Source: Zoogloea dura
Lineage (GTDB): Bacteria; Pseudomonadota; Gammaproteobacteria; Burkholderiales; Rhodocyclaceae
Direction: 5' to 3'
DNA: 64,000 bases
Assembly (NCBI RefSeq): GCF_012927165.1
Contig: NZ_JABBGA010000011.1
Location: forward strand, 62,001-126,000
The translations under genes and the position numbers were made by a program. The notes below the pieces were generated by a model that had not been told where the DNA came from, did no database searches, and saw nothing but the letters and a program-made list of their open reading frames with translations. Of this stretch, positions 1 to 64,000 are shown in pieces (the first letter of the stretch is position 1; the number at the start of each line of letters is the position of its first letter).

Positions 1-543
1 ATCGGAGTCAATAATCTCCTCCAGGGCAAGGTCACCGACGGTCTGTCCGATGGCGGCCGGGTGCTCGTCAATTCCACGGTCGGCATCTTCGGCCTGTTCG
101 ACATCGCCACCGAGCTGGGTCTCGAAAAACACGACGAAGACCTCGGGCAGACGCTGGGCAAGTGGGGCGTTGGCGACGGGCCCTACCTGGTGCTGCCCCT
201 GCTGGGGCCGAGCAACGTGCGTGACACGGTCGGCCTGATCGGCGATCTCAGCGTTGACCCGGTCTTCCAGGTCGAGGAAGTCGCGACCCGCAATTCCCTT
301 ACCGGCCTGCGCTTCGTGAGCAAGCGGGCCCAGTTGCTGGGCGCCGATACCACGGCGGAGCAGGCGGCCCTGGATAAATACGGTTACCTGCGCAGTTTCT
401 ACATCCAGTATCGCCTCAACCAGGTTTACGATGGTCAGCCGCCGCGGGTCAAGGACCCGGACGATGACGAGGCGAGCGGCGATGATGGCGCCTCCGCGCC
501 GCAGGCCGCCCCGCAATCCGACAAGAAAGAGACTCAGGAATGA
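1..543 (+). CDS. mlaA: MlaA (VacJ) outer-membrane lipid-asymmetry lipoprotein, 5'-truncated
   Basis: The reading frame is open from the left edge, so the lipoprotein signal and N-terminus lie outside the window and about 180 C-terminal residues remain. The segment has the MlaA hallmark NSTVGIFGLFDIATELG and the following region rich in Gly and Pro (GPYLVLPLLGPSNVRD). The family forms a ring in the inner leaflet of the outer membrane and hands mislocalised phospholipids to periplasmic MlaC. The C-terminal tail is acidic and low-complexity, which is usual. It overlaps mlaC by 4 bp. Placing mlaA inside the mla operon, just before mlaC, is the betaproteobacterial arrangement; in E. coli it lies elsewhere. 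Confidence 0.95.
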   Translation: MGVNNLLQGKVTDGLSDGGRVLVNSTVGIFGLFDIATELGLEKHDEDLGQTLGKWGVGDGPYLVLPLLGPSNVRDTVGLIGDLSVDPVFQVEEVATRNSLTGLRFVSKRAQLLGADTTAEQAALDKYGYLRSFYIQYRLNQVYDGQPPRVKDPDDDEASGDDGASAPQAAPQSDKKETQE

Positions 544-1172
544 AACGTATCTCCACCGTGCTTGCCGCCCTGGCCCTCAGTGTCGGCGTCCAGTTCAGCG
601 CCTTCGCCGAGGGCATGGCGCCCGACGCCCTGGTCAAGGGTGTGACCGACGACGTGATCACCATCGTGCGCCAGGACAAGGCCATCCAGTCCGGTGACAC
701 CCGCAAGGCGGTCGAGCTGGTCGAAACCAAGGTCATCCCCTATTTCGACTTCGCCCACATGACCCGCCTTGCCGTGGGCAAGGACTGGAAGCAGGCCAGC
801 CCCGAGCAGAAGACCGTGCTGACCCAGGAGTTCAAGAGCCTGCTGGTGCGCACCTACTCCAATGCCCTGACCCAGTACCGCAACCAGCAGATTGACTTCA
901 AGCCCTTCAAGGCCAAGCCCGAGGACACCGATGTGGTGGTGCGCACCGAAGTGCGCCAGCCCGGTGCCAAGCCGGTACAGATCGACTATGCCCTCGACAA
1001 GCAGGGCGATGCCTGGAAGGTCTACGACGTGATGGTGGCGGGCGTCAGCCTGGTCACCAACTATCGTGACAGCTTCGGCCAGGAAGTCCGTGCCGGCGGT
1101 ATCGACGGCTTGATCAAGTCCCTCAAGGACAAGAACAAGCAGCTCGATACCACGGCCTCCGCCAAGAAATGA
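540..1172 (+). CDS. mlaC: MlaC periplasmic phospholipid-binding protein
   Basis: 210 aa, the usual size of the MlaC (Ttg2D/MCE-associated) family. A Sec signal peptide occupies about residues 1-23 and ends at SAFA. The mature part has the family pattern of helices followed by a twisted sheet, including VIPYFDFAHMTRLAVGKDW and the C-terminal VYDVMVAGVSLVTNYR stretch. MlaC ferries phospholipid between the MlaA complex and the inner-membrane MlaFEDB transporter. The start codon lies in the mlaA stop (ATGA overlap) and the stop overlaps mlaB, so the three genes are translationally coupled. Confidence 0.96.
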   Translation: MKRISTVLAALALSVGVQFSAFAEGMAPDALVKGVTDDVITIVRQDKAIQSGDTRKAVELVETKVIPYFDFAHMTRLAVGKDWKQASPEQKTVLTQEFKSLLVRTYSNALTQYRNQQIDFKPFKAKPEDTDVVVRTEVRQPGAKPVQIDYALDKQGDAWKVYDVMVAGVSLVTNYRDSFGQEVRAGGIDGLIKSLKDKNKQLDTTASAKK

Positions 1173-1453
1173 TCCGTACCGAAGGCGACCGGCTGAGTCT
1201 TTCAGGCCCCGTCACCCTCGCCACCGCAGCCGCGCTGGCGGAGGAGGGGCGCGGGCCGGTGGCCGCGGCCGATCTGGTCGTGGACCTGTCCGGGGTGACC
1301 CAGGTGGACTCATCGGCCCTGGCCCTGCTGCTCAGCTGGGTGCGCGTCGCGCGTGGCGCCGGGCGCACCCTGTCCATCGACCAGCCGCCCGCGGCGCTGG
1401 TCAGCCTTGCGTCCCTCTACGACGTCGACTCCATCCTGCCGCTGGCCCGTTGA
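1169..1453 (+). CDS. mlaB: MlaB STAS-domain subunit of the Mla ABC transporter
   Basis: 94 aa, a single STAS domain. The core VVDLSGVTQVDSSALALLL matches the STAS strand-helix with the conserved Asp-Ser pair (D-S-S-A) where MlaB binds and regulates the ATPase MlaF. It starts in an ATGA overlap with mlaC. Sequence divergence is high in this family, so the identification rests on fold motif, size and position directly after mlaC. Confidence 0.9.
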   Translation: MIRTEGDRLSLSGPVTLATAAALAEEGRGPVAAADLVVDLSGVTQVDSSALALLLSWVRVARGAGRTLSIDQPPAALVSLASLYDVDSILPLAR

Positions 1454-1485
1454 GGCCAGCCTTTCCCTCCGCTCTTTCCCCGCCC

Positions 1486-2388
1486 ATGATTCCTGCGATC
1501 CGCATAGCCGGCGTCACCAAGCGTTTCCGTTCCCTCCAGGCTCTGGCCGGCGTGGATCTGGAGGTGGCCCAGGGTGAATTCTTCGGCCTTCTGGGCCCCA
1601 ACGGGGCCGGCAAGACCACCCTCATATCGTCCCTGGCCGGCCTCGCCCGGCCAGACTCCGGGACCCTCGAAGTGATGGGGCACGACGTGGTCAAGGACTA
1701 CCGGGCGGCCCGCCTGGCGCTGGGGGTGGTGCCCCAGGAGCTGGTCTTCGACCCTTTCTTCTCGGTGCGCGAGATGCTGCGCATCCAGTCCGGTTACTTC
1801 GGCATCCGCAACAACGACGACTGGATTGACGAGATCCTTCATCACCTGGACCTCACTGGCAAGGCCGGCGCCAACATGCGCATGCTCTCTGGTGGCATGA
1901 AGCGGCGCGCTCTGGTGGCCCAGGCGCTGGTGCATCGCCCGCCGGTGATCGTCCTCGACGAGCCGACGGCCGGGGTGGACGTGGAACTGCGCCAGGGCCT
2001 GTGGCAGTTCATCCGCAAGCTCAACCAGGACGGCCACACCATCGTCCTGACCACCCACTACCTCGAAGAGGCCGAGACCCTGTGCGGGCGCATCGCCATG
2101 CTCAAGGCCGGCAGGGTGGTGGCCCTGGATACCACGGCCAATCTGCTGCAGCGCTTTGCCAGCCACACCTTGCGGGTCAGCCTGGAAGAAGCGATCACCC
2201 TGGCCGGGCCGCTCGCCGGCAAGCTGCTCAAGACCGAGGGCAGCACCCTCGAGTTCGGCTTCGACGCCTTCGACGAGGTGGCCGACCTGCTGGCCGGCGT
2301 GCGTACCTGTGGCGGCAAGGTCGTGGACATGGTCCTCGGCAAGCCCGACATGGAGCAGGTCTTCGTCGGCATCATGAACCAGAACTGA
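1486..2388 (+). CDS. ABC-2 type transporter ATP-binding protein (YadG-like)
   Basis: 300 aa from the ATG at 1486. An upstream TTG at 1450 overlapping the mlaB stop is possible, but it adds 12 residues that do not look like family sequence. Walker A is GPNGAGKT (residues 37-44), the signature is LSGGMKRR and Walker B is VIVLDEPTAGVD; the H-loop follows in TTHYLEEAE. It pairs with the permease 8 bp downstream. This pair sits between mlaB and ibaG in many betaproteobacteria, so a link to envelope lipid or glycan export is plausible, but its substrate is not shown by the sequence. Confidence 0.9.
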   Translation: MIPAIRIAGVTKRFRSLQALAGVDLEVAQGEFFGLLGPNGAGKTTLISSLAGLARPDSGTLEVMGHDVVKDYRAARLALGVVPQELVFDPFFSVREMLRIQSGYFGIRNNDDWIDEILHHLDLTGKAGANMRMLSGGMKRRALVAQALVHRPPVIVLDEPTAGVDVELRQGLWQFIRKLNQDGHTIVLTTHYLEEAETLCGRIAMLKAGRVVALDTTANLLQRFASHTLRVSLEEAITLAGPLAGKLLKTEGSTLEFGFDAFDEVADLLAGVRTCGGKVVDMVLGKPDMEQVFVGIMNQN

Positions 2389-2396
2389 GGCGACCC

Positions 2397-3152
2397 ATGG
2401 AAGGCTTCAAGACCCTGCTTTACAAGGAATGCCTGCGCTTCTGGAAGGTCGGCTTCCAGACCGTGCTGTCGCCGGTGCTCAATGCTGTGCTCTACCTGCT
2501 GATCTTCGGCCATGTGCTGGAAGACCACGTGCAGCCCTATCCGGGCGTCAACTACACGGCTTTCCTGGTGCCTGGTCTGGTGATGATGACGGTGCTGCAG
2601 AACGCCTTCGCCAACAGCTCGTCGTCGCTGATCCAGAGCAAGATCACCGGCAACATCGTGTTCGTGCTGCTGCCGCCGATCTCCTATCGGGAGTTCTACG
2701 CCGCCTACGTGCTGGCGGCGGTGCTGCGCGCCACGCTGTGCGGCATCGGTGTGCTACTGGTGTCGCTGCCCCTGACCGATCTGCACTTTGCCGCGCCGGG
2801 CTGGATCATCGCCTTCACCCTGATGGGCGGCGCGTTTCTTGCAAGCCTCGGCGTGATCGCGGGAATCTGGGCCGACAAGTTCGACCAGCTGGCAGCTTTC
2901 CAGAACTTCCTGATCATGCCGCTGACCATGCTCTCCGGCGTGTTCTATTCGATCCATTCCCTGCCTGCAGTGTGGCAAGGGGTGTCGCATTTCAACCCGT
3001 TTTTCTTCATGATTGACGGGTTCCGTTACGGCTTTTTCGGTGTCTCCGACGTGTCCCCGTGGGCCAGCTTCGGAGTCGTTTCTGTCTGTTTTGTCGTGCT
3101 CGCCGCCATCACCCTGCAAATGCTTGCCAGGGGCTACAAGCTGCGGGCCTGA
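2397..3152 (+). CDS. ABC-2 type transporter permease (YadH-like)
   Basis: 251 aa, starting at the ATG at 2397, 8 bp after the ATPase gene. The frame is open upstream through the ATPase gene, but that part is antifunctional shadow sequence. Six hydrophobic segments are visible, beginning near residue 20 (VLSPVLNAVLYLLIFGHVL), and the ABC-2 signature region (FQNFLIMPLTMLSGVFYSI) is present before the fifth segment. It forms the membrane half of the exporter encoded by the preceding gene. The substrate is unknown. Confidence 0.9.
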   Translation: MEGFKTLLYKECLRFWKVGFQTVLSPVLNAVLYLLIFGHVLEDHVQPYPGVNYTAFLVPGLVMMTVLQNAFANSSSSLIQSKITGNIVFVLLPPISYREFYAAYVLAAVLRATLCGIGVLLVSLPLTDLHFAAPGWIIAFTLMGGAFLASLGVIAGIWADKFDQLAAFQNFLIMPLTMLSGVFYSIHSLPAVWQGVSHFNPFFFMIDGFRYGFFGVSDVSPWASFGVVSVCFVVLAAITLQMLARGYKLRA

Positions 3153-3163
3153 GGATCTGAATC

Positions 3164-3418
3164 ATGTTTCTGGCCAGTGAAATCGAACGCCTCGTCGCCG
3201 CCGGGCTCGAGTGCGAATTCCTGAAGATCGAAGGGGATGACGGCACCCACTTTGCCGGCGTCGTCGTCAGCGCGGCCTTCGAAGGCAAGCCCCGCGTGCG
3301 CCAGCACCAGGCCGTCTATGCCACCCTCGGCAAGCTGATGGGCAACGAGATCCACGCCCTCCAGCTGACCACCTACACGCCCGCCCAATGGGCCGAATTT
3401 CAGAAGGAACTGGGCTGA
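3164..3418 (+). CDS. ibaG: BolA-family protein IbaG
   Basis: 84 aa, typical of short BolA proteins. The class II KH-like fold is recognisable: an N-terminal helix (IERLVAAGLECEFLKIEGDD), then VVVSAAFEGKPRVRQHQAVY and the helix GKLMGNEIHALQLTTYTP. Family members bind monothiol glutaredoxins and carry or sense Fe-S clusters. The gene lies between the ABC-2 pair and murA, as ibaG does next to murA in E. coli, which supports this paralogue rather than BolA itself. A weak AGGA lies 9 bp before the ATG. Confidence 0.92.
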   Translation: MFLASEIERLVAAGLECEFLKIEGDDGTHFAGVVVSAAFEGKPRVRQHQAVYATLGKLMGNEIHALQLTTYTPAQWAEFQKELG

Positions 3419-3431
3419 AACACGCCCTTGA

Positions 3432-4685
<1,254 letters not shown>

Positions 4686-4691
4686 GGTGGC

Positions 4692-4760
4692 CTGTAGGGG
4701 CGGCTTCAGCCGCCCACAGGTGCCTGAGCAGAGTCAGGGGACGGCTGAAGCCGCCCCTGC
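4692..4760. repeat. REP palindrome pair in opposite orientation
   Basis: Two copies of the same palindrome lie between murA and rnk. The first (4692-4719) has the core GGGCGGCTTCAGCCGCCC, an 8-bp stem with a TC centre, flanked by CTGT and ACAG. The second (4736-4759) is the inverted, slightly degenerate copy with GGCTGAAGCCGCCCCT. A third partial piece (GCCCCTACA) abuts the rnk stop. The same core recurs at 62719-62740, and a broken copy flanks the miniature element at 11630. The convergent, intergenic location suits a REP/BIME-type repeat that may also act as an mRNA end. Confidence 0.8.
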
Positions 4761-4779
4761 AACGCCCCTGCCATTGCCC

Positions 4780-5154
4780 CTACAGCACGGTGAGCACACG
4801 CAGCTGGATGGCGTGGCCCTCGGGGGTCTTCCAGTCGATCACCTGGCCGGCGGACAAGCCAAGAAGGGCGCTGCCGGCGGGCGAGAAGATGGAGACGCGG
4901 CCCAGGGCGGCGTCGGCCTCATGGGGCCAGGCCAGGGTCAGTTCGTATTCGCGGCCCGAGTGTTCCTCGCGGAAGCGGGCGCGGCGGTTGATGGCAATCA
5001 CATCGGCGGGAAGCTCGTCGGTGTCGACGATAAGGGCGCGTTCCAGCTCGGCGCGCAGGCCGTCCAGGTCGCTGCGGTTGCGGGTGGGCGGCTTGGAGAG
5101 CAGGCCCTCCAGGCGTTCCAGGTCGTCGGTGGAGACGGTGATTTCGGGTTTCAT
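4780..5154 (-). CDS. rnk: Rnk, regulator of nucleoside diphosphate kinase (GreA/GreB-like)
   Basis: 124 aa from the ATG at 5154, which has a good GAGGAT ribosome site; an in-frame start 24 bp upstream lacks one. The N-terminal coiled-coil-like part (residues 1-50) includes TVSTDDLERLEGLL. It is followed by a GreA/GreB C-terminal-like domain with RARFREEHSGREYELTL and the ending SALLGLSAGQVIDWKTPEG. Rnk binds RNA polymerase near the secondary channel but lacks the acidic tip needed for transcript cleavage. It converges on murA with only the REP pair between them. Confidence 0.9.
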   Translation of the reverse strand: MKPEITVSTDDLERLEGLLSKPPTRNRSDLDGLRAELERALIVDTDELPADVIAINRRARFREEHSGREYELTLAWPHEADAALGRVSIFSPAGSALLGLSAGQVIDWKTPEGHAIQLRVLTVL

Positions 5155-5292
5155 GACGAGATCCTCGTTGAATGACAAAAGAAAATGGCCGAGCCGCCTG
5201 AGGCGGACCAGCCATGCACCGAAGGCTAACAGAAGCCGGTACGGGGGACAAACCTTCGGACTGGCCCGGCGGCGGATCGTTGCCCGATCGGC

Positions 5293-5298
5293 TAGAAT
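5293..5298 (+). promoter_or_regulatory. candidate -10 element of hisG
   Basis: TAGAAT lies 28 bp before the hisG TTG start, with no convincing -35 hexamer at the usual spacing. The same TAGAAT-TC context recurs 5' of the metallo-hydrolase gene (10643) and the FKBP gene (43384), which suggests a locally common sigma70 -10 sequence. Confidence 0.4.
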
Positions 5299-5325
5299 CT
5301 CTTTTTACGCAGACAGATCATCATC

Positions 5326-5970
5326 TTGAACGGCATTACGCTTGCCCTCTCGAAGGGCCGAATTTTCGAGGAGACCCTGCCGCTGCTCGCCGCCGCGGGG
5401 ATCACGCCGACCGACAACCCGGAAAGCTCGCGCAAACTCATCATCGGCACGAACCGGCCGGACGTGCGCCTGGTCATCGTGCGCGCCACCGACACGCCGA
5501 CCTACGTGCAGTACGGTGCCGCCGACATGGGCATTGCCGGCAAGGACGTCCTGATCGAGCACGGCGGCGCGGGCCTCTACCAGCCCCTCGACCTCAACAT
5601 CGCCAAGTGCCGCCTGTGCGTGGCGGTGCCCAAGGAGTTCGACTACGCCGCAGCCGTGAAGCGCGGCGCGCGCATCCGGGTCGCCACCAAGTACGTCAAG
5701 GCCGCCAAGGAACACTTTGCCGCCAAGGGCATGCACGTGGACCTGATCAAGCTCTACGGTTCCATGGAGCTGGCGCCGCTGGTCGGCCTGGCCGACGCCA
5801 TCGTCGACCTCGTATCCACCGGCAGCACCCTCAAGGCCAACAATCTCGTGGAGGTGGAGGACATCATGCCCATCAGCTCCCGTCTCGTTGTCAATCAGGC
5901 GTCCCTCAAGCTCAAGCGCGAGCTCATCCAGCCTGTGCTGGACGCCTTCGCCGGAGCAATCAGGCCATGA
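5326..5970 (+). CDS. hisG: ATP phosphoribosyltransferase, short form (HisG-S)
   Basis: 214 aa: the short form that lacks the regulatory ACT-like C-terminal domain and needs the HisZ partner for activity and feedback control. HisZ is not in the window. It catalyses the first histidine step, PRPP plus ATP. The start [19 protein letters not shown] and the PRPP loop [14 protein letters not shown] (residues 161-174) are clear. The start is TTG; no ATG precedes the conserved N-terminus, and no clear Shine-Dalgarno is visible. It overlaps hisD by 4 bp. Confidence 0.96.
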
Positions 5971-7286
5971 CTGAAGCCCTCATCCGCCGTCTCTCGTCCA
6001 GTCAGGCCGGGTTCACGGCCACCCTCGACGCGCTGCTGGCCTTCGAGGGCAGCACCGACGCCGCCATCGAGCAGGCCGTGGCCGACATCCTGCAGGCGGT
6101 GCGCCGCGACGGCGACCAGGCTGTCGTCGAATACACCCGCCGTTTCGACCACCTCGACGTGGCCGACATGACCGCGCTGGAGCTGCCCCGGGCCGAGCTG
6201 GAGGCCGCCCTTGCCGGCCTCTCCGCCGAGCAGCGCCAGGCCCTCGAGACCGCCGCCGAGCGGGTACGCAGCTACCACCAGCGCCAGGTGATCGAGTCCT
6301 GGCGCTACACCGACGAATCCCCGGGCATGGACGGTACCCGCCTGGGGCAGAAGGTCACCCCGCTCGACCGGGTCGGCCTGTATGTGCCTGGTGGCCGCGC
6401 CTCCTATCCCAGCTCGGTGCTGATGAACGCCATCCCCGCCAAGGTGGCCGGGGTGGGCGAGCTGATCATGGTGGTGCCGACCCCCCGCGGTGAGAAGAAT
6501 CCGCTGGTGCTGGCCGCCGCAGCCATCACCGGGGTGGACCGGGTGTTCACCATCGGCGGCGCCCAGGCCGTGGCCGCCCTGGCCTATGGCACGGCGACCA
6601 TCCCCCAGGTGGACAAGATCGTCGGCCCCGGCAACGCCTACGTGGCCAGTGCCAAGCGCCGGGTCTTCGGCACCGTCGGCATCGACATGGTGGCCGGCCC
6701 CTCCGAGGTGCTGGTGATCTCCGATGGTTCCGGCGAGCCCGACTGGGTGGCGATGGACCTCTTCGCCCAGGCCGAGCACGATGAGCTGGCCCAGTCCATC
6801 CTGCTGTGCACCGACGAGGCCTTCATCGGCCGGGTCGAGGCGAGCATCGCCCGTCTGTTGCCCGAGATGCCGCGCCGCGAGACCATCGCCGTGTCCCTGA
6901 AGAACCGTGGTGCGTTGATCCACGTGAAGGATCTGGCCGAGGCCTGCGCCATTGCCAACCGCATCGCGCCGGAGCACCTGGAGCTATCCCTGGACGACCC
7001 CTACCAGTGGATCGACGAGATCCGCCATGCCGGGGCCATCTTCATCGGCCACTACTCGGTCGAGGCGCTGGGTGACTACTGTGCCGGCCCGAACCACGTG
7101 TTGCCGACCATGCGCAGCGCCCGTTTCTCGAGCCCGCTGGGGGTCTATGACTTCCAGAAGCGCACCAGCCTGATCGACATCTCAGAACAGGGCGCCCAGA
7201 CCCTTGGCCGCATCGCCTCGGTGCTGGCCCACGGTGAAGGCCTGCAGGCCCACGCCCGCTCGGCGGAGATGCGCCTCAAATCCTGA
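5967..7286 (+). CDS. hisD: Histidinol dehydrogenase
   Basis: 439 aa from the ATG inside the hisG stop. It catalyses the last two steps of histidine synthesis, histidinol to histidine with two NAD. The signature [15 protein letters not shown] is present, and the catalytic Glu336-His337 pair lies in RIAPEHLEL. The frame stays open through hisG, but that upstream portion is shadow. In related bacteria hisC and hisB follow directly; here recQ follows on the other strand and the remaining his genes resume at about 43.8 kb. Confidence 0.98.
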
Positions 7287-7314
7287 ACGGCTTTCCAGCC
7301 CAGTCGCACCCATC

Positions 7315-7338
7315 AAGCCCGGCCCTCGCGCCGGGCTT
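7315..7338. terminator. hairpin terminator between hisD and recQ
   Basis: AAGCCCGGC and GCCGGGCTT form a 9-bp stem with a 6-nt loop (CCTCGC). It lies between two convergent genes, 29 bp after hisD and 12 bp after recQ on the other strand, so it could serve both. The following T-run is short and interrupted. Confidence 0.65.
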
Positions 7339-7349
7339 GTGCTTTCTGG

Positions 7350-9170
7350 TCAGTCCACCCCGGCCAGCAGGCCGAGGATGTCAGCCCCGTAGGCGTCCAG
7401 CTTGCGGTCGCCCACCCCCGAGATGGTGCCCAGCGCGGCTATGCTGTCCGGCCGCTGGCGGGCGATGTCGCGCAGGGTGGCGTCGTGGAAGATCACGTAG
7501 GCCGGTACGTTGCGTTCCTTGGCCGTGCTGGCCCGCCAGGCGCGCAGGCGCTCCAGCAGGGCGGCCTCGGCGCCGGTGGCCTCCGGCCAGTCGCGCAGCT
7601 TGCGGGTGGTGTCGGCCTTGCGGCCTTTCTTGGCCGGCGCTGCGTCGATGCGCAGGGTGAAGCTGCTCTCACCGCGCAGTAGCGGCCGGGCGGTCTCGGT
7701 GAGGGTCAGGGCGCCGTAGCGCTCGTGATCGACCGCCAGGGCGCCATGGGCCACCAGCTGGCGGATCAGGGTGCGCCAGCCCTTGTCATCCAGCTCGGAA
7801 CCGATGCCGAAGGTGCTGACCTGGTCGTGCTGCCACTCCTTGACCTTGTCGGTGGCCTTGCCCAGCAACACATCCACGATATGCCCGGCGCCGAAGCGGC
7901 TGCCCGTGCGGAACACGCAGGACAAGGCCTTGCGCGCCGATTCGCTGGCGTCGCGGACCTGGGGCGGGTTCAGGCAGGTGTCGCAGTTGCCGCAGGGCTC
8001 GGAGGCCTCGTCGAAATAGCCCAGCAGGCGCTGGCGGCGGCAGCCGGTGGTCTCGCACAGGCCCAGCAGGGCGTCCAGCTTGGCGGTGGACACGCGCTTG
8101 ACCTCGGCATTGGCCTCGCCCTGGTCGATGAAGCGGCGCTGCTGCACCAGGTCGGCCACGCTGTAGGCCATCCAGGCCTCGGCGGGCTGGCCGTCGCGGC
8201 CGGCGCGGCCGGTCTCCTGGTAGTAGCCTTCGATGGAGCGGGGCAGGTCGAGGTGGGCTACGAAGCGCACGTCCGGCTTGTCGATGCCCATGCCGAAGGC
8301 CACCGTGGCCACCATCACGATGCCGTCCTCGCGCAGGAAGCGGTCCTGGTTGATGGCCCGCTCCTCGGTGCCCATGCCGGCGTGGTAGGCCAGCGCGGCG
8401 ATACCCTTTTCCTGCAGCCAGGCGGCGGTTTCATCCACCTTCTTGCGGGAGCTGCAATAGACGATGCCGGCCTCGCCCAGGTGGCCGTCCTTCAGGAAGG
8501 CCAGCAGCTGGGCGCGGGGATTGTCCTTGGGGACGATGGTGTAGCGGATGTTGGGCCGGTCGAAGCTGGAGACGAACTCGCGCGCTTCGAGCAGGCGCAG
8601 GCGCTCGGCGATCTCGCGGCGGGTCTGGGCGTCTGCGGTGGCGGTCAGGGCGATCCGCGGCACCTGGGGGTAGCGCTCTGGCAGGATCGACAGCTGCAGG
8701 TATTCGGGGCGGAAGTCGTGGCCCCACTGGGACACGCAGTGGGCCTCGTCGATGGCGAAGAGGGCCAGCTGGCCGGCCTCGTGGAGGTGGTCGAGCAGAT
8801 CCAGGAAGCGCGGCGTGACCAGGCGTTCGGGGGCCACGTAGAGCATGTCGAGGGCGCCGGCGAGCATCGCCCGCTCGATCTCCATGGCCCGCTCGAAGCC
8901 CAGGCTGGAGTTGAGGAAGTCGGCCGCTGCCCCCACCTCCTTGAGGGCGCTGACCTGGTCCTGCATCAGGGCGATCAGCGGCGAGACGACGATGGCCACG
9001 CCGGGGCGCAGCAGGGCCGGGATCTGGTAGCACAGGGACTTGCCGCCGCCGGTGGGCATCAGTACCAGCGCATCGCCGCCGGCCGCCACGTGTTCGACGA
9101 TGTCCTCCTGCGGACCGCGGAAGCCGGTGTAGCCGAAGACGTGGAAGAGGGTTTCGCGGGCGCGGCTCAT
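7350..9170 (-). CDS. recQ: ATP-dependent DNA helicase RecQ
   Basis: 606 aa, full length. It is a 3'-5' DNA helicase of recombination repair. Walker A is MPTGGGKS (residues 38-45), and the DEAH box is in FAIDEAHCVSQWGHDFRPEY. The RQC zinc site is CGNCDTC with an upstream cysteine, and a C-terminal HRDC domain follows at about residues 530-606. Only 35 bp separate it from the nuclease-like gene upstream on the same strand, so the two are probably co-transcribed. An operon of a helicase and a nuclease suggests joint DNA processing, but that is inference. Confidence 0.97.
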   Translation of the reverse strand: MSRARETLFHVFGYTGFRGPQEDIVEHVAAGGDALVLMPTGGGKSLCYQIPALLRPGVAIVVSPLIALMQDQVSALKEVGAAADFLNSSLGFERAMEIERAMLAGALDMLYVAPERLVTPRFLDLLDHLHEAGQLALFAIDEAHCVSQWGHDFRPEYLQLSILPERYPQVPRIALTATADAQTRREIAERLRLLEAREFVSSFDRPNIRYTIVPKDNPRAQLLAFLKDGHLGEAGIVYCSSRKKVDETAAWLQEKGIAALAYHAGMGTEERAINQDRFLREDGIVMVATVAFGMGIDKPDVRFVAHLDLPRSIEGYYQETGRAGRDGQPAEAWMAYSVADLVQQRRFIDQGEANAEVKRVSTAKLDALLGLCETTGCRRQRLLGYFDEASEPCGNCDTCLNPPQVRDASESARKALSCVFRTGSRFGAGHIVDVLLGKATDKVKEWQHDQVSTFGIGSELDDKGWRTLIRQLVAHGALAVDHERYGALTLTETARPLLRGESSFTLRIDAAPAKKGRKADTTRKLRDWPEATGAEAALLERLRAWRASTAKERNVPAYVIFHDATLRDIARQRPDSIAALGTISGVGDRKLDAYGADILGLLAGVD

Positions 9171-9205
9171 GGGGCCGGAATTCTACCCCGGCTTGGCCGC
9201 CCAGG

Positions 9206-10192
9206 TCAGAACAGCTTTGCGAGGTGGCCCTGCAAGCCGGAAGGGCTGACGAAGCTGAGTTCGTACATGCTGCTCAGGCCGGCCGCCTGCTCGTCGTTGA
9301 GACCAAGGCAGCACAGGACGAACTGGCTCCGGTCTATACCCAGGCGCTTGCGCAGCTTGAGGTATTTGTCGATGTCCTGGCGGAATTCGCCGGTCTTGCA
9401 TTCGATGCATACGGGCGTGTTGCCCTCTATCAGGAAGAACACGTCGAGTTCGTGCAGATCCTCGTTGGGGAACACTATCGAGAGGTTCCGGGTGCACGAG
9501 AAGGTCTTCTGCTTTTCCTGGAAGAAGGCCAGCAGCTTCATCAGGGCGTACCACTCCAGCCAGTCCCCGGCAAAGAAGTTACGGATGCCCGGTGCCGTCT
9601 GGATGGTGGCTCGGCCGATCTTGTCCTGCTTCTGGTAGAAGTACTTGGACAGGAAGGTGTGTTCGTAGAGACGCTTGCAGAAAGCGTTGATGGCCTGGCC
9701 ATCCTTCTGGCTGAGATCCCCGAGTTTGAGACTGAAACTGGGCACGTCCTTTTGCTGGGCCCAGCGGATCTTGCCGACCACATCGCCAAGCAGTGTGTAG
9801 TTGTCACCGATCTCCACCGCGAATTCATCGAAAAATCCTGTGGTATTGACTGCTTCGGGACTTGTACGGACCTGGATCTGCCGACGCAGGAACCAGGCCA
9901 CGATCTCTGCATGCCAAGCTTCGCTGGTGAGGTGCTCGGTGTTGTGGACATCGATGTTGTCCAGCGTTGCAGGGGGACTCGCCGTGAGCGTGGGGAAGGG
10001 AGGCTCGGCGGAACGAAGCTGTTTCAGCTCGTTCTGGATGGTGAAATACTGGTGCAGCACCTTGCGCACGAAAAGCACGGTGTCGTAGACCTGGACAGGG
10101 TTCTGACAGGCGGGGCAGGGCACGCTGGTGCTGATCTGGCTGGCGGGAGCTTCGGCCACATGGCCGCATTTGTTGCAACGAAGGAGGGCCAT
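9206..10192 (-). CDS. zinc-ribbon protein with C-terminal PD-(D/E)XK nuclease-like domain
   Basis: 328 aa, not a gene I recognise by name. Residues 6-29 form a zinc ribbon (Cys6, Cys9, Cys26, Cys29). A region of no recognised domain follows (about 40-205). The C-terminal part has the layout of restriction-endonuclease-fold proteins: GDWLEWYALMKLL (Glu213), then HELDVFF (Asp250), then VCIECKTGEFRQD (Glu264 and Lys266). That pattern resembles the nuclease half of DUF1887/Card1-type proteins, but no CARF sensor domain is evident. The gene looks less GC-rich than its neighbours, a possible sign of transfer. It lies upstream of recQ on the same strand. No good Shine-Dalgarno is visible. Confidence 0.7.
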   Translation of the reverse strand: MALLRCNKCGHVAEAPASQISTSVPCPACQNPVQVYDTVLFVRKVLHQYFTIQNELKQLRSAEPPFPTLTASPPATLDNIDVHNTEHLTSEAWHAEIVAWFLRRQIQVRTSPEAVNTTGFFDEFAVEIGDNYTLLGDVVGKIRWAQQKDVPSFSLKLGDLSQKDGQAINAFCKRLYEHTFLSKYFYQKQDKIGRATIQTAPGIRNFFAGDWLEWYALMKLLAFFQEKQKTFSCTRNLSIVFPNEDLHELDVFFLIEGNTPVCIECKTGEFRQDIDKYLKLRKRLGIDRSQFVLCCLGLNDEQAAGLSSMYELSFVSPSGLQGHLAKLF

Positions 10193-10210
10193 CTGGGCGG
10201 GAGGTAAAGG

Positions 10211-10237
10211 ACGGGTTGACCGATTATGCCAACCCGT
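10211..10237 (-). promoter_or_regulatory. inverted repeat around a candidate -10 box upstream of the nuclease gene
   Basis: ACGGGTTG and CAACCCGT are 8-bp arms separated by 11 nt, 19 bp before the nuclease start. On the minus strand the spacer contains CATAAT, a possible -10 element. A dyad bracketing the -10 is a common repressor or autoregulation layout; this reading is inferred. Confidence 0.4.
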
Positions 10238-10263
10238 TGTCCGTCTGACGACCCCGACGCGGC

Positions 10264-10527
10264 TCAGGCCGAGCCGTGATGGGCTGCCACGTAGTGCTTC
10301 AACACGGTCTTGAGCTCTGCTACGCGGACGAGGTCGCCCTTGTCGCGGGCGTGCTGGATATCGTCGGCGATCATGCGGCGGATGCTCAGGTCGCCCTCGG
10401 GGGTGTGGCAGAGATAGCAGCCCATCTCGACGGCCAGCATTTCTGGAATGTGTTCGTGCTCGGCGATGGCGAGGATTTCGTCCTCGGTAAGGTCCGACAT
10501 CTCGATGCAGTCCTGCAGTGTCAACAT
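10264..10527 (-). CDS. small conserved-type protein of unknown function
   Basis: 87 aa with an excellent Shine-Dalgarno (AAGGAGG) 7 bp before the ATG, so it is very likely translated. The sequence is acidic and largely helical (LTEDEILAIAEHEHIPEML). It has a short cysteine-histidine motif, GCYLCHTPEGD, and ends in a hydrophilic helix with VLKHYVAAHH. No signal peptide or membrane segment is visible. It is transcribed away from the metallo-hydrolase gene. I do not recognise a function. Confidence 0.75.
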   Translation of the reverse strand: MLTLQDCIEMSDLTEDEILAIAEHEHIPEMLAVEMGCYLCHTPEGDLSIRRMIADDIQHARDKGDLVRVAELKTVLKHYVAAHHGSA

Positions 10528-10642
10528 GGGAAGTTCCTCCTTCTCGTGGGAACGGGTGAGCTCCCTGTTTACTCTGTTTGGATCCGCTTGTCTGTGCCGG
10601 GAAGTAAGCCGGAGTGAGAGGTTCTTTTTGCTGCGATGCAGC

Positions 10643-10648
10643 TAGAAT
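10643..10648 (+). promoter_or_regulatory. candidate -10 element of the metallo-hydrolase gene
   Basis: TAGAAT sits 27 bp before the chosen ATG (10675), in the same GC-TAGAAT-C context seen at hisG. It falls inside the longer upstream reading frame starting at 10636, which supports the later start. Confidence 0.4.
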
Positions 10649-10674
10649 CCGCGTTTTGCCATCAGGGGATTTCC

Positions 10675-11619
10675 ATGCAGGGTTTGAAGGCGTTCGGGAA
10701 CGGCATCTACGCGGTCGATTCGGGGTACACGGGGCCTGACGTGGCGGCCATCCACCTGATCGAGGAGGGGGGCCGGGCCGCGCTGGTGGATACCGGCAAC
10801 AACGATTCCCTGCGCCATGTGCTGGAGGCGCTGGCGGCCACCGGGCTGTCGGCCGGGGCCGTGGATTACGTGTTGCTGACCCACATCCACCTGGACCACG
10901 CCGGCGGGGCGGGTGCTTTCATGCAGGCCTTCCCCAACGCGAAGCTGGTGGTCCATCCCCGCGGCGCGCGCCACATGGCCGAGCCGTCCAAGCTGTTCGC
11001 CGGGGTGTCGGCGGTGTATGGGCCCGAGCGGGCCCGGGAACTCTACGGCGAGCTGATCCCGGTGCCGGCAGAGCGCATCATCGAGGCGGGTGATGGCTAC
11101 GAACTGGACCTCGCGGGGCGCACGATCCGCGTCTTCGATACGCCGGGTCATGCCCGCCATCACGTGTGCTACTTCGACACCCGGAGCCGCAGCTTCTTCA
11201 CCGGTGACACCTTCGGCCTGTCCTACCGCAGCCTGGATGTGGAGGGCCGGCCCAGCATCTTCCCGACCACCACGCCGGTGCAGTTCGAGCCGGAGGCCAT
11301 GCACGCCTCGATCCGCCGCATGGAGGCCGAGCAGCCGGTGGCCATGTACTTGACCCACTACGCCCAGGTTACCGATGTGCCGCGCCTGGCGGCCGACCTG
11401 CATCGCCTGATCGACGCCCACGTCGCCATCGCCGAGCGCCATGCTGCGGCCGAAGGCCGCAAGGCCCTGATCGAGGCCGACCTCTGGACCCTGCTCGGCG
11501 CGGAAGCCACCCGCAACGGCTGGACCGTGCCCGAGGCCGAATGGCGGCGCATCCTGGCGCTCGATGTGGAGCTGAACGCGCAGGGGCTGGAGGTGTGGCT
11601 GGACGGGCGGGGCGTGTAG
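10675..11619 (+). CDS. MBL-fold metallo-hydrolase
   Basis: 314 aa from the ATG at 10675, preceded by AGGGG. The metallo-beta-lactamase metal motif is LLTHIHLDHAGG, with His70, His72, Asp74 and His75. Later ligands lie in DTPGHARHH (His) and FFTGDTFG (Asp). This layout is that of glyoxalase II-like or lactonase-like hydrolases with a binuclear metal site. The C-terminal extension of about 90 residues is helical. The substrate cannot be assigned from sequence. A disrupted REP and the miniature element follow the stop directly. Confidence 0.88.
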   Translation: MQGLKAFGNGIYAVDSGYTGPDVAAIHLIEEGGRAALVDTGNNDSLRHVLEALAATGLSAGAVDYVLLTHIHLDHAGGAGAFMQAFPNAKLVVHPRGARHMAEPSKLFAGVSAVYGPERARELYGELIPVPAERIIEAGDGYELDLAGRTIRVFDTPGHARHHVCYFDTRSRSFFTGDTFGLSYRSLDVEGRPSIFPTTTPVQFEPEAMHASIRRMEAEQPVAMYLTHYAQVTDVPRLAADLHRLIDAHVAIAERHAAAEGRKALIEADLWTLLGAEATRNGWTVPEAEWRRILALDVELNAQGLEVWLDGRGV

Positions 11620-11629
11620 GGGCGGCTTC

Positions 11630-11881
11630 GGAGGGTGTTGTAAAACTCTGCCGTCTCGCCGGGGCTGATGTTGTCCAGGTTGTGTTGGTGGTCGCACTGC
11701 GTCTGTGCCTTTGCTGGTCGGCTTTCCTTTTTTCCGCGTTGAGTCGCCCGCCGGGGCGAACTCCCGGCCAATTCAACGTGGATAAAAGGAACGCCGACCA
11801 GCAAAGGCGCACCAACTCGAACCCAAAGTGCTTACAGCACCCTCCCACAGGCCTGGACCGGTGGATTTTGCGACACCCTCG
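11630..11881. mobile_element. 252-bp MITE-like element inserted in a REP palindrome
   Basis: The terminal inverted repeats are GAGGGTGTTGTAAAA (11631-11645) and TTTTGCGACACCCTC (11866-11880), matching at 13 of 15 positions. The left flank is half a REP (GTAGGGGCGGCTTC) and the right flank resumes as TCAGCCCCTGC, so the element sits in the REP centre and a TC dinucleotide is present on both sides. Inside, 11705-11721 pairs with 11794-11810, and TTCCTTTT pairs with AAAAGGAA, giving a long hairpin of about 106 bp. A further near-copy of the left end (inverted) lies at 11832-11845. No transposase is encoded, so mobilisation in trans is inferred. Confidence 0.7.
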
Positions 11882-11965
11882 TCAGCCCCTGCAGCGCCGT
11901 GCCCGCCCTGCCAGGTGGGGCGGGCCATGCCCACGGGGTGAAAGTTGCGGGTGGATTTGCCCAGC

Positions 11966-11986
11966 CTGTATCCTGTCCCGATACAG
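11966..11986 (+). promoter_or_regulatory. inverted repeat before the hybrid histidine kinase
   Basis: CTGTATC and GATACAG form 7-bp arms around a 7-nt spacer, 20 bp before the kinase ATG and just ahead of its purine-rich ribosome site. It could be an operator or a short 5'-UTR hairpin. Confidence 0.35.
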
Positions 11987-12006
11987 CGTCACAGAAGGGG
12001 ACAGGG

Positions 12007-14211
12007 ATGCGATCACGCATGCCGCAGATCACGCCGTTTGGATTTGCGTTGGCGGTTGCTGCGGCAGCGTTGATGGTGGTGGCGATTGCCGCCGGCATCT
12101 TGCTGGACAAGGAGCGGGTTCTCAAGGAGGAGTGGCAGAGCAACCGCCTGTATGCCCTCGGCCTGGCCGAACATGTGGCGCGCTCCATCGACAGCGTCGA
12201 ACTGCTGCTCGAGAACGTCCAGGAAGACCTCACCGCCAAGGCCTGGTGGGACTGGCCGGATTCCCGGCAGGGCTACCAGTACCTGCAGACCCGCCTGACG
12301 GTGCATCTGCCCCAGCTGCGCCACCTCCTCATCTTCGACGCCGACGGCAAGCAGCGCCACGTCAGCTTCGCAGCCGAGTTCAAGCCCATCCGGGTCGTCG
12401 ACAGGCCCTACTGGAGCCAGTTTCCGGCAGGTGCCCGGAAGGCCAGCTTCGGCCCCTACGTGGGGCGCAACACCGGCCGCCTCACCTATGCCCAGATCCG
12501 GCGCCTGGAATATCCGGACGGGCGCTTCGCGGGCATCCTGATGGGGGCCATGGAGCATGGCTATTTCGAGGCCTACTGCCAGTCTCTCCTCAACTACCGC
12601 AGCCTGATCGGCGCCCTGGTGAACCGCAGCGGCGAGATCATCGCCCATTGCCGCACGCTGGCCGATGGGCCGGCCGGCGTGCAGAAGATCCAGTCCCTGA
12701 TCCCGGAGCCGGCCATCACCCTGGCCGCCGAGATCCGGCCGGAGATGCCGCTCGAGGGCAACGACTACCTGCTGGCCGTGGTGCCGGTGGCAGGCTACGA
12801 CGACCTGCGGGTGGTGACCGCGGTGCGCAAGGACGACGCCCTGGCGGGCTGGCGTGAACGGGTCGAGCAGTTCCTGCTGCTGGCCGTCCTCGGTGGCGGG
12901 CTGCTGGCCTGCGCGGGCGTCCTGATCCGGCGCCAGTTCACCAGCCTCACTGCGATGACCCGGGCGCTGGAGTCGCACGGCCGCGGGCTTGAGGCACAGA
13001 TCCGCGAACGCACCCGCGAGCTCAGCGTCGCCAAGGAAAAGGCAGATGCCTCCAATGTGGCCAAGAGCGCCTTCCTGGCCAACATGAGTCACGAAATCCG
13101 CACGCCGCTGCACGGCATCATCGGCATGGCCCAACTGATCCGCCGCAGTGGCCTGTCGCCAGAGCAGGAGGCGCGCCTCGGTACCCTGGAAACCTCCGCC
13201 GACCACCTGCTGAAGGTTATCGACGCCATCCTCGACCTGTCCAAGATCGAAGCCGGCAAGCTCGATCTCGAAGCCCGGCCGGTGAGCCCCCGGGCGGTGC
13301 TCGAGGAGACCGTGGCCATGCTCGGCGAGACCGCCCGCGGTAAGCGGGTGAGCCTCGAATGGCGCGCCGGGCCGCTGCCGGAGCCCCTGCTGGGCGACGC
13401 CGGCCGACTGCGCCAGGCCCTCATCAACTACGCCAACAACGCCATCAAGTTCACCCCCCCCTCCGGGCACATCGTGCTGGCCGTGCACCTCATCGAGGAG
13501 AGCGTCGTCGACGCGCTGCTGTGCTTCGAGGTGAGCGACACCGGCATCGGCATCGAGGCCGAGGTGCTGCCGCGCCTGTTCACCAGTTTCGAGCAGGCAG
13601 ACACCTCCACCACCCGCAAGTACGGCGGCTCCGGCCTGGGGCTGGCGATCACCCGCCGGCTGGCCGAGCTGATGGGAGGGAGAGCGGGGGGCCGCAGTAC
13701 GCCGGGGCAGGGCAGCACCTTCTGGTTCTCGGCCCGCCTGGCCAAGCCGGCGCAAGGCATGCCGGAGGGGCAGGAGGCGCCGTCCCGGGCCGGGGAGCCG
13801 GCCGCCAGCCCTGTAGACTGCCTGCGCAGCCGGCATGCCGGCACCCCGGTGCTGGTTGCCGAGGACAACCTGGTCAATCGCGAAGTGGCACGGGCCCTGC
13901 TGGAGGACGTGGGCTTCCAGGTCGACTTCGCCGAGGACGGCGTACAGGCCCTGGCCATGGTGATGGGCGGGCGCTACGCCCTGGTGCTGATGGACATGCA
14001 GATGCCCAACATGGACGGCCTCGAAGCCACCCGGCGCATCCGCCAGACCCACCCCGCCGCCAGCCTGCCCATCATCGCCATGACCGCCAACGCCTTCGGC
14101 GAAGACCGCGCCCAGTGCCTGGCGGCCGGCATGGACGACTTCATCACCAAGCCGGTGGATACACAGGCCCTCTACGCCACCCTGCTCCGGTGGCTGGAGC
14201 GGGGCGGCTGA
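12007..14211 (+). CDS. hybrid sensor histidine kinase with receiver domain
   Basis: 734 aa from the ATG at 12007, which follows GGGGACAGGG. A first membrane helix (about residues 10-32) is followed by a periplasmic sensor of about 260 residues with a Cache-like pattern ([23 protein letters not shown]). A second membrane helix (about 288-308) precedes a coiled linker. The HisKA box is [13 protein letters not shown] with phospho-acceptor His362. The ATPase domain shows NAIKFT, DTGIGI and [10 protein letters not shown]-terminal receiver carries Asp663 in [13 protein letters not shown]. No separate output gene is adjacent. The ligand is unknown. Confidence 0.93.
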
Positions 14212-14277
14212 AGAGGCTCTGCGGGGTCGATCATGTGGCGGTGGCCCGGGCAGGGGCCGTGGCCGGGAGGAGGGAGC

Positions 14278-15024
14278 TTGAGCAAAGTGCTGTTGGTGAC
14301 CGGCGGGTCACGGGGGATCGGCGCGGCGGTGGCGCGACTGGGGGCTGCACGGGGCTATGCGGTGGCCATCAGCTACCTGCGCAACCGGGCTGCCGCCGAG
14401 GACGTGGTGGCGGAGATTGTCGAAGGTGGCGGCCAGGCCCTGGCGGTACAGGCCGACGTGGCGCAGGAGGGGGACGTGCAGCGCCTGTTCCGCGAGGTGG
14501 ATGCCACCTGTGGGCCGCTGTCGGCGCTGGTGAACAACGCGGGGGTGCTGGAGACCCAGATGCGGGTCGACGAGATGGATGCGGCGCGCCTCCAGCGGGT
14601 CTTTGCCACCAACGTGACCGGCAGCTTCCTGTGCGCGCGGGAGGCCGTGCGTCGCATGTCCACCCGCCATGGCGGCCGGGGCGGGGCCATCGTCAACGTG
14701 TCGTCGCGGGCGGCCCGGCTGGGTTCGCCGGGCGAGTACGTGGATTACGCGGCGTCCAAGGCGGCGCTCGAGACGCTGACCCTGGGGCTGGCCCGCGAGG
14801 TGGCGGCCGAGGGCATCCGCGTCAATGCGGTGGCGCCGGGCATCATCGACACGGAGATCCATGCCAGCGGCGGCGACCCCGGCCGGGTTGAGCGGGTGAA
14901 GGAGGCGATCCCCATGAAGCGCGGTGGTCAGGCGGAGGAGGTGGCCAGGGCGATCCTCTGGTTGCTGTCCGACGAAGCCTCCTACTCCACCGGGGCGATC
15001 CTCGACGTCGCGGGCGGGCGCTGA
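14278..15024 (+). CDS. short-chain dehydrogenase/reductase (FabG-like)
   Basis: 248 aa, taken from the TTG at 14278 because GGAGGAGGG lies 3 bp upstream and the nucleotide-binding strand starts right after it; an ATG at 14233 adds 15 atypical residues. Features of classical SDRs are all present: TGGSRGIG (residues 8-15), NNAG (86-89), Ser in VNVSSRA, and Tyr157/Lys161 in YVDYAASKAAL. The C-terminus ends in the usual ILDVAGGR. It is an NAD(P)-dependent oxidoreductase, substrate unknown. It starts 66 bp after the kinase gene. Confidence 0.9.
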   Translation: MSKVLLVTGGSRGIGAAVARLGAARGYAVAISYLRNRAAAEDVVAEIVEGGGQALAVQADVAQEGDVQRLFREVDATCGPLSALVNNAGVLETQMRVDEMDAARLQRVFATNVTGSFLCAREAVRRMSTRHGGRGGAIVNVSSRAARLGSPGEYVDYAASKAALETLTLGLAREVAAEGIRVNAVAPGIIDTEIHASGGDPGRVERVKEAIPMKRGGQAEEVARAILWLLSDEASYSTGAILDVAGGR

Positions 15025-15086
15025 AGTCTGCCGGAGGCTATAACGACAGGGTGGGGGCGTTGCCCTCGATGGAGAGGAGGCCTGCC

Positions 15087-15344
15087 ATGAAGCTGGATGA
15101 TGTGCGCGGAGGCCTGCTGCGTTACCTGGGGCTGCTGGCGGTGCCGGGCATTCCCTGCTTCTGCTGGTATGCCTTGGGCGGCGCCGGTGATGCCGGCAGC
15201 GGCTTCCGTGCCCTGGCGCTGATCGCCTATTCCCTGGCCCTGCTCGGCGTGGGGGGCATTGCCATGGCACTCCTGGCCCGCCGCAATAACGGCGCTGTCA
15301 GAGTGCGTGAGGTGCGTGAGGCGCGCAGATCCGATCCCGGGTGA
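15087..15344 (+). CDS. small two-helix membrane protein, unknown function
   Basis: 85 aa from the ATG at 15087, preceded by GGAGAGGAGG. Two hydrophobic segments (about residues 14-30 and 41-62) are joined by a Gly-rich loop, and the C-terminal 20 residues are basic (VREVREARR), so the tail is probably cytoplasmic. No family is recognised. It may be co-transcribed with the SDR gene 62 bp upstream. Confidence 0.7.
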   Translation: MKLDDVRGGLLRYLGLLAVPGIPCFCWYALGGAGDAGSGFRALALIAYSLALLGVGGIAMALLARRNNGAVRVREVREARRSDPG

Positions 15345-15709
15345 TCCCAGGGGACGGGGAGGCCACGGGGGCGACATCCGTTGCCCGCTCCGCTCCGCGC
15401 CCGGCGAGTTGGGTTCAGCGCCCGGCGAGTTTCCCTCCGCCTTGAACCTGTTGCCCTGCGGGGCCAGCCAGGCTCCGGGGCCAGTGAGTTTCCATCGGAG
15501 CCCAGCTCACCGGGCTCCGAACCCGGCCATCCGGTTTTCGTGGCTGACTCACTGGCTTCGCAGGGAAGCCAGTCAGGCCCGGAGCCCAACTTGTTCTCCT
15601 CCGGGCCCAACTTGTCCGGTTCCCCTCGGGGGGGAACTAGTTCCCCCCCGAGGGGAACCGGCCTCCCCGGAGGCTAACTCACTCTCCCGGCTCCGGAGCC
15701 GGGAGAGGC
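15345..15709. repeat. palindrome-rich gene-free spacer
   Basis: No gene is supported in these 365 bp. They contain a direct repeat of GCGCCCGGCGAGTT (15397-15410 and 15418-15431), a hairpin with arms CTGGCTTC/GAAGCCAG, and GGAGCCC/GGGCTCC arms. There is also a perfect 46-bp palindrome (15616-15661) and a perfect 26-bp palindrome (15682-15707). The last lies at the 3' end of the minus-strand PEP-CTERM gene and may terminate it. Open frames here run on both strands only because stops are rare. Confidence 0.75.
15616..15661. repeat. perfect 46-bp palindrome
   Basis: The left arm begins CCGGTTCCCCTCGGGGGG and the centre is GAACTAGTTC; the right arm is its exact reverse complement, with no mismatch and no loop. 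Such a sequence can extrude as a cruciform or fold as a 23-bp RNA stem. It has no adjacent T-run. Confidence 0.9.
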
Positions 15710-17137
15710 TCAGCGGCGGCGCAGCATGAAGCCGGTGAGGCCCAGCAGGGCAAGGGCCAGGCTGGCGGGTTCGGGGATCTGCTGGGCGGCGAAGCCGGGG
15801 AGGACGTCGCCGGTGACGCCGAGCACGAAGAACTGGTTGGGGTTGGCGGTGTCGATGCCCTGCACCGTGGCCATGTCGAGGAAGTCGTTGTCGTTGGTGA
15901 CGATCAGGGTGTGCTGCCACACGCCGTCCACCAGCACGTCGGGGCCGAAGGCCAGGCCCTCGATCTTGGCGGGGATGGTCCGGTCGGTGTAGCCGTTGGC
16001 CTTGAGCAGGGCCACCAGGTCCACGAACAGGGTCTTGCCCACGGCCTTGGCGGCCAGGGCCGTCTCGCCGGTGAGGGCGCTCACGTCCTGCGCGCCGCTC
16101 AGGTCCACCCGGTAGAGCTTCTTCTGCACGGCCTTGGAGTCGTCGCCGAGGCCCTTGCCGTCCCGTTCGTCGATGATGAATTCATGGTCGTTGATGGCCA
16201 CGATCTCGCTGATGCTGCCGTACTTGGGCTTGGCGACGGTGCCGATGTTGTCGAGCTGGTAGGCGTATTCGTGGGTGACCTTGCCGGTGGCGAGGTCCAC
16301 GGTGACGATGCGCACCGTGCTGGCTGCGGTGCCGCCGTCCTGGGCCAGGGGGCTCTGCATGACGCCGACCAGGGTCTTGCCGTCGGGGGTGATGGCGAGG
16401 CCTTCCATGCCCTTGTTGGTGACGCGGCCGCTGCTGTTGGCGGCGATCTCGGCGCTCTCGGTGGCGGCCGGGGTGACGGCGGCAAACTTCTCCGGCAGGG
16501 TGATCACGCCGGTGCGCTCGCCGGTGCTGCGGTCGAAGCGGTAGATGTAGGGGCCGTACTCGTCGGAGATGTACACGCTCTTGCCGTCGGCGGCGACGCG
16601 GATGCCCTCCAGGTCGAGGCGGGCGTTGTCCGGGTTGGTGGACAGGCCGGTGGCGAAGGCGTCGGAGCGGCCGGTGAAGTAATTGACGCCGCTGCCGGTG
16701 AGGGCCGGGGCACTGCCGTAGTTCAGCGCAGTGGTGCTGGAGAGCAGGGTGGTGGCGTTGAGCACCGGGCTCAGGCTGGCCACGCTGCCGGCGCTGAAGG
16801 TGGTGCTGCTGAGGCCCAGGTCCATGGTCTGGAAGCGCGGGATCCAGCTGGTGGTGTTGTCCACCGCGCTGTTCCAGGCGCTGGCGTTGGGGCCGCGGTC
16901 GGGGGTCAGCAGGAAGGTGTTGCCGCCGGCCCAGGCAATGCCCGAACCCAGGCCGCCGAGGGTGTTGGCGGCGGCGCCGTTCTCGAGCGTGCCGGTGAGG
17001 CCGGACAGGTCGCTGCCGGTGATCTGGCCGATGCCGATGAGGGAGACGCCGGCGTGGGCGGCCGGGGCAGACAGGGCGAGGGCCGCGGGCACGAGGGCGG
17101 CGAGGAGGCGCAGGGTGGAGCGGTGTTGGGCGGACAT
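15710..17137 (-). CDS. PEP-CTERM sorted esterase/phytase-like protein
   Basis: 475 aa. A Sec signal peptide lies at residues 1-30 (cut after APAAHAG). The C-terminus is a PEP-CTERM signal: IPEPASLALALLGLTGF followed by an Arg tail, which directs export and processing by exosortase/EpsH, expected elsewhere in the genome. The mature region resembles the esterase-like-activity-of-phytase family, a beta-propeller type, with LDLEGIRVAADGKSVYISDE, KGMEGLAITPDGKTLVGV and KIEGLAFGP blocks. Catalytic function is inferred only from that resemblance. The gene stands alone between the palindrome cluster and the MoaD-like gene. Confidence 0.85.
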   Translation of the reverse strand: MSAQHRSTLRLLAALVPAALALSAPAAHAGVSLIGIGQITGSDLSGLTGTLENGAAANTLGGLGSGIAWAGGNTFLLTPDRGPNASAWNSAVDNTTSWIPRFQTMDLGLSSTTFSAGSVASLSPVLNATTLLSSTTALNYGSAPALTGSGVNYFTGRSDAFATGLSTNPDNARLDLEGIRVAADGKSVYISDEYGPYIYRFDRSTGERTGVITLPEKFAAVTPAATESAEIAANSSGRVTNKGMEGLAITPDGKTLVGVMQSPLAQDGGTAASTVRIVTVDLATGKVTHEYAYQLDNIGTVAKPKYGSISEIVAINDHEFIIDERDGKGLGDDSKAVQKKLYRVDLSGAQDVSALTGETALAAKAVGKTLFVDLVALLKANGYTDRTIPAKIEGLAFGPDVLVDGVWQHTLIVTNDNDFLDMATVQGIDTANPNQFFVLGVTGDVLPGFAAQQIPEPASLALALLGLTGFMLRRR

Positions 17138-17235
17138 GGGTGGGTTCCGGATTCGGTTTGACTAAACCCGGAACGCTACCCAGTGCGTGTTACATGCCGG
17201 TGAAGGGGCTCGGCGAAAGGGCTCGGCGAAAGGGC

Positions 17236-17493
17236 TCAGCCGCCGCTCAGCGCCTGGACGATGATCAGCTCGCCGGCCGGGTCGAGGGCCTGCCCCAGGT
17301 CGAAGACCTGGGTGCCGTCGGCAAAGAAGCGGATGTGCCGGCGGATGCGGTTCTGCTCGTCGATCATGCGGAAGCGGATGCCCGGATAGCGCCGCTCGAG
17401 GTCGGCCAGGGCTTCGGCCAGGGTGGCGCCGTCGGCCTCGGCCCGGGCGCCGCCGGTGTAGCTGTGCAGGGCGCTGGGGATCAGGACTTTCAT
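17236..17493 (-). CDS. MoaD/ThiS-family ubiquitin-like protein
   Basis: 85 aa from the ATG at 17493, which overlaps the stop of the upstream gene (ATGA). The beta-grasp pattern is clear (KVLIPSALHSYTGG, then LAEALADLERRYPGI). The protein ends in ALSGG, the exposed C-terminal diglycine that is adenylated and thiocarboxylated in MoaD/ThiS proteins. No moaE, thiG, thiF or sulfurtransferase gene is adjacent, so this is probably not the molybdopterin or thiazole copy. Tight coupling to the Asp-box protein suggests a shared role. Confidence 0.88.
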   Translation of the reverse strand: MKVLIPSALHSYTGGARAEADGATLAEALADLERRYPGIRFRMIDEQNRIRRHIRFFADGTQVFDLGQALDPAGELIIVQALSGG

Positions 17494-18626
17494 GCTGCCG
17501 GCAGCCGGGCGGTTTCGAGGGCGTAGATCTCGGGCAGGTGGCGGGCCAGGCATTCCCACTGCCGGCCCTCGTCGCGGCTTATCCACAGCTCGCCGCTGCT
17601 GGTGCCGAAGTACAGGCCCAGCGGGTCGTGGCTGTCGGCGGTCATGGCCTGGCGCTTGACGGTCCACCAGGCCTGTTCGGCGGGCAGGCCCTGGTTCAGC
17701 CGCTGCCAGCTGGCGCCGGCATCCCGCGTCCCATAGACCGCCGGCTTGCCGCCCGGGCTGGTGCGCGGCCAGACATCGGTGCCGTCCATCGGAAAGACCC
17801 AGGCGCAGTCGGCGTCGTGCGGATGCACCACCATCGGAAAGCCGATGTCACCCACCTCGGCCGGCATGGCGCGACCGATGCGCTGCCAGGTGTCGGAGGG
17901 GCGGTCGATGCGGTAGATGCCGCAGTGGTTCTGCTGGTAGAGGCGGTCCGGATTGCTTGGGCACAGGCGCAGGCAGTGGGGGTCGTGGAAGGTGATGTCG
18001 GTGGGGTCGAAGCCGTCCACCACCTGCATGCCGCCGACCAGGGGCCGGAAGCTGTGACCGCGGTCGGTGGATTCGTGGACGCCGCCGCCGGACATGGCGA
18101 TGTAGAGGTGGGCCGGGTCCCGCGGGTCGACGATGATGGAGTGCAGCTTGGGGCCGTCGGGGGTGCCGTCCTGCGCGCTGCCCATCCAGGCGCGATACTG
18201 CGGGTCGTCGTTGATGGTCGAGGCCGGGGCCCAGGTGTCGCCGCCGTCTTCGGAGCGGAACAGGCCCTGGGGCGAGGTGCCGGCGTACCACACGCCGGGT
18301 TCGCTGGCGTGCCCCGGAGTCAGCCAGAAGGTGTGATCCACCGCGCGCCCCTGCTGGCCGGCGGGGGCAGGCGCGAAGGCCGGCGGCCGGGCCGCTTCCT
18401 GCCAGCTGTGGCCGAGGTCGGTGGAGCGGAACAGGGTAGGGCCGAGGTGGCCGGTCCTGGCGGCGGCGAGCAGGGTGCGCCCGTCGCGGGGGTCGAGCAC
18501 CAGGTGGTGGACGCTGTGGCCCAGGAAGTGGGGGCCGTCCACCCGCCAGTGGCGGCGCTCGGGATCTGCGTGAAACAGCCAGGCGCCCTTGCGGGTGGCG
18601 ACCAGCAGAACGGTGTGCTCAGCCAT
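17490..18626 (-). CDS. Asp-box (BNR) repeat beta-propeller protein, sialidase-like
   Basis: 378 aa with a strong AAGGAG site. At least five Asp-box motifs (S/T-x-D-x-G-x-x-W/F) are visible: STDLGHSW, SEDGGDTW, STDRGHSF, TRDAGASW and SRDEGRQW, spaced as in a six- or seven-bladed propeller. There is no signal peptide, so it is likely cytoplasmic, and the catalytic Arg triad of true sialidases is not evident; enzymatic activity should not be assumed. It overlaps the MoaD-like gene by 4 bp. This coupling is the best clue to its role. Confidence 0.85.
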   Translation of the reverse strand: MAEHTVLLVATRKGAWLFHADPERRHWRVDGPHFLGHSVHHLVLDPRDGRTLLAAARTGHLGPTLFRSTDLGHSWQEAARPPAFAPAPAGQQGRAVDHTFWLTPGHASEPGVWYAGTSPQGLFRSEDGGDTWAPASTINDDPQYRAWMGSAQDGTPDGPKLHSIIVDPRDPAHLYIAMSGGGVHESTDRGHSFRPLVGGMQVVDGFDPTDITFHDPHCLRLCPSNPDRLYQQNHCGIYRIDRPSDTWQRIGRAMPAEVGDIGFPMVVHPHDADCAWVFPMDGTDVWPRTSPGGKPAVYGTRDAGASWQRLNQGLPAEQAWWTVKRQAMTADSHDPLGLYFGTSSGELWISRDEGRQWECLARHLPEIYALETARLPAA

Positions 18627-18710
18627 GGGATTCTCCTTCGGGACGGCGATGCCTGATCGAGTTGCCGATGATGCACGCTTTCGGCGTGGGTGGGGAATGC
18701 GCCCCGGGCG

Positions 18711-19826
18711 TCAGCCGGAAGGGGCCGCCGGGGCTGCCTTGTGCGAGGCGCCGAGCAGGCGCCGGAAGACTTGCCGGTATTGGCCCACCCGGCGTTCACC
18801 GGCATGGGAGAGGGCCAGGCAGCAGGCAAACACCAGCGCCGCCACCAGGCCGGTTTGCAGCGCGGAGCCGGGCTCTGGAGCCAGGATGGCCGTGAAGAAA
18901 TAGAGCAGGGGCACATGGAACAGGTAGAGCGTGAAGGTGGAGCCGGCCAGGTAGCGGATCGCCGCGACGCTCCGGGGCCAGCGCCTCAGCGCGCCGGCCG
19001 CTGCGCGGACCGAGGCGATCAGCAGGCCCATCAGCGCCCCGACAAGCAGGTCTTCCGGGAGTTTGGGGATGTCGCCGAGGAAGATGGGCAGGCCGGCCAG
19101 GTTTATCCGGTTGTCCGGGTAGGCGGCAGCGAGGCTGTGGCGCAGCGGGGCAAGGGGGTTGCCGAAGGTCAGGATCGCCAGCAGGGCTGCGCCGCAGCCG
19201 ACCAGCAGAAGCAGGCGCCAGCGTGCCGCGGGTTGCCAGTTGCGATCGAGGCGGTAGGCCAGCACGCCGAGCAGCCAGAGCGGGAAATGAGCCACGATGC
19301 GGGGGCCGGCGCATAGGCACAGCAGCACGGGCAGGACGTGCCGGGCCCGGCCGCGGGCGAACATGGCTGTGCCGAAGATCAGGTAGTACCAGAACTCGTA
19401 GCCCAGCGACCAGAAGGGGCCATTGGAGAGCGGCATCACGGTGAGGTTCCAGTTCTGCTGCAGGAACAGGCCGTTGATCAGCAGGCGCAGCGCCGGGTGA
19501 TCGGCGGGGACGTCAGCGTAGAGGGCGGGAGCGGCCTGGCGACCGAAGGGGTCGAGCAAGGCGGTGAGGAGCAGGGCGGGCAGGACCACGGAATACAGTC
19601 GCCCCAGGCGGGCAGCGGCGAACTCCCGGGCATCTCCCTCCCGGCCCTGGATCACGTGGGCGATGACGAAGCCCGACATGACGAAGAAGACGACGACAGC
19701 CTCATGCCCCCAGCGCACCCAGGGCCACACGGTGTTGAACTCGCGCGCCGTGACGTGGCTGAAAAAGACCACGCAGGCTGCCGAGAAACGCAGCAGATCG
19801 AGGAAGACCGAAGTGGATGGGTGCAT
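18711..19826 (-). CDS. acyltransferase 3 family membrane protein
   Basis: 371 aa with about ten hydrophobic helices. The N-terminus VFLDLLRFSAACVVFFSHVT carries the family's conserved His shortly after the Leu-Arg motif, and FWSLGYEFWYYLIFG matches the internal W-S-L-x-x-E motif. Members acylate surface glycans or lipids at the inner membrane (for example OafA-type O-acetylases). No glycan biosynthesis genes lie nearby, so the acceptor is unknown. An AT-rich stretch (19861-19890) lies just upstream of its start and may hold the promoter. Confidence 0.92.
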   Translation of the reverse strand: MHPSTSVFLDLLRFSAACVVFFSHVTAREFNTVWPWVRWGHEAVVVFFVMSGFVIAHVIQGREGDAREFAAARLGRLYSVVLPALLLTALLDPFGRQAAPALYADVPADHPALRLLINGLFLQQNWNLTVMPLSNGPFWSLGYEFWYYLIFGTAMFARGRARHVLPVLLCLCAGPRIVAHFPLWLLGVLAYRLDRNWQPAARWRLLLLVGCGAALLAILTFGNPLAPLRHSLAAAYPDNRINLAGLPIFLGDIPKLPEDLLVGALMGLLIASVRAAAGALRRWPRSVAAIRYLAGSTFTLYLFHVPLLYFFTAILAPEPGSALQTGLVAALVFACCLALSHAGERRVGQYRQVFRRLLGASHKAAPAAPSG

Positions 19827-19929
19827 GGTCGCCGGACGCGGGCGGGGCCGTCAGGAGGCATTTTTTGTTATTCACTTTGTAAAAATAGGTTGCGTGAAGA
19901 CAAAGTCCAGGACGTCGCGACAGGGCGTG

Positions 19930-19962
19930 AAAAACGACACCGGCCGCTGTCGCGGCCGGCCT
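19930..19962 (-). terminator. intrinsic terminator of the Atm1-type ABC gene
   Basis: On the minus strand GGCCGGCCGC and GCGGCCGG form the stem around a GACA loop, followed by GTGTC and then GTTTTT. It lies about 28 bp past the ABC transporter stop codon. Confidence 0.75.
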
Positions 19963-19989
19963 TGTTGCTGCTGTGTGCCTGGAGTGGGC

Positions 19990-21810
19990 TCAGGCGGCGG
20001 TCTGTTCCTCTTCGGCGGCTCTTTCCTCGAGCTGCAGGGCCCACATCTGGGCATAGGCTCCGCCACGGGCGAGCAGTTCGGCGTGGCTGCCGCGTTCGAG
20101 GATGTGGCCCTGGTCCAGCACGATGATCTCGTCGGCGTTCATCACGGTGGACAGGCGGTGAGCGATGATCAGGGTGGTGCGGCCGCGGGCGGCGGCGTCG
20201 AGCTGGGCCTGGATGGCCTTCTCGGTCTTCGAGTCGAGGGCCGAGGTGGCTTCGTCGAAGATCAGGATGTCGGGGTTCTTGAGCAGTGTGCGGGCGATTG
20301 CCACGCGCTGCTTCTCGCCGCCCGAGAGCTTGAGGCCACGCTCGCCGACGCGGGTCTGCCAGCCGTCGGGCAGGCGGGCGATGAAGTCCTGCAGCTGGGC
20401 GGCGCGGGCGGCGGCCTCGACCTCCTCGCGGCTGGCCTCGGGGCGGCCGTACTGGATGTTGTAGAACAGGGTGTCGTTGAACAGCACGGTGTCCTGAGGA
20501 ACGATGCCGATGGCGGCGCGCAGGCTGTCCTGGGTGAGCTGGCGGATGTCCTGCCCGTTGATGCGCACGGCGCCCTGCTGCACGTCGTAGAAGCGGAACA
20601 GCAGTCGCGCCAGGGTGGACTTGCCGGAGCCGGAGTGGCCGACCACTGCCACGGTGGCGCCGGCCGGGATGCAGAAATCCACCGCGTGCAGGATCGGGCG
20701 GCTCGGGTCGTAGGCAAAGCCGACCTGCTCGAAGCGCACCTCGGCCGGTCCGCGAGCCAGGGCTCCGGCGGTGGGGGCGTCGGCGACCTCCCGGTGGGTG
20801 CCCATCAGGCCGAACATGCGCTCGATGTCGGTGAGCGCCTGGCGGATCTCGCGGTACAGCACGCCGAGGAAGTTGAGGGGGATGTAGAGCTGGATCAGGA
20901 AGGCATTGACCAGCACCAGGTCACCGAGGGTCATGCTGCCGTTGGACACCCCCAGGGCGGCCCGCCACATCATGGCGGTGACGCCCACCGCGATGATCGC
21001 CGCCTGCCCCATGTTGAGGAGGGACAGGGACTTCTGGTTGGTGATCTGGGCGGCGGTCCACTTCTTCAGCTCGGTGTCGTAGCGGCGGGTCTCGAAGGCT
21101 TCGTTGTTGAAGTACTTCACCGTCTCATAGTTGATCAGGCTGTCGATGGCCCGCGCGTTGGCGGCGGAGTCCAGCTCGTTGGCCTGGCGGCGCAGGGCGG
21201 TGCGCCAGTTGGTGACCTTGAAGGTGAAGGTGACGTAGAGCACCAGGGTGACCAGGGTGATGATGGCAAAGCTGGGTTCGTACTTCACCAGCAGGATGCC
21301 GATGACCAGGCTGATCTCCACGAAGGTGGGCAGGATGGAGTACAGCGTGTAGCTGATCAGCGAGCCGATCGAGCGGGTGCCGCGCTCGATGTCACGGGTC
21401 AGCCCGCCGGTCTGGCGCTCGAGGTGGAAGCGCAGCGACAGGGCATGCAGGTGGCCGAAGACCTGCAGCGAGATCTCGCGCACCGATTCCTGGGTGACCC
21501 GGGCGAACACGATCTCCCGCAACTCGGTGAACAGCGAGGTGGAGAAGCGCAGCGCGCCGTAGGCCACCAGCAGGGCCGCGGGCACCACGATGATGGCCTG
21601 CTCGCGGGTGATGTCGAGCCCGTCCACCAGCTGCTTGAAGATCAGCGGCACGGTGACGTTGGCGAACTTGGCCGAGATCAGGCAGCCGAGGGCAAACAGC
21701 ACCCGCCACTTGTAGGCCCACAGGTAGGGCACCAGCTTCTTGATGGTCTGCCAGTCGTGGCGGTCGCCGCTGGCGGGCAGGGCCTGGGGGCCGGAGGGGG
21801 CACGTCGCAA
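19990..21810 (-). CDS. ABC exporter of the Atm1/ABCB7 type (fused permease-ATPase)
   Basis: 606 aa. The start is TTG at 21810 with AAGGA 9 bp upstream. The N-terminal half has six membrane helices (about residues 30-330) with the Atm1-like stretch INYETVKYFNNEAFETRRYD. The ATPase half has GHSGSGKS, LSGGEKQR, ILIFDEATSALD and the H-loop IIAHRLSTV. Bacterial and mitochondrial Atm1 proteins export glutathione conjugates or persulfides and are linked to Fe-S supply and metal resistance. That role is by homology. It starts 21 bp after the LysE-type gene on the same strand. Confidence 0.92.
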   Translation of the reverse strand: MRRAPSGPQALPASGDRHDWQTIKKLVPYLWAYKWRVLFALGCLISAKFANVTVPLIFKQLVDGLDITREQAIIVVPAALLVAYGALRFSTSLFTELREIVFARVTQESVREISLQVFGHLHALSLRFHLERQTGGLTRDIERGTRSIGSLISYTLYSILPTFVEISLVIGILLVKYEPSFAIITLVTLVLYVTFTFKVTNWRTALRRQANELDSAANARAIDSLINYETVKYFNNEAFETRRYDTELKKWTAAQITNQKSLSLLNMGQAAIIAVGVTAMMWRAALGVSNGSMTLGDLVLVNAFLIQLYIPLNFLGVLYREIRQALTDIERMFGLMGTHREVADAPTAGALARGPAEVRFEQVGFAYDPSRPILHAVDFCIPAGATVAVVGHSGSGKSTLARLLFRFYDVQQGAVRINGQDIRQLTQDSLRAAIGIVPQDTVLFNDTLFYNIQYGRPEASREEVEAAARAAQLQDFIARLPDGWQTRVGERGLKLSGGEKQRVAIARTLLKNPDILIFDEATSALDSKTEKAIQAQLDAAARGRTTLIIAHRLSTVMNADEIIVLDQGHILERGSHAELLARGGAYAQMWALQLEERAAEEEQTAA

Positions 21811-21831
21811 GGTGATGTCCTTGAAAGAGGG

Positions 21832-22467
21832 TCAGTCCGGACGAAGTCCGTCCGTGGCCAGGCGCAGGGCCAAGCCGATGAAGAGGATGCCGCACAGGCG
21901 GTCGAGCCAGGGGCCGAGCCGCGGACGACGGGCCAGGAGGGCGCCGATGCGCCCGGCGGCCAGGGCCAGGCCGCCGAAGATGAGGACGGTCTGGGCCGCG
22001 AAGAGCAGGCCGAGCACGCCCATCTGCAGGCTCACGCTGCCGTGGGCCGGGTCGGTGAACTGGGGCAGGAAGGCCAGGAAGAACAGGCCGACCTTGGGGT
22101 TGAGGGCATTCGCCAGGAAGCCCCGGCGCAGGTCACGTTGCCAGGCCTGGGGCTGCCCGGCGCTGGCCGGGGCGATGCTGCCGCCGCTGCGCAGGGCCTG
22201 GATGCCGAGCCACAGCAGGTAGGCCGCGCCGGCCAGCTTCACGGCCAGCAGCAGCCCGGCGGAGCTGCGGATCAGTGCGGCGATGCCGAGGGTGGCCCAG
22301 GCGATGTGGGTGAGGCAGCCGGCCGCGCAGCCCATGCCGAAGGCAAAGGCGGCGCGGCGTCCGCGGGCCAGGCCCAGGCCGATCACCATCAGGTTGTCGG
22401 GACCGGGGGCCAGGGTGATCAGGATGGACAGGCCGAGAAAGGCTAAGAGGGTGTCGAGGCTGGGCAT
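21832..22467 (-). CDS. LysE/RhtB family amino-acid exporter
   Basis: 211 aa, six hydrophobic helices. The family start is evident: LITLAPGPDNLMVIGLGLARGRRA, followed by the conserved Asn-Pro-Lys in FLANALNPKVGLFFLAFLPQF. RhtB/LeuE-type members export amino acids such as homoserine, threonine or leucine. The exact substrate is not predictable. It is the first gene of a two-gene unit with the Atm1-type exporter. Confidence 0.93.
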   Translation of the reverse strand: MPSLDTLLAFLGLSILITLAPGPDNLMVIGLGLARGRRAAFAFGMGCAAGCLTHIAWATLGIAALIRSSAGLLLAVKLAGAAYLLWLGIQALRSGGSIAPASAGQPQAWQRDLRRGFLANALNPKVGLFFLAFLPQFTDPAHGSVSLQMGVLGLLFAAQTVLIFGGLALAAGRIGALLARRPRLGPWLDRLCGILFIGLALRLATDGLRPD

Positions 22468-22558
22468 GGCGCTCGATTCTCGGCGGGTGGGGCGGGGGAG
22501 TCAATGACGTCGCCCGGCCCGGGGGGTACTCAATGCGCGTGCCCGGCCTCCGCGCGGC

Positions 22559-23692
22559 TTAGTGAGTGTGCCCGCCGTCTGCGTGGCACAGGGCGGAAGG
22601 ATCGTCCATGGCCGCCGTACCCATCTGCTGCAGGTTGTCGAGCACCCGCATGGAGGCCCGTTCCATGATGTCCAGCTGGTTCAGTACCGCGGCCATGTCG
22701 GACGATGCATGGGCTTCCAGGGCGGCCACGCCGGCGCGGTGCACCTCGATGTGGGGGGGTTCGATCTCGCGGTAGCCGCTCAGTTTGCTGAAGCAGGCGC
22801 GGCCTTCACCTTCGTAATACCACTTGCCGAGGCGGCAGCCGGTGTGGGTGGCCACCTCGCCGGCGCGCAGGTCGAGCAGGCCGAAGATGGCCAGGTAGAT
22901 GCGGAACTTGAAGACGATGTGGTCGATCTTGGCCACCTCGACGAAGCTCTTCATGGCGCTGCCCGCGATCACGCCTTCCATGTTGCCCGACAGGCTCATC
23001 AGCAGCTTCATGTCCTCGGTGGCCTTCTGGCCCCGCTCGCTGAAGCGGCCGGCGGCCTGGGACAGGCTTTCCATGCTGTTGCGGGCGCGGGTGGAGTCCT
23101 CGCGGATACGGGTGACGAGGGTAGAGATCTCGGCGGTGGCGGTGGAGGTGCGCTCGGCCAGCTTGCGGACCTCGTCGGCCACCACGGCGAAGCCGCGGCC
23201 GGCCTCGCCGGCGCGGGCGGCCTCGATCGCGGCATTGAGGGCCAGCAGGTTGGTCTGGTCGGCCACTCCGTGGATCAGCTTGACGATGGCGCTGATCTCG
23301 TCGGCGCGCTGGGCCAGGGCGTCCACTTCCCGGGCCGAGTTCTCGGATTCGGCGGCCAGGCGTTGCAGGTTCTCGGCGATCTCGGTGGTGGCCTGGCCGC
23401 TGGTCTGGGAAACATGGGATGCCTCTACGGCCTTCACCTTCTCGTCCCGCAGCAGGCCGGCCATTTCGGCCAGGCTGCCCTGGGCGCCAGACAGGGAGTT
23501 GCCGAACTCGGCCATGCGCTGCACCACCGACAGCAGATCGTCGCAGCGGCGTTCCTTGTCGGAGTAGGTACGGCGGAGCGCATCGACTTCGCCGCGCAGG
23601 GTATTGATTTCGCCTTGCAGTGCCTGTTCCTGGTTGCGGCTGGCCTGGAGGTCGTTCTGAAGTTGCTCGTATTGCTTCCGGTTGATCCACAT
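22559..23692 (-). CDS. soluble methyl-accepting chemotaxis protein with C-terminal CZB zinc domain
   Basis: 377 aa with no membrane helix, so it is cytoplasmic. Residues 1-60 are a coiled coil. The signalling hairpin tip lies at about 155-182 ([20 protein letters not shown], then VRKLAERT). The C-terminal CZB domain has the zinc ligands His258 (KIDHIVFKF), Cys286 ([14 protein letters not shown]), His314 and His318 ([10 protein letters not shown]). CZB receptors sense zinc or hypochlorite through the Cys-Zn site, as shown for TlpD. The last ten residues are His-rich ([10 protein letters not shown]), possibly an extra metal site. No che genes are nearby. Confidence 0.93.
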
Positions 23693-23872
23693 AGGGCGTG
23701 CTCTACTCTTTTCTTATTGATTGAATTCCGGTGGGCTCTGTATGGGCGTCGGGGGCTGCTGCAGGTCATTACGGCAGCGCCAAGGGTTTCTTGGGAATAG
23801 TTCACAATTCTTTTATGAAAATTTGACATAGGTCAGAAGGAGGTCTCTTCTGGCGCAGGGGGCGTCATGTCC

Positions 23873-23888
23873 TGTGGGAAAGCCGACA
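23873..23888 (+). promoter_or_regulatory. candidate NifA upstream activator sequence
   Basis: TGTGGGAAAGCCGACA fits the NifA consensus TGT-N10-ACA exactly. It lies about 120 bp before the -24 element, within the normal 80-150 bp range for enhancer-type activation. Confidence 0.55.
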
Positions 23889-24007
23889 AATGCTGACGCC
23901 AGCGCGGCTGCCTGAGCTGTCCAGGCTTGCCCGGCGATGTGCTGCAAGTCTTTGCAGGCCCGCAGCTGCGCGGGTTTGCGGATGCAGCGCCGGCGAGTGG
24001 CAAGCCC

Positions 24008-24023
24008 CGGCACTGATCTTGCT
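24008..24023 (+). promoter_or_regulatory. candidate sigma54 (-24/-12) promoter of the SagB-like operon
   Basis: CGGCACTGATCTTGCT matches the consensus TGGCAC-N5-TTGC(A/T), with the invariant GG and GC in the correct 10-bp register. The predicted transcript start is near 24033, which leaves a 22-nt leader before the ATG at 24056 and rules out the GTG at 24026 as the start. Confidence 0.65.
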
Positions 24024-24055
24024 GAGTGGGCGGGGAGACCTCTTTTTGTCAGCCC

Positions 24056-25654
24056 ATGCCGACTTCTGCCCCAACGATATCCATGCCAGCCGTAAGCCTT
24101 TCGGCCGGTGAGGTGGTCGGCGTCTATCAGCGTCGTACCAAGCACCACTTCGCCGCCTTTGCGTCGGGGCCGACCACGCTGGACTGGGATGCCCGGCCCG
24201 AGCCCTTCCGCCACTACGAGGGGGCCGCCGTCCTTCCCCTGCCGCTGGCCAGGGCTGCCGAGCTGACGTCACCGCCAAGCAGGCCCGCCGTCGCCGACCT
24301 GGCCGCCCTGGGAGCCCTGCTTCATCTCTCCTTCGGCCTGACCGCGTGGAAATCCCTGGGCCCCGATCGCTGGGCGCTGCGGGCCAATCCGTCCAGCGGA
24401 AATCTGCATCCAGTTGAGGTCTATGTGCTGGCGGCCGGCCTCCCGGAAATGGCCGACGGGCTGTATCACTACCTCCCCGATCGCCACGCCCTCGAGCTGC
24501 GGGCACGCCATCCGCAGCCCTTTGCGGCGGGACGGGCGCTGGCCATCGGTTTGAGCACTGTCATGTGGCGCGAGGCCTGGAAGTACGGCGAGCGGGCTTT
24601 CCGCTACTGCCAGCTGGATACCGGCCATGCCATCGGTGCGCTGCAGTACGCCGCCGCCCTGCTGGGCTGGCGCCCGGTGGAGCAGGGGCGGGTCGGAACG
24701 GACACGCTGGCAGCCCTGCTGGGGGTGGACCGGGCCGCGGAATTCCCCGGCCGGCGCGCCGACGTGAGCCATGAGGAGGCGGAGGTGTTGCTGGCCCTCG
24801 ACCTGGGCGACGGGGCGGCGGAGGTGGCCCCCGAGCTGAGCCCTGAAGCGCTGCGGGCGGTGAGTGGCGCGGCTGACTGGCAGGGAGTGGCCAGCGAGGT
24901 CGACCGTTTTCCGATGTTCCGCTGGCCACTCATCGACGAAGTGGCGCTGGCCACCCGGCGCCCCGACGATTGCGGCCTGGCCCCGGTGGTCCGGGCCTTG
25001 CCTCCGCTCCAGCCAGCCGCCCTGATCCTCGGCCGGCGCAGCGCCCAGCGCTTCGACCCCACGCACGTGATGAGCGCCACGGGCTTCGCCCGCCTGCTCG
25101 ATGTCCTGCGGGCGGATGTCGAGGCACGGGTGTCGTTGCTGCTCTTCGTGCATCGGGTGGAGGGCCTGGCACCGGGGCTTTACCTGCTGCCGCGGGGCCC
25201 GTGGAGCGGGGCGCTGACCGGAGGGCTGGCACTGGCCGGCGAGCCGGTGCTGGCGCCGTCCGGCCTGCTCCGCTTGCAGGCCATGGAGCCGGTGGCCCTG
25301 CGCCGCTTTGTCCGCAGCCTGCATTGCCACCAGGACATCGCCGCCAATGCCTGCCTGGCCTTCGGCATGCTCGCGCCCCTTGAGCCCCTGGTGGAGGCCG
25401 TACCCGCCGTCTACCGGGACCTGCTGCGCGAGGCGGGGCTGCTGGGGCAGACGCTCTATCTCGAAGCCGAGGCGATGGGCCTGCGCGGCACCGGCATCGG
25501 CTGCTTCTTTGACGACCCGGTGCACGAGGCGGCCGGCATCGACGTGGCCTGCTTCCAGGCCCTGTACCACTTCACCATCGGCCTGTCGGTGGACGACACC
25601 CGTATCGAGACAACGCCGGCCTATCCATTCCTGGCCGAGGAGCCCGCAGCATGA
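24056..25654 (+). CDS. SagB/ThcOx-like protein with two nitroreductase domains
   Basis: 532 aa from the ATG at 24056, chosen because it is the first start downstream of the sigma54 promoter; an ATG at 24083 is possible. Two FMN-dependent nitroreductase-type domains are arranged in tandem. The first (about 60-250) has the SagB signature RANPSSGNLHPVEVYVLA. The second (about 310-520) has LILGRRSAQRF and the C-terminal GTGIGCFFDDPVHEAAG. SagB enzymes oxidise azolines in peptide maturation, but no precursor peptide or cyclodehydratase is present. The overlap with a rhodanese gene and the NifA-type control suggest a nitrogen-fixation-linked redox role instead. That role is inferred. Confidence 0.85.
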   Translation: MPTSAPTISMPAVSLSAGEVVGVYQRRTKHHFAAFASGPTTLDWDARPEPFRHYEGAAVLPLPLARAAELTSPPSRPAVADLAALGALLHLSFGLTAWKSLGPDRWALRANPSSGNLHPVEVYVLAAGLPEMADGLYHYLPDRHALELRARHPQPFAAGRALAIGLSTVMWREAWKYGERAFRYCQLDTGHAIGALQYAAALLGWRPVEQGRVGTDTLAALLGVDRAAEFPGRRADVSHEEAEVLLALDLGDGAAEVAPELSPEALRAVSGAADWQGVASEVDRFPMFRWPLIDEVALATRRPDDCGLAPVVRALPPLQPAALILGRRSAQRFDPTHVMSATGFARLLDVLRADVEARVSLLLFVHRVEGLAPGLYLLPRGPWSGALTGGLALAGEPVLAPSGLLRLQAMEPVALRRFVRSLHCHQDIAANACLAFGMLAPLEPLVEAVPAVYRDLLREAGLLGQTLYLEAEAMGLRGTGIGCFFDDPVHEAAGIDVACFQALYHFTIGLSVDDTRIETTPAYPFLAEEPAA

Positions 25655-26484
25655 GCCAGACCGAAACACCTGCCCGCGCTCGCCGCGGCTTTCTCCGTAT
25701 TGACGCGACCCGGGCTGCCGACCTGATCCGGCGCGGGCGCAATGGCCAGTTACCCGGGCCCGCCGTGTTCGACGTGCGTGACCGGGCCAGCTTCGAGCAC
25801 CGTCACGTGGAGGGTGCCGAACACCTCACCGAGGCCGGCATTGGCGAGGTGTTCGGCCGCCTGCCGCGGGCCATGCCGGTCCTGGTCTACTGCTATCACG
25901 GCAATGCCAGCCAGGTTTTCGCGGAGATGTTTGCCGACTTCCGCTACGCGGAGGTGTATAGCGTGGATGGTGGCTTCGAGCCGCTGGTGGCGGCTCTGGC
26001 GGCCAGTGAGGCGGGGCGCCGCTCGCCCGCCCTGCCCGCCGGGGCGAGCGCCGGGTTGCGTGCCTTCCTGGCCGAGTTCGGTTTCGACCCGGGCAACCTG
26101 GATGCGACCCGCGAGCATGGCCTGACGCCGCTGATGCGGGCTGCGCTGCTTGGCCGCTGCGAGCTGCTGCAGGAGCTGCTGGCCGCCGGGGCGGACATCA
26201 AGCTGCGCAATGGCGATGGCAACAATGCGCTGTGGCTGGCCTGCGTGTCGCGGGAACCGGCCGCCATCCAGATCCTGGTGGCCGCGGGCATCGACCTGGA
26301 CAACCGCAATGACGTGGGAGCGACCTGCCTGATGTATGCGGCTTCCAGTGGCCGGGATGAGATCGTCGCAGCCCTGCTGGCGGCTGGGGCCGATGCCTAC
26401 GTGCGCAACGACGACGACGTCCTGGCGGTGGATCTGGCATCCACGCTGGAGTGCCTCCGTTTATTGAGGCATTCGGCGCGCTGA
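25651..26484 (+). CDS. rhodanese-ankyrin repeat fusion protein
   Basis: 277 aa, beginning in an ATGA overlap with the SagB-like gene. Residues about 15-115 are a single GlpE-type rhodanese domain with the active-site loop YCYHGNAS (Cys81). It could carry persulfide sulfur. Residues about 145-270 are three ankyrin repeats (HGLTPLMRAALLGRCELLQE, then DGNNALWLACVSREPAAIQI, then VGATCLMYAASSGRDEIVAA), probably for protein binding. There is no signal peptide. The pairing points to sulfur or redox handling for the partner nitroreductase or for a nitrogenase-related protein. Confidence 0.9.
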   Translation: MSQTETPARARRGFLRIDATRAADLIRRGRNGQLPGPAVFDVRDRASFEHRHVEGAEHLTEAGIGEVFGRLPRAMPVLVYCYHGNASQVFAEMFADFRYAEVYSVDGGFEPLVAALAASEAGRRSPALPAGASAGLRAFLAEFGFDPGNLDATREHGLTPLMRAALLGRCELLQELLAAGADIKLRNGDGNNALWLACVSREPAAIQILVAAGIDLDNRNDVGATCLMYAASSGRDEIVAALLAAGADAYVRNDDDVLAVDLASTLECLRLLRHSAR

Positions 26485-26525
26485 AGGCCCGACGAGGGCC
26501 GATCGAGTTCTGGCCCGGGGAGAGG

Positions 26526-26559
26526 CGTGGGCGGGCAGCAGGGGGGCTGCCTGCCCACG
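26526..26559. terminator. hairpin between the rhodanese and GGDEF-EAL genes
   Basis: A 14-bp stem (CGTGGGCGGGCAGC with GCTGCCTGCCCACG, one mismatch) and a 6-nt loop lie between convergent genes. There is no clear T-run, so it may act as a roadblock-type or Rho-assisted end for both. Confidence 0.5.
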
Positions 26560-26565
26560 TCCGGT

Positions 26566-29094
26566 TCAGGCGGCCTGCCAGAGGATGACACTGCCGCCGG
26601 CTTCGATCGGCGGGTGGCGGCGGACCAGGCTTTCGATCTGCGCCGCCGGCACGGGCGGGCTGATCAGGTAGCCCTGGATCTTCTCGCAGCCGATGCTGCG
26701 CAGGAATTTCAGCTGGGCTTCGGTCTCCACCCCTTCGGCTACCACTTCCAGCCCCAGCCGGTGGGCCAGCAGCACGGTGACGTCGCAGATGTCAGCGTCG
26801 CTGGGGTCGGTCTCGATGTCCTTGACGAAGGAGCGGTCGATCTTCAGCGTGCGGATCGGGAAGAGCTTGAGGTAGGCCAGCGAGGAGTAGCCGGTGCCGA
26901 AGTCGTCGATCGACAGGGACAGGCCGCTGCCGGTGAGGGCCCGCATCACCTCGATGGTCTCGTTGGGGGAGGCCATCGACACCGATTCGGTGACTTCCAG
27001 GTCGAGCAGGCCGGCGTGCAGGCCATGGACCTCGAGCAGCTCGGCGATACGGGCTGGCAAGGTCTTGTCGAGGAATTGGCCGGTGCTCAGGTTGATCGAC
27101 ATCCGCAGCGGGTCGAGGCCAGCCTCGCGCCAGGCGCCGAGCTGGCGGCAGGCTTCCTGCAGCACCCAGTCGCCGATTGCGTCGATGATGCCGGCCTCTT
27201 CCGCCACCGGGATGAACTCGGCCGGCGGGATGAGGCCGCGGCTGGGGTGATTCCAGCGGATCAGGGCCTCGACCCCCACCAGCCGGCCGCTGCGCAGGTC
27301 GAGCTGGGGCTGGTAGTGGAGCACGAACTGCTCGCGCTCCAGGCCGCTGCGCAGTTCGGACTCGAGGGACAGGCGGCGGGTTGTCGCCGCGTTCATGCCT
27401 TCCGTGAAGAACTGGAAGTTGCCGCGACCCATGGCCTTGGCGTGGTACATGGCCACGTCGGCGTTCTTCAGGAGGTCGCCGATCTCGGTGGCGTCGTCCG
27501 GGTAGAGGCAGATGCCGATGCTGGGCGAGGTGCGCTGCTCCTGGCCGTTGATCAGGTAGGGCGCGGAAATGGCGCGGACGATCTTGTCGGCCACGTGGGC
27601 CGCATCGGTGGCGTCGGCCCCGTCCGGCAGGACCACCACGAACTCGTCGCCGCCCAGGCGCGCCACGATGTCGCTGGTTCGCACCGTGGCGCTCAGGCGC
27701 TTGGCCACCTGGATCAGCAACTCGTCGCCCACATGGTGGCCGAGGGTGTCGTTGATGGCCTTGAAGCGGTCGAGGTCGATCAGCATCAGGGCCAGGGACA
27801 TGCCGGTGCGCTGGCACAGCCCCACCGCCTGCGCGAGCTTTTCGTTGAGGCTGAAGCGGTTGGGCAGGTTGGTCAGGGTGTCGTGGTGGGCCAGGTGGCG
27901 GATCTGCTCCTCGGAGGCCTTCATCTCCGATATGTCGATGAAGTTGCCGATGTAGTTCTGCACCTGGCCGGCGGAATCCCGCACCATCGAGATGGACAGC
28001 CACTTGGGATAGGCCTCGCCGTCCCGCCGGCGGTCCCACAGTTCGCCCTGCCAGGCGCCGTTCTGTTCCAGGTCGGCCCACATTTCCCGATAGACCTCGG
28101 GGGGCGTGATGCCGGCTGACAGGATGCGCGGGTTCTGGCCCAGGACCTCCTCCTGACGGTAGCCGGTGAGCTTGGTGAAGGCCTGGTTGGTGGCCACTAT
28201 GCGGTTCTCCGCGTCGGTGACGATGATCGCCTCGTTGCTGTTGGAGAACACGGTGGCCAGCAGGCGCAGGTGCTCGTCGTTGCGTTTGCGTTCGGAGATG
28301 TCCTGCACCGTGCCTTCGTAGCAGATGAACTCGCCCTGGGGGCCGCGTACGGTGTGGGCGTTTTCCGAGATCCAGATGCATGAGCCGTCGCGGCGCCGCA
28401 CCTCGGACTCGAAGTTGATCACCTCGCCGTGCATTGCCATCAGGTGGCGGAAGCGGCGGCGCCTTTCGGGATCCACGTAGAGCCGGCTCTCGATGTCCGA
28501 CAGGTCAGCCATCAGCTCCTCCGGCGTGGTGTAGCCGTAGAGGCGCGCCAGGGCCGGGTTGGCAGCCAGGTAGCGGCCTTCGCGGGTGGTCTGGAAGATG
28601 CCCTCGGAGGCGTACTCGAAGATGTGGCGGTAGCGCAGCTCGGAATGGGCCAGGGCGTCCAGGGTGGCCTGGCGGGGCGTCACGTCTTCGATGAAGCCCT
28701 CGATGACCACCCGGCCTTCTTCGTCGGGTACCGTGATGCCGCGTTCGAGCACCCAGCGGGTCTCACCGTCGGCGGTCTGGATGCGGTATTGCACGGCGAA
28801 ACGCTGGCCTTCCCGCGCGGCCCGGCGGATCTGCTCGCGGATCCGGGCCCGGTCTTCCGGGTGGGTGATGTTCTCCCAGCTGATGAAGGCGTTGTCTACG
28901 ATCTCGGCCGGCGCATAGCCGCACAGCCCGGTGCTGCCCTGGCTGACGAAGACCATGGTCCAGTGCTCGTCATCCAGGCAGCGGTACACCATCCCCTCCA
29001 GGTTGTTGACCAGGGTGTCGAGAATGCGGGTCCGGTCCACGGCCCTGGCGGTGAGGAAACTGTTGCGGCGGAGACGTCCTGCTTGGGCTTGCAC
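26566..29094 (-). CDS. PAS-PAS-PAS-GGDEF-EAL cyclic-di-GMP signalling protein
   Basis: 842 aa from a GTG at 29094; no better start precedes the first PAS domain. Three PAS/PAC units span about 25-400 (for example MVFVSQGSTGLCGYAPAEIV, IFEYASEGIFQTTREGRYLA, and IIVTDAENRIVATNQAF). The diguanylate cyclase domain has an intact active site, RLGGDEFVVVLPDG, near residue 480. The phosphodiesterase domain has VGVEALIRWNHP near 609 and later DDFGTGYSSLAYLK. Both catalytic motifs look intact, so net activity cannot be called. There is no membrane segment, so it is cytoplasmic; the PAS ligand (oxygen, redox, small molecule) is unknown. Confidence 0.95.
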   Translation of the reverse strand: MQAQAGRLRRNSFLTARAVDRTRILDTLVNNLEGMVYRCLDDEHWTMVFVSQGSTGLCGYAPAEIVDNAFISWENITHPEDRARIREQIRRAAREGQRFAVQYRIQTADGETRWVLERGITVPDEEGRVVIEGFIEDVTPRQATLDALAHSELRYRHIFEYASEGIFQTTREGRYLAANPALARLYGYTTPEELMADLSDIESRLYVDPERRRRFRHLMAMHGEVINFESEVRRRDGSCIWISENAHTVRGPQGEFICYEGTVQDISERKRNDEHLRLLATVFSNSNEAIIVTDAENRIVATNQAFTKLTGYRQEEVLGQNPRILSAGITPPEVYREMWADLEQNGAWQGELWDRRRDGEAYPKWLSISMVRDSAGQVQNYIGNFIDISEMKASEEQIRHLAHHDTLTNLPNRFSLNEKLAQAVGLCQRTGMSLALMLIDLDRFKAINDTLGHHVGDELLIQVAKRLSATVRTSDIVARLGGDEFVVVLPDGADATDAAHVADKIVRAISAPYLINGQEQRTSPSIGICLYPDDATEIGDLLKNADVAMYHAKAMGRGNFQFFTEGMNAATTRRLSLESELRSGLEREQFVLHYQPQLDLRSGRLVGVEALIRWNHPSRGLIPPAEFIPVAEEAGIIDAIGDWVLQEACRQLGAWREAGLDPLRMSINLSTGQFLDKTLPARIAELLEVHGLHAGLLDLEVTESVSMASPNETIEVMRALTGSGLSLSIDDFGTGYSSLAYLKLFPIRTLKIDRSFVKDIETDPSDADICDVTVLLAHRLGLEVVAEGVETEAQLKFLRSIGCEKIQGYLISPPVPAAQIESLVRRHPPIEAGGSVILWQAA

Positions 29095-29552
29095 GATGGA
29101 GTTGCCTGTCGGCGGGCTTGTTGATTGATAGACTCAAAGCAAGCGTTGTGCCGACCCTCTGCGCAGCCCCGCTCTACGGAATGGTCTTGATGCTGCACTG
29201 CGGTAGTGCGCCTTTCCGGCGCCGGGCACCGCCATGGGGCGGGTTCTCCGCGGGTGGCTTGCGCGGTGATCTATATCACTAATTTTCCTGGCATTTATGC
29301 GCTTTGCGAGTGCCTGTCCGTGCAGTTTTTGCGCCAGCCTCCAGCGCGCATGGTGTCCGGCCTGCCCTGAGTCGGTGCGGTGGTGCCGGCGGCCTGGTCC
29401 GGAGGTCCCTCACCGGAGGGCCGGGTGGCCGCGTGGCACGAGGACTGCGTTGGGGGGCATGCGGTCAGTCCGGGCCTGCGGATCGATACCGGTTGCGCGG
29501 CCTGGTCAAGAACCGGCGCAGCGACGACAGGGGGCTGGCCGGCCGCGCCGGC
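29095..29552. other. 458-bp gene-free spacer
   Basis: I see no credible gene here; open frames lack ribosome sites and resemblance to any family. The stretch contains the candidate FNR/CRP-type dyad at 29266-29279 and an adjacent AT-rich patch (TAATTTTCCTGGCATTTATG), which may be a promoter. The part next to apaG is GC-rich with GCCGGC repeats that could end the apaG transcript. Confidence 0.55.
29266..29279. promoter_or_regulatory. candidate FNR/CRP-family binding site
   Basis: GTGAT-CTAT-ATCAC is a perfect-armed dyad close to the FNR consensus TTGAT-N4-ATCAA, differing at one base in each arm. It is 172 bp upstream of the GGDEF-EAL start. Which gene it would control is unclear. Confidence 0.3.
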
Positions 29553-29939
29553 TCAGTGCAGGGTGCGTGGCATGGCCAGGGTGAATTCGGGGATGTCGGC
29601 ATCGAAGTGCCCGCCATCCTCTCCCACCATCTGGTAGCGGCCTTTCATGGTGCCCACCGGGGTGGCGATGGTGCAGCCGCTGGTGTATTCGAAGGCTTCG
29701 CCCGGCTTCAGCAGGGGTTGCTTGCCGATCACACCGCTGCCTTCCACCTCCTGCACCGCGCCGCCGGCATCGGTGATGATCCAGTGGCGTCCCAGCAACT
29801 GGGCGCTGGCCGAACCGATGTTGCGGATGGTGATGTGGTAGGCGAACACGTAGCGGTCCGCTTCTACGCTGGATTGTTCTTCGATGAAGTGGGCAACCGC
29901 CGTGACCTCGATGGCCTTGGGGTGAGAGCTGGTGGTCAT
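29553..29939 (-). CDS. apaG: ApaG protein
   Basis: 128 aa, the usual size. It is a fibronectin-III-like single-domain protein, linked to Co2+/Mg2+ tolerance in enterobacteria; its biochemical role is unsettled. The conserved [31 protein letters not shown] and the Gly-rich [18 protein letters not shown] blocks are all present. It is divergent from rpe across 165 bp, an arrangement seen in other betaproteobacteria. Confidence 0.96.
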
Positions 29940-30104
29940 TGTCTCTGCAGGGAGGGGGTTCGAAGAGCCGTCATTGAAACGGAATTGTCGCTCAGCCGCA
30001 ACAGGCGAATCCCGCAGGGCAGGCCGCGCCTGTTGCGCGTTGGCGCTGGGTGGGCGGGCGGGTACACTGCGCAGCTTCCCGCTTCCACCCCGTCAGGCAT
30101 TTCC

Positions 30105-30797
30105 ATGACTTTCCGTATCGCTCCCAGCATCCTCTCCGCCAATTTCGCCAAGCTCGGCGAAGAGGTCGCCAACGTGATCGCCTCCGGCGCCGACTGGATC
30201 CACTTCGACGTGATGGATAACCATTACGTGCCCAACCTGACCATCGGTCCCCTGGTCTGCGAGGCCATCCGTCCGTGTACCACGGCGCCGATCGACGTGC
30301 ACCTGATGGTCAAGCCGGTGGACCGCATCGTCCCAGACTTCGCCAAGGCCGGTGCCAACATCATCACCTTCCACCCTGAAGCCTCCGAGCACATCGACCG
30401 GACCCTTGGCCTGATCCGCGACAGCGGCTGCCAGGCCGGCCTGGTATTCAACCCGGCCACCCCGCTGAACTGGATGGACCACGTGATGGACAAGCTGGAC
30501 ATCGTCCTGGTGATGAGCGTCAACCCGGGCTTCGGCGGCCAGTCCTTCATTCCCGGCGCCCTCGACAAGCTGCGCGAGGCTCGGGCCAAGATCGACGCCT
30601 ACACGGCCCGCACGGGGCGGCAGATCCTGCTGGAGATCGACGGTGGCGTGAAGGTGGACAACATCGCCGAGATCGCGCGGGCCGGCGCCGACACCTTCGT
30701 GGCCGGCTCGGCTGTGTTCGGTGCCGGGAAGGACAGCGACCCGCAGCGCTACAACTCGGTGCTCGCCAATCTGCGCAGCGCCCTGGCCGGCATCTAG
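30105..30797 (+). CDS. rpe: ribulose-phosphate 3-epimerase
   Basis: 230 aa from the ATG at 30105; the frame is open for 800 bp upstream but that portion has no family sequence. It interconverts ribulose 5-phosphate and xylulose 5-phosphate in the pentose phosphate and Calvin pathways. The TIM-barrel landmarks are [32 protein letters not shown] (metal ligands), [15 protein letters not shown] and [12 protein letters not shown]. Its stop overlaps the convergent GlxA-type gene by 4 bp. The usual next gene, gph, lies 2.3 kb further on. Confidence 0.97.
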
Positions 30798-31735
30798 GCG
30801 CCAGCGCGGCGCCGGACCGAAGGGGGTACTCCCAGCACCCTCAGAAAGGCCCGGCGCATCCTTTCCCCATCGCCGAAGCCACAACGGCGGGCCACCGCCT
30901 GGACGGCTTCCTGGCTGCTCTCCAGGGCTGCGACAGCGGCCTCGACCCTCAGGCGCTCCACCGCCCGGGCCGGCGTGACGCCCACCTCCTGCACGAAGCG
31001 GCGGGAGAAATTACGGGGGCTCATGCAGGCCAGGGCGGCCAGCTGATCCACGTCCAGTCGTTCGTCCAGGTGGCGTCGCACGTGGTCGAGCAGGTTTGCG
31101 AAGGGGCTGCCCGGGGGCTGCATGTCCGCCATTTCCGAGAACTGTGACTGCCCGCCGGGGCGCCGGTAATACACCACCAGCTGGCGTGCCACCTGGCGGG
31201 CCACGGCTTCGCCGAGATCGTCGGCGATCAGGGCCAGGGCAAGGTCGATGCCGGCCGTGATGCCTGCGGAGGTCCACAGCGGGCCGTCCCGCACGAAGAT
31301 CTTGTCCGCATCCAGCTGCACCGCCGGAAAGCGGCGGCTGAAGCTGGGGCCGCGCCCCCAGTGCGTGGTGGCCTTCCTGCCGTCGAGCAGGCCGGCGCTG
31401 GCCAGCAGCCAGGCGCCGGAGCAGACGCTCGCGGTGCGGCGGGCGACCCGGGCCTGGCGGATCACCCAGGCAAGGGTCAGCGAGCACTCCGAGGCCGCAT
31501 CGACACCGGTCCCCCCGGCAATCAGAAGCGTGTCCGGCGCCTCCGCCGCGCTCAGGGGAACGCTCAGCAGCCGGGCCCCGCCGGAGCTCGGCACAAGGCC
31601 GCCGTCGAGGGACAGGATGTCCAGCCGGTAACTGTTGGGGACACAGTCGTTGGCGGCTTCGAAGGCGCCCAGGGGGCCGGCCGCATCGAGGAGCTGGAAG
31701 CCGGGGAAGATCAGCAGGCCGAGGATGCGGGACAT
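30794..31735 (-). CDS. GlxA-type AraC-family transcriptional regulator with DJ-1/PfpI domain
   Basis: 313 aa. Residues 5-180 are a class-I-amidotransferase-like (DJ-1/PfpI) domain with the nucleophile-elbow Cys105 in [17 protein letters not shown]. Residues about 215-310 are a double helix-turn-helix AraC domain ([16 protein letters not shown], then [19 protein letters not shown]). Such regulators often sense small metabolites. It faces the MFS gene divergently across 85 bp, so it probably controls that transporter and itself. Confidence 0.93.
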
Positions 31736-31820
31736 GGCATGAAAAGTGGGGTGTGTGTCATTTACGCCATCACTCTAGCCGGCGAGCATGGACGGGTCAA
31801 AGTCCTCCGGAGATCTCTCC

Positions 31821-32996
31821 ATGAACCGCAACCTGATCCTGCTGACTCTCAGCCAGGCCTTGATGATGACGGTGGTCGGGCTCCTGCTGTCCGCATCCGC
31901 GCTGGTCGGGGCCCGGCTGGCCGATTCGGCCGCCCTCGCAACCCTGCCGCTTGCCCTGCAATACCTGGTGACCCTGATGGCCCTGCCGCTCGCCTCGCGC
32001 CTGATGGCGCAGCGGGGGCGGCGGCCGGTATTCGTGGCTGGCGCGTTGTGCGGCGGGGCGGGCCTGCTGTTGGCGGCGGCGGGCATCGCTCTCGGGCGCT
32101 TCTCCCTGTTCTGCCTCGGTGCCGCCTGCGTGGGCGTGTATGGGGCGGTGGGGCAGTTCTACCGCTTTGCGGCGCTCGAGGCCGTGCCGCCCGCAGCGCG
32201 GGGCCGGGCGGTGTCCCTGACTCTCAGCGGCGGTGTGCTGGCCGCGTTTGCAGGCCCGGCGATCGCGCGGGTGACCCGGGATCTGCTGGACGCGCCTTTC
32301 CTGGCCAGCTTCCTGGGGCTGGTGGCATGCACGCTCTTGTCTGCCTTGCTGGCCATGGCGCTGCGCCTGCCCCGGGCCTCTCCCGGTGAGGCGACCCTGC
32401 CGTGCCGGCCCCTGCGCAGCCTGCTGGGTGACGGTGGCCTGCGGCTGGCCCTGGCGGGTGGGATGGTGGGTTACGGCGTGATGAACCTGCTGATGACCGC
32501 CACACCTCTGGCCATGCTCTGTGCCCGGCTGGATTTCGGGGCAACGGCTGGAGTGATCCAGTGGCACCTCGTGGCCATGTTCGCGCCGTCCTTCCTCACG
32601 GGGGCGCTGATCGGACGCGTCGGCACGCGGGCCGTGATGGGGCTCGGCGGTGTGCTGACGCTGGGGGGCGTCGCCGTGGCCCTGTCGGGGACGGCGCTGG
32701 CGCATTTCCAGGTTGCTCTGGTGCTGCTGGGCGTGGGGTGGAACTTCCTCTATGTCGCTGCGACAAGCCTGCTGGCAGAGTCCTGGCGCGAGGAGGACAA
32801 GGCGCGGGTGCAGGCAATCAATGACAGCCTGGTCTTCGGGGTGGTCAGCCTGGCCACTTTTGGTGCCGGCCCGCTGGTTGACCGCTTTGGCTGGGAGGCG
32901 GTGAACCGGTTGGCGGCGCTTCCTGTCGTGGCGCTGTTGGTGTGGGTTTGTCTCCAGCGGCTGAGGCGAGGGGGGGCGCTGGCGTCCCGGGGCTGA
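31821..32996 (+). CDS. MFS transporter
   Basis: 391 aa from the ATG at 31821, which has GGAGA 7 bp upstream; the ATG at 31788 is less likely. Twelve hydrophobic helices are visible, with the MFS motif-A-like loop RLMAQRGRRPVFVAGAL between helices 2 and 3 and a long central loop near residue 190. The substrate is unknown. Divergence from the GlxA-type regulator suggests an inducible drug or metabolite efflux function. Confidence 0.9.
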   Translation: MNRNLILLTLSQALMMTVVGLLLSASALVGARLADSAALATLPLALQYLVTLMALPLASRLMAQRGRRPVFVAGALCGGAGLLLAAAGIALGRFSLFCLGAACVGVYGAVGQFYRFAALEAVPPAARGRAVSLTLSGGVLAAFAGPAIARVTRDLLDAPFLASFLGLVACTLLSALLAMALRLPRASPGEATLPCRPLRSLLGDGGLRLALAGGMVGYGVMNLLMTATPLAMLCARLDFGATAGVIQWHLVAMFAPSFLTGALIGRVGTRAVMGLGGVLTLGGVAVALSGTALAHFQVALVLLGVGWNFLYVAATSLLAESWREEDKARVQAINDSLVFGVVSLATFGAGPLVDRFGWEAVNRLAALPVVALLVWVCLQRLRRGGALASRG

Positions 32997-33071
32997 TCTC
33001 CGTATCCTCACTCCCTTTGCATTCCTGCCCGCGCCGAGGCCAGTCAGTCTCCGCGGCCATCGCGAGTATTC

Positions 33072-33749
33072 ATGGCCATGCACCCCCCCGCCGCTGTGCG
33101 TGCCGTCCTCTTCGATCTGGACGGCACCCTGCTCGATTCCATCCCCGACCTGTCCGAAGCCTGCCACCGCATGATGCTGGAGCTGGGGCGGGCGCCCCAT
33201 GACATCGAGGTGATCCGGAGCTTCGTCGGCAAGGGCATGCTCAACCTGGTGCGGCGCTGCCTCAGCGAGCACGGCACGGCCAGCGAGGCCGACATGGAGC
33301 GGGCCGTGGCGGCCTTCCAGCGCCACTACGCCGACGTCAATGGTGCGGCCACGCTGCTTTACGACGGGGTGGTGCCGGCCCTGCAGGCCTTGCGCGAGCG
33401 CGGCGTGGCGATGGCCTGCGTGACCAACAAGCCGACCGCCTTCACCGGGCCGCTGCTGGCGCGCATGGGGCTGGCCGATTACTTTGCCGTCACCGTAAGC
33501 GGTGACACCGTGGCCGAGAAGAAGCCCCATCCGGCGCCGCTGCGGCATGCCTGTGCGCTGCTCGGGGTGACGGCGGAGCAGGCCCTGATGATCGGCGATT
33601 CGGCCAACGACGCCGAGGCCGCCCGTGCGGCCGGCATGCCGGTGCTGCTGGTCACCTATGGCTACAGCGAAGGCATGCCGGTAGACAGCATCGAATGCGA
33701 CGGTCTACTATCCAGCCTCGTCGAAGCGCTCCCGCGCATTCTCGGCTGA
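33072..33749 (+). CDS. gph: phosphoglycolate phosphatase
   Basis: 225 aa HAD-family hydrolase. Motif I is LFDLDGTLLDSIPDL (nucleophile Asp and acid/base Asp), motif II is in ACVTNKP, motif III is AEKKPHPAP, and motif IV is MIGDSANDAEAARAAGMP. It removes phosphate from 2-phosphoglycolate formed in DNA repair or by RuBisCO. The gene-order context (rpe, gph, trpE) supports this member among similar HAD phosphatases. A second ATG two codons in (33078) is equally possible. Confidence 0.93.
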   Translation: MAMHPPAAVRAVLFDLDGTLLDSIPDLSEACHRMMLELGRAPHDIEVIRSFVGKGMLNLVRRCLSEHGTASEADMERAVAAFQRHYADVNGAATLLYDGVVPALQALRERGVAMACVTNKPTAFTGPLLARMGLADYFAVTVSGDTVAEKKPHPAPLRHACALLGVTAEQALMIGDSANDAEAARAAGMPVLLVTYGYSEGMPVDSIECDGLLSSLVEALPRILG

Positions 33750-33937
33750 AAAAACGGAAACCATTCCAGTGACCCGCAAGCGCACGATCTTCGTAGAGGA
33801 GTTCCCTGCCGTTCGTATCCCCCGCTCTGGCGGATGCGGCGGCCGGTCATGGCTGTTCGCCTGAATTTGCCCTGAATGGTCGCGGGCCCGCCCCGTGATA
33901 CCCTCGCGAAAAAGCATCATGCACTTCCGGAGTCTCC

Positions 33938-35410
33938 ATGACCGAAGCCGAATTCCACGCCCTGGCCGCCCAGGGCTATAACCGCATCCCGGTTACGCTC
34001 GAAACCTTTGCGGATCTCGACACCCCCCTCTCCGTCTACCTGAAGCTGGCCAATGCGCCCAACACCTACCTGCTCGAATCCGTGCAGGGGGGAGAGCGCT
34101 TCGGACGCTATTCCATCATCGGCCTGGCTGCCTCCACCCGCATCGAGGTGCATGGCCGTTCGGTGTTGCTGCTGGCCAACGACCGCCTGATCGAACGCCG
34201 CGACTACGGCGATCCGCTCAACTACGTGGCCGAGTTCATGGACCGCATCAAGGTGCCGCCGCGCGACCACCTGCCGCGCTTTGCCGGCGGCCTGGTGGGC
34301 TGCTTCGGCTACGACACCGTGCGCTACATCGAGCCGCGCCTGGCCAGGACCGAGAAGAAGGACGCCTTGGGTACGCCCGACATCCTGCTGCTGCTGTCCG
34401 AAGAGATCGCCATCGTCGACAACCTGTCCGGCAAGCTGACCCTGGTGGTCTATGCCGAGCCGGAAGTGCCCAACGCCTATCCCCGCGCGGTGCGCCGCCT
34501 CAAGGAGCTGCTGGGCAAGCTGCGCGAGCCGGTCAAGGTGCCCGACGAGACCCGCGCCGCGTCCGCCGAAGCCGTCTCCAGCTTTGGCGAGGACGCCTTC
34601 AAGGCGGCCGTGCAGAAGGCCAAGGACTACATCGTCGAGGGCGACATCATGCAGGTGGTGCTGTCCCAGCGCATGAGCAAGCCCTTCGGCGCCAGCCCCC
34701 TGTCCCTGTACCGGGCGATCCGCAGCCTCAACCCCTCGCCCTACATGTTCTATTTCAACTTCGAGGACTTCCAGGTGGTCGGCGCGTCGCCCGAGATCCT
34801 GGTGCGTCTCGAGGATGATGAAGTCACCGTGCGTCCCATCGCCGGCACCCGCAAGCGCGGTGTCAATCACGAGGAGGACGTGGCCCTCGAGAAGGAACTG
34901 CTGGCCGACGAGAAGGAGCGCGCCGAGCACCTGCAACTCCTTGACCTGGGCCGCAACGACTGCGGTCGGGTGGCCCAGACCGGCAGCGTGCGGGTCACCG
35001 AGCAATTCACGGTGGAGCGCTACTCCCACGTGATGCACATCGTCTCCAACGTGGAAGGCAAGCTCAAGGACGGGCTCAACGCCCTGGCGGTGCTGCGCGC
35101 CACCTTCCCGGCGGGCACCGTGTCCGGCGCGCCCAAGCTGCGCGCCATGGAGATCATCGACGAGCTGGAGCCGACCAAGCGCGGCATCTATGCCGGGTCG
35201 GTGGGCTACCTCGGCTTCCACGGCGACATGGACCTGGCCATCGCCATCCGCACCGCGGTGGTCAAGGACGGCCAGATCCATGTGCAGGCCGGCGCCGGCA
35301 TCGTCGCCGATTCCAATCCCGAATCCGAATGGCAGGAAACCCAGAACAAGGCCCGCGCCATGCTGCGCGCCGCCGAGATCGCCGAAGCCGGGCTCGACAC
35401 CCGGCTGTGA
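33938..35410 (+). CDS. trpE: anthranilate synthase component I
   Basis: 490 aa, full length, with GGAGTC before the ATG. It condenses chorismate with ammonia from TrpG to give anthranilate. The C-terminal chorismate-binding region has the conserved [41 protein letters not shown] and [19 protein letters not shown]. The N-terminal regulatory part contains the [15 protein letters not shown] stretch with the tryptophan-feedback serine. No tandem-Trp leader peptide is visible in the 188 bp upstream, so attenuation of the E. coli kind is unlikely. Confidence 0.98.
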
Positions 35411-35523
35411 TCGGAACGGGAGCGGTGGCCGCGCGCCGGCCCCTCCCCGGGTTTGCCTCCCCTGCGCACCCGCCCGCTACGGCCGGTGCCGCGACTGAAC
35501 AAGACCGGAAAGGATGACCAGCC

Positions 35524-36096
35524 ATGTTGCTGATGATCGACAACTACGACAGCTTTACCTACAACCTCGTGCAGTACTTCGGCGAACTCGGTGCCGAGGT
35601 CAAGGTGTTCCGCAACGACGAAATCACCGTCGAGCAGATCGGCCTGATGAAGCCCGACCAGATCGTCGTCTCGCCGGGGCCTTGCTCGCCGGCTGAGGCC
35701 GGCATCTCGGTGGCCGCCATCAAGGAGTTTGCCGGCAGGATCCCGCTGCTCGGCGTGTGCCTGGGCCACCAGAGCATCGGTGCGGCCTTCGGCGGCCGCA
35801 TCGTGCATGCCAAGAAGCTGATGCACGGCAAGGTGTCGCCGGTGCATCACCTGGACAAGGGCGTGTTCAAGGGCCTGCCCAATCCGCTGACCTGCACCCG
35901 CTACCATTCCCTGGCCATCGAGCGGGAAAGCCTGCCCGACTGCCTGGAGGTGACCGCCTGGACCGACGACGGCGAGATCATGGGCGTACGCCACAAGACC
36001 CTGGAGGTCGAGGGCGTGCAGTTCCACCCGGAGTCCATCCTCACCGAGCGCGGTCATGATCTGCTGCGCAACTTCCTCGAACAATCCCATGCCTGA
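35524..36096 (+). CDS. trpG: anthranilate synthase component II (glutamine amidotransferase)
   Basis: 190 aa, AAGGA before the ATG. Class-I amidotransferase with the nucleophile Cys79 in [17 protein letters not shown] and the His-Glu pair in [12 protein letters not shown]. It supplies ammonia to TrpE. In many organisms the same subunit also serves p-aminobenzoate synthase, and no separate pabA is seen here. It is 113 bp after trpE and 13 bp before trpD. Confidence 0.97.
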
Positions 36097-36109
36097 CCGG
36101 AGCGCCGCC

Positions 36110-37138
36110 ATGACCATCACCGCCCAGGAAGCCCTGCAACGTACCATCGAACACCGGGAGATCTTCTTCGACGAGATGCTCTCCCTGATGCGCCAGATCA
36201 TGGCCGGCGAGGTCTCGCCGGTCATGACCGCGGCCATCCTCACCGGACTGCGGGTCAAGAAGGAGACCATCGGCGAGATCAGTGCCGCCGCCACCGTGAT
36301 GCGCGAGCTGTCCACCAAGGTGAACGTGCCCTACGACTCGAAGTTCCTCGACGTGGTGGGCACCGGGGGCGACGGCTCCCACACCTTCAACATCTCCACC
36401 GCCACCATCTTCGTGGCCGCCGCGGCCGGGGCCAAGGTGGCCAAGCACGGCGGGCGCAGCGTCTCCAGCAAGTCCGGCAGCGCCGACGTGCTGGAGTCGC
36501 TGGGTGTCAATCTCAACCTCAAGCCCGAGCAGGTGGCCGAGTGCATCGAAGAGACCGGCATCGGTTTCATGTTCGCGCCCAACCACCACAGCGCCATGAA
36601 GAACGTGGCGCCGGTGCGGCGGGAGATGGGCGTGCGCACGCTCTTCAACATCCTCGGCCCGCTGACCAACCCGGCCAGTGCGCCGAACACCCTGCTCGGC
36701 GTGTTTCACCCCGACCTGGTGGGCATCTGCGTGCGCGTGATGGAGCGCCTCGGCGCCGAGCATGTGCTGGTGGTCTACGGCCGCGACAGCATGGATGAAG
36801 TGTCCCTCGGCGCCGCCACCCTGGTGGGCGAGTTGAAGGACGGCAAGGTGAGCGAGTACGAGATCCATCCGGAGGACTTCGGCATGACCATGATGTCCAG
36901 CCGCAACCTCAAGGTGGCCGATGCGGACGAGTCCAAGGCGGTCCTGTTGGGGGTGCTCGACAACAAGCCGGGCGCGGCCCGCGAGATCGTCGCCTTGAAT
37001 GCCGGCACGGCGCTTTACACCGCCAACGTGGCCGGCTCCATCCGCGAGGGCATCGTCCTGGCGCGGGAGGTGATCGCCTCGGGGGCCGCCCGCGCCAAGC
37101 TGGAGGCCTTCGTGGCCGCCACCCGGAAGTTTGCCTGA
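36110..37138 (+). CDS. trpD: anthranilate phosphoribosyltransferase
   Basis: 342 aa from the ATG at 36110 (GGAG 8 bp upstream); the frame extends into trpG but the conserved N-terminus starts here. It joins anthranilate and PRPP. The glycine-rich PRPP loop [16 protein letters not shown] and the [18 protein letters not shown] segment are intact, as are [19 protein letters not shown] and [12 protein letters not shown]. Third gene of trpEGDC. Confidence 0.98.
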
Positions 37139-37155
37139 GCAAAGCGAGAGTCCCC

Positions 37156-37944
37156 ATGTCCGACATCCTCAACAAGATCCTCGCCGTGAAGCGCGAGGAG
37201 GTGACCGTAGCCCGGCTCGCCGTTTCCGACACAGCCGTGCGCGAGCAGGCTGCCGCCCAGCCGCCGGCCCGCGATTTCGTCGGCGCGATCCGCGCGAAGC
37301 TTGCCGCCGGGCGTGCCGCGGTGATCTCCGAGATCAAGAAGGCCAGCCCCTCCAAGGGCGTGATCCGCGCCGATTTCCGGCCCGCCGAGATCGCCGTCGC
37401 CTACGAGAAGGCCGGTGCCGCCTGCCTGTCGGTGCTGACCGACCGGCAGTTCTTTCAGGGGGCGCCGGAATTCCTGCAGGCGGCCCGCGCGGCCTGCGCG
37501 CTGCCGGTCCTGCGCAAGGACTTCCTGGTGGATACCTACCAGGTGTACGAAGCCCGGGCGATGGGCGCCGACGCCATCCTGCTGATCGCCGCGGCCCTGA
37601 GCCTGGCCGAGATGCAGGAGATGGAGGCGCTGGCCGAATCCCTGGGCCTGGCCGTGCTGGTGGAGGTGCATAACGGCGAGGAGCTGGATCTGGCCCTGCA
37701 GCTGCGCACCCCGCTCGTCGGCATCAACAACCGCAACCTGCGCACCTTCGAGGTGTCCCTGCAGACCACCCTCGACCTGCTGCCGCGGATCCCGGCCGAT
37801 CGCATCGTGGTCACCGAGTCCGGCATCCTCACCCCGGAAGACGTGGCCCTGATGCGCGCCAGCAAGGTCAATGCCTTCCTGGTCGGCGAGGCCTTCATGC
37901 GTGTGGACGACCCGGGCGCGGGCCTGGCGGCCCTGTTCGGCTGA
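37156..37944 (+). CDS. trpC: indole-3-glycerol-phosphate synthase
   Basis: 262 aa, a monofunctional TrpC without the TrpF domain found in E. coli. TIM-barrel landmarks: [64 protein letters not shown] and VTESGIL. It closes the indole ring in the cytoplasm. trpF, trpB and trpA are not in the window and must lie elsewhere. Only 3 bp separate it from tamB, so the tamB gene probably depends on trp operon transcription. Confidence 0.97.
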
Positions 37945-37947
37945 TCC

Positions 37948-40900
37948 ATGGGCGAGGTGCCGGGCGCGGATGAGCGCGCCGCGCCGCCATCCGACCCGGC
38001 CCCCGGGCCCGGCCGACGGCGGGGCTGGCCCGCCCGTGGCCTGAGGGCGCTGCTGGCGGCGCTCGTCGGCCTGGTCACGACGGCCATCCTGGTGCTGGGC
38101 TGGGTGGGCGGCACGGCCTCCGGCCTGCGCTTCGCCGCGGGCCTGGCGGAGCATTTCAGCGGCGGCCTGCTGGCCGTCGAAGGGGCCGACGGCTATCTGC
38201 TTGGCGGCCTGCGCATCAAGGGGCTCAAAATCCGCACGGCGGATCTACAGCTCGAGCTGCGCAATCTCGAGCTGGACTGGCGCCCGGGCGCGCTGAGCAG
38301 CGGGCTGCTGGAGGTGGACCGGCTCGCCGCCTCGGAGCTGGCCGTGGCCACGCGATCCAGCACCGAGCCCGCCACGCTCCCGGTCAATCTCGAAATTCCC
38401 TTGGCCGTCCGTCTGGGCCAGCTGCGCCTTGATCGCCTGACGCTGGCCGCCCTGGAGGGCGAGCGCGCCGCTGCGCCGCACCTGGAGCTGACCGGCCTGG
38501 CAGGGCAGCTCGACTCCGATGGACGCGTACATCGTTTTTCCGGCATCACCGCGGGGACGCCGGTCGGCCACGTCACGGCCGATGGGCAGCTCGACGGGCG
38601 GGCGCCTTTCCCGCTGAGCCTGCAGGCCGCCCTGGCCACAACCCAGGGCGGCGAAGCTTATGCGGTCAAGCTGCAGGCCGGTGGGCGCCTGGAGGCGCTG
38701 GACGTGGCGGCAACGGCCGACGGGGCCGGCATGAGCGGCAAAGCCGACCTGCTGGCGACACCTTTCGCCCTGCTGCCCCTGCGTTCCGTGCAGCTGCAGG
38801 TGACCGACCTGGACCCGCAACGCTTTCACGCCGGCGCCCCGAGCGCACGCCTGGACATCGAGGCCAGGCTGGAGCCGTCGGCCCGCAGCACTCCCGCCGC
38901 CGGGCAAAGCCTGGCGGTCGGGGATTGGGTGGTGTCGGGGCCGGTGCGCGTGCTCAACCGCAAACCGGGGCGGAATGACGCGGGCGAGCTGCCACTGGTG
39001 TCGCTGGCCAGCCGGCTGCGCTGGGCGGGTGGCGAGCTCGCGCTGTCCGATCTGGATCTGCGCCTGCCCGGCGACGGCCGCGTCTCCGGCGAGGCGAGCT
39101 GGCAGGCACCGGCCGCCGGCGAGACCGGCATGGGCCGCGTCCGCAGCGAACTGCGGGTGAGCGGGCTGGATGCGCGCCGCCTGGACCGTCGCGCGGTGGC
39201 TACGCAGATCACCGGTACGCTGGCCCTGCGGGGCGACGGCGAGGCCCAGGTGCTCCAGGCCGATCTGCGCGACAAGAAGCTCGCACTGCGTCTGAAGGCC
39301 CGCCACGGTGGCGCCCTGTTGCGTGTGGACGAGGCCGTGGTGATGGCGGGGGCGGCCCGTCTGGAGCTGTCCGGGCAGATGGCCCTGGATGGGGTGGGGG
39401 CCTTCGAGGCCCGGGGGCGGCTCAGCCGTTTCGATCCCCGCGCCTTCGTCGCGGCGGCGCCACCGGCCGATCTCAATGCGGATTTCTCCGTGCGTGGGCT
39501 GCGCAGCCCGATGCTGTCCGGCAAGCTGGATTTCGAGCTGGCGCCGAGCCGCCTCGAAGGCAAGGCCTTGTCCGGCAAGGGAGCCCTGGCGCTGGAGGGG
39601 CGCCGCCTGGCTGCGGCCGACGTGGCGGTGGACCTGGCCGGCAACCGCCTGGGTGCCAAGGGCGCCTATGGGCGTGCCGGTGACGCGCTGGAGATCCACG
39701 TGGACGCGCCCGTGCTGGCGGCCCTGGGGCATGGCCTGGGGGGCCGTCTGCGCGCCGACGGGGTGCTGCGCGGCACACCGGCCCAGCCGGCCGGCGAATT
39801 CGACGTGCAGGGCGAGCGCCTGGCGGCGGGCGGTGTGTTCATCGACAGCGTGGCCGGCCGTGGCCGGGTGTCCGAGGGCAAGGCCGGCACCCTGGCCTTG
39901 AACCTCATCGTGGGCGGAGTGCACCGCGGCGACCGGGACGAGATGCTGCTGCAGAAGGCCAATCTGGCGTTCGACGGGACGCGCGCCCGCAACACGCTGC
40001 GGCTGGATCTGGACGGCCTGCACAACCACGCCCTGACGACGACCCTGAGTGGCAACCTGGCCGACGGGCCGAGCTGGGAGGGGCGCCTGGAGAGCCTGGA
40101 CGTCAGGGGGGCGTTTCCGGTGAAGCTGCTGGCGCCGGCCTCATTGCTGCTGTCGGCCGATCAGATCCGCCTGGGGCGTGCGGAATTCCGTGGTGGGGCG
40201 GGCGGGCGCTACCTGTTCGAGGACACGCGCTGGGAGACCCGTCACTTGGTGGCCAGAGGCAAGGTGACAGGCGTTCAGGTCGGCTTGATCCTCGATCCGG
40301 CCACCCGCAACGTGCAGTCGAAGGGTGACTCCCTGAGCGTCGGGGGAGAGTGGGATGTGGATATCGGCGAGCAGGCCAACGGTTTTGTCCGCTTCTTCCG
40401 CGAAAAGGGCGATCTGGTGCTGCAGGGCGACGCTCTCGTGCAGCTCGGGCTGGATGAGCTGCAGCTTACCGTGTCGGCAGCGGCCAGCCGGCTGGCCTTC
40501 GGCTTCAGTGCCCATGGCTCGCGGCTGGGCAAGCTGGCGGGGGCGGGTTCGGCCCTGCTGGAGCGGACGGCGGATGGCAGCATCCGGCTTGTCCCGGGCG
40601 CGCCGCTGCTGGGCTCGGCGAGCCTGGACATGCCTTCCATCGCCTGGGCCGGCCCGCTGGCCGACCAGAACCTGAAGACCGACGGCAGCCTGAAGGGGGA
40701 ATTCACCCTGGCCGGCACGCCGGCCCGGCCGGAGGCCGCCGGGCGGATCCGTGGCGAGAAACTCGACTTCCTGATGGCCGACCAGGGGCTGCATCTGTCC
40801 GGCGGCACCCTGGTGGCCGAATTCAACCGGGAAGTGCTGCGCCTCGACGAGTTCAGCTTCGTCTCGCCCAACCGGGTGAAGCCCCGCGAAAGCCGGATCG

Positions 40901-41988
40901 ACGTGGCGCGCCTGACGCGCCTGCCGGGCACCCTCAATGCCGCGGGGGCCATGCAACTGGCCAGTGGCGAAGGCCGTTTCACCTTCAAGGCCGAGCGCCT
41001 GCCCCTGCTGCAGCGGGCAGATCAGTGGCTGGTCCTGAGTGGTGAGGGCGAGGTGCTGACCGGCTGGCAGTCGGCCCACATCAAGGGTCGCCTGGCGGCA
41101 GACGCGGGCTTCGTGGAGTTGTCGCGCACGCCGGCCCCCAGCCTCGGGGACGACGTGGAGGTGCTCGATCCGCGGCGCAATGCGCGGGCGCCGGCCAACC
41201 CCTTCCAGACCGGGGTGGATCTGGCCATCAGCCTTGGAAATTCGCTGTACGTGAAGGCCCTCGGCCTGGATACCCGGCTGGGGGGGGAATTGCGCCTGCG
41301 CTCGGGCGAAGGCAAGCCCCTCAGTGCGTCCGGGACCATCAACACCGTGGGGGGCGTCTTCGAGGGTTATGGGCAGAAGCTGTCCATCGAGCGGGGTATC
41401 GTCACCTTCAACGGGCCGCTGGCCAACCCGGGGCTCAATGTGGTGGCTCTGCGCAAGGGGCTGGCCGTGGAGGCCGGGGTAGGGATCACCGGCACGGCCC
41501 GCCGCCCCCTGGTCAGGCTGGTCTCCGAACCCAATGTGCCGGATCCGGAAAAGCTCGGCTGGATCGTCCTGGGGCGGCCGCCCGACCAGGGCTCCGGCGG
41601 CGAAATGGCCTTGCTGCTGCCTGCGGCGCAGGCCCTGCTCGGGGGCGGTGGCGGCAACATGTCGGCCGGGCTGGCCAACGCGTTGGGGATCGACGAGCTG
41701 TCCTTCGGCTCCAGCATCGATTCCCGCAGCCGGGTGCAGACCAGCAGCGTGGCCAGCGGCAGCGTGACCGGGGCTTCTTCGAGCTACAGCGGCGAGACCG
41801 TGCCGGGGCAGGTGATCACCATCGGCAAGCGTCTGTCGGCCCAGGCCATGCTGTCCTTCGAGCAGAGCGTGACCGGCACCTCCAGCGTGGTCAAGCTGAC
41901 CTACCAGCTGACCCGCCGGCTCTCGGTGATCGGCCGGGCCGGCAGCGAGAATGCGCTCGACGGCGTGTTCTCGATTTCCTTCCGCTGA
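37948..41988 (+). CDS. tamB: TamB-like translocation and assembly module protein (DUF490)
   Basis: 1346 aa. An N-terminal membrane anchor (about residues 34-58) follows a basic cytoplasmic stretch. The remainder is a very long, repetitive beta-rich domain of AsmA/TamB type, ending in the TamB C-terminal domain (VSGTINTVGGVFEGYGQKL-like pattern near 1130, then RPLVRLVSEPNVPDPEKLGW). TamB-family proteins span the periplasm and are implicated in outer-membrane protein assembly and phospholipid transport. Its usual partner TamA is not adjacent; trpC lies directly upstream. It is the longest gene in the window. Confidence 0.93.
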   Translation: MGEVPGADERAAPPSDPAPGPGRRRGWPARGLRALLAALVGLVTTAILVLGWVGGTASGLRFAAGLAEHFSGGLLAVEGADGYLLGGLRIKGLKIRTADLQLELRNLELDWRPGALSSGLLEVDRLAASELAVATRSSTEPATLPVNLEIPLAVRLGQLRLDRLTLAALEGERAAAPHLELTGLAGQLDSDGRVHRFSGITAGTPVGHVTADGQLDGRAPFPLSLQAALATTQGGEAYAVKLQAGGRLEALDVAATADGAGMSGKADLLATPFALLPLRSVQLQVTDLDPQRFHAGAPSARLDIEARLEPSARSTPAAGQSLAVGDWVVSGPVRVLNRKPGRNDAGELPLVSLASRLRWAGGELALSDLDLRLPGDGRVSGEASWQAPAAGETGMGRVRSELRVSGLDARRLDRRAVATQITGTLALRGDGEAQVLQADLRDKKLALRLKARHGGALLRVDEAVVMAGAARLELSGQMALDGVGAFEARGRLSRFDPRAFVAAAPPADLNADFSVRGLRSPMLSGKLDFELAPSRLEGKALSGKGALALEGRRLAAADVAVDLAGNRLGAKGAYGRAGDALEIHVDAPVLAALGHGLGGRLRADGVLRGTPAQPAGEFDVQGERLAAGGVFIDSVAGRGRVSEGKAGTLALNLIVGGVHRGDRDEMLLQKANLAFDGTRARNTLRLDLDGLHNHALTTTLSGNLADGPSWEGRLESLDVRGAFPVKLLAPASLLLSADQIRLGRAEFRGGAGGRYLFEDTRWETRHLVARGKVTGVQVGLILDPATRNVQSKGDSLSVGGEWDVDIGEQANGFVRFFREKGDLVLQGDALVQLGLDELQLTVSAAASRLAFGFSAHGSRLGKLAGAGSALLERTADGSIRLVPGAPLLGSASLDMPSIAWAGPLADQNLKTDGSLKGEFTLAGTPARPEAAGRIRGEKLDFLMADQGLHLSGGTLVAEFNREVLRLDEFSFVSPNRVKPRESRIDVARLTRLPGTLNAAGAMQLASGEGRFTFKAERLPLLQRADQWLVLSGEGEVLTGWQSAHIKGRLAADAGFVELSRTPAPSLGDDVEVLDPRRNARAPANPFQTGVDLAISLGNSLYVKALGLDTRLGGELRLRSGEGKPLSASGTINTVGGVFEGYGQKLSIERGIVTFNGPLANPGLNVVALRKGLAVEAGVGITGTARRPLVRLVSEPNVPDPEKLGWIVLGRPPDQGSGGEMALLLPAAQALLGGGGGNMSAGLANALGIDELSFGSSIDSRSRVQTSSVASGSVTGASSSYSGETVPGQVITIGKRLSAQAMLSFEQSVTGTSSVVKLTYQLTRRLSVIGRAGSENALDGVFSISFR

Positions 41989-42045
41989 GCTGCCGTGGCG
42001 GGTTCTTGATCCCGCTCATGGATTCCGTCGGCATTCCGGTGCCAG

Positions 42046-42822
42046 ATGGGGCTCTTTGTCCGGAGTGCCGCCGTGGTCGCGTCCCCTGTTCCCCGCAGCG
42101 TTTCGTTCTCTCGGTTGAAATGGGTCCTGGCCGCCGGCTGGCGCGAGCTGTGGCGGGGCTCGTTATCCGCTCCGGCGCTCGCCCTGGCCGCCGTGCCGGC
42201 CGTGCTGGGGACGCTCATCCTGGCCGGGCTTTTGAAGGCGGGGCTGGCCCCCATGGTGCTGCCGATGGCCGGCGGATTCCTGCTGGTCGGGCCGGCCGCC
42301 TGGCCGCTGTTCCTGGCCCTGCGTCGTTGCGGAAGCTTGCACGGTGCGACCTGGGTATTGCGGGGCATGCCCAGGGGGCTGTGGGCCCTGGCGGGAGTCT
42401 GCCTGCTGCTGTTCCTGATCTGGATGTCGGACGCCGCGACGGTCTACAGCTTCATGATCGGCGGCGAGACAGGGATCGGTGGGGCACGTGTCGCCTGGTT
42501 CCTGCTGCTGACCAGCGTGATGGGGGTGGTGCTGGCCCTGATCGTGTTCTGCATTGCTGTTTTTTCCGTGCCCTTGCTGCTCGACCGGAGGGCAGGCCTG
42601 GTGCAGGCGGTGATGGCCAGCGTGAAGGCGGTGTTTGCCAGCCCGGGAACGATGCTGCTGTGGGCCGGGGTGCTGGGCGTGACCGGGATCGTCTCGGCCT
42701 TGTGCCCGCTGCTGCTGTTGCCGGCGCTGCCGTGGCTCGCCTTTGCGGGTGATCTCCTTTATCTTGAAATCTTTCCGCCGGACCATGGTCTGCCGGATGT
42801 CCCCACAACCCATCAGGACTGA
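42046..42822 (+). CDS. DUF2189-type multi-pass membrane protein
   Basis: 258 aa with about six hydrophobic helices. The layout matches DUF2189 integral membrane proteins, including the N-terminal RELWRGSLSAPALALAAVPA stretch, the FLALRRCGSLHG region and the C-terminal VMASVKAVFASPGTMLLW. Function is unknown. The start is uncertain: the ATG at 42046 is the first available but has no strong ribosome site. The stop abuts the msrA start (1 bp apart). Confidence 0.78.
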   Translation: MGLFVRSAAVVASPVPRSVSFSRLKWVLAAGWRELWRGSLSAPALALAAVPAVLGTLILAGLLKAGLAPMVLPMAGGFLLVGPAAWPLFLALRRCGSLHGATWVLRGMPRGLWALAGVCLLLFLIWMSDAATVYSFMIGGETGIGGARVAWFLLLTSVMGVVLALIVFCIAVFSVPLLLDRRAGLVQAVMASVKAVFASPGTMLLWAGVLGVTGIVSALCPLLLLPALPWLAFAGDLLYLEIFPPDHGLPDVPTTHQD

Positions 42823-42823
42823 C

Positions 42824-43381
42824 ATGGCAGACGACAACACGAAAAAAACCGAGGTGGCCATCCTGGCCGGTGGTTGCTTCTGGTGCCTGGAGGCGGTGTA
42901 CCTTGGCGCAGAGGGCGTGCTCGGCGTGACTTCGGGCTACCTCGGCGGCCATGTGGATGCGCCCAGCTACCAGCGGGTATGCGACGGCGATACCGGCCAT
43001 GCCGAGGCGGTACGCATCGAGTTCGACCCGGCCGTCATCGGCTTCGAGGACTTGCTCGACATCTTCTTCGCGATCCACGATCCGACCACGCCCAACCGCC
43101 AGGGCAACGATGTGGGTACCCAGTATCGCTCGGCGATCTTCTTCACCACGCCGGAGCAGGAAGCCCTTGCCGCGGAGAAGATCCGCCGGCTGGCCTGGGA
43201 GGGCGCCTTCGACGAGCCGATCGTCACCGAGGTGGAGCCGGCCCCGCACTTCTGGCCGGCAGAGCCCTATCACCACGATTATTTCGCCCGCAACGGTCAT
43301 CAGCCCTACTGCCAGTACGTGGTGGCGCCCAAGGTGGCCAAGTTCCGCAAGGTGTTTGCCAAGCGCCTGCGGGCCGGATGA
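42824..43381 (+). CDS. msrA: peptide methionine sulfoxide reductase MsrA
   Basis: 185 aa from the ATG at 42824; the longer upstream frame overlaps the DUF2189 gene and lacks family sequence. The catalytic motif is GGCFWCLEAVY with nucleophile Cys18. Further conserved parts are VTSGYLGGHVDAPSYQRVC, NRQGNDVGTQYRS and AEPYHHDYFARN. It repairs S-methionine sulfoxide using thioredoxin. No signal peptide, so it is cytoplasmic. Confidence 0.97.
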   Translation: MADDNTKKTEVAILAGGCFWCLEAVYLGAEGVLGVTSGYLGGHVDAPSYQRVCDGDTGHAEAVRIEFDPAVIGFEDLLDIFFAIHDPTTPNRQGNDVGTQYRSAIFFTTPEQEALAAEKIRRLAWEGAFDEPIVTEVEPAPHFWPAEPYHHDYFARNGHQPYCQYVVAPKVAKFRKVFAKRLRAG

Positions 43382-43383
43382 CT

Positions 43384-43389
43384 TAGAAT
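43384..43389 (+). promoter_or_regulatory. candidate -10 element of the FKBP gene
   Basis: TAGAAT overlaps the region just past the msrA stop and is 28 bp before the FKBP ATG, in the same TAGAATCC context as at 10643. No good -35 is seen at 16-18 bp. Confidence 0.4.
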
Positions 43390-43416
43390 CCCGCGGTCTT
43401 TTACAAGGAGCGTTTC

Positions 43417-43761
43417 ATGACCCAAACCACCACGGCGAGCGGCCTCGTCATTGAAGACCTGGAAGTCGGTACCGGCCCGGAAGCCACGGTCGGCCAGCAC
43501 GTGCAGGTCCATTACACCGGCTGGCTCACCGACGGCAAGAAGTTCGACTCCAGCAAGGATCGCAACGACCCCTTCGTCTTCCCGCTCGGTGCCCGCCACG
43601 TGATCGCCGGCTGGGACGAGGGCGTGCAGGGCATGAAGGTGGGCGGCCGCCGCAAGCTGACCATTCCGCCGAACCTGGGCTATGGTGCCCGCGGCGCCGG
43701 CGGCGTGATTCCTCCGAACGCCACGCTGGTGTTCGAGGTGGAGCTGCTGGCGGTCAAGTGA
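43417..43761 (+). CDS. FKBP-type peptidyl-prolyl cis-trans isomerase
   Basis: 114 aa, a single FKBP domain with AAGGAG before the ATG. The binding-pocket sequence is typical: [40 protein letters not shown] and [20 protein letters not shown]. There is no signal peptide or insert-in-flap domain, so it is a small cytoplasmic foldase of the FKBP12 type and not SlyD. It ends at a strong bidirectional terminator shared with hisC. Confidence 0.95.
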
Positions 43762-43773
43762 CGCCGGCGTGAG

Positions 43774-43815
43774 CCAATAAAAAGAGGGCGCTCCTGGGCG
43801 CCCTCTTTTTATTGG
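43774..43815. terminator. strong bidirectional intrinsic terminator
   Basis: CCAATAAAAAGAGGGCGC and its exact complement form an 18-bp stem with a TCCTGG loop. A5/T5 runs inside the stem give U-tracts on both strands. It separates the convergent FKBP and hisC genes. Confidence 0.95.
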
Positions 43816-43830
43816 TGCGGAGACTTCGGT

Positions 43831-44922
43831 TCAGGCGAGGATCGCCTCCAGCGCCTGCACCAGCAGGGCGCACTGGGCGTCGGTGCCCACCGTGATGCGC
43901 AGGAACTGGTCGATCCGCGCCGATTTGAAGTGGCGCACGATGATGCTGCGCTCCCGCAGGGCGGCGGCCAGGGTGGCGGCGTCCCGCCCGGGGTGTCGGG
44001 CGAACACGAAGTTGGCGGCGGAGGGCAGGACCTCGAAGCCGAGTCGGGCCAGGCTGGCGGAGAGCGCGTCGCGGCTGGCGATGACCTGGCGGCGGGTCTG
44101 GTGGAACCAGGCTTCGTCGTCCAGCGCGGCACTGGCGCCGACGAGGGCCAGGCGGTCCAGCGGGTAGGAGTTGAAGCTGTCCTTCACCCGGGTCAGCGCT
44201 TCGATCAGCTCCGGCTGGCCGATCGCGAAGCCGACCCGCAGGCCGGCCAGGGAGCGGGATTTGGAGAGGGTCTGGGTGACCAGGATGTTGGGGTGGGTGC
44301 GCACCAGCTCCACCGCGGTGGGGATCGCGTCCAGGCCGCCGAAGTCCACGTAGGCCTCGTCGATGACGATGGGCGCATCGGGCAGGCCTGCGGCCAGGCG
44401 GGCGATCTCGGCCAGGGGCAGCAGGCGGCCGGTGGGGGCGTTGGGGTTGGGGAAGATCACCGCGCCCACCTTGCCGGCCCCGCGGGCCAGGTAGTCATCC
44501 ACCCGGATCGCAAAATCGGCATCCAGCGGCACGGCTTCGAAGTCGATGCCGTAGAGGCCGCAATACACCGGATAGAAGCTGTAGGTGATGTCCGGGAAGA
44601 GCAGAGGTGCGTCGTGCCGGAGGAGGGCCTGGAAGGTGTGGGCCAGCACTTCGTCCGAAGAGTTGCCGACGAACACCCAGTCGGCCGGCACACCGAAATG
44701 GCGGGCCACCGCGGCCTTCAGCTGGCTGCCGGACGGGTCCGGGTAGAGCTTCAGGCGGTCGGCGTCCCCGCCGAGTTCGGCACGGATCGCCTCCAGCACA
44801 TGGGGGCTGGGCGGGTAGGGGTTTTCGTTGGTGTTGAGCTTGACCAGGTTGGCGAGCTTGGGCTGCTCACCGGGTACGTAAGGCGTCAGGTCGTGGACGA
44901 CGGGGCTCCAGAAGCGGCTCAT
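43831..44922 (-). CDS. hisC: histidinol-phosphate aminotransferase
   Basis: 363 aa from the ATG at 44922. PLP-dependent fold-type I enzyme with [51 protein letters not shown] and the PLP lysine in [17 protein letters not shown]. It converts imidazole-acetol phosphate to histidinol phosphate. Unusually, it is on the opposite strand to hisB and divergent from it, where relatives have hisD-hisC-hisB in one direction. Its location next to the other his genes supports HisC over tyrosine-type paralogues. Confidence 0.96.
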
Positions 44923-44976
44923 GGCAGATCGGGCTCGGCGGCAGGCGCCGCCGCAAGGGACGGTAAAAACGACAGA

Positions 44977-44985
44977 TGCTATCAT
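44977..44985 (+). promoter_or_regulatory. candidate extended -10 promoter of the hisBHAFIE operon
   Basis: TGCTATCAT lies in the 111-bp gap between divergent hisC and hisB, 48 bp before the hisB ATG. TG-N-TATCAT is an extended -10 form; no clear -35 is visible. Confidence 0.35.
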
Positions 44986-45033
44986 GGCCCCATCCGTTCC
45001 CCAGTTTTCACAGTTTTCCGGAAAATCAGCGCA

Positions 45034-45621
45034 ATGCGGCAAGCCGAAATCTCCCGCGATACCCTCGAGACAAAGATCCGGGTCAAGGTCGACCTGGACG
45101 GCTCGGGCAACAGTCAGCTCAACACCGGCATCGGTTTCTTCGATCACATGCTCGACCAGATCGCCCGCCATGGTTGCTTCGATCTCGATATCGAATGCCA
45201 GGGCGACCTGCACATCGACGGCCACCACACGGTGGAGGATGTGGGCATCACGTTTGGCCAGGCCTTTGCACGGGCGCTCGGCGACAAGAAGGGCCTGACC
45301 CGCTACGGCCATGCCTACGTGCCGCTCGACGAGGCCCTGTCCCGGGTGGTGGTCGATCTGTCCGGCCGTCCCGGCCTGGAGTTCGACATTCCCTTCAGCG
45401 CCGGCATGATCGGCGCGCTGGACACCCAGCTGGTGTATGAATTCTTCCAGGGCTTCGTCAATCACGCCGGCGTGTCCCTGCACATCGACAACCTCAAGGG
45501 CCGCAACGCCCACCACCAGTGCGAGACTGCCTTCAAGGCCTTCGGCCGTGCGTTGCGCATGGCGGTGACGCCGGATCCGCGCCAGGCCGGCGTGGTGCCT
45601 TCCACCAAGGGGGCACTATGA
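45034..45621 (+). CDS. hisB: imidazoleglycerol-phosphate dehydratase
   Basis: 195 aa from the ATG at 45034, a monofunctional HisB. The metal-binding motifs are [33 protein letters not shown] and [20 protein letters not shown]. It lacks the HAD histidinol-phosphatase domain fused to HisB in enterobacteria, so a separate phosphatase must exist outside this window. The reading frame is open far upstream but over the hisC antisense. It overlaps hisH by 4 bp. Confidence 0.97.
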
Positions 45622-46256
45622 GCAGGGTGGCGATCATCGATTACGGCATGGGCAACCTGCGTTCGGTGGCCAAGGCCATCGAGCATGTGTCTGCAGGTGC
45701 CGGCGTGGTGGTGACGGCCGATCCGGCCGAGGTGCTGGCGGCTGAGCGGGTGGTCTTCCCCGGCCAGGGGGCGATGCCCGACTGCATGCGTGAGCTGGAT
45801 GCCCGCGGCCTGCGCCCGGCGGTGCTGGAGGCCGCCCGCAGCAAGCCCTTCCTGGGGATCTGCATCGGCCAGCAGATGCTGTTCGAGCACAGTGAGGAGG
45901 GCAACGTGCCCGGGCTGGGCATCTTCAAGGGCGAAGTCCGGCGCTTCCCGGCAGAAAAAATGGTGGCGGCCGACGGTTCGCGCCTCAAGGTGCCCCACAT
46001 GGGCTGGAACGAGGTCTGGCAGAAGCAGGCCCACCCCCTGTGGGCCGGCATCGAGGATGGGGCCCGCTTCTACTACGTGCACAGTTATTACGTGGACCCG
46101 GCCGACCCGGCACTGGTAGCGGCCACCACCGACTACGGCATCCCCTTTACCGGGGCGGTAGCGCAGGCTAATATCTTCGCCATCCAATTCCACCCGGAAA
46201 AGAGCGCGCAGGCGGGCTTGCAGCTTCTGTCGAACTTCATGTCCTGGAAGCCCTGA
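45618..46256 (+). CDS. hisH: imidazole glycerol phosphate synthase, glutaminase subunit
   Basis: 212 aa from the ATG in the hisB stop. Class-I amidotransferase with [18 protein letters not shown] at the start, the nucleophile Cys in [18 protein letters not shown] and the His-Glu pair in [13 protein letters not shown]. It passes ammonia to HisF. The marC gene found between hisB and hisH in some relatives is absent here. Confidence 0.97.
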
Positions 46257-46310
46257 CGCCGTTCCTTTCCATCCCGTCGCCTCGTTTCAACTCCTTTACC
46301 GCCCTCTCCT

Positions 46311-47057
46311 ATGCTGCTGATTCCCGCTATCGACCTCAAGGACGGTCACTGCGTGCGCCTGAAACAAGGCGAAATGGACGCCGCCACGGTCTTCTCTGAA
46401 GACCCCGGTGCGATGGCCAGACACTGGATTGACCAAGGCGCCCGGCGCCTGCACCTCGTTGATTTGAATGGTGCTTTTGCCGGAAAGCCGAAGAACGGCG
46501 CTGCCATCAAGTCCATCCTCGACGAAGTGGGCGATGAGATCCCCGTGCAACTCGGTGGGGGCATCCGTGACCTGGATACCATCGAGCGCTACCTGGATGC
46601 CGGCCTGACCTACGTCATCATTGGTACCGCGGCGGTCAAGAACCCCGGTTTCCTGCACGATGCCTGCAGCGCCTTCCCCGGCCACATCATCGTCGGCCTG
46701 GATGCCAAGGACGGCAAGGTCGCGGTGGATGGCTGGTCCAAGCTCACCGGCCATGACGTGGTCGACCTGGCGAAGAAGTTCGAGGATTACGGTGTCGAAG
46801 GCGTGATCTACACCGACATCGGCCGCGACGGCATGCTCTCTGGGGTTAACATCGAGGCCACCGTCAAGCTGGCTCAGGCCCTGCGCATCCCGGTCATCGC
46901 CAGTGGCGGCATCGCCACCATCACCGACGTGGAAGCCTTGTGCGCGGTGGAGTCCGAAGGCATCTCCGGTGCCATCACCGGCCGCGCCATCTACGAGGGC
47001 AGCCTCGATTTCGGCGCCGCCCAGTCGCGGGCCGACGAGCTCAACGGAGCGAGCTGA
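46311..47057 (+). CDS. hisA: ProFAR isomerase
   Basis: 248 aa TIM barrel. The first catalytic Asp is in [16 protein letters not shown] and the second in [17 protein letters not shown]. Phosphate loops LGGGIRD and [10 protein letters not shown] are intact. It isomerises ProFAR to PRFAR. The 54-bp gap from hisH is the longest inside this his block. Confidence 0.97.
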
Positions 47058-47061
47058 CCCC

Positions 47062-47820
47062 ATGCTCGCCAAGCGCATCATTCCCTGTCTCGACGTCAGC
47101 GCCGGACGGGTCGTCAAGGGCATCAATTTCGTCGAGCTGCGCGATGCGGGCGATCCGGTCGAAGTGGCGCGCCGCTACGACGAGCAGGGCGCCGACGAGA
47201 TCACCTTCCTCGACATCACGGCCAGTTCGGACGACCGTAACATCATCCTGCACGTGGTGGAGCAGGTGGCCGAACAGGTCTTCATTCCCCTCACCGTCGG
47301 TGGCGGTGTGCGCACTGTCGATGATGTGCGGCGTCTCCTCAATGCCGGTGCCGACAAGGTCAGCATCAACACGGCCGCGGTGAACAACCCGCAGGTGGTG
47401 GCTGATGCCTCCGGCAAGGTGGGCAGCCAGTGCATCGTGGTGGCCATCGACGCCAAGCAGGTCGCGCCGGGCAAGTGGGAGGTCTTCACCCATGGCGGGC
47501 GCAACCGCACCGGCCTGGATGCCATCGACTGGGCCCGCAAGGTCGCTTCCCTCGGAGCCGGCGAGATCCTCCTCACCAGCATGGACCGGGACGGCACCAA
47601 GAACGGCTTCGACCTGGGGCTGACCCGGGCGGTGTCCGACGCGGTGGCGATCCCCGTGATTGCCAGCGGCGGCGTGGGCAACCTGGACCATCTGGCCGAT
47701 GGCGTGACCGAAGGCCGCGCCGATGCCGTGCTGGCCGCCAGCATCTTCCACTTTGGCGAGCACACCGTGCGCGAGGCCAAGGAGCTGATGCGGGCCCGCG
47801 GCATCGAGGTGCGCCTGTGA
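47062..47820 (+). CDS. hisF: imidazole glycerol phosphate synthase, cyclase subunit
   Basis: 252 aa from the ATG at 47062, 4 bp after hisA. TIM barrel with catalytic Asp residues in [19 protein letters not shown] and [10 protein letters not shown]; phosphate loops [11 protein letters not shown] and [13 protein letters not shown]. With HisH it makes IGP and AICAR. It overlaps hisI by 4 bp. Confidence 0.98.
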
Positions 47821-48221
47821 GTGCCCAGCCTGCTTCCACCGCCTGGCTCGACGAGCTGCTGTGGGACAAGGACGGCCTGATTCCCGCCATCGCCCAGGAT
47901 GCCGTCACCGGCGACGTGCTGATGTTTGCCTGGATGAACCGCGACGCCCTGGCGCGAACGGTTGAAACAGGTGAGGCGGTATATTTCTCGCGTTCCCGCG
48001 GCAGGTTGTGGCACAAGGGCGAAGAGTCCGGTCATACCCAGAAGATCCGCGAGATCCGCATCGATTGCGACAACGACGTGGTGCTTCTGAAGATCGAGCA
48101 GGTGGGTGGGATAGCCTGCCATACCGGGCGGCGTAGCTGCTTCTTTCAGAAGTACTATGCGGACGGCCGCTGGGAGGCTGTCGACCCGGTTCTCAAAGAC
48201 CCGAAGGATATTTACAAATGA
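47817..48221 (+). CDS. hisI: phosphoribosyl-AMP cyclohydrolase
   Basis: 134 aa from a GTG at 47817 in the hisF stop (GTGA overlap). It is a zinc- and magnesium-dependent hydrolase, separate from HisE as in betaproteobacteria. Conserved elements: [38 protein letters not shown], and the Cys-rich [13 protein letters not shown] / [11 protein letters not shown] metal region. It overlaps hisE by 4 bp. Confidence 0.96.
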
Positions 48222-48544
48222 TCGATATTGAAGTGCTGCACCGTGTGTCCGAGACCCTCGCTGCGCGCAGGGAGGCGAGTCCTGATTCCTCCTATGTGTC
48301 CAGCCTGTTCCACAAGGGCACTGACGCGATCTGCAAGAAGGTGGCCGAAGAGGCAGCCGAAACCATCATGGCGGCCAAGGACAAGGACCTGCTCCATGTG
48401 GTCTGGGAAGTGACTGATGTGTGGTTCCACACCATGGTGCTGCTGACCCATTTCGGTCTTTCGGTGGACGACGTGCTGGCCGAGTTCCGGCGTCGCGAGG
48501 GTGTATCGGGGATAGACGAGAAAAAGTCGCGAACTGCCAAGTAA
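48218..48544 (+). CDS. hisE: phosphoribosyl-ATP pyrophosphatase
   Basis: 108 aa all-alpha MazG-like pyrophosphohydrolase. The helix [20 protein letters not shown] followed by [14 protein letters not shown] carries the metal-binding Glu residues. It converts PR-ATP to PR-AMP, the second histidine step. Last his gene of this block; the HIT-family gene begins 12 bp later. Confidence 0.96.
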
Positions 48545-48556
48545 GGAAAGAGTCTC

Positions 48557-48904
48557 ATGCAGGATTGCCTGTTCTGCCGTATCGTGCGCGGGGAAATCCC
48601 CGCTGCCCGGGTGTACGAGGACGAACTGGTGCTGGCCTTCAAGGACATCCAGCCGCAGCGTCCGGTGCACGTGCTGGTCATCCCCAAGCGCCACATCACC
48701 TCCCTGGCCGACGCCACCGAGGCCGATACGGAAACCCTGGGGCGGATGCTGGTGGTTGCCGGCCGGATTGCTGTTGATCAAGGCAGCACCGACGGGTTCC
48801 GGTCCATCATCAACACCGGTCGCGTCGGCGGGCAGGAAGTCATGCATGTGCACATGCACATAGTAGGTGGGCAGGAGCCTGTCGGGCCGATGCTTAAACG
48901 GTAG
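48557..48904 (+). CDS. HIT-family nucleotide hydrolase (HinT-like)
   Basis: 115 aa with AAGGAA before the ATG. The histidine triad is in GGQEVMHVHMHIVGG, and the N-terminal CLFCRIVRGEIPAARVYED has the zinc-type cysteines of the HinT branch. HinT proteins cleave AMP-lysine and other purine phosphoramidates. Location between hisE and tatA is usual for betaproteobacteria. Confidence 0.96.
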   Translation: MQDCLFCRIVRGEIPAARVYEDELVLAFKDIQPQRPVHVLVIPKRHITSLADATEADTETLGRMLVVAGRIAVDQGSTDGFRSIINTGRVGGQEVMHVHMHIVGGQEPVGPMLKR

Positions 48905-48921
48905 TTTTCCAGGAGATTTGA

Positions 48922-49149
48922 ATGGGTTCCTTCAGCATTTGGCACTGGCTGATCGTGTTGGTGATCGTCATGCTCGTGTTTGGTACCAAGAAGCTCCGCA
49001 ACATCGGGCAGGATCTCGGTGGTGCGGTCAAGGGTTTCAAGGACGGCATGAAAGAGGCCGACCAACCGGGCAGCGATGCCAACCAGAAGATTGCCGGCGG
49101 CACCGGCCAGACCATCGACGCCGAAGCCAGGGAAAAGAACAAGTCCTGA
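48922..49149 (+). CDS. tatA: twin-arginine translocase subunit TatA
   Basis: 75 aa with AGGAG 7 bp before the ATG. One N-terminal membrane helix ([20 protein letters not shown]), then the Phe-Gly hinge and the amphipathic helix [20 protein letters not shown], then a short charged tail. TatA oligomers form the Tat translocation pathway for folded proteins. It is followed by an intrinsic terminator before tatB. Confidence 0.97.
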
Positions 49150-49171
49150 TCCCGGCCCGCGGCAGGCGCGG

Positions 49172-49194
49172 AAAAGGGGCGGGCAGCCCCTTTT
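49172..49194 (+). terminator. intrinsic terminator between tatA and tatB
   Basis: AAAAGGGGC and GCCCCTTTT make a 9-bp stem with a GGGCA loop, followed by a further T and CGTTT. It starts 22 bp after the tatA stop and 76 bp before tatB. Confidence 0.8.
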
Positions 49195-49247
49195 TCGTTT
49201 GTGCCGCCCGTCCCCGTATTGCGTATCTCAATTCTTAGGCGAATCGG

Positions 49248-49823
49248 ATGTTCGACATCGGTTTTTCGGAGCTCATGGTCATCGGCATCGTGGCGCTGCT
49301 GGTGCTCGGCCCCGAGCGGCTCCCCAAGGTGGCCCGGACCACCGGGCACCTGCTCGGCCGTCTGCAGCGTTATGTCTCTGATGTGAAGTCGGACATCAAC
49401 CGGGAGATGCAGCTCGAGGAGCTCAAGAAGCTCCAGGACGAGGCTCGCCAGGCGGCGATGTCCATGGAGACGAACATCCGCTCCCAGGTCGCGGAGGTGG
49501 AGCAGGGGGTTTCGTCTTCCCTCCAGAGCGCATCGTCCGCGGTGTCCGGGCTGGAGGACAGCTTCAAGGCTGCGGCTGAACCGTCGGCAGCTGAGTCTCC
49601 GGCGGCCCTCAGCGATGCGGAGGCTGCCGCCCGCCTTGATCAGCAGCTTGCCGAGGCGGAGAGCCAGTCCGGCTTTGCCGCTTTTCCCGAGACTGCCCCC
49701 GGCGCGCCGTCCGCAGCCGTCGCCGAGGATCCTGCCGCTCCGGTGGTGGATGAGCGGCAGCTCGGCCTGAATTTCGATCATTCCGCCATGCCCACCACGC
49801 CCACCCGGAACACTCAGTCATGA
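49248..49823 (+). CDS. tatB: twin-arginine translocase subunit TatB
   Basis: 191 aa. The N-terminal helix FSELMVIGIVALLVLGPERL has the TatB-specific Glu and the Gly-Pro hinge; an amphipathic helix follows and a long Ala/Glu-rich disordered tail fills the rest. TatB with TatC binds Tat signal peptides. It overlaps tatC by 4 bp. Confidence 0.96.
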   Translation: MFDIGFSELMVIGIVALLVLGPERLPKVARTTGHLLGRLQRYVSDVKSDINREMQLEELKKLQDEARQAAMSMETNIRSQVAEVEQGVSSSLQSASSAVSGLEDSFKAAAEPSAAESPAALSDAEAAARLDQQLAEAESQSGFAAFPETAPGAPSAAVAEDPAAPVVDERQLGLNFDHSAMPTTPTRNTQS

Positions 49824-50557
49824 GCGGCCAGGAAGATACCTTCATTTCCCACCTGGTCGAGCTGCGAGACCGCCTGCTGCGTGCGGTGGTGGCGGTGGTC
49901 ATCGTGTTTGCCGGCCTGATGCCGTGGGCCGGCGACATCTACGACATCCTCGCCCACCCGATGATGCAGGCGCTGCCCGAAGGCACCCGCATGATCGCGA
50001 CCGGGGTGGTCACACCCTTCTTCGTGCCCATGAAGGTGACCCTGATGGTTGCCTTCGTGATCGCCCTGCCTTTCGTGCTCTACCAGGCCTGGTGTTTCAT
50101 CGCGCCGGGACTCTATGCCCACGAGAAGCGTCTCGGGCTGCCGCTGGTGGTGGGCAGCACGGTGCTGTTCCTGGCGGGCATGGCCTTCTGCTACTTCTTC
50201 GTGTTTGGCACCGTCTTCAGTTTCATTGCCCAGTTCGCGCCCAAGAGCATCACCCCGGCACCGGATATAGAGCAGTACCTGTCCTTCGTGATGTCCATGT
50301 TCCTGGCCTTCGGTATCACCTTCGAGGTGCCGGTGTTCGTCATCGTACTGGTCAAGCTCGGGGTGGTCGATGTGGCCAAGCTCAAGGAGGCGCGTCCCTA
50401 CGTGATCGTCGGCGCCTTCGTGGTGGCTGCCGTGGTGACGCCGCCGGACGTGGTCTCCCAGTTGATGCTGGCGATCCCCATGTGCCTGCTGTACGAGCTG
50501 GGGATCTTCCTGGCGCGCTTCGTCACCGCCAGGCGCAGCGAAGCGGTCAGCGACTGA
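49820..50557 (+). CDS. tatC: twin-arginine translocase subunit TatC
   Basis: 245 aa with six membrane helices. The cytoplasmic N-terminus TFISHLVELRDRLLRAVVAV is the conserved signal-peptide-binding segment, and the first periplasmic loop and PFVLYQAWCFIAPGLYAHEK helix-2/3 region are typical. It is the receptor core of the Tat translocase in the inner membrane. Starts in the tatB stop. Confidence 0.97.
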   Translation: MSGQEDTFISHLVELRDRLLRAVVAVVIVFAGLMPWAGDIYDILAHPMMQALPEGTRMIATGVVTPFFVPMKVTLMVAFVIALPFVLYQAWCFIAPGLYAHEKRLGLPLVVGSTVLFLAGMAFCYFFVFGTVFSFIAQFAPKSITPAPDIEQYLSFVMSMFLAFGITFEVPVFVIVLVKLGVVDVAKLKEARPYVIVGAFVVAAVVTPPDVVSQLMLAIPMCLLYELGIFLARFVTARRSEAVSD

Positions 50558-50631
50558 GTCCTGCCAATCTGTCCTCAAGGTGGCGGGCTGGCACCCGATA
50601 ACATGGCAATCGAATTTCCCGGTTTGCCTTC

Positions 50632-51300
50632 ATGTCTTCGGCCAATGTCCGCCTCAAGCTGCACTTCGATCTCGATCTGGCCGTTCCGGCCCAACTGAGT
50701 GCACTCGATCACGAGCGTTTGTGCAAGGCGTTTGCCACCGCGCTTGGCGCAACCGTCATCCAGGGGCTGCCGGTCATTGCCGGCAAGCAGCTGGGCAAGG
50801 CCGGCATCACGGTGGTGGGCAGCCACCATCACCTGGACGCGGTCAGCCTGGTGGCCCAGACAGTGGACCGGCGCCGGATCATCGCCGTGGCCCCGCACCT
50901 GACCGACAAGGAGGTGGATCTCCTGGCGGCGAAGGCGGCACCCAAACTGCCGGCCAGTCCCTCCGAGGCGTCCGGCTATCTGCGTCGCCAGGCCCTGGCG
51001 CTGGTCAATGAATACCGTCTCGTCCCCTGCTCGGTTGCGGCGTTGCTCAGCAGCGGCCAGCCCACCCGCATTGCGGGGCGTCTCAACCTCACCAACGGCC
51101 ATATCTTTCTCGGCGAAGAGCACCGCCAGACCCGTCTCCAGGCCAACCAGGGGCCGCTGGAGGTCAGCATTGAGGGTACCTCGATCGTGGTGGCTGCGGA
51201 GAGCTCCGGGCATACCCTTACCGGGCCGGTGCTGGACGTGCAGGTGCCTGTCCTGGTGCCCCATCGCGACGCGCTGATTGCGCTCTGGCAGGCGGCCTGA
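50632..51300 (+). CDS. conserved-looking protein of unknown function
   Basis: 222 aa, no recognised domain. Residues 1-125 look mixed alpha/beta (TALGATVIQGLPVIAGKQLG, ITVVGSHHHLDAVSLVAQTV); residues about 130-222 look beta-rich with a repeated hydrophobic-strand rhythm (RIAGRLNLTNGHIFLGEE, GPVLDVQVPVLVPHRDALI). There is no signal peptide or membrane segment. The codon pattern matches the neighbours, so the gene is probably real. It lies 75 bp after tatC on the same strand. Confidence 0.65.
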   Translation: MSSANVRLKLHFDLDLAVPAQLSALDHERLCKAFATALGATVIQGLPVIAGKQLGKAGITVVGSHHHLDAVSLVAQTVDRRRIIAVAPHLTDKEVDLLAAKAAPKLPASPSEASGYLRRQALALVNEYRLVPCSVAALLSSGQPTRIAGRLNLTNGHIFLGEEHRQTRLQANQGPLEVSIEGTSIVVAAESSGHTLTGPVLDVQVPVLVPHRDALIALWQAA

Positions 51301-51360
51301 CGCGCTTTTGCCGGTCAGTGCCAAATGCGTCATGCCCGTGCTCCATGGTGTGGGTCGATC

Positions 51361-51376
51361 CGAGAACTAGTTCTCG
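51361..51376. promoter_or_regulatory. perfect 16-bp palindrome upstream of a small gene
   Basis: CGAGAACTAGTTCTCG is a perfect dyad, 60 bp before the small gene at 51436. The central GAACTAGTTC also forms the middle of the 46-bp palindrome at 15616-15661. It may be an operator; no regulator is identified. Confidence 0.35.
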
Positions 51377-51435
51377 ATCAATCCGGGCGATCTGGCCGAT
51401 CCTGTTCACCAAGGAAAGAAATCTTGGAGACGGTG

Positions 51436-51642
51436 ATGTACAAGCGCTTGAACAACCCGGAATGCAATGCGAATGAGCGAGGTCTGGAGCGGCGCTCAGG
51501 TTCCGACCGGCGCCAGCGGGAAGGACGCTCCCCCACCGGTTACGAGCGTCGTCGGCAAGTCGAGCAGCGCGCCATCGAGGTCGTTGAGCTGTTCCTGTCC
51601 AGGGAGGCGCTGGAGATGCTCAAGGAGAAGTGGCGGCATTGA
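51436..51642 (+). CDS. small arginine-rich protein of unknown function
   Basis: 68 aa from the ATG at 51436, which has GGAG 8 bp upstream; the longer upstream frame begins before the palindrome and lacks a ribosome site. The central part is strongly basic with paired Arg motifs (ERRSGSDRRQREGRSPTGY). The C-terminal third is a likely helix (RAIEVVELFLSREALEMLKE). It might bind nucleic acid or a partner protein, but no family was recognised. A strong terminator follows 53 bp downstream. Confidence 0.6.
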   Translation: MYKRLNNPECNANERGLERRSGSDRRQREGRSPTGYERRRQVEQRAIEVVELFLSREALEMLKEKWRH

Positions 51643-51694
51643 TCTCCCTGTTCGCCGGCCTGTAGGGCCGAATCCGATCGTTTGAATTATCAGG

Positions 51695-51724
51695 AACCCC
51701 CGCCGGTGCGAGCCGGCGGGGGTT
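51695..51724 (+). terminator. intrinsic terminator after the arginine-rich gene
   Basis: AACCCCCGCCGG and CCGGCGGGGGTT make a 12-bp stem with a TGCGAG loop, followed by TTT. It insulates the following lipocalin/photolyase cluster. Confidence 0.9.
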
Positions 51725-51774
51725 TTTCATTGTTTGTGGCCATGGCCGGAATTCCGGAGTTGCGCGGAATTTGA

Positions 51775-51804
51775 TTGGACAAATTGTGTTTTTGTCCTGG
51801 ACAA
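51775..51804 (+). promoter_or_regulatory. candidate operator with three alternating half-sites before the lipocalin gene
   Basis: GGACAAA (51777-51783), TTTGTCC (51791-51797) and GGACAA (51799-51804) alternate in orientation, giving two overlapping dyads: one with a 7-nt centre and TTGTCC-T-GGACAA with a 1-nt centre. It ends 26 bp before the gene, in the place of a promoter. The region is strikingly AT-rich compared with the rest of the window. A MerR-type light regulator such as LitR/CarH would be a fitting ligand, by inference from the regulon content. Confidence 0.4.
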
Positions 51805-51830
51805 TAATGATTCGAATTTTTGATTTGTCC

Positions 51831-52400
51831 ATGATGAAAAAACTGGCGCACTGCGCCCGCGGATGGGGCCTGGCCCTGTCGCTCGCCTTGCCTGCCCTGG
51901 TGACGGGCTGTGCATCGATCGGCCCGCCGCCAGGCGTCACGCCGGTGGCTCCCTTCGACTTTTCGCGCTACCAGGGGCGGTGGTACGAGCTTGCCCGTCT
52001 GGATCACAGCTTCGAGCGTGGCATGACCGATGTCTCGGCGGTGTACAGCATCCAGCCGGACGGTAGTGTGCGCGTGGTGAACCGGGGCTTCGATCCCTCA
52101 GCCGGGCGGTGGCGCGAGGCGGTGGGAAAGGCCTTGTTCAGTGGCATGCCGACCACGGGGTCGCTCAAGGTGTCGTTCTTCGGGCCCTTCTACGGCGGCT
52201 ATCACGTGGTGGCCCTGGATGCGGCGTATCGATGGGCCCTGGTGATGGGCCCCGACCGCAGCTACTGCTGGATTCTGGCGCGCGACAAGCAGCTTGATCC
52301 CGTGCAGCGCGAAGTCATCACCACGCAGGCGAAGGCGTTGGGGATCGACACCGCCGCGCTGATCTGGGTGGCGCACGAGCGCCAGGATTCCACTCCCTGA
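51831..52400 (+). CDS. lipocalin (Blc-like) outer-membrane lipoprotein
   Basis: 189 aa from the ATG at 51831 (a second ATG follows directly). A lipoprotein signal ends at ALVTGC, with the lipidated Cys near residue 27. The lipocalin signature is SRYQGRWYELARLDHSFERG, and later DRSYCWILARDKQLD matches the conserved second motif. Bacterial lipocalins bind fatty acids or lysophospholipids at the outer membrane. It is the first gene of the photoreactivation cluster and lies 18 bp before the photolyase-like gene. No clear ribosome site is seen. Confidence 0.92.
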   Translation: MMKKLAHCARGWGLALSLALPALVTGCASIGPPPGVTPVAPFDFSRYQGRWYELARLDHSFERGMTDVSAVYSIQPDGSVRVVNRGFDPSAGRWREAVGKALFSGMPTTGSLKVSFFGPFYGGYHVVALDAAYRWALVMGPDRSYCWILARDKQLDPVQREVITTQAKALGIDTAALIWVAHERQDSTP

Positions 52401-52418
52401 GCCTGCTGAGCCTGCGCC

Positions 52419-53969
52419 ATGACCTACTCCGTCGTCTGGTTCAAGCGTGACCTGCGGGTCCACGACCACGCCCCCTTGCTCCAGGCCGCCCGGCGCGGTC
52501 CCGTGCTGTGCCTGTACGTTGTGGAACCCAGCCTCTGGGCGCAGCCGGACTGCGCCCTGCAGCACTATCTCTTCCTGGAGGAGAGCCTGCGCGACCTCGC
52601 CCGGCAACTGCGTCACTGCGGAGCAGAGCTACAGATCGCCGTGGGTGAGATGACACAGGTGCTGGGGCGCCTGCATGCCCTTGCTCCCTTTGAGACCCTG
52701 TTGTCGCACGAGGAAACCGGCAACGGCCATACCTTCGCGCGCGATCGGGCCGTTGCCCGCTGGTGCCGTGAGCAGGGGGTGGCCTGGCAGGAGTGGCCTC
52801 AGCACGGTGTCGTTCGACGCCTGTCTTCACGTGATCTCTGGAGCGCCCGGTGGCAGGCGCACATGCAGGCCCCGTGCCTGCCGGCGCTGCTACCGGGGAG
52901 TCTGCGGGGCTGCGGCTTGCCCTGGCCCGCCCAGGCCTGGCCAGCGGCAGATGAGCTTGGCCTCGCCGCGCATGACCCACCCCGACGCCAACGTGGCGGG
53001 CGCACCCCGGGCGGGCAGGTGCTGCAGGATTTCCTGGGGGAGCGCAGCCGTCAGTACCGGGGCGGCATCTCGTCCCCGCTGATGGCACCCACTGCCTGTT
53101 CGCGGCTGTCGCCCTATCTTGCCCTGGGCTCCCTGAGCATGCGCGAGGTGGTGCAGGCTACCAAACACCGCATCGCGGAGATCAGCGACGCTGCGGTGCC
53201 GGATTCGGCCTGGCAGCGCCAGGGGCTGACGGCCTTCCTGAGCCGCCTGCACTGGCACTGCCACTTCATCCAGAAGCTCGAATCCGAGCCTGCGCTGGAG
53301 TTCCGGAACCTGCACCGGGGCTACGACGGGCTGCGTGAAAGCGAGTGGAGCGAGGCGCATTTTGCCGCTTTGGTGGCCGGGCGCACGGGCTGGCCCATGG
53401 TGGATGCCTGCGTTGCCATGCTGCGTGAGACGGGGTGGATCAATTTCCGGATGCGCGCAATGCTGGTCTCTGTGGCTGCGTATCCGCTGTGGTTGCATTG
53501 GCGCCCGGTCGGCCTGTGGCTGGCGCGGCAGTTCCTGGATTACGAGCCCGGCATCCACTGGAGCCAGATGCAGATGCAGGCCGGCACCACCGGCATCAAC
53601 ACGACGCGCGTGTACAACCCCGTCAAGCAGGCCCAGGACCATGACCCGAAGGGCCGGTTCGTTCGCCGTTGGCTGCCCGCCCTGCGCCGCGTGCCCGACG
53701 CCTGGCTGCTGCAGCCCTGGCGCATGCCGGCCGACGTGCAGGCGCGCTGCGGCGTGCGCGTGGGGCAGGAGATTCCTGCTCCCCTGGTGGAACTGGACGT
53801 CGCCACCCGCGAGGCCAAGGCCCGTGTCCATGCCCTGCGGGCCCAGGCGGAAGTGCGTGCCGCGAAGGCGGCCATCGTCGACAAGCACGGCTCGCGCCTG
53901 GCGCGGAGCACGCGTGAGCAGCGTCTGCCGCCCGCCCCGGACCCCCGGCAGCAGAGCCTGGACTTCTGA
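52419..53969 (+). CDS. divergent cryptochrome/photolyase-family flavoprotein
   Basis: 516 aa. The N-terminal photolyase Rossmann domain starts SVVWFKRDLRVHDHAPLLQA. The FAD-binding helical domain has RTGWPMVDACVAMLRETGWI, but the usual Trp-Met-His-Asn-Arg motif reads TGWINFRMRAM, and the next conserved segment reads YEPGIHWSQMQMQAGTTGIN. This is not the canonical class I CPD photolyase sequence, so the substrate (CPD, 6-4, or sensing only) cannot be assigned. The C-terminal 120 residues are Arg/Ala-rich. It is 18 bp after the lipocalin gene and 3 bp before the DUF2256 gene. Confidence 0.88.
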   Translation: MTYSVVWFKRDLRVHDHAPLLQAARRGPVLCLYVVEPSLWAQPDCALQHYLFLEESLRDLARQLRHCGAELQIAVGEMTQVLGRLHALAPFETLLSHEETGNGHTFARDRAVARWCREQGVAWQEWPQHGVVRRLSSRDLWSARWQAHMQAPCLPALLPGSLRGCGLPWPAQAWPAADELGLAAHDPPRRQRGGRTPGGQVLQDFLGERSRQYRGGISSPLMAPTACSRLSPYLALGSLSMREVVQATKHRIAEISDAAVPDSAWQRQGLTAFLSRLHWHCHFIQKLESEPALEFRNLHRGYDGLRESEWSEAHFAALVAGRTGWPMVDACVAMLRETGWINFRMRAMLVSVAAYPLWLHWRPVGLWLARQFLDYEPGIHWSQMQMQAGTTGINTTRVYNPVKQAQDHDPKGRFVRRWLPALRRVPDAWLLQPWRMPADVQARCGVRVGQEIPAPLVELDVATREAKARVHALRAQAEVRAAKAAIVDKHGSRLARSTREQRLPPAPDPRQQSLDF

Positions 53970-53972
53970 GTC

Positions 53973-54134
53973 ATGCACAAGAAGCCACACCTGCCCCGGA
54001 AGCTGTGCCCGCACTGCGGCCTGCCCTTCGCCTGGCGCAGGAAATGGGCGCGAAGCTGGAGCGAGGTGAAGTACTGCTCCGAACGCTGCCGCAGCGCCCA
54101 CCGGCGCGGCAGCGGCAGCAGGGAGGTCGCATGA
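53973..54134 (+). CDS. DUF2256 small zinc-finger-like protein
   Basis: 53 aa, a very short gene between two photolyase-type genes. It starts [20 protein letters not shown] and has CPHC followed by KYCSERCR, a four-cysteine zinc-binding pattern typical of DUF2256, with the family's WRRKWARSW centre. DUF2256 genes are regularly found next to DASH or Fe-S photolyases; the function is unknown. The stop overlaps the DASH cryptochrome start (ATGA). Confidence 0.92.
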
Positions 54135-55432
54135 GTTCGGTACTGTTCTGGTTTCGTGCCGACCTGCGGCTGCATGATCAGCCGGCCCTGCAGGCTGCCT
54201 GCGCTGCGGGTACCCGGCATCTGGTGCCGGTATTCTGCCTGCCTGATTTCGAGGAAGTCAGCCCTTGGGGATTTGCCCGCTGGGGCACGCAGCGCCGTGC
54301 GTGGCTGGCAGGCGCACTGCGTGATCTGGGAGACCAGCTCGACGGGCTGAACTGCCCCTTGCTGGTGTGTCCGGGGCCCGCGTCCCTCGTGCTGCCCATG
54401 CTGGCACGCGCGGTGGGCACCGACACCGTTGTGTGTGAGGACATCGCCGCCCCCGAGGAGAGGGCCGAAGTCGCCGCGCTGCGGGCCACCGGTTTGTCGG
54501 TGCGCACTGTCTGGCAGAGCAGCCTGCTCGATCCTGCTCAGCTGCCGTGGGCGGAGAATGCCTTGCCCGCCACCTTCACGTTGTTCCGGCAGGGGGTGGA
54601 GAGGGCGCATCTGAGCCCGCCCGCGCCCTTGCCGCCGCCGTCAGGGCTGCCGTCCTGGCCTCCGGGGGTTGGTCTGCCTCCGCAGCTGCGTAGCGACCCG
54701 TCGTGGTGCCTTGCGGAGCCTCCGCCTGCAGACGCACGTTCATCGCTGCCCCATGGGCAGGCCGGGTTGGGTGGCGGCGAGACCGCGGGGCTGGCACATG
54801 CGGCCCGCTACCTGGCCTGCCGGCGGCCCGACAGCTACAAGCAGACGCGCAACGGCCTGACCGGCGTGGACTACTCCAGCAAGTGGTCGCCCTGGCTGGC
54901 TACGGGGGCACTGTCGGCAAGACGCATCCTTGCCGGGCTGCGGCAGTACGAAGCGGTGCATGGGGCGACGGAGAGCAGCTACTGGTTGTGGTTCGAGTTG
55001 CTGTGGCGTGACTATTTCCGCTTCCTGCATCTGCAGCATGGCGCGAGGCTTTACCACGCACGCGGGTTGGGCTCGAACCCCAGCCCGCCACACAACGCGG
55101 CGGGCTTCGCGCGCTGGTGCCAGGCGGCCACCGGCGAGCCGCTGGTTGATGCCGCGATGCGCGAACTGGCGGTTACCGGCTACCTGAGCAACCGGCTGCG
55201 TCAGGTGGTGGCCAGCTATCTGCTGCATGAGCTTGGCGGTGACTGGCGGGCCGGCGCCGCCTGGTTCGAGGCCTGCCTGGTGGACTACGACGTGTATAGC
55301 AATCAGGGCAACTGGCTGTACGTCGCGGGCCGGGGTACCGACCCCCGGGGCGGGCGCCGCTTCAATGTGGCCAGGCAGGCGGCCGAACATGACCCGGAGG
55401 GGGGGTACCGGCGCCTGTGGGGCGTGGCATGA
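54131..55432 (+). CDS. DASH-type cryptochrome/photolyase
   Basis: 433 aa from the ATG at 54131 in the DUF2256 stop. Photolyase domain starts [18 protein letters not shown]. The DASH signature near the C-terminus is clear: [20 protein letters not shown] followed by [12 protein letters not shown]-domain segments include [32 protein letters not shown] and [20 protein letters not shown] proteins repair CPDs mainly in single-stranded DNA and bind FAD plus an antenna folate. It overlaps the next gene by 4 bp. Confidence 0.95.
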
Positions 55433-56970
55433 CGGGCTCCAGCCATACCCTGCGCCTGGTCCTGGGGGATCAGCTGAATCCCGGGCATTCATGGTTTCAG
55501 ACCGTGGATCCGCAGGTGGTGTACGTGCTCATGGAGGTGCGCCAGGAGACCGACTACGTGCTTCACCATGCGCAGAAGATCATCGCCATCTTTGCCGCCA
55601 TGCGCGAGTTCGCCCGTCAGCTGCGCGCAGCGGGGCACCGGGTGCGCTACGTGACGCTGGACGATCCGAGCAACCGCCAATCCATCCCGGAGAACCTGGC
55701 TGCGCTGGTACAGCACTACGCTGCCCGGCGCCTGGAGTGGCAGTCTCCCGACGAATGGCGGCTGGATGTCCTGCTGCGCAGCTGGGCTGCACAGCAGGAA
55801 CTGACGACCGAGGAGGTCGGCAGCGAGCATTTCCTGACCGCCCGGCACGAGCTGGCCGAGCTGTTCGCGGGCCGCAAGCAATGGCTGATGGAGCATTTCT
55901 ACCGCCACATGCGCCGCCGCTTTGGCCTGCTGATGGATGCCCAGGGCAAGCCCGAAGGCGGGCAGTGGAACTTCGATCACGACAACCGCAAGCCCTGGCC
56001 GGGCACGCCGGCGGAGCCGCTGGACGCGCGCCCCGTGCATGACCACAGCGGGCTGTGGGCGATGCTTGCCCGCTGCGGGGTCGGCAGCTTCGGCGATGCC
56101 CAGGCCGGGGAGATGCGCTGGCCGGTGAATCGCAGCGAGGCGCTGGCCTGCCTGGAGGCCTTCGTCCAGACCGCGCTGCCGCACTTCGGCGACTTTGAAG
56201 ACGCCATGAGCAGCACGAGCCCGCGCCTGTTCCACTCGCTGCTGTCGTTTGCGCTCAACGTGAAGATGCTCCACCCGCTCGAGGTGGTGCTGCGGGCCGA
56301 GGCGGCCTACCGGCAGGGCCGGGCACCCCTGGCGGCGGTGGAGGGCTTCGTGCGGCAGATTGTGGGCTGGCGCGAGTATGTGCGGGGCATCTACTGGGCG
56401 CACATGCCCGGCTACGACGAAGGCAATGCGCTCGGCCACCACCTGCCCTTGCCGCACTGGTTCTGGAGCGGCGAGACAGGCATGCGCTGCCTGCAGCATG
56501 CGATCGGCCAGTCACTGCGCACGGCGCATGCCCACCACATCCAGCGCCTGATGGTGATCGGCAATTTCGCGCTGCTCGCCGGGCTGGACCCGCAGGCGCT
56601 GCACCGCTGGTACCTGGGCGTCTATATCGATGCCTTCGAGTGGGTGGAGCTGCCCAACACCCTGGGCATGAGCCAGTGGGCCGACGGCGGCATCATCGCC
56701 ACCAAGCCCTATGTCAGCAGCGCGGCCTACATTCGTCGCATGAGCGACTACTGCCAGGGCTGTCGTTACGACCACAAGCAGCGGATTGGCGACAAGGCTT
56801 GCCCCTTCAATGCCCTGTACTGGGATTTCTTCGCCCGCCATGAGCCACTGCTGGGCGGCAACCATCGCCTGGGCATGGTGTACCGGCAGCTGCAGAAGAT
56901 GCCGCCAGCCGAGCGCGATGCCCTGCAGGCGCAGGCTCAGGGCCTTCGTGGGGGCCTGGAGGCGCTTTGA
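55429..56970 (+). CDS. iron-sulfur bacterial cryptochrome/photolyase (FeS-BCP, PhrB-type 6-4 photolyase)
   Basis: 513 aa from the ATG at 55429, in the DASH stop; a GTG 12 bp upstream is less likely. The start TLRLVLGDQLNPGHSWF is the FeS-BCP form. The [4Fe-4S] ligands are Cys354, Cys442, Cys445 and Cys458 (MRCLQ, YCQGC and ACPFN), each exactly four residues beyond the Cys350/438/441/454 set of Agrobacterium PhrB. FAD-domain parts such as NTLGMSQWADGGIIATKPYV are intact. The family repairs (6-4) photoproducts and binds FAD plus a lumazine antenna. It closes the cluster before a terminator. Confidence 0.95.
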   Translation: MTGSSHTLRLVLGDQLNPGHSWFQTVDPQVVYVLMEVRQETDYVLHHAQKIIAIFAAMREFARQLRAAGHRVRYVTLDDPSNRQSIPENLAALVQHYAARRLEWQSPDEWRLDVLLRSWAAQQELTTEEVGSEHFLTARHELAELFAGRKQWLMEHFYRHMRRRFGLLMDAQGKPEGGQWNFDHDNRKPWPGTPAEPLDARPVHDHSGLWAMLARCGVGSFGDAQAGEMRWPVNRSEALACLEAFVQTALPHFGDFEDAMSSTSPRLFHSLLSFALNVKMLHPLEVVLRAEAAYRQGRAPLAAVEGFVRQIVGWREYVRGIYWAHMPGYDEGNALGHHLPLPHWFWSGETGMRCLQHAIGQSLRTAHAHHIQRLMVIGNFALLAGLDPQALHRWYLGVYIDAFEWVELPNTLGMSQWADGGIIATKPYVSSAAYIRRMSDYCQGCRYDHKQRIGDKACPFNALYWDFFARHEPLLGGNHRLGMVYRQLQKMPPAERDALQAQAQGLRGGLEAL

Positions 56971-56992
56971 TGGGCTACGCCGCTGGAAGTGA

Positions 56993-57018
56993 AAAAGCCC
57001 CGTCTGCACGGGGCTTTT
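56993..57018. terminator. intrinsic terminator after the FeS-type photolyase gene
   Basis: AAAAGCCCCGT and ACGGGGCTTTT form an 11-bp stem with a CTGC loop and A/T runs on both sides, so it can end both the photolyase operon and the convergent ychF gene. Confidence 0.9.
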
Positions 57019-57045
57019 CTGGCACTGGCTGGGAGCGGCCTGGCG

Positions 57046-58137
57046 TCAGACGTTGAACAGGAAGTTCAGCACGTCACCGTCCTTCACCACGTATTCCTTG
57101 CCTTCGGAGCGCATTTTGCCGGCTTCCTTGGCGCCGGCTTCACCCTTGTACTTGATGAAGTCGTCGAAGGCGATGGTCTGGGCGCGGATGAAGCCGCGTT
57201 CGAAGTCGGTGTGGATCACGCCGGCCGCCTGGGGGGCGGTGTCGCCCACGTGGATGGTCCAGGCGCGGACTTCCTTGACGCCGGCGGTGAAGTAGGTCTG
57301 CAGGCCGAGGAGCTGGTAGCCGGCGCGGATCAGGCGGTTGAGGCCGGGTTCCTCAAGGCCCAGGTCGGCCAGGAAGGCGAGCTTGTCCTCATCGTCGAGG
57401 TCGGCCAGTTCGGCTTCGATCTTGGCGCACAGGGCGACGACCGGGGCACCTTCCTTGGCGGCGTGCTCGCGCAGGCGGTCGAGGTAGGGATTGTTGTCGA
57501 AGCCGTCCTCGGTGACGTTGCCCACGTACATGGCGGGCTTGAGGGTCATCAGGCACAGGGGCTTGAGGATCAGCTTTTCGTCGTCGCTGAGCTTCATGGT
57601 GCGTGCCGGCTGGCCCTCGTTGAGGTGGGGCAGCAGCTTTTCGAGGATGGCGACGAGCTTCTGGGCGTCCTTGTCGCCGGAGCGGCCCTTCTTGTTCTCG
57701 CGGTGGATGGCCTTCTCGACGGCGGCCATGTCGGCCAGGGCGAGCTCGGTGACGATGGTCTCGATGTCGGCGAGCGGGTCGACCTTGCCATTCACGTGGA
57801 TGACGTTCTCGTCCTCGAAGCAGCGCACCACGTTGACGATGGCGTCGGTCTCGCGGATGTTGGCCAGGAACTGGTTGCCCAGGCCTTCACCCTTGGAGGC
57901 GCCGGCGACCAGGCCGGCGATGTCCACGAATTCGACAATGGCGGGTTGGATCTTCTGCGGCTTGACGATCTCGGAGAGGGCGTCGAGGCGGGGGTCGGGC
58001 ACTTCGACGATGCCGACGTTGGGCTCGATGGTACAGAAGGGGTAGTTCTCGGCGGCGATGCCGGCCTTGGTGAGGGCATTGAAGAGGGTCGATTTGCCGA
58101 CGTTGGGCAGGCCGACGATGCCGCATTGGAGAGCCAT
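57046..58137 (-). CDS. ychF: redox-responsive ATPase YchF (OLA1-type)
   Basis: 363 aa with AAGGAA before the ATG. G1 is [18 protein letters not shown], and G3 is in the [20 protein letters not shown] stretch. The G4 motif is the non-standard Asn-Met-form NVTEDG/KIEAEL of this family, which prefers ATP. A TGS domain follows at the C-terminus ([18 protein letters not shown] to [15 protein letters not shown]). YchF binds ribosomes and is linked to oxidative-stress responses. Confidence 0.97.
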
Positions 58138-58243
58138 GGAATTCCTTTGATGTTCAGTAGCTTCCGGCGGGATGAGCCGGAAAACCCGCTATTGTAAGGC
58201 GGGTTCTCCGTTCATCCAAAGGCCGGGCGTGCCGGCTGCCGGT

Positions 58244-59437
58244 TCAGGCGCGCGGAACGTCGCGCAGCAGGCCGTCGAGGAGGGCGATCATCTGGTCGAT
58301 CTCCTCGGTGGTGACCGTCAGCGACGGCATGAAGCGCAGCAGGTTGGGGCGCGGCGAGTTGAGCAGCAGGCCGGTGGGGCTGTGCTCCAGGGCCGCCTTG
58401 ACCAGGGCCGGGCCGCGCTCGTCGTCGAGGATCAGGGCGCGCAGGAGGCCGTTGCCCCGTTCGCCCACCAGGCGGTGCTGGATGATCAGCTTGTCGAGGG
58501 CGGCAGCCAGGTAGCGGCCTTTTTCTTCGACGCTGTCGAGGAAGCCGGGGGCGATCAGGCGGCGCAGCACGGCGATGCCGACGGCGGTCATCAGCGGGTT
58601 GCCGTTGTAGGTGCCACCCTGGTCGCCGGGCACGAAGCAGCACACCTCTTCGCGGGCCAGCAGGGCGGAGAGGGGGACGCCGCCGCCGATGCCCTTGCCC
58701 AGGGTCATGATGTCGGGCTCGATGCCGGAGTGCTCGTAGGCGAACAGGCGGCCGGTACGGCCCATGCCGGTCTGCACCTCATCGACGATCAGCAGGATGC
58801 CGTGCTCCCGGGTGAGGGCGCGCAGGGCTTGCATGAAGTCGGGCTCGGCGGGGATCACGCCGCCCTCGCCCTGCACCGGTTCGAGCATCACGGCCACGGT
58901 CTTGGGGCCGATCAGGGCCTTCACCGACTCGATGTCGTTCAGGTTGGCCTTGGGGAAGCCCGGCACCTGGGGGGCGAAGAGGGTGTCCCAGCCGGCCTTG
59001 CCGGAGGCCGACATGGTGGCCAGGGTGCGGCCGTGGAAGCTGTGGTCGAAGGTGATGATCTCGTAGGCGCCGTCCTTGTGGACGCGGCCCCACTTGCGGG
59101 CCAGCTTGATCGCACCTTCGTTGGCTTCCGCGCCGGTGTTGGCGAAGAAGACGCGGTCGAAGGCGGAATGGCGGGTCAGCAGGTCGGCCAGCTCGATCAT
59201 GGGGCCGTTGTAGAAGGCCGGGCTGGGGTTGATCAGCTTGTGGGCCTGCTGCTGCACGGCCTCGACGATCTCGGCCGGGCAGTGGCCGAGACAGTTCACC
59301 GCCCAGCCCTGCACGAAGTCCAGGTAGGCCTTGCCCTTGTTGTCGTACAGCCAGGAGCCTTCACCGCGCTCAAAGACGATTTCGGGCCGGTTGGTGATGT
59401 GCATCAGGGCGTTGGCGTCGAATTCGCCGTATTGCAT
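58244..59437 (-). CDS. argD: acetylornithine/succinyldiaminopimelate aminotransferase (ArgD type)
   Basis: 397 aa from the ATG at 59437, preceded by AAGGAA; a longer frame begins 66 bp upstream without ribosome site. It is a class-III PLP aminotransferase: [67 protein letters not shown] and the PLP lysine in [17 protein letters not shown]. The short spacing and GRTLATMSA form favour ArgD over ornithine or GABA aminotransferases, but the latter cannot be wholly excluded. Confidence 0.88.
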
Positions 59438-59538
59438 GGCAGTGTTCCTTGTGTTCGAAACCCTCGATTTTAGCGCCAGCGAGGGCCCTGCCGGGCATGT
59501 CACGCAAAATTCACCGGAGACGGCCCGGAATGGGCCGC

Positions 59539-61242
59539 TCAGCGGGCCAGCAGCAGGAACAGCAGGAAGATGTTGAGCACCAGCGAGGTGACTGCCAGGA
59601 GCTTGAGCCCGAGTTGCGGGTCGCGCTGCAGCAGGGGGGACTTGCGCGGCACGCTGAGGGGGCGGCGGGCGCCCCGCTCGAGGGCCAGCAGGAACTCTTC
59701 GGCCGTTTCGAAGCGGGCCTTGGGCTCCCGCGCCACCGCCTTGAGCAGCACGGCTTCCAGCCAGTCAGGGATGTCGGGGCGGAAGCGGGTGGGCGGCACC
59801 GGGTCGCCGAAGCGGGGGGTCTGGAAGGGCTCGATTTCGCCGTAGGGGTACTTGCGGGTGAGGAGCTGGTAGAGGGTCACGCCCACGGCGTAGAGGTCCG
59901 TCTGCTCGTCGGCGGCGGCCGGGCGCGGGCCGAACAGTTCAGGGGCCATGTAACTGGGGGTGCCGGGGTTGTTGATCTCCTCGAACTTCTGGCCGTCCCG
60001 TTCGCCGTCGGAGGCGGCCACGCCCAGGTCGAGGATGCGCAGGCGGCCTTCCTGGTCCAGGTGCAGGTTGTCGGGCTTGATGTCCCGGTGGACGATGGAC
60101 AGGCGATGCAGGGCGGCCAGGCCCTTGAGGATGCGCTCGCCCAGCTCGACGGTCTCGCCGCTGCCGAAGCGATGGTCGGTGTCGAGGCGGGCCTTGAGGG
60201 TGGCGCCCTCGTGCCAGCTCATCAGGTAGTAGAGGTGGCTGCGTTCCGGGTGGGGGATCACCTGGGGAAACCAGGCGTCGTTGACCCGCCGGGCCAGCCA
60301 CTCTTCGTGGGCCAGGGCGGCAGCGGCCTCCGCATCGTCGTGCTCGGGGCGCAGGGTCTTGAGGACCCGCAGGCGGCCCTGGGCGTCACACACCCGGTAG
60401 AGCAGGGTGGCGATGGATTCGTGCAGCACCGCCTCCACGCTGAGGCCGTCCAGTTGCTGGCCGGGGTGCAGGCGCGGCGGCAGGGGCAGCTGGCGCAGGC
60501 GGGTGATGTTGTCCCGCAGGCGGTCGGGCGGCAGGCTGTCCACGTGCAGGACCAGCGCGGTGCAGTTGTCCTGGCTGCCGCCGTCCTCGGCGCTCATGGC
60601 GAGGCGGGCGGCGGCGTCCTGGGGGGCTTTCTCGGCTTTCAGGATGTCGCCGATGCGGCGCTCGCCCAACTGGCCCCAGACGCCGTCGCTCATCAGGGCG
60701 AAGATGTCCCCGGCCTCGAGGTCCCCGTCGGCGTAATCCACCGACAGGTGGGCATCCAGGCCGACGGCCCGGGACAGCACGTTGTTCAGCTCGGGGTGTT
60801 CCCACACATGGTCGGTGGTCAACTGTTCGAGCCGGCCGCCGCGCAGGCGGTAGATGCGCGAATCGCCCACATGAGCAAGGTAGAAGCGGCGCCCGCGCAG
60901 GACCACGGCCGACAGGGTGGTGGCCATGCCGGCGCTCTCCCGCGTGCGGCTCGCCAGGGACAGCAGCCAGCGGTTGAGGGCGGCCAGCACGGTGTCCAGG
61001 GATTTGTTGACCGCCCAGGTGTCGGGGGTGGCGTAGTAGTCGGACAGCAGGCCACGGACGGTGTATTCGGAGGCCTCGCGCCCGTTGGCGTGGCCGCCCA
61101 CCCCGTCGGCCACCACCGCCAGGATGCCCTTGGCTTCCAGCTCGGCGCCTTCAGGCGTGACGGCGCCGCAGAAGTCTTCGTTGCGGGGCCGGGGGCCGGT
61201 GAGGGAGGCGTAGCCGAGGCGGGCCTGCAGGGAGGGGGTCAT
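59539..61242 (-). CDS. bifunctional PP2C phosphatase / serine-threonine kinase fusion
   Basis: 567 aa from the ATG at 61242. The N-terminal PP2C domain (about 1-240) has the metal-binding [31 protein letters not shown] and [10 protein letters not shown]. The kinase domain (about 270-525) has the catalytic loop [13 protein letters not shown], a DLG in place of DFG, and the APE-like YMAPELFG. The C-terminus is one membrane helix ([15 protein letters not shown]) with a short tail. This fusion recurs next to nitrate-assimilation genes, and here it is 202 bp after the nitrate transporter gene. Its substrate is unknown. Confidence 0.92.
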
Positions 61243-61444
61243 GGGCGGGGCCACTCGAGGCGACGCGGCAGTATGCCGCGGAACGGGAAGGAGCTGCAGG
61301 GGGAGACAGGATGGATGGTGCTGCCGCGCGTCCGGGCCTGCGGGCCTGGCCGCCAGGGAGCGCGGCCAGGTGAGTGCCAACCCTGAAGACCGCAGGGCCC
61401 GGGCCGCGCGGCAGACCTTCTCTCCCCCTCTTCAACTCATCAGA

Positions 61445-62659
61445 TCAGATCTTGGCGCTGGTGAGGTGCGGAGCACCCCAGGTGGTGCGCCAGCGGCTCT
61501 TGACGGCGGTGAGACCGACCAGCGCGGCAACGGCCAGGGCGGCGAAGATCAGGAAGCCGGCCTGGTAGCTGCCGGTGACCTGCTTGCTGTAGCCCAGGCT
61601 GGAGGCCAGGTAGAAGCCACCTACGCCGCCGGCCATGCCGACCAGGCCGGTCATCACGCCGATTTCCTTGCGGAAGCGCTGGGGCACCAGCTGGAACACC
61701 GCGCCGTTGCCCATGCCCAGGGACAGCATGGCGCAGACGAAGACGGCCAGGGCCATCCAGGCCTCGGGCAGGCCGAAGCTGACGATGGACAGGAAGATCG
61801 CCGCCAGCACATACATGACGGTGAGGCTCTTGATGCCGCCGATGCGGTCGGCCACGTTGCCGCCGATGGGGCGCACCAGGCTGCCGGCGAAGACACAGGC
61901 AGCGGTGAAGAAGCCGGCCATCTTCGGGTCCAGCCCGTACTGGGTGTTGAAGTAGATGGTCAGCGACGAAGCCAGGCCGACGAAGCCGCCGAAGGTCACC
62001 GAGTAGAAGAACATGAACCACCAGGAGTCCTTGTCCTGGAGCACCTTCAGGTACTCCGCGAAGGATTTGGCCGGCGGGCATTCGGGGGCATCCTTGGCGA
62101 GCACCAGGTACACCACGAAGACGATCGACAGCGGGATCAGGGCCAGGCCGAACACGTTGACCCAGCCGAAGGCGGCCGCCAGGCCCGGGCCGAACAGGGC
62201 GGCCAGGGCGGTGCCGGAGTTGCCGGCGCCGGCGATGCCCAGGGCGGTGCCCTGGTGTTCCGGCGGATACCAGCGGGAGGCCAGGGGCAGGGCGACGGCG
62301 AAGGAGGCGCCGGCCACACCGAGGAAGAGGCCGAGGATCAGCACTTGTTCGTAGCTGTGGATGCCGAACTTCCAGGCCACCGCCAGGGCGGCGATCACGA
62401 TGACCTGACCGATGGCACCGGCCATCTTCGGCTTGAGGTGGTCCACCAGCATGCCCATCACCATGCGCAGCAGGGCCCCGGCGAGCACCGGAGTGGCCAC
62501 CATCAGGCCCTTCTGGGCGTGGGTCAGACCCAGGTCGGAGGCGATCTGCACGCCCAGAGGGCCGAGCAGTACCCACACCATGAAGGCGAGGTCGAAGTAG
62601 AGGAAGGCGGCGAGAAGGGTCGGTGTGTGGCCGGCCTTCAGGAATGATTTCTTGTCCAT
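61445..62659 (-). CDS. NarK/NasA-type nitrate/nitrite MFS transporter
   Basis: 404 aa from the ATG at 62659; the longer upstream frame lacks family sequence. It has twelve hydrophobic helices and belongs to the nitrate/nitrite porter family: the nitrate signatures GIAGAGNSGTALAALFG and GLVGMAGGVGGFYLASSLG are both present, with the conserved Arg of helix 2 in GALLRMVMGMLVD. Its place between nirD and the kinase gene supports nitrate or nitrite uptake for assimilation. Confidence 0.94.
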   Translation of the reverse strand: MDKKSFLKAGHTPTLLAAFLYFDLAFMVWVLLGPLGVQIASDLGLTHAQKGLMVATPVLAGALLRMVMGMLVDHLKPKMAGAIGQVIVIAALAVAWKFGIHSYEQVLILGLFLGVAGASFAVALPLASRWYPPEHQGTALGIAGAGNSGTALAALFGPGLAAAFGWVNVFGLALIPLSIVFVVYLVLAKDAPECPPAKSFAEYLKVLQDKDSWWFMFFYSVTFGGFVGLASSLTIYFNTQYGLDPKMAGFFTAACVFAGSLVRPIGGNVADRIGGIKSLTVMYVLAAIFLSIVSFGLPEAWMALAVFVCAMLSLGMGNGAVFQLVPQRFRKEIGVMTGLVGMAGGVGGFYLASSLGYSKQVTGSYQAGFLIFAALAVAALVGLTAVKSRWRTTWGAPHLTSAKI

Positions 62660-62824
62660 GGTCGTGGCTCTCGGTCTGTTTTCAAAAATCTTGGCGCAAA
62701 CGCTCCCCCGGACTCCTGCAGGGGCGGCTTCAGCCGCCCGGAGGCCTCGAGGCATTGCGCGGTATTGGGGTGTTGGGAAGGTGCCGGGCGCGAGGGGCAC
62801 CCCGGCCTTCCCGGGGAGTGGGGG
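62660..62824. other. gene-free spacer between nirD and the nitrate transporter
   Basis: 165 bp without a gene, containing one REP palindrome (62719-62740) and a GC-rich hairpin (CCCCGG with CCGGGG near 62801). No clear promoter; the transporter gene may be read through from nirBD. Confidence 0.6.
62719..62740. repeat. single REP palindrome
   Basis: The core GGGCGGCTTCAGCCGCCC is identical to that at 4697-4714. It lies in the spacer between nirD and the nitrate transporter gene. Confidence 0.85.
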
Positions 62825-63136
62825 TCAGAGCTGCATATAGACTTGCCCGTCTTCGATCTTCACCGGGAAGGGCGTGACGCAGCCGACGTCGGGCGCCGCC
62901 ACCTGGCCGTCCTCCAGCTGGATCTTCCAGCTGTGCAGGGGGCAGGTGACGGTGCTGCCGTGGACGATCCCCTGGGACAGGGGGCCGCCCTTGTGCGGGC
63001 ATTTGTCATGCACCGCGAAGACCTGGTCGGCGCTGTTGCGGAACAGGGCGATGCGGCCCTTCAGGCTGCTTTCCACGACGCGGGCACCGAGCACGGGCAC
63101 GTCGGCGAGGGCACAGATCAGTGTCCAGTCGTTCAT
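62825..63136 (-). CDS. nirD: assimilatory nitrite reductase small subunit NirD
   Basis: 103 aa from the ATG at 63136; the apparent longer frame overlaps nirB in another frame. It is a Rieske-type domain with the two-cluster motif: CPHKGGPLSQG and CPLHSWKI (Cys and His ligands). It works with NirB to reduce nitrite to ammonia in the cytoplasm. It starts 11 bp after nirB. Confidence 0.96.
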   Translation of the reverse strand: MNDWTLICALADVPVLGARVVESSLKGRIALFRNSADQVFAVHDKCPHKGGPLSQGIVHGSTVTCPLHSWKIQLEDGQVAAPDVGCVTPFPVKIEDGQVYMQL

Positions 63137-63147
63137 CGCTGCGCCCC

Positions 63148-64000
63148 TCACACCTTGATGATCTCGAATTCGCGCCTCAGGGCGCCGCCGGACGCGTCCT
63201 CGAAGCGCTCGGCCCAGGGATCCTTGTAGTTCTGCAAGGCAAACAGGAGCTTTTCGTGCAGTTCCTTGCGCCTTTCGGCGTTCTCCAGCACGTGCTGCTT
63301 GATGTGCTCCATGCCGACCCGCTCCAGGTAATGGCAGGTGCGCTCGAGGTAGAAGCCCTCTTCCCGATACAGCTGGATGAAGGCGCCGCCGTATTCCATC
63401 ACTTCCTCGTCGTCGGCCACCTTGCAGAAGAACTGGGCGACCTCGGTCTTGATTCCGCCGTTGCCGCCGATGTAGAGCTCGTAGCCGGAATCCACGCCGA
63501 TCACGCCGATGTCCTTGATGCCCGACTCCGCGCAGTTGCGGGGGCAGCCGGATACCGCGAGCTTGACCTTGTGGGGGCTCCACATGCCGAACAGCATCTT
63601 CTCAAGTTTGACCCCCAGGTCCATGGAGCGCTGGGTGCCAAAGCGGCAGTGTTCGGCGCCGACGCAGGTCTTCACGGTGCGCAGGCTCTTGCCGTAGGCG
63701 TGCCCGGAGGCCATGCCGGCGCGGGCGAAGTCGGCCCACATGGCGGGCAGGTCTTCCTTCTGCACGCCCAGCAGGTCGATGCGCTGGCCGCCGGTGACCT
63801 TGACGGTGGGGACCTTGTACTTCTCCGCGGCGTCGGCGATGGCGCGCAGTTCGGTGGGGGTGGTCAGGCCGCCCCACATGCGCGGCACCACCGAGTAGGT
63901 GCCATCCTTCTGGATGTTGGCGTGGGCGCGCTCGTTGATGAAGCGGCTCTGCGGGTCGTCGATGGCCTCGTGGGGCCAGGTCGAGATGCAGTAGTAGTTG
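63148..64000 (-). CDS. nirB: assimilatory NADH-nitrite reductase large subunit NirB, truncated by window edge
   Basis: The C-terminal 283 residues remain; the frame runs off at 64000, so the N-terminal FAD/NADH domain is missing. The siroheme/4Fe-4S region is present, with the cluster cysteines in KTCVGAEHCRFG and SGCPRNCAESG. A typical nitrite reductase ferredoxin-like half-domain precedes it (MWGGLTTPTELRAIADAAEK). It is the first visible gene of the nirBD-transporter-kinase operon. Confidence 0.95.
   Translation of the reverse strand, partial: NYYCISTWPHEAIDDPQSRFINERAHANIQKDGTYSVVPRMWGGLTTPTELRAIADAAEKYKVPTVKVTGGQRIDLLGVQKEDLPAMWADFARAGMASGHAYGKSLRTVKTCVGAEHCRFGTQRSMDLGVKLEKMLFGMWSPHKVKLAVSGCPRNCAESGIKDIGVIGVDSGYELYIGGNGGIKTEVAQFFCKVADDEEVMEYGGAFIQLYREEGFYLERTCHYLERVGMEHIKQHVLENAERRKELHEKLLFALQNYKDPWAERFEDASGGALRREFEIIKV

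Follow-up and report, generated by a model that had tools for sequence, protein, structure and literature searches.

We propose that the SagB-like double nitroreductase and the rhodanese-ankyrin protein encoded side by side in Zoogloea dura probably form a two-gene unit within the nif regulon, with an accessory role for nitrogenase, a judgement that covers their place in the regulon and not their chemistry. The tie to nitrogenase, which a first-pass annotation had suggested, is well supported by the conservation of control motifs, by co-occurrence in genomes, by physical linkage in many relatives and, as far as the available text of the report goes, by the published induction of a probable ortholog; it was partly anticipated by that RNA-seq report (PMC8467165). 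On the chemical side, a redox/sulfur step is what the folds of the two proteins by themselves would suggest.

The pair lies on contig C3 of a 5.83 Mb genome in 83 contigs, within the window, i.e., the whole stretch of 64,000 nucleotides that was analyzed, where the features and flanking genes are arranged as follows:

22559-23692, minus strand: chemotaxis protein with a zinc-binding domain (flanking gene)
23873..23888, plus strand: TGT-N10-ACA, NifA-type upstream activator sequence
24008..24023, plus strand: sigma54 -24/-12 promoter, GG-N10-GC
24056..25654, plus strand: SagB-like double nitroreductase, 532 aa from the conserved ATG (longest ORF from GTG 24026)
25651..26484, plus strand: fusion of a rhodanese domain (GlpE-like loop) and ankyrin repeats, 277 aa
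26566-29094, minus strand: PAS-GGDEF-EAL protein (flanking gene)

The activator site stands 119 bp from the GG-N10-GC promoter and the start of the rhodanese-ankyrin gene overlaps the stop of the SagB-like gene by 4 bp, bearing out the initial observation of nif-type motifs ahead of two overlapping genes. The flanking chemotaxis and PAS-GGDEF-EAL genes have no evident relation to the pair. As had also been observed, no nif gene adjoins the SagB-like gene in the window; the Z. dura genome is that of a diazotroph and carries nifH, nifD and nifA on a contig other than that of the window.

In evolutionary terms, a tree of 134 proteins (IQ-TREE) resolves four groups, which recurred with another alignment and FastTree: a 76-row branch that includes the window protein (hereafter the nif branch; SH-aLRT 97 in IQ-TREE, 0.939 in FastTree), a sister branch of 36 rows, a Methylobacter clade of 16 rows and 6 others. 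In the nif branch, 21 of the 23 rows of known genome status come from nifD-positive genomes; the remaining two are G167, which scores only 310 bits with the nifD model (NifE level), and G001, a 72% complete genome with no match. The sister branch is mixed, 15 of its 30 status-known rows being nifD-positive. Among 100 relatives, the own genome included, 27 have the SagB-like gene, 40 have nifD and 23 have both (Fisher p 2e-8, kinship being ignored; the Fisher tables omit the weak SagB hit G034 and the weak nifD hit G060). As 17 of the 40 nifD-positive genomes lack the enzyme, it is not essential for diazotrophy. Within the genus alone the gene is present in 11/17 nifD-positive versus 1/6 nifD-negative genomes, which is not significant (p 0.07). 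Equal frequency in genomes lacking nitrogenase had been named at the outset as a counter-indication and is not what is observed: phylum-wide, SagB-family matches occur in 30 of 299 genomes and nifD in 32, with both in 17, i.e., in 17/32 nifD-positive versus 13/267 nifD-negative genomes, although these figures say little about the nif branch itself, most of the matches being members of the mixed sister branch. The partner gene, for its part, is nearly confined to the nif branch (see below).

The control motifs acquire their weight from relatives. In the window, TGT-N10-ACA is found twice against 5.6 expected (the only other copy is at 56761-56776), and -24/-12-like sites with at most two mismatches 15 times against 13.4 expected; each motif alone is at chance level and these counts are uninformative by themselves. 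We therefore turn to the 420-base upstream regions of relatives, compared with shuffled sequences (leaving aside 4 of 76 nif-branch, 5 of 36 sister-branch and 2 of 16 Methylobacter-clade rows, which had short upstream sequence or were L168-L172). The activator motif occurs in 31/72 nif-branch upstreams (shuffled mean 2.9, largest 8 in 100 shuffles), in 5/31 of the sister branch (mean 1.8, largest 6) and in 4/14 of the Methylobacter clade (mean 1.1, largest 5). The ordered pair, defined as an activator site followed 30-170 bp downstream by a sigma54 score of at least 8 of 11, is present in 19/72 nif-branch upstreams, versus a shuffled mean of 0.12 and a largest value of 2 in 200 shuffles; it is found in 0/31 sister-branch upstreams (shuffled mean 0.13) and, with no clear signal, in 1/14 of the Methylobacter clade (shuffled mean 0.08). 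A strict sigma54 score of at least 10 of 11 was reached in 2/72 nif-branch upstreams and yielded no ordered pair; at scores of at least 7, 8 and 9, a series run after the strict test and hence with a threshold not set in advance, the pair occurs in 21, 19 and 9 of 72 (shuffled means 0.60, 0.12 and 0.01). Members inside longer nif operons possibly lack a promoter of their own, which may lower these counts. In the genus alignment, which covers 7 of the 12 members with the gene, the upstream regions are mostly diverged, yet all seven have TGT-N10-ACA, and CCGACAAA at the activator site, GGC.C.GATCTTGCT at the promoter and the ATG at 24056 are aligned in 7/7. The same layout precedes the genome's own nifH, where two TGT-N10-ACA sites are followed by TGGCACGGCGATTGC. 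An activator site ahead of a -24/-12 promoter, kept in relatives, is the arrangement of a NifA/sigma54 regulon, and the early description of these signals as nif-type agrees with it.

The same promoter could instead reflect general low-nitrogen (NtrC-type) or other sigma54 regulation without specificity for nif, given that sigma54 promoters serve many activators and that the NifA model has 27 matches in the genome, one above the cut-off (in the profile search the genome's NifA scores 693 bits against a cut-off of 529). We regard this as unlikely in view of the pairing with TGT-N10-ACA, the location of many relatives in nif clusters and the near confinement of the clade to nif genomes.

This physical linkage was examined in the best 80 of at least 580 confirmed matches, 79 loci after one incomplete locus was dropped; the ranking by likeness to the window protein biases the set toward the nif branch. 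The incomplete SagB pieces L015, L060, L167 and L036 were left out of the analysis. A nif-type gene lies within about 10 kb in 38/79 of these best-ranked loci: NifH/D/K/E/N/U/V/W in 30, only a NifX-family protein in 7 and only NifO in 1. A location next to nif genes, which the first-pass annotation had proposed to look for in other diazotrophs, is thus seen in many relatives but not at the window's own locus; the pair sits inside nif clusters in alpha-, beta- and gammaproteobacteria. Loci with a nif-type neighbor include those of Sulfuricella, Xanthobacter, Methylocapsa, Rhodoblastus, Acidithiobacillus and Methylobacter. For example, on a Methylococcus plasmid nifK-nifD-nifH are divergent from genes for a response regulator, a truncated hemoglobin, a hypothetical protein, a Rieske protein, another hypothetical protein, an ArsC/Spx (NifO-like) protein, the nitroreductase, a GlpE rhodanese, a further hypothetical protein and an ankyrin protein; here the fused partner of the window occurs split into separate rhodanese and ankyrin genes. 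ArsC-family (NifO-like) genes likewise adjoin the SagB-like gene in several loci.

Several further arrangements were observed around these genes. A small response-regulator-like gene, divergent from nifH, heads the run of NifO, SagB-like and rhodanese-ankyrin genes in several genomes (L098:7752-8243, Response_reg by Pfam; L038:8940-9335; L168:5231-5656). On contig C56 of the own genome (L037:5281-8776), two conserved genes divergent from nifH (8114-8776 and 7546-8151, the latter with no Pfam match) are followed by a DraT gene (6646-7518) and an ArsC-family NifO-like frame (5281-6414); for the last a DraG-like identity was ruled out by its ArsC match in Pfam. In the Methylobacter clade (L107, L111, L123, L129, L132, L134, L135, L136) the SagB-like gene stands beside NifZ, IscA, NifU, NifS and NifV without an ankyrin partner. 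A sister-branch homolog on the Polaromonas plasmid pE3SP1 (L171) is part of an Fe-S island with BolA, Grx4, two NifU-family proteins, a rhodanese, LipA and MoaA.

The wider neighborhoods bear on two serious rivals for the function of the pair. Of the nif-branch loci, 49 have at least 3 kb on both sides; at a distance of up to 5 kb, six of these carry flavodoxin, six Rnf, seven glutathione transferase, four a Rieske protein and two a truncated hemoglobin. In five Methyloversatilis-type loci (L049, L062, L066, L070, L081) the gene comes after a series of rnf genes, the last of which encodes RnfH (Rnf and RnfH by Pfam), and in the relative G048 the SagB-like gene, the rhodanese-ankyrin gene, a gene for a 108-aa protein and a flavodoxin gene stand in a row. 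Such contexts raise the possibility, which we hold tentatively, of electron supply, in which the FMN protein would link NAD(P)H, flavodoxin, ferredoxin or Rnf to nitrogenase by electron transfer and the rhodanese-ankyrin protein would be an accessory; however, flavodoxin and Rnf are absent near most of the 49 loci and the rhodanese is left without an evident part. The glutathione transferase, Rieske and hemoglobin genes would rather fit protection of nitrogenase, the enzyme ridding the cell of O2, NO or reactive electrophiles as an NAD(P)H oxidase or a detoxifying reductase; this we consider somewhat less probable still, since such neighbors are a minority and the rhodanese partner is no natural fit.

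As for the rhodanese-ankyrin partner, a BLAST-detectable relative adjoins 57/76 nif-branch rows (56 within 180 bp and one at 635 bp), against 0/36 sister-branch, 0/16 Methylobacter-clade and 1/6 other rows (L140); in this count many sister-branch loci have only 1.5 kb of flank, the partner was looked for within 5 kb only, and not found, in L169-L172, and L168, with its rhodanese and ankyrin split, is entered as without partner. The partner is thus nearly confined to the nif branch. The overlap is of exactly 4 bases in 21 of the 43 rows examined, some of which are from the same genome. The rhodanese domain of the window protein scores 47 bits with PF00581 (cut-off 22.2), and its loop cysteine is kept in all 21 rhodanese-bearing rows of a 26-row alignment inspected by eye; the other five rows are ankyrin-only, so sulfur transfer is not obligatory. 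On a Paraburkholderia aromaticivorans plasmid a rhodanese-ankyrin gene is a neighbor of nifH, and the annotation of the 13.8 kb covered includes no SagB-like gene. In Paraburkholderia phymatum the ankyrin gene Bphy_7751, two locus tags from nifH and set beside the partner by description, is listed as down in a nifA mutant with a value of -7.11 (PMC8305402, available text). In relatives of at least two genera, the pair or the SagB-like gene is followed by a gene for a 105-109-aa protein (L046:11841-12167, L059:12484-12801, L052:7852-8169, L072:2542-2871), the L046 copy having no Pfam match.

Expression data come from Azoarcus olearius BH72, in which azo2278, azo2279 and azo2280 were up 490-, 373- and 443-fold under N2 fixation by RNA-seq in 2021; they are printed as hypothetical proteins, with two nitroreductase domains in Azo2278, and the available text gives no promoter, clade or nif-cluster link for them (PMC8467165). 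In G048 the one SagB-like match, followed by the rhodanese-ankyrin gene and that for the 108-aa protein, is at 57.7% of a 4.45-Mb contig and nifD at 13.0%; by gene numbering, azo2278 and azo0538 (nifH; PMC3916325) are at 57.1% and 13.5% of the 3989 BH72 genes. Judged by description, gene order and position rather than by sequence, azo2278 is the probable ortholog of the window enzyme, and the 105-109-aa protein may correspond to azo2280, which is printed as unique to Azoarcus (PMC8467165). Against both the orthology and the nif-regulon reading counts an earlier BH72 array and NifA-site paper, in the main text of which azo2278-2280 are unnamed and absent from the eight genes for which it gives an RpoN as well as a NifA site (PMC3916325). 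The first-pass annotation had called the step undescribed, which is partly wrong: the induction of azo2278-2280 was already in print, with no function given in the available text of that report (PMC8467165). More generally, among the open-licence PMC papers listed as matches, supplements aside, none gives the pair a function or reports its nif linkage, as far as their available text goes.

The enzyme scores 108.6 bits with the SagB family model TIGR03605 (curated domain cut-off 78.4) and has two nitroreductase halves in one chain, in the manner of the double nitroreductase 3eo7. Its family name would make it an azoline dehydrogenase of a peptide (TOMM) pathway, a reading we deem very improbable: the genome's single YcaO is on contig C83 and the SagB-like gene on C3, and no YcaO was found among 20 annotated neighbor clusters. 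The initial judgement that the azoline peptide-oxidase label does not fit is thus supported. An FMN-binding or storage protein without turnover, like mycobacterial Acg, is also improbable, if less decidedly so. The residues C424, C483, K176 and Y177 are invariant in 134/134 rows; the two cysteines were rejected as a nif signature, being invariant in the mixed sister branch too.

Returning to the pair as an accessory unit of the nif regulon, we advance the following mechanism. NifA with sigma54, to judge from the upstream sequence, would switch the pair on during nitrogen fixation. The first protein would be an FMN oxidoreductase in which the two nitroreductase halves together form a pseudo-dimer. 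The second might bind through its ankyrin part either to this enzyme or to a partner in nitrogenase assembly, while its rhodanese cysteine would carry sulfane sulfur or a persulfide. The likeliest chemistry, itself put forward tentatively, is a two-electron thiol/persulfide redox reaction for the assembly or repair of nif Fe-S clusters or cofactors, possibly via C424 and C483. A more specific and distinctly speculative version makes the pair the dedicated reductant of nif Fe-S/cofactor assembly: under NifA control, the ankyrin-tethered rhodanese would present persulfide sulfur and the FMN enzyme would reduce it to sulfide or resolve it via C424/C483, thereby acting as electron donor in the NIF-type sulfur pathway, a step for which we know of no assigned enzyme. 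The list of nitrogenase helper proteins is still being completed, and moving nitrogenase into new hosts relies on that list. With nif-type control, location in nif clusters, hundreds-fold induction of a probable ortholog in one model endophyte, as printed in the available text, and no assigned role, the pair is a concrete candidate for a step in maturation, redox or protection that has so far been overlooked.

Among known systems, Azotobacter nif clusters contain the RhdN rhodanese and NifO; RhdN resembles the partner in being a nif-cluster rhodanese but is not known to be an ankyrin fusion. With GlpE-type rhodaneses the partner shares the CYHGNAS loop with its cysteine and differs in its ankyrin fusion and in its score with NF001195 (69.7 bits, below the cut-off of 102). 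Likewise, the enzyme has a domain above the curated TIGR03605 cut-off and, by prediction, the common fold of the SagB/ThcOx/McbC dehydrogenases, and differs from them in its nif linkage and in having no YcaO nearby. In 3eo7, the putative nitroreductase Ava_2154 of Anabaena variabilis, a profile alignment read by eye places I, L and G at the positions of C185, C424 and C483, with a cysteine one place before that of C424. The nitroreductase Avin_02400 of Azotobacter vinelandii, likened by description only, belongs to a sigma54- and VnfA1-dependent operon tied to the vanadium nitrogenase, although its operon partners, a transporter and a GTPase, differ (PMC9542535, available text). Finally, azo2278-2280 of BH72, as described in the available text, resemble the window pair in including a double nitroreductase; two other genes accompany it there, and the BH72 genes rise strongly in expression under N2 fixation.
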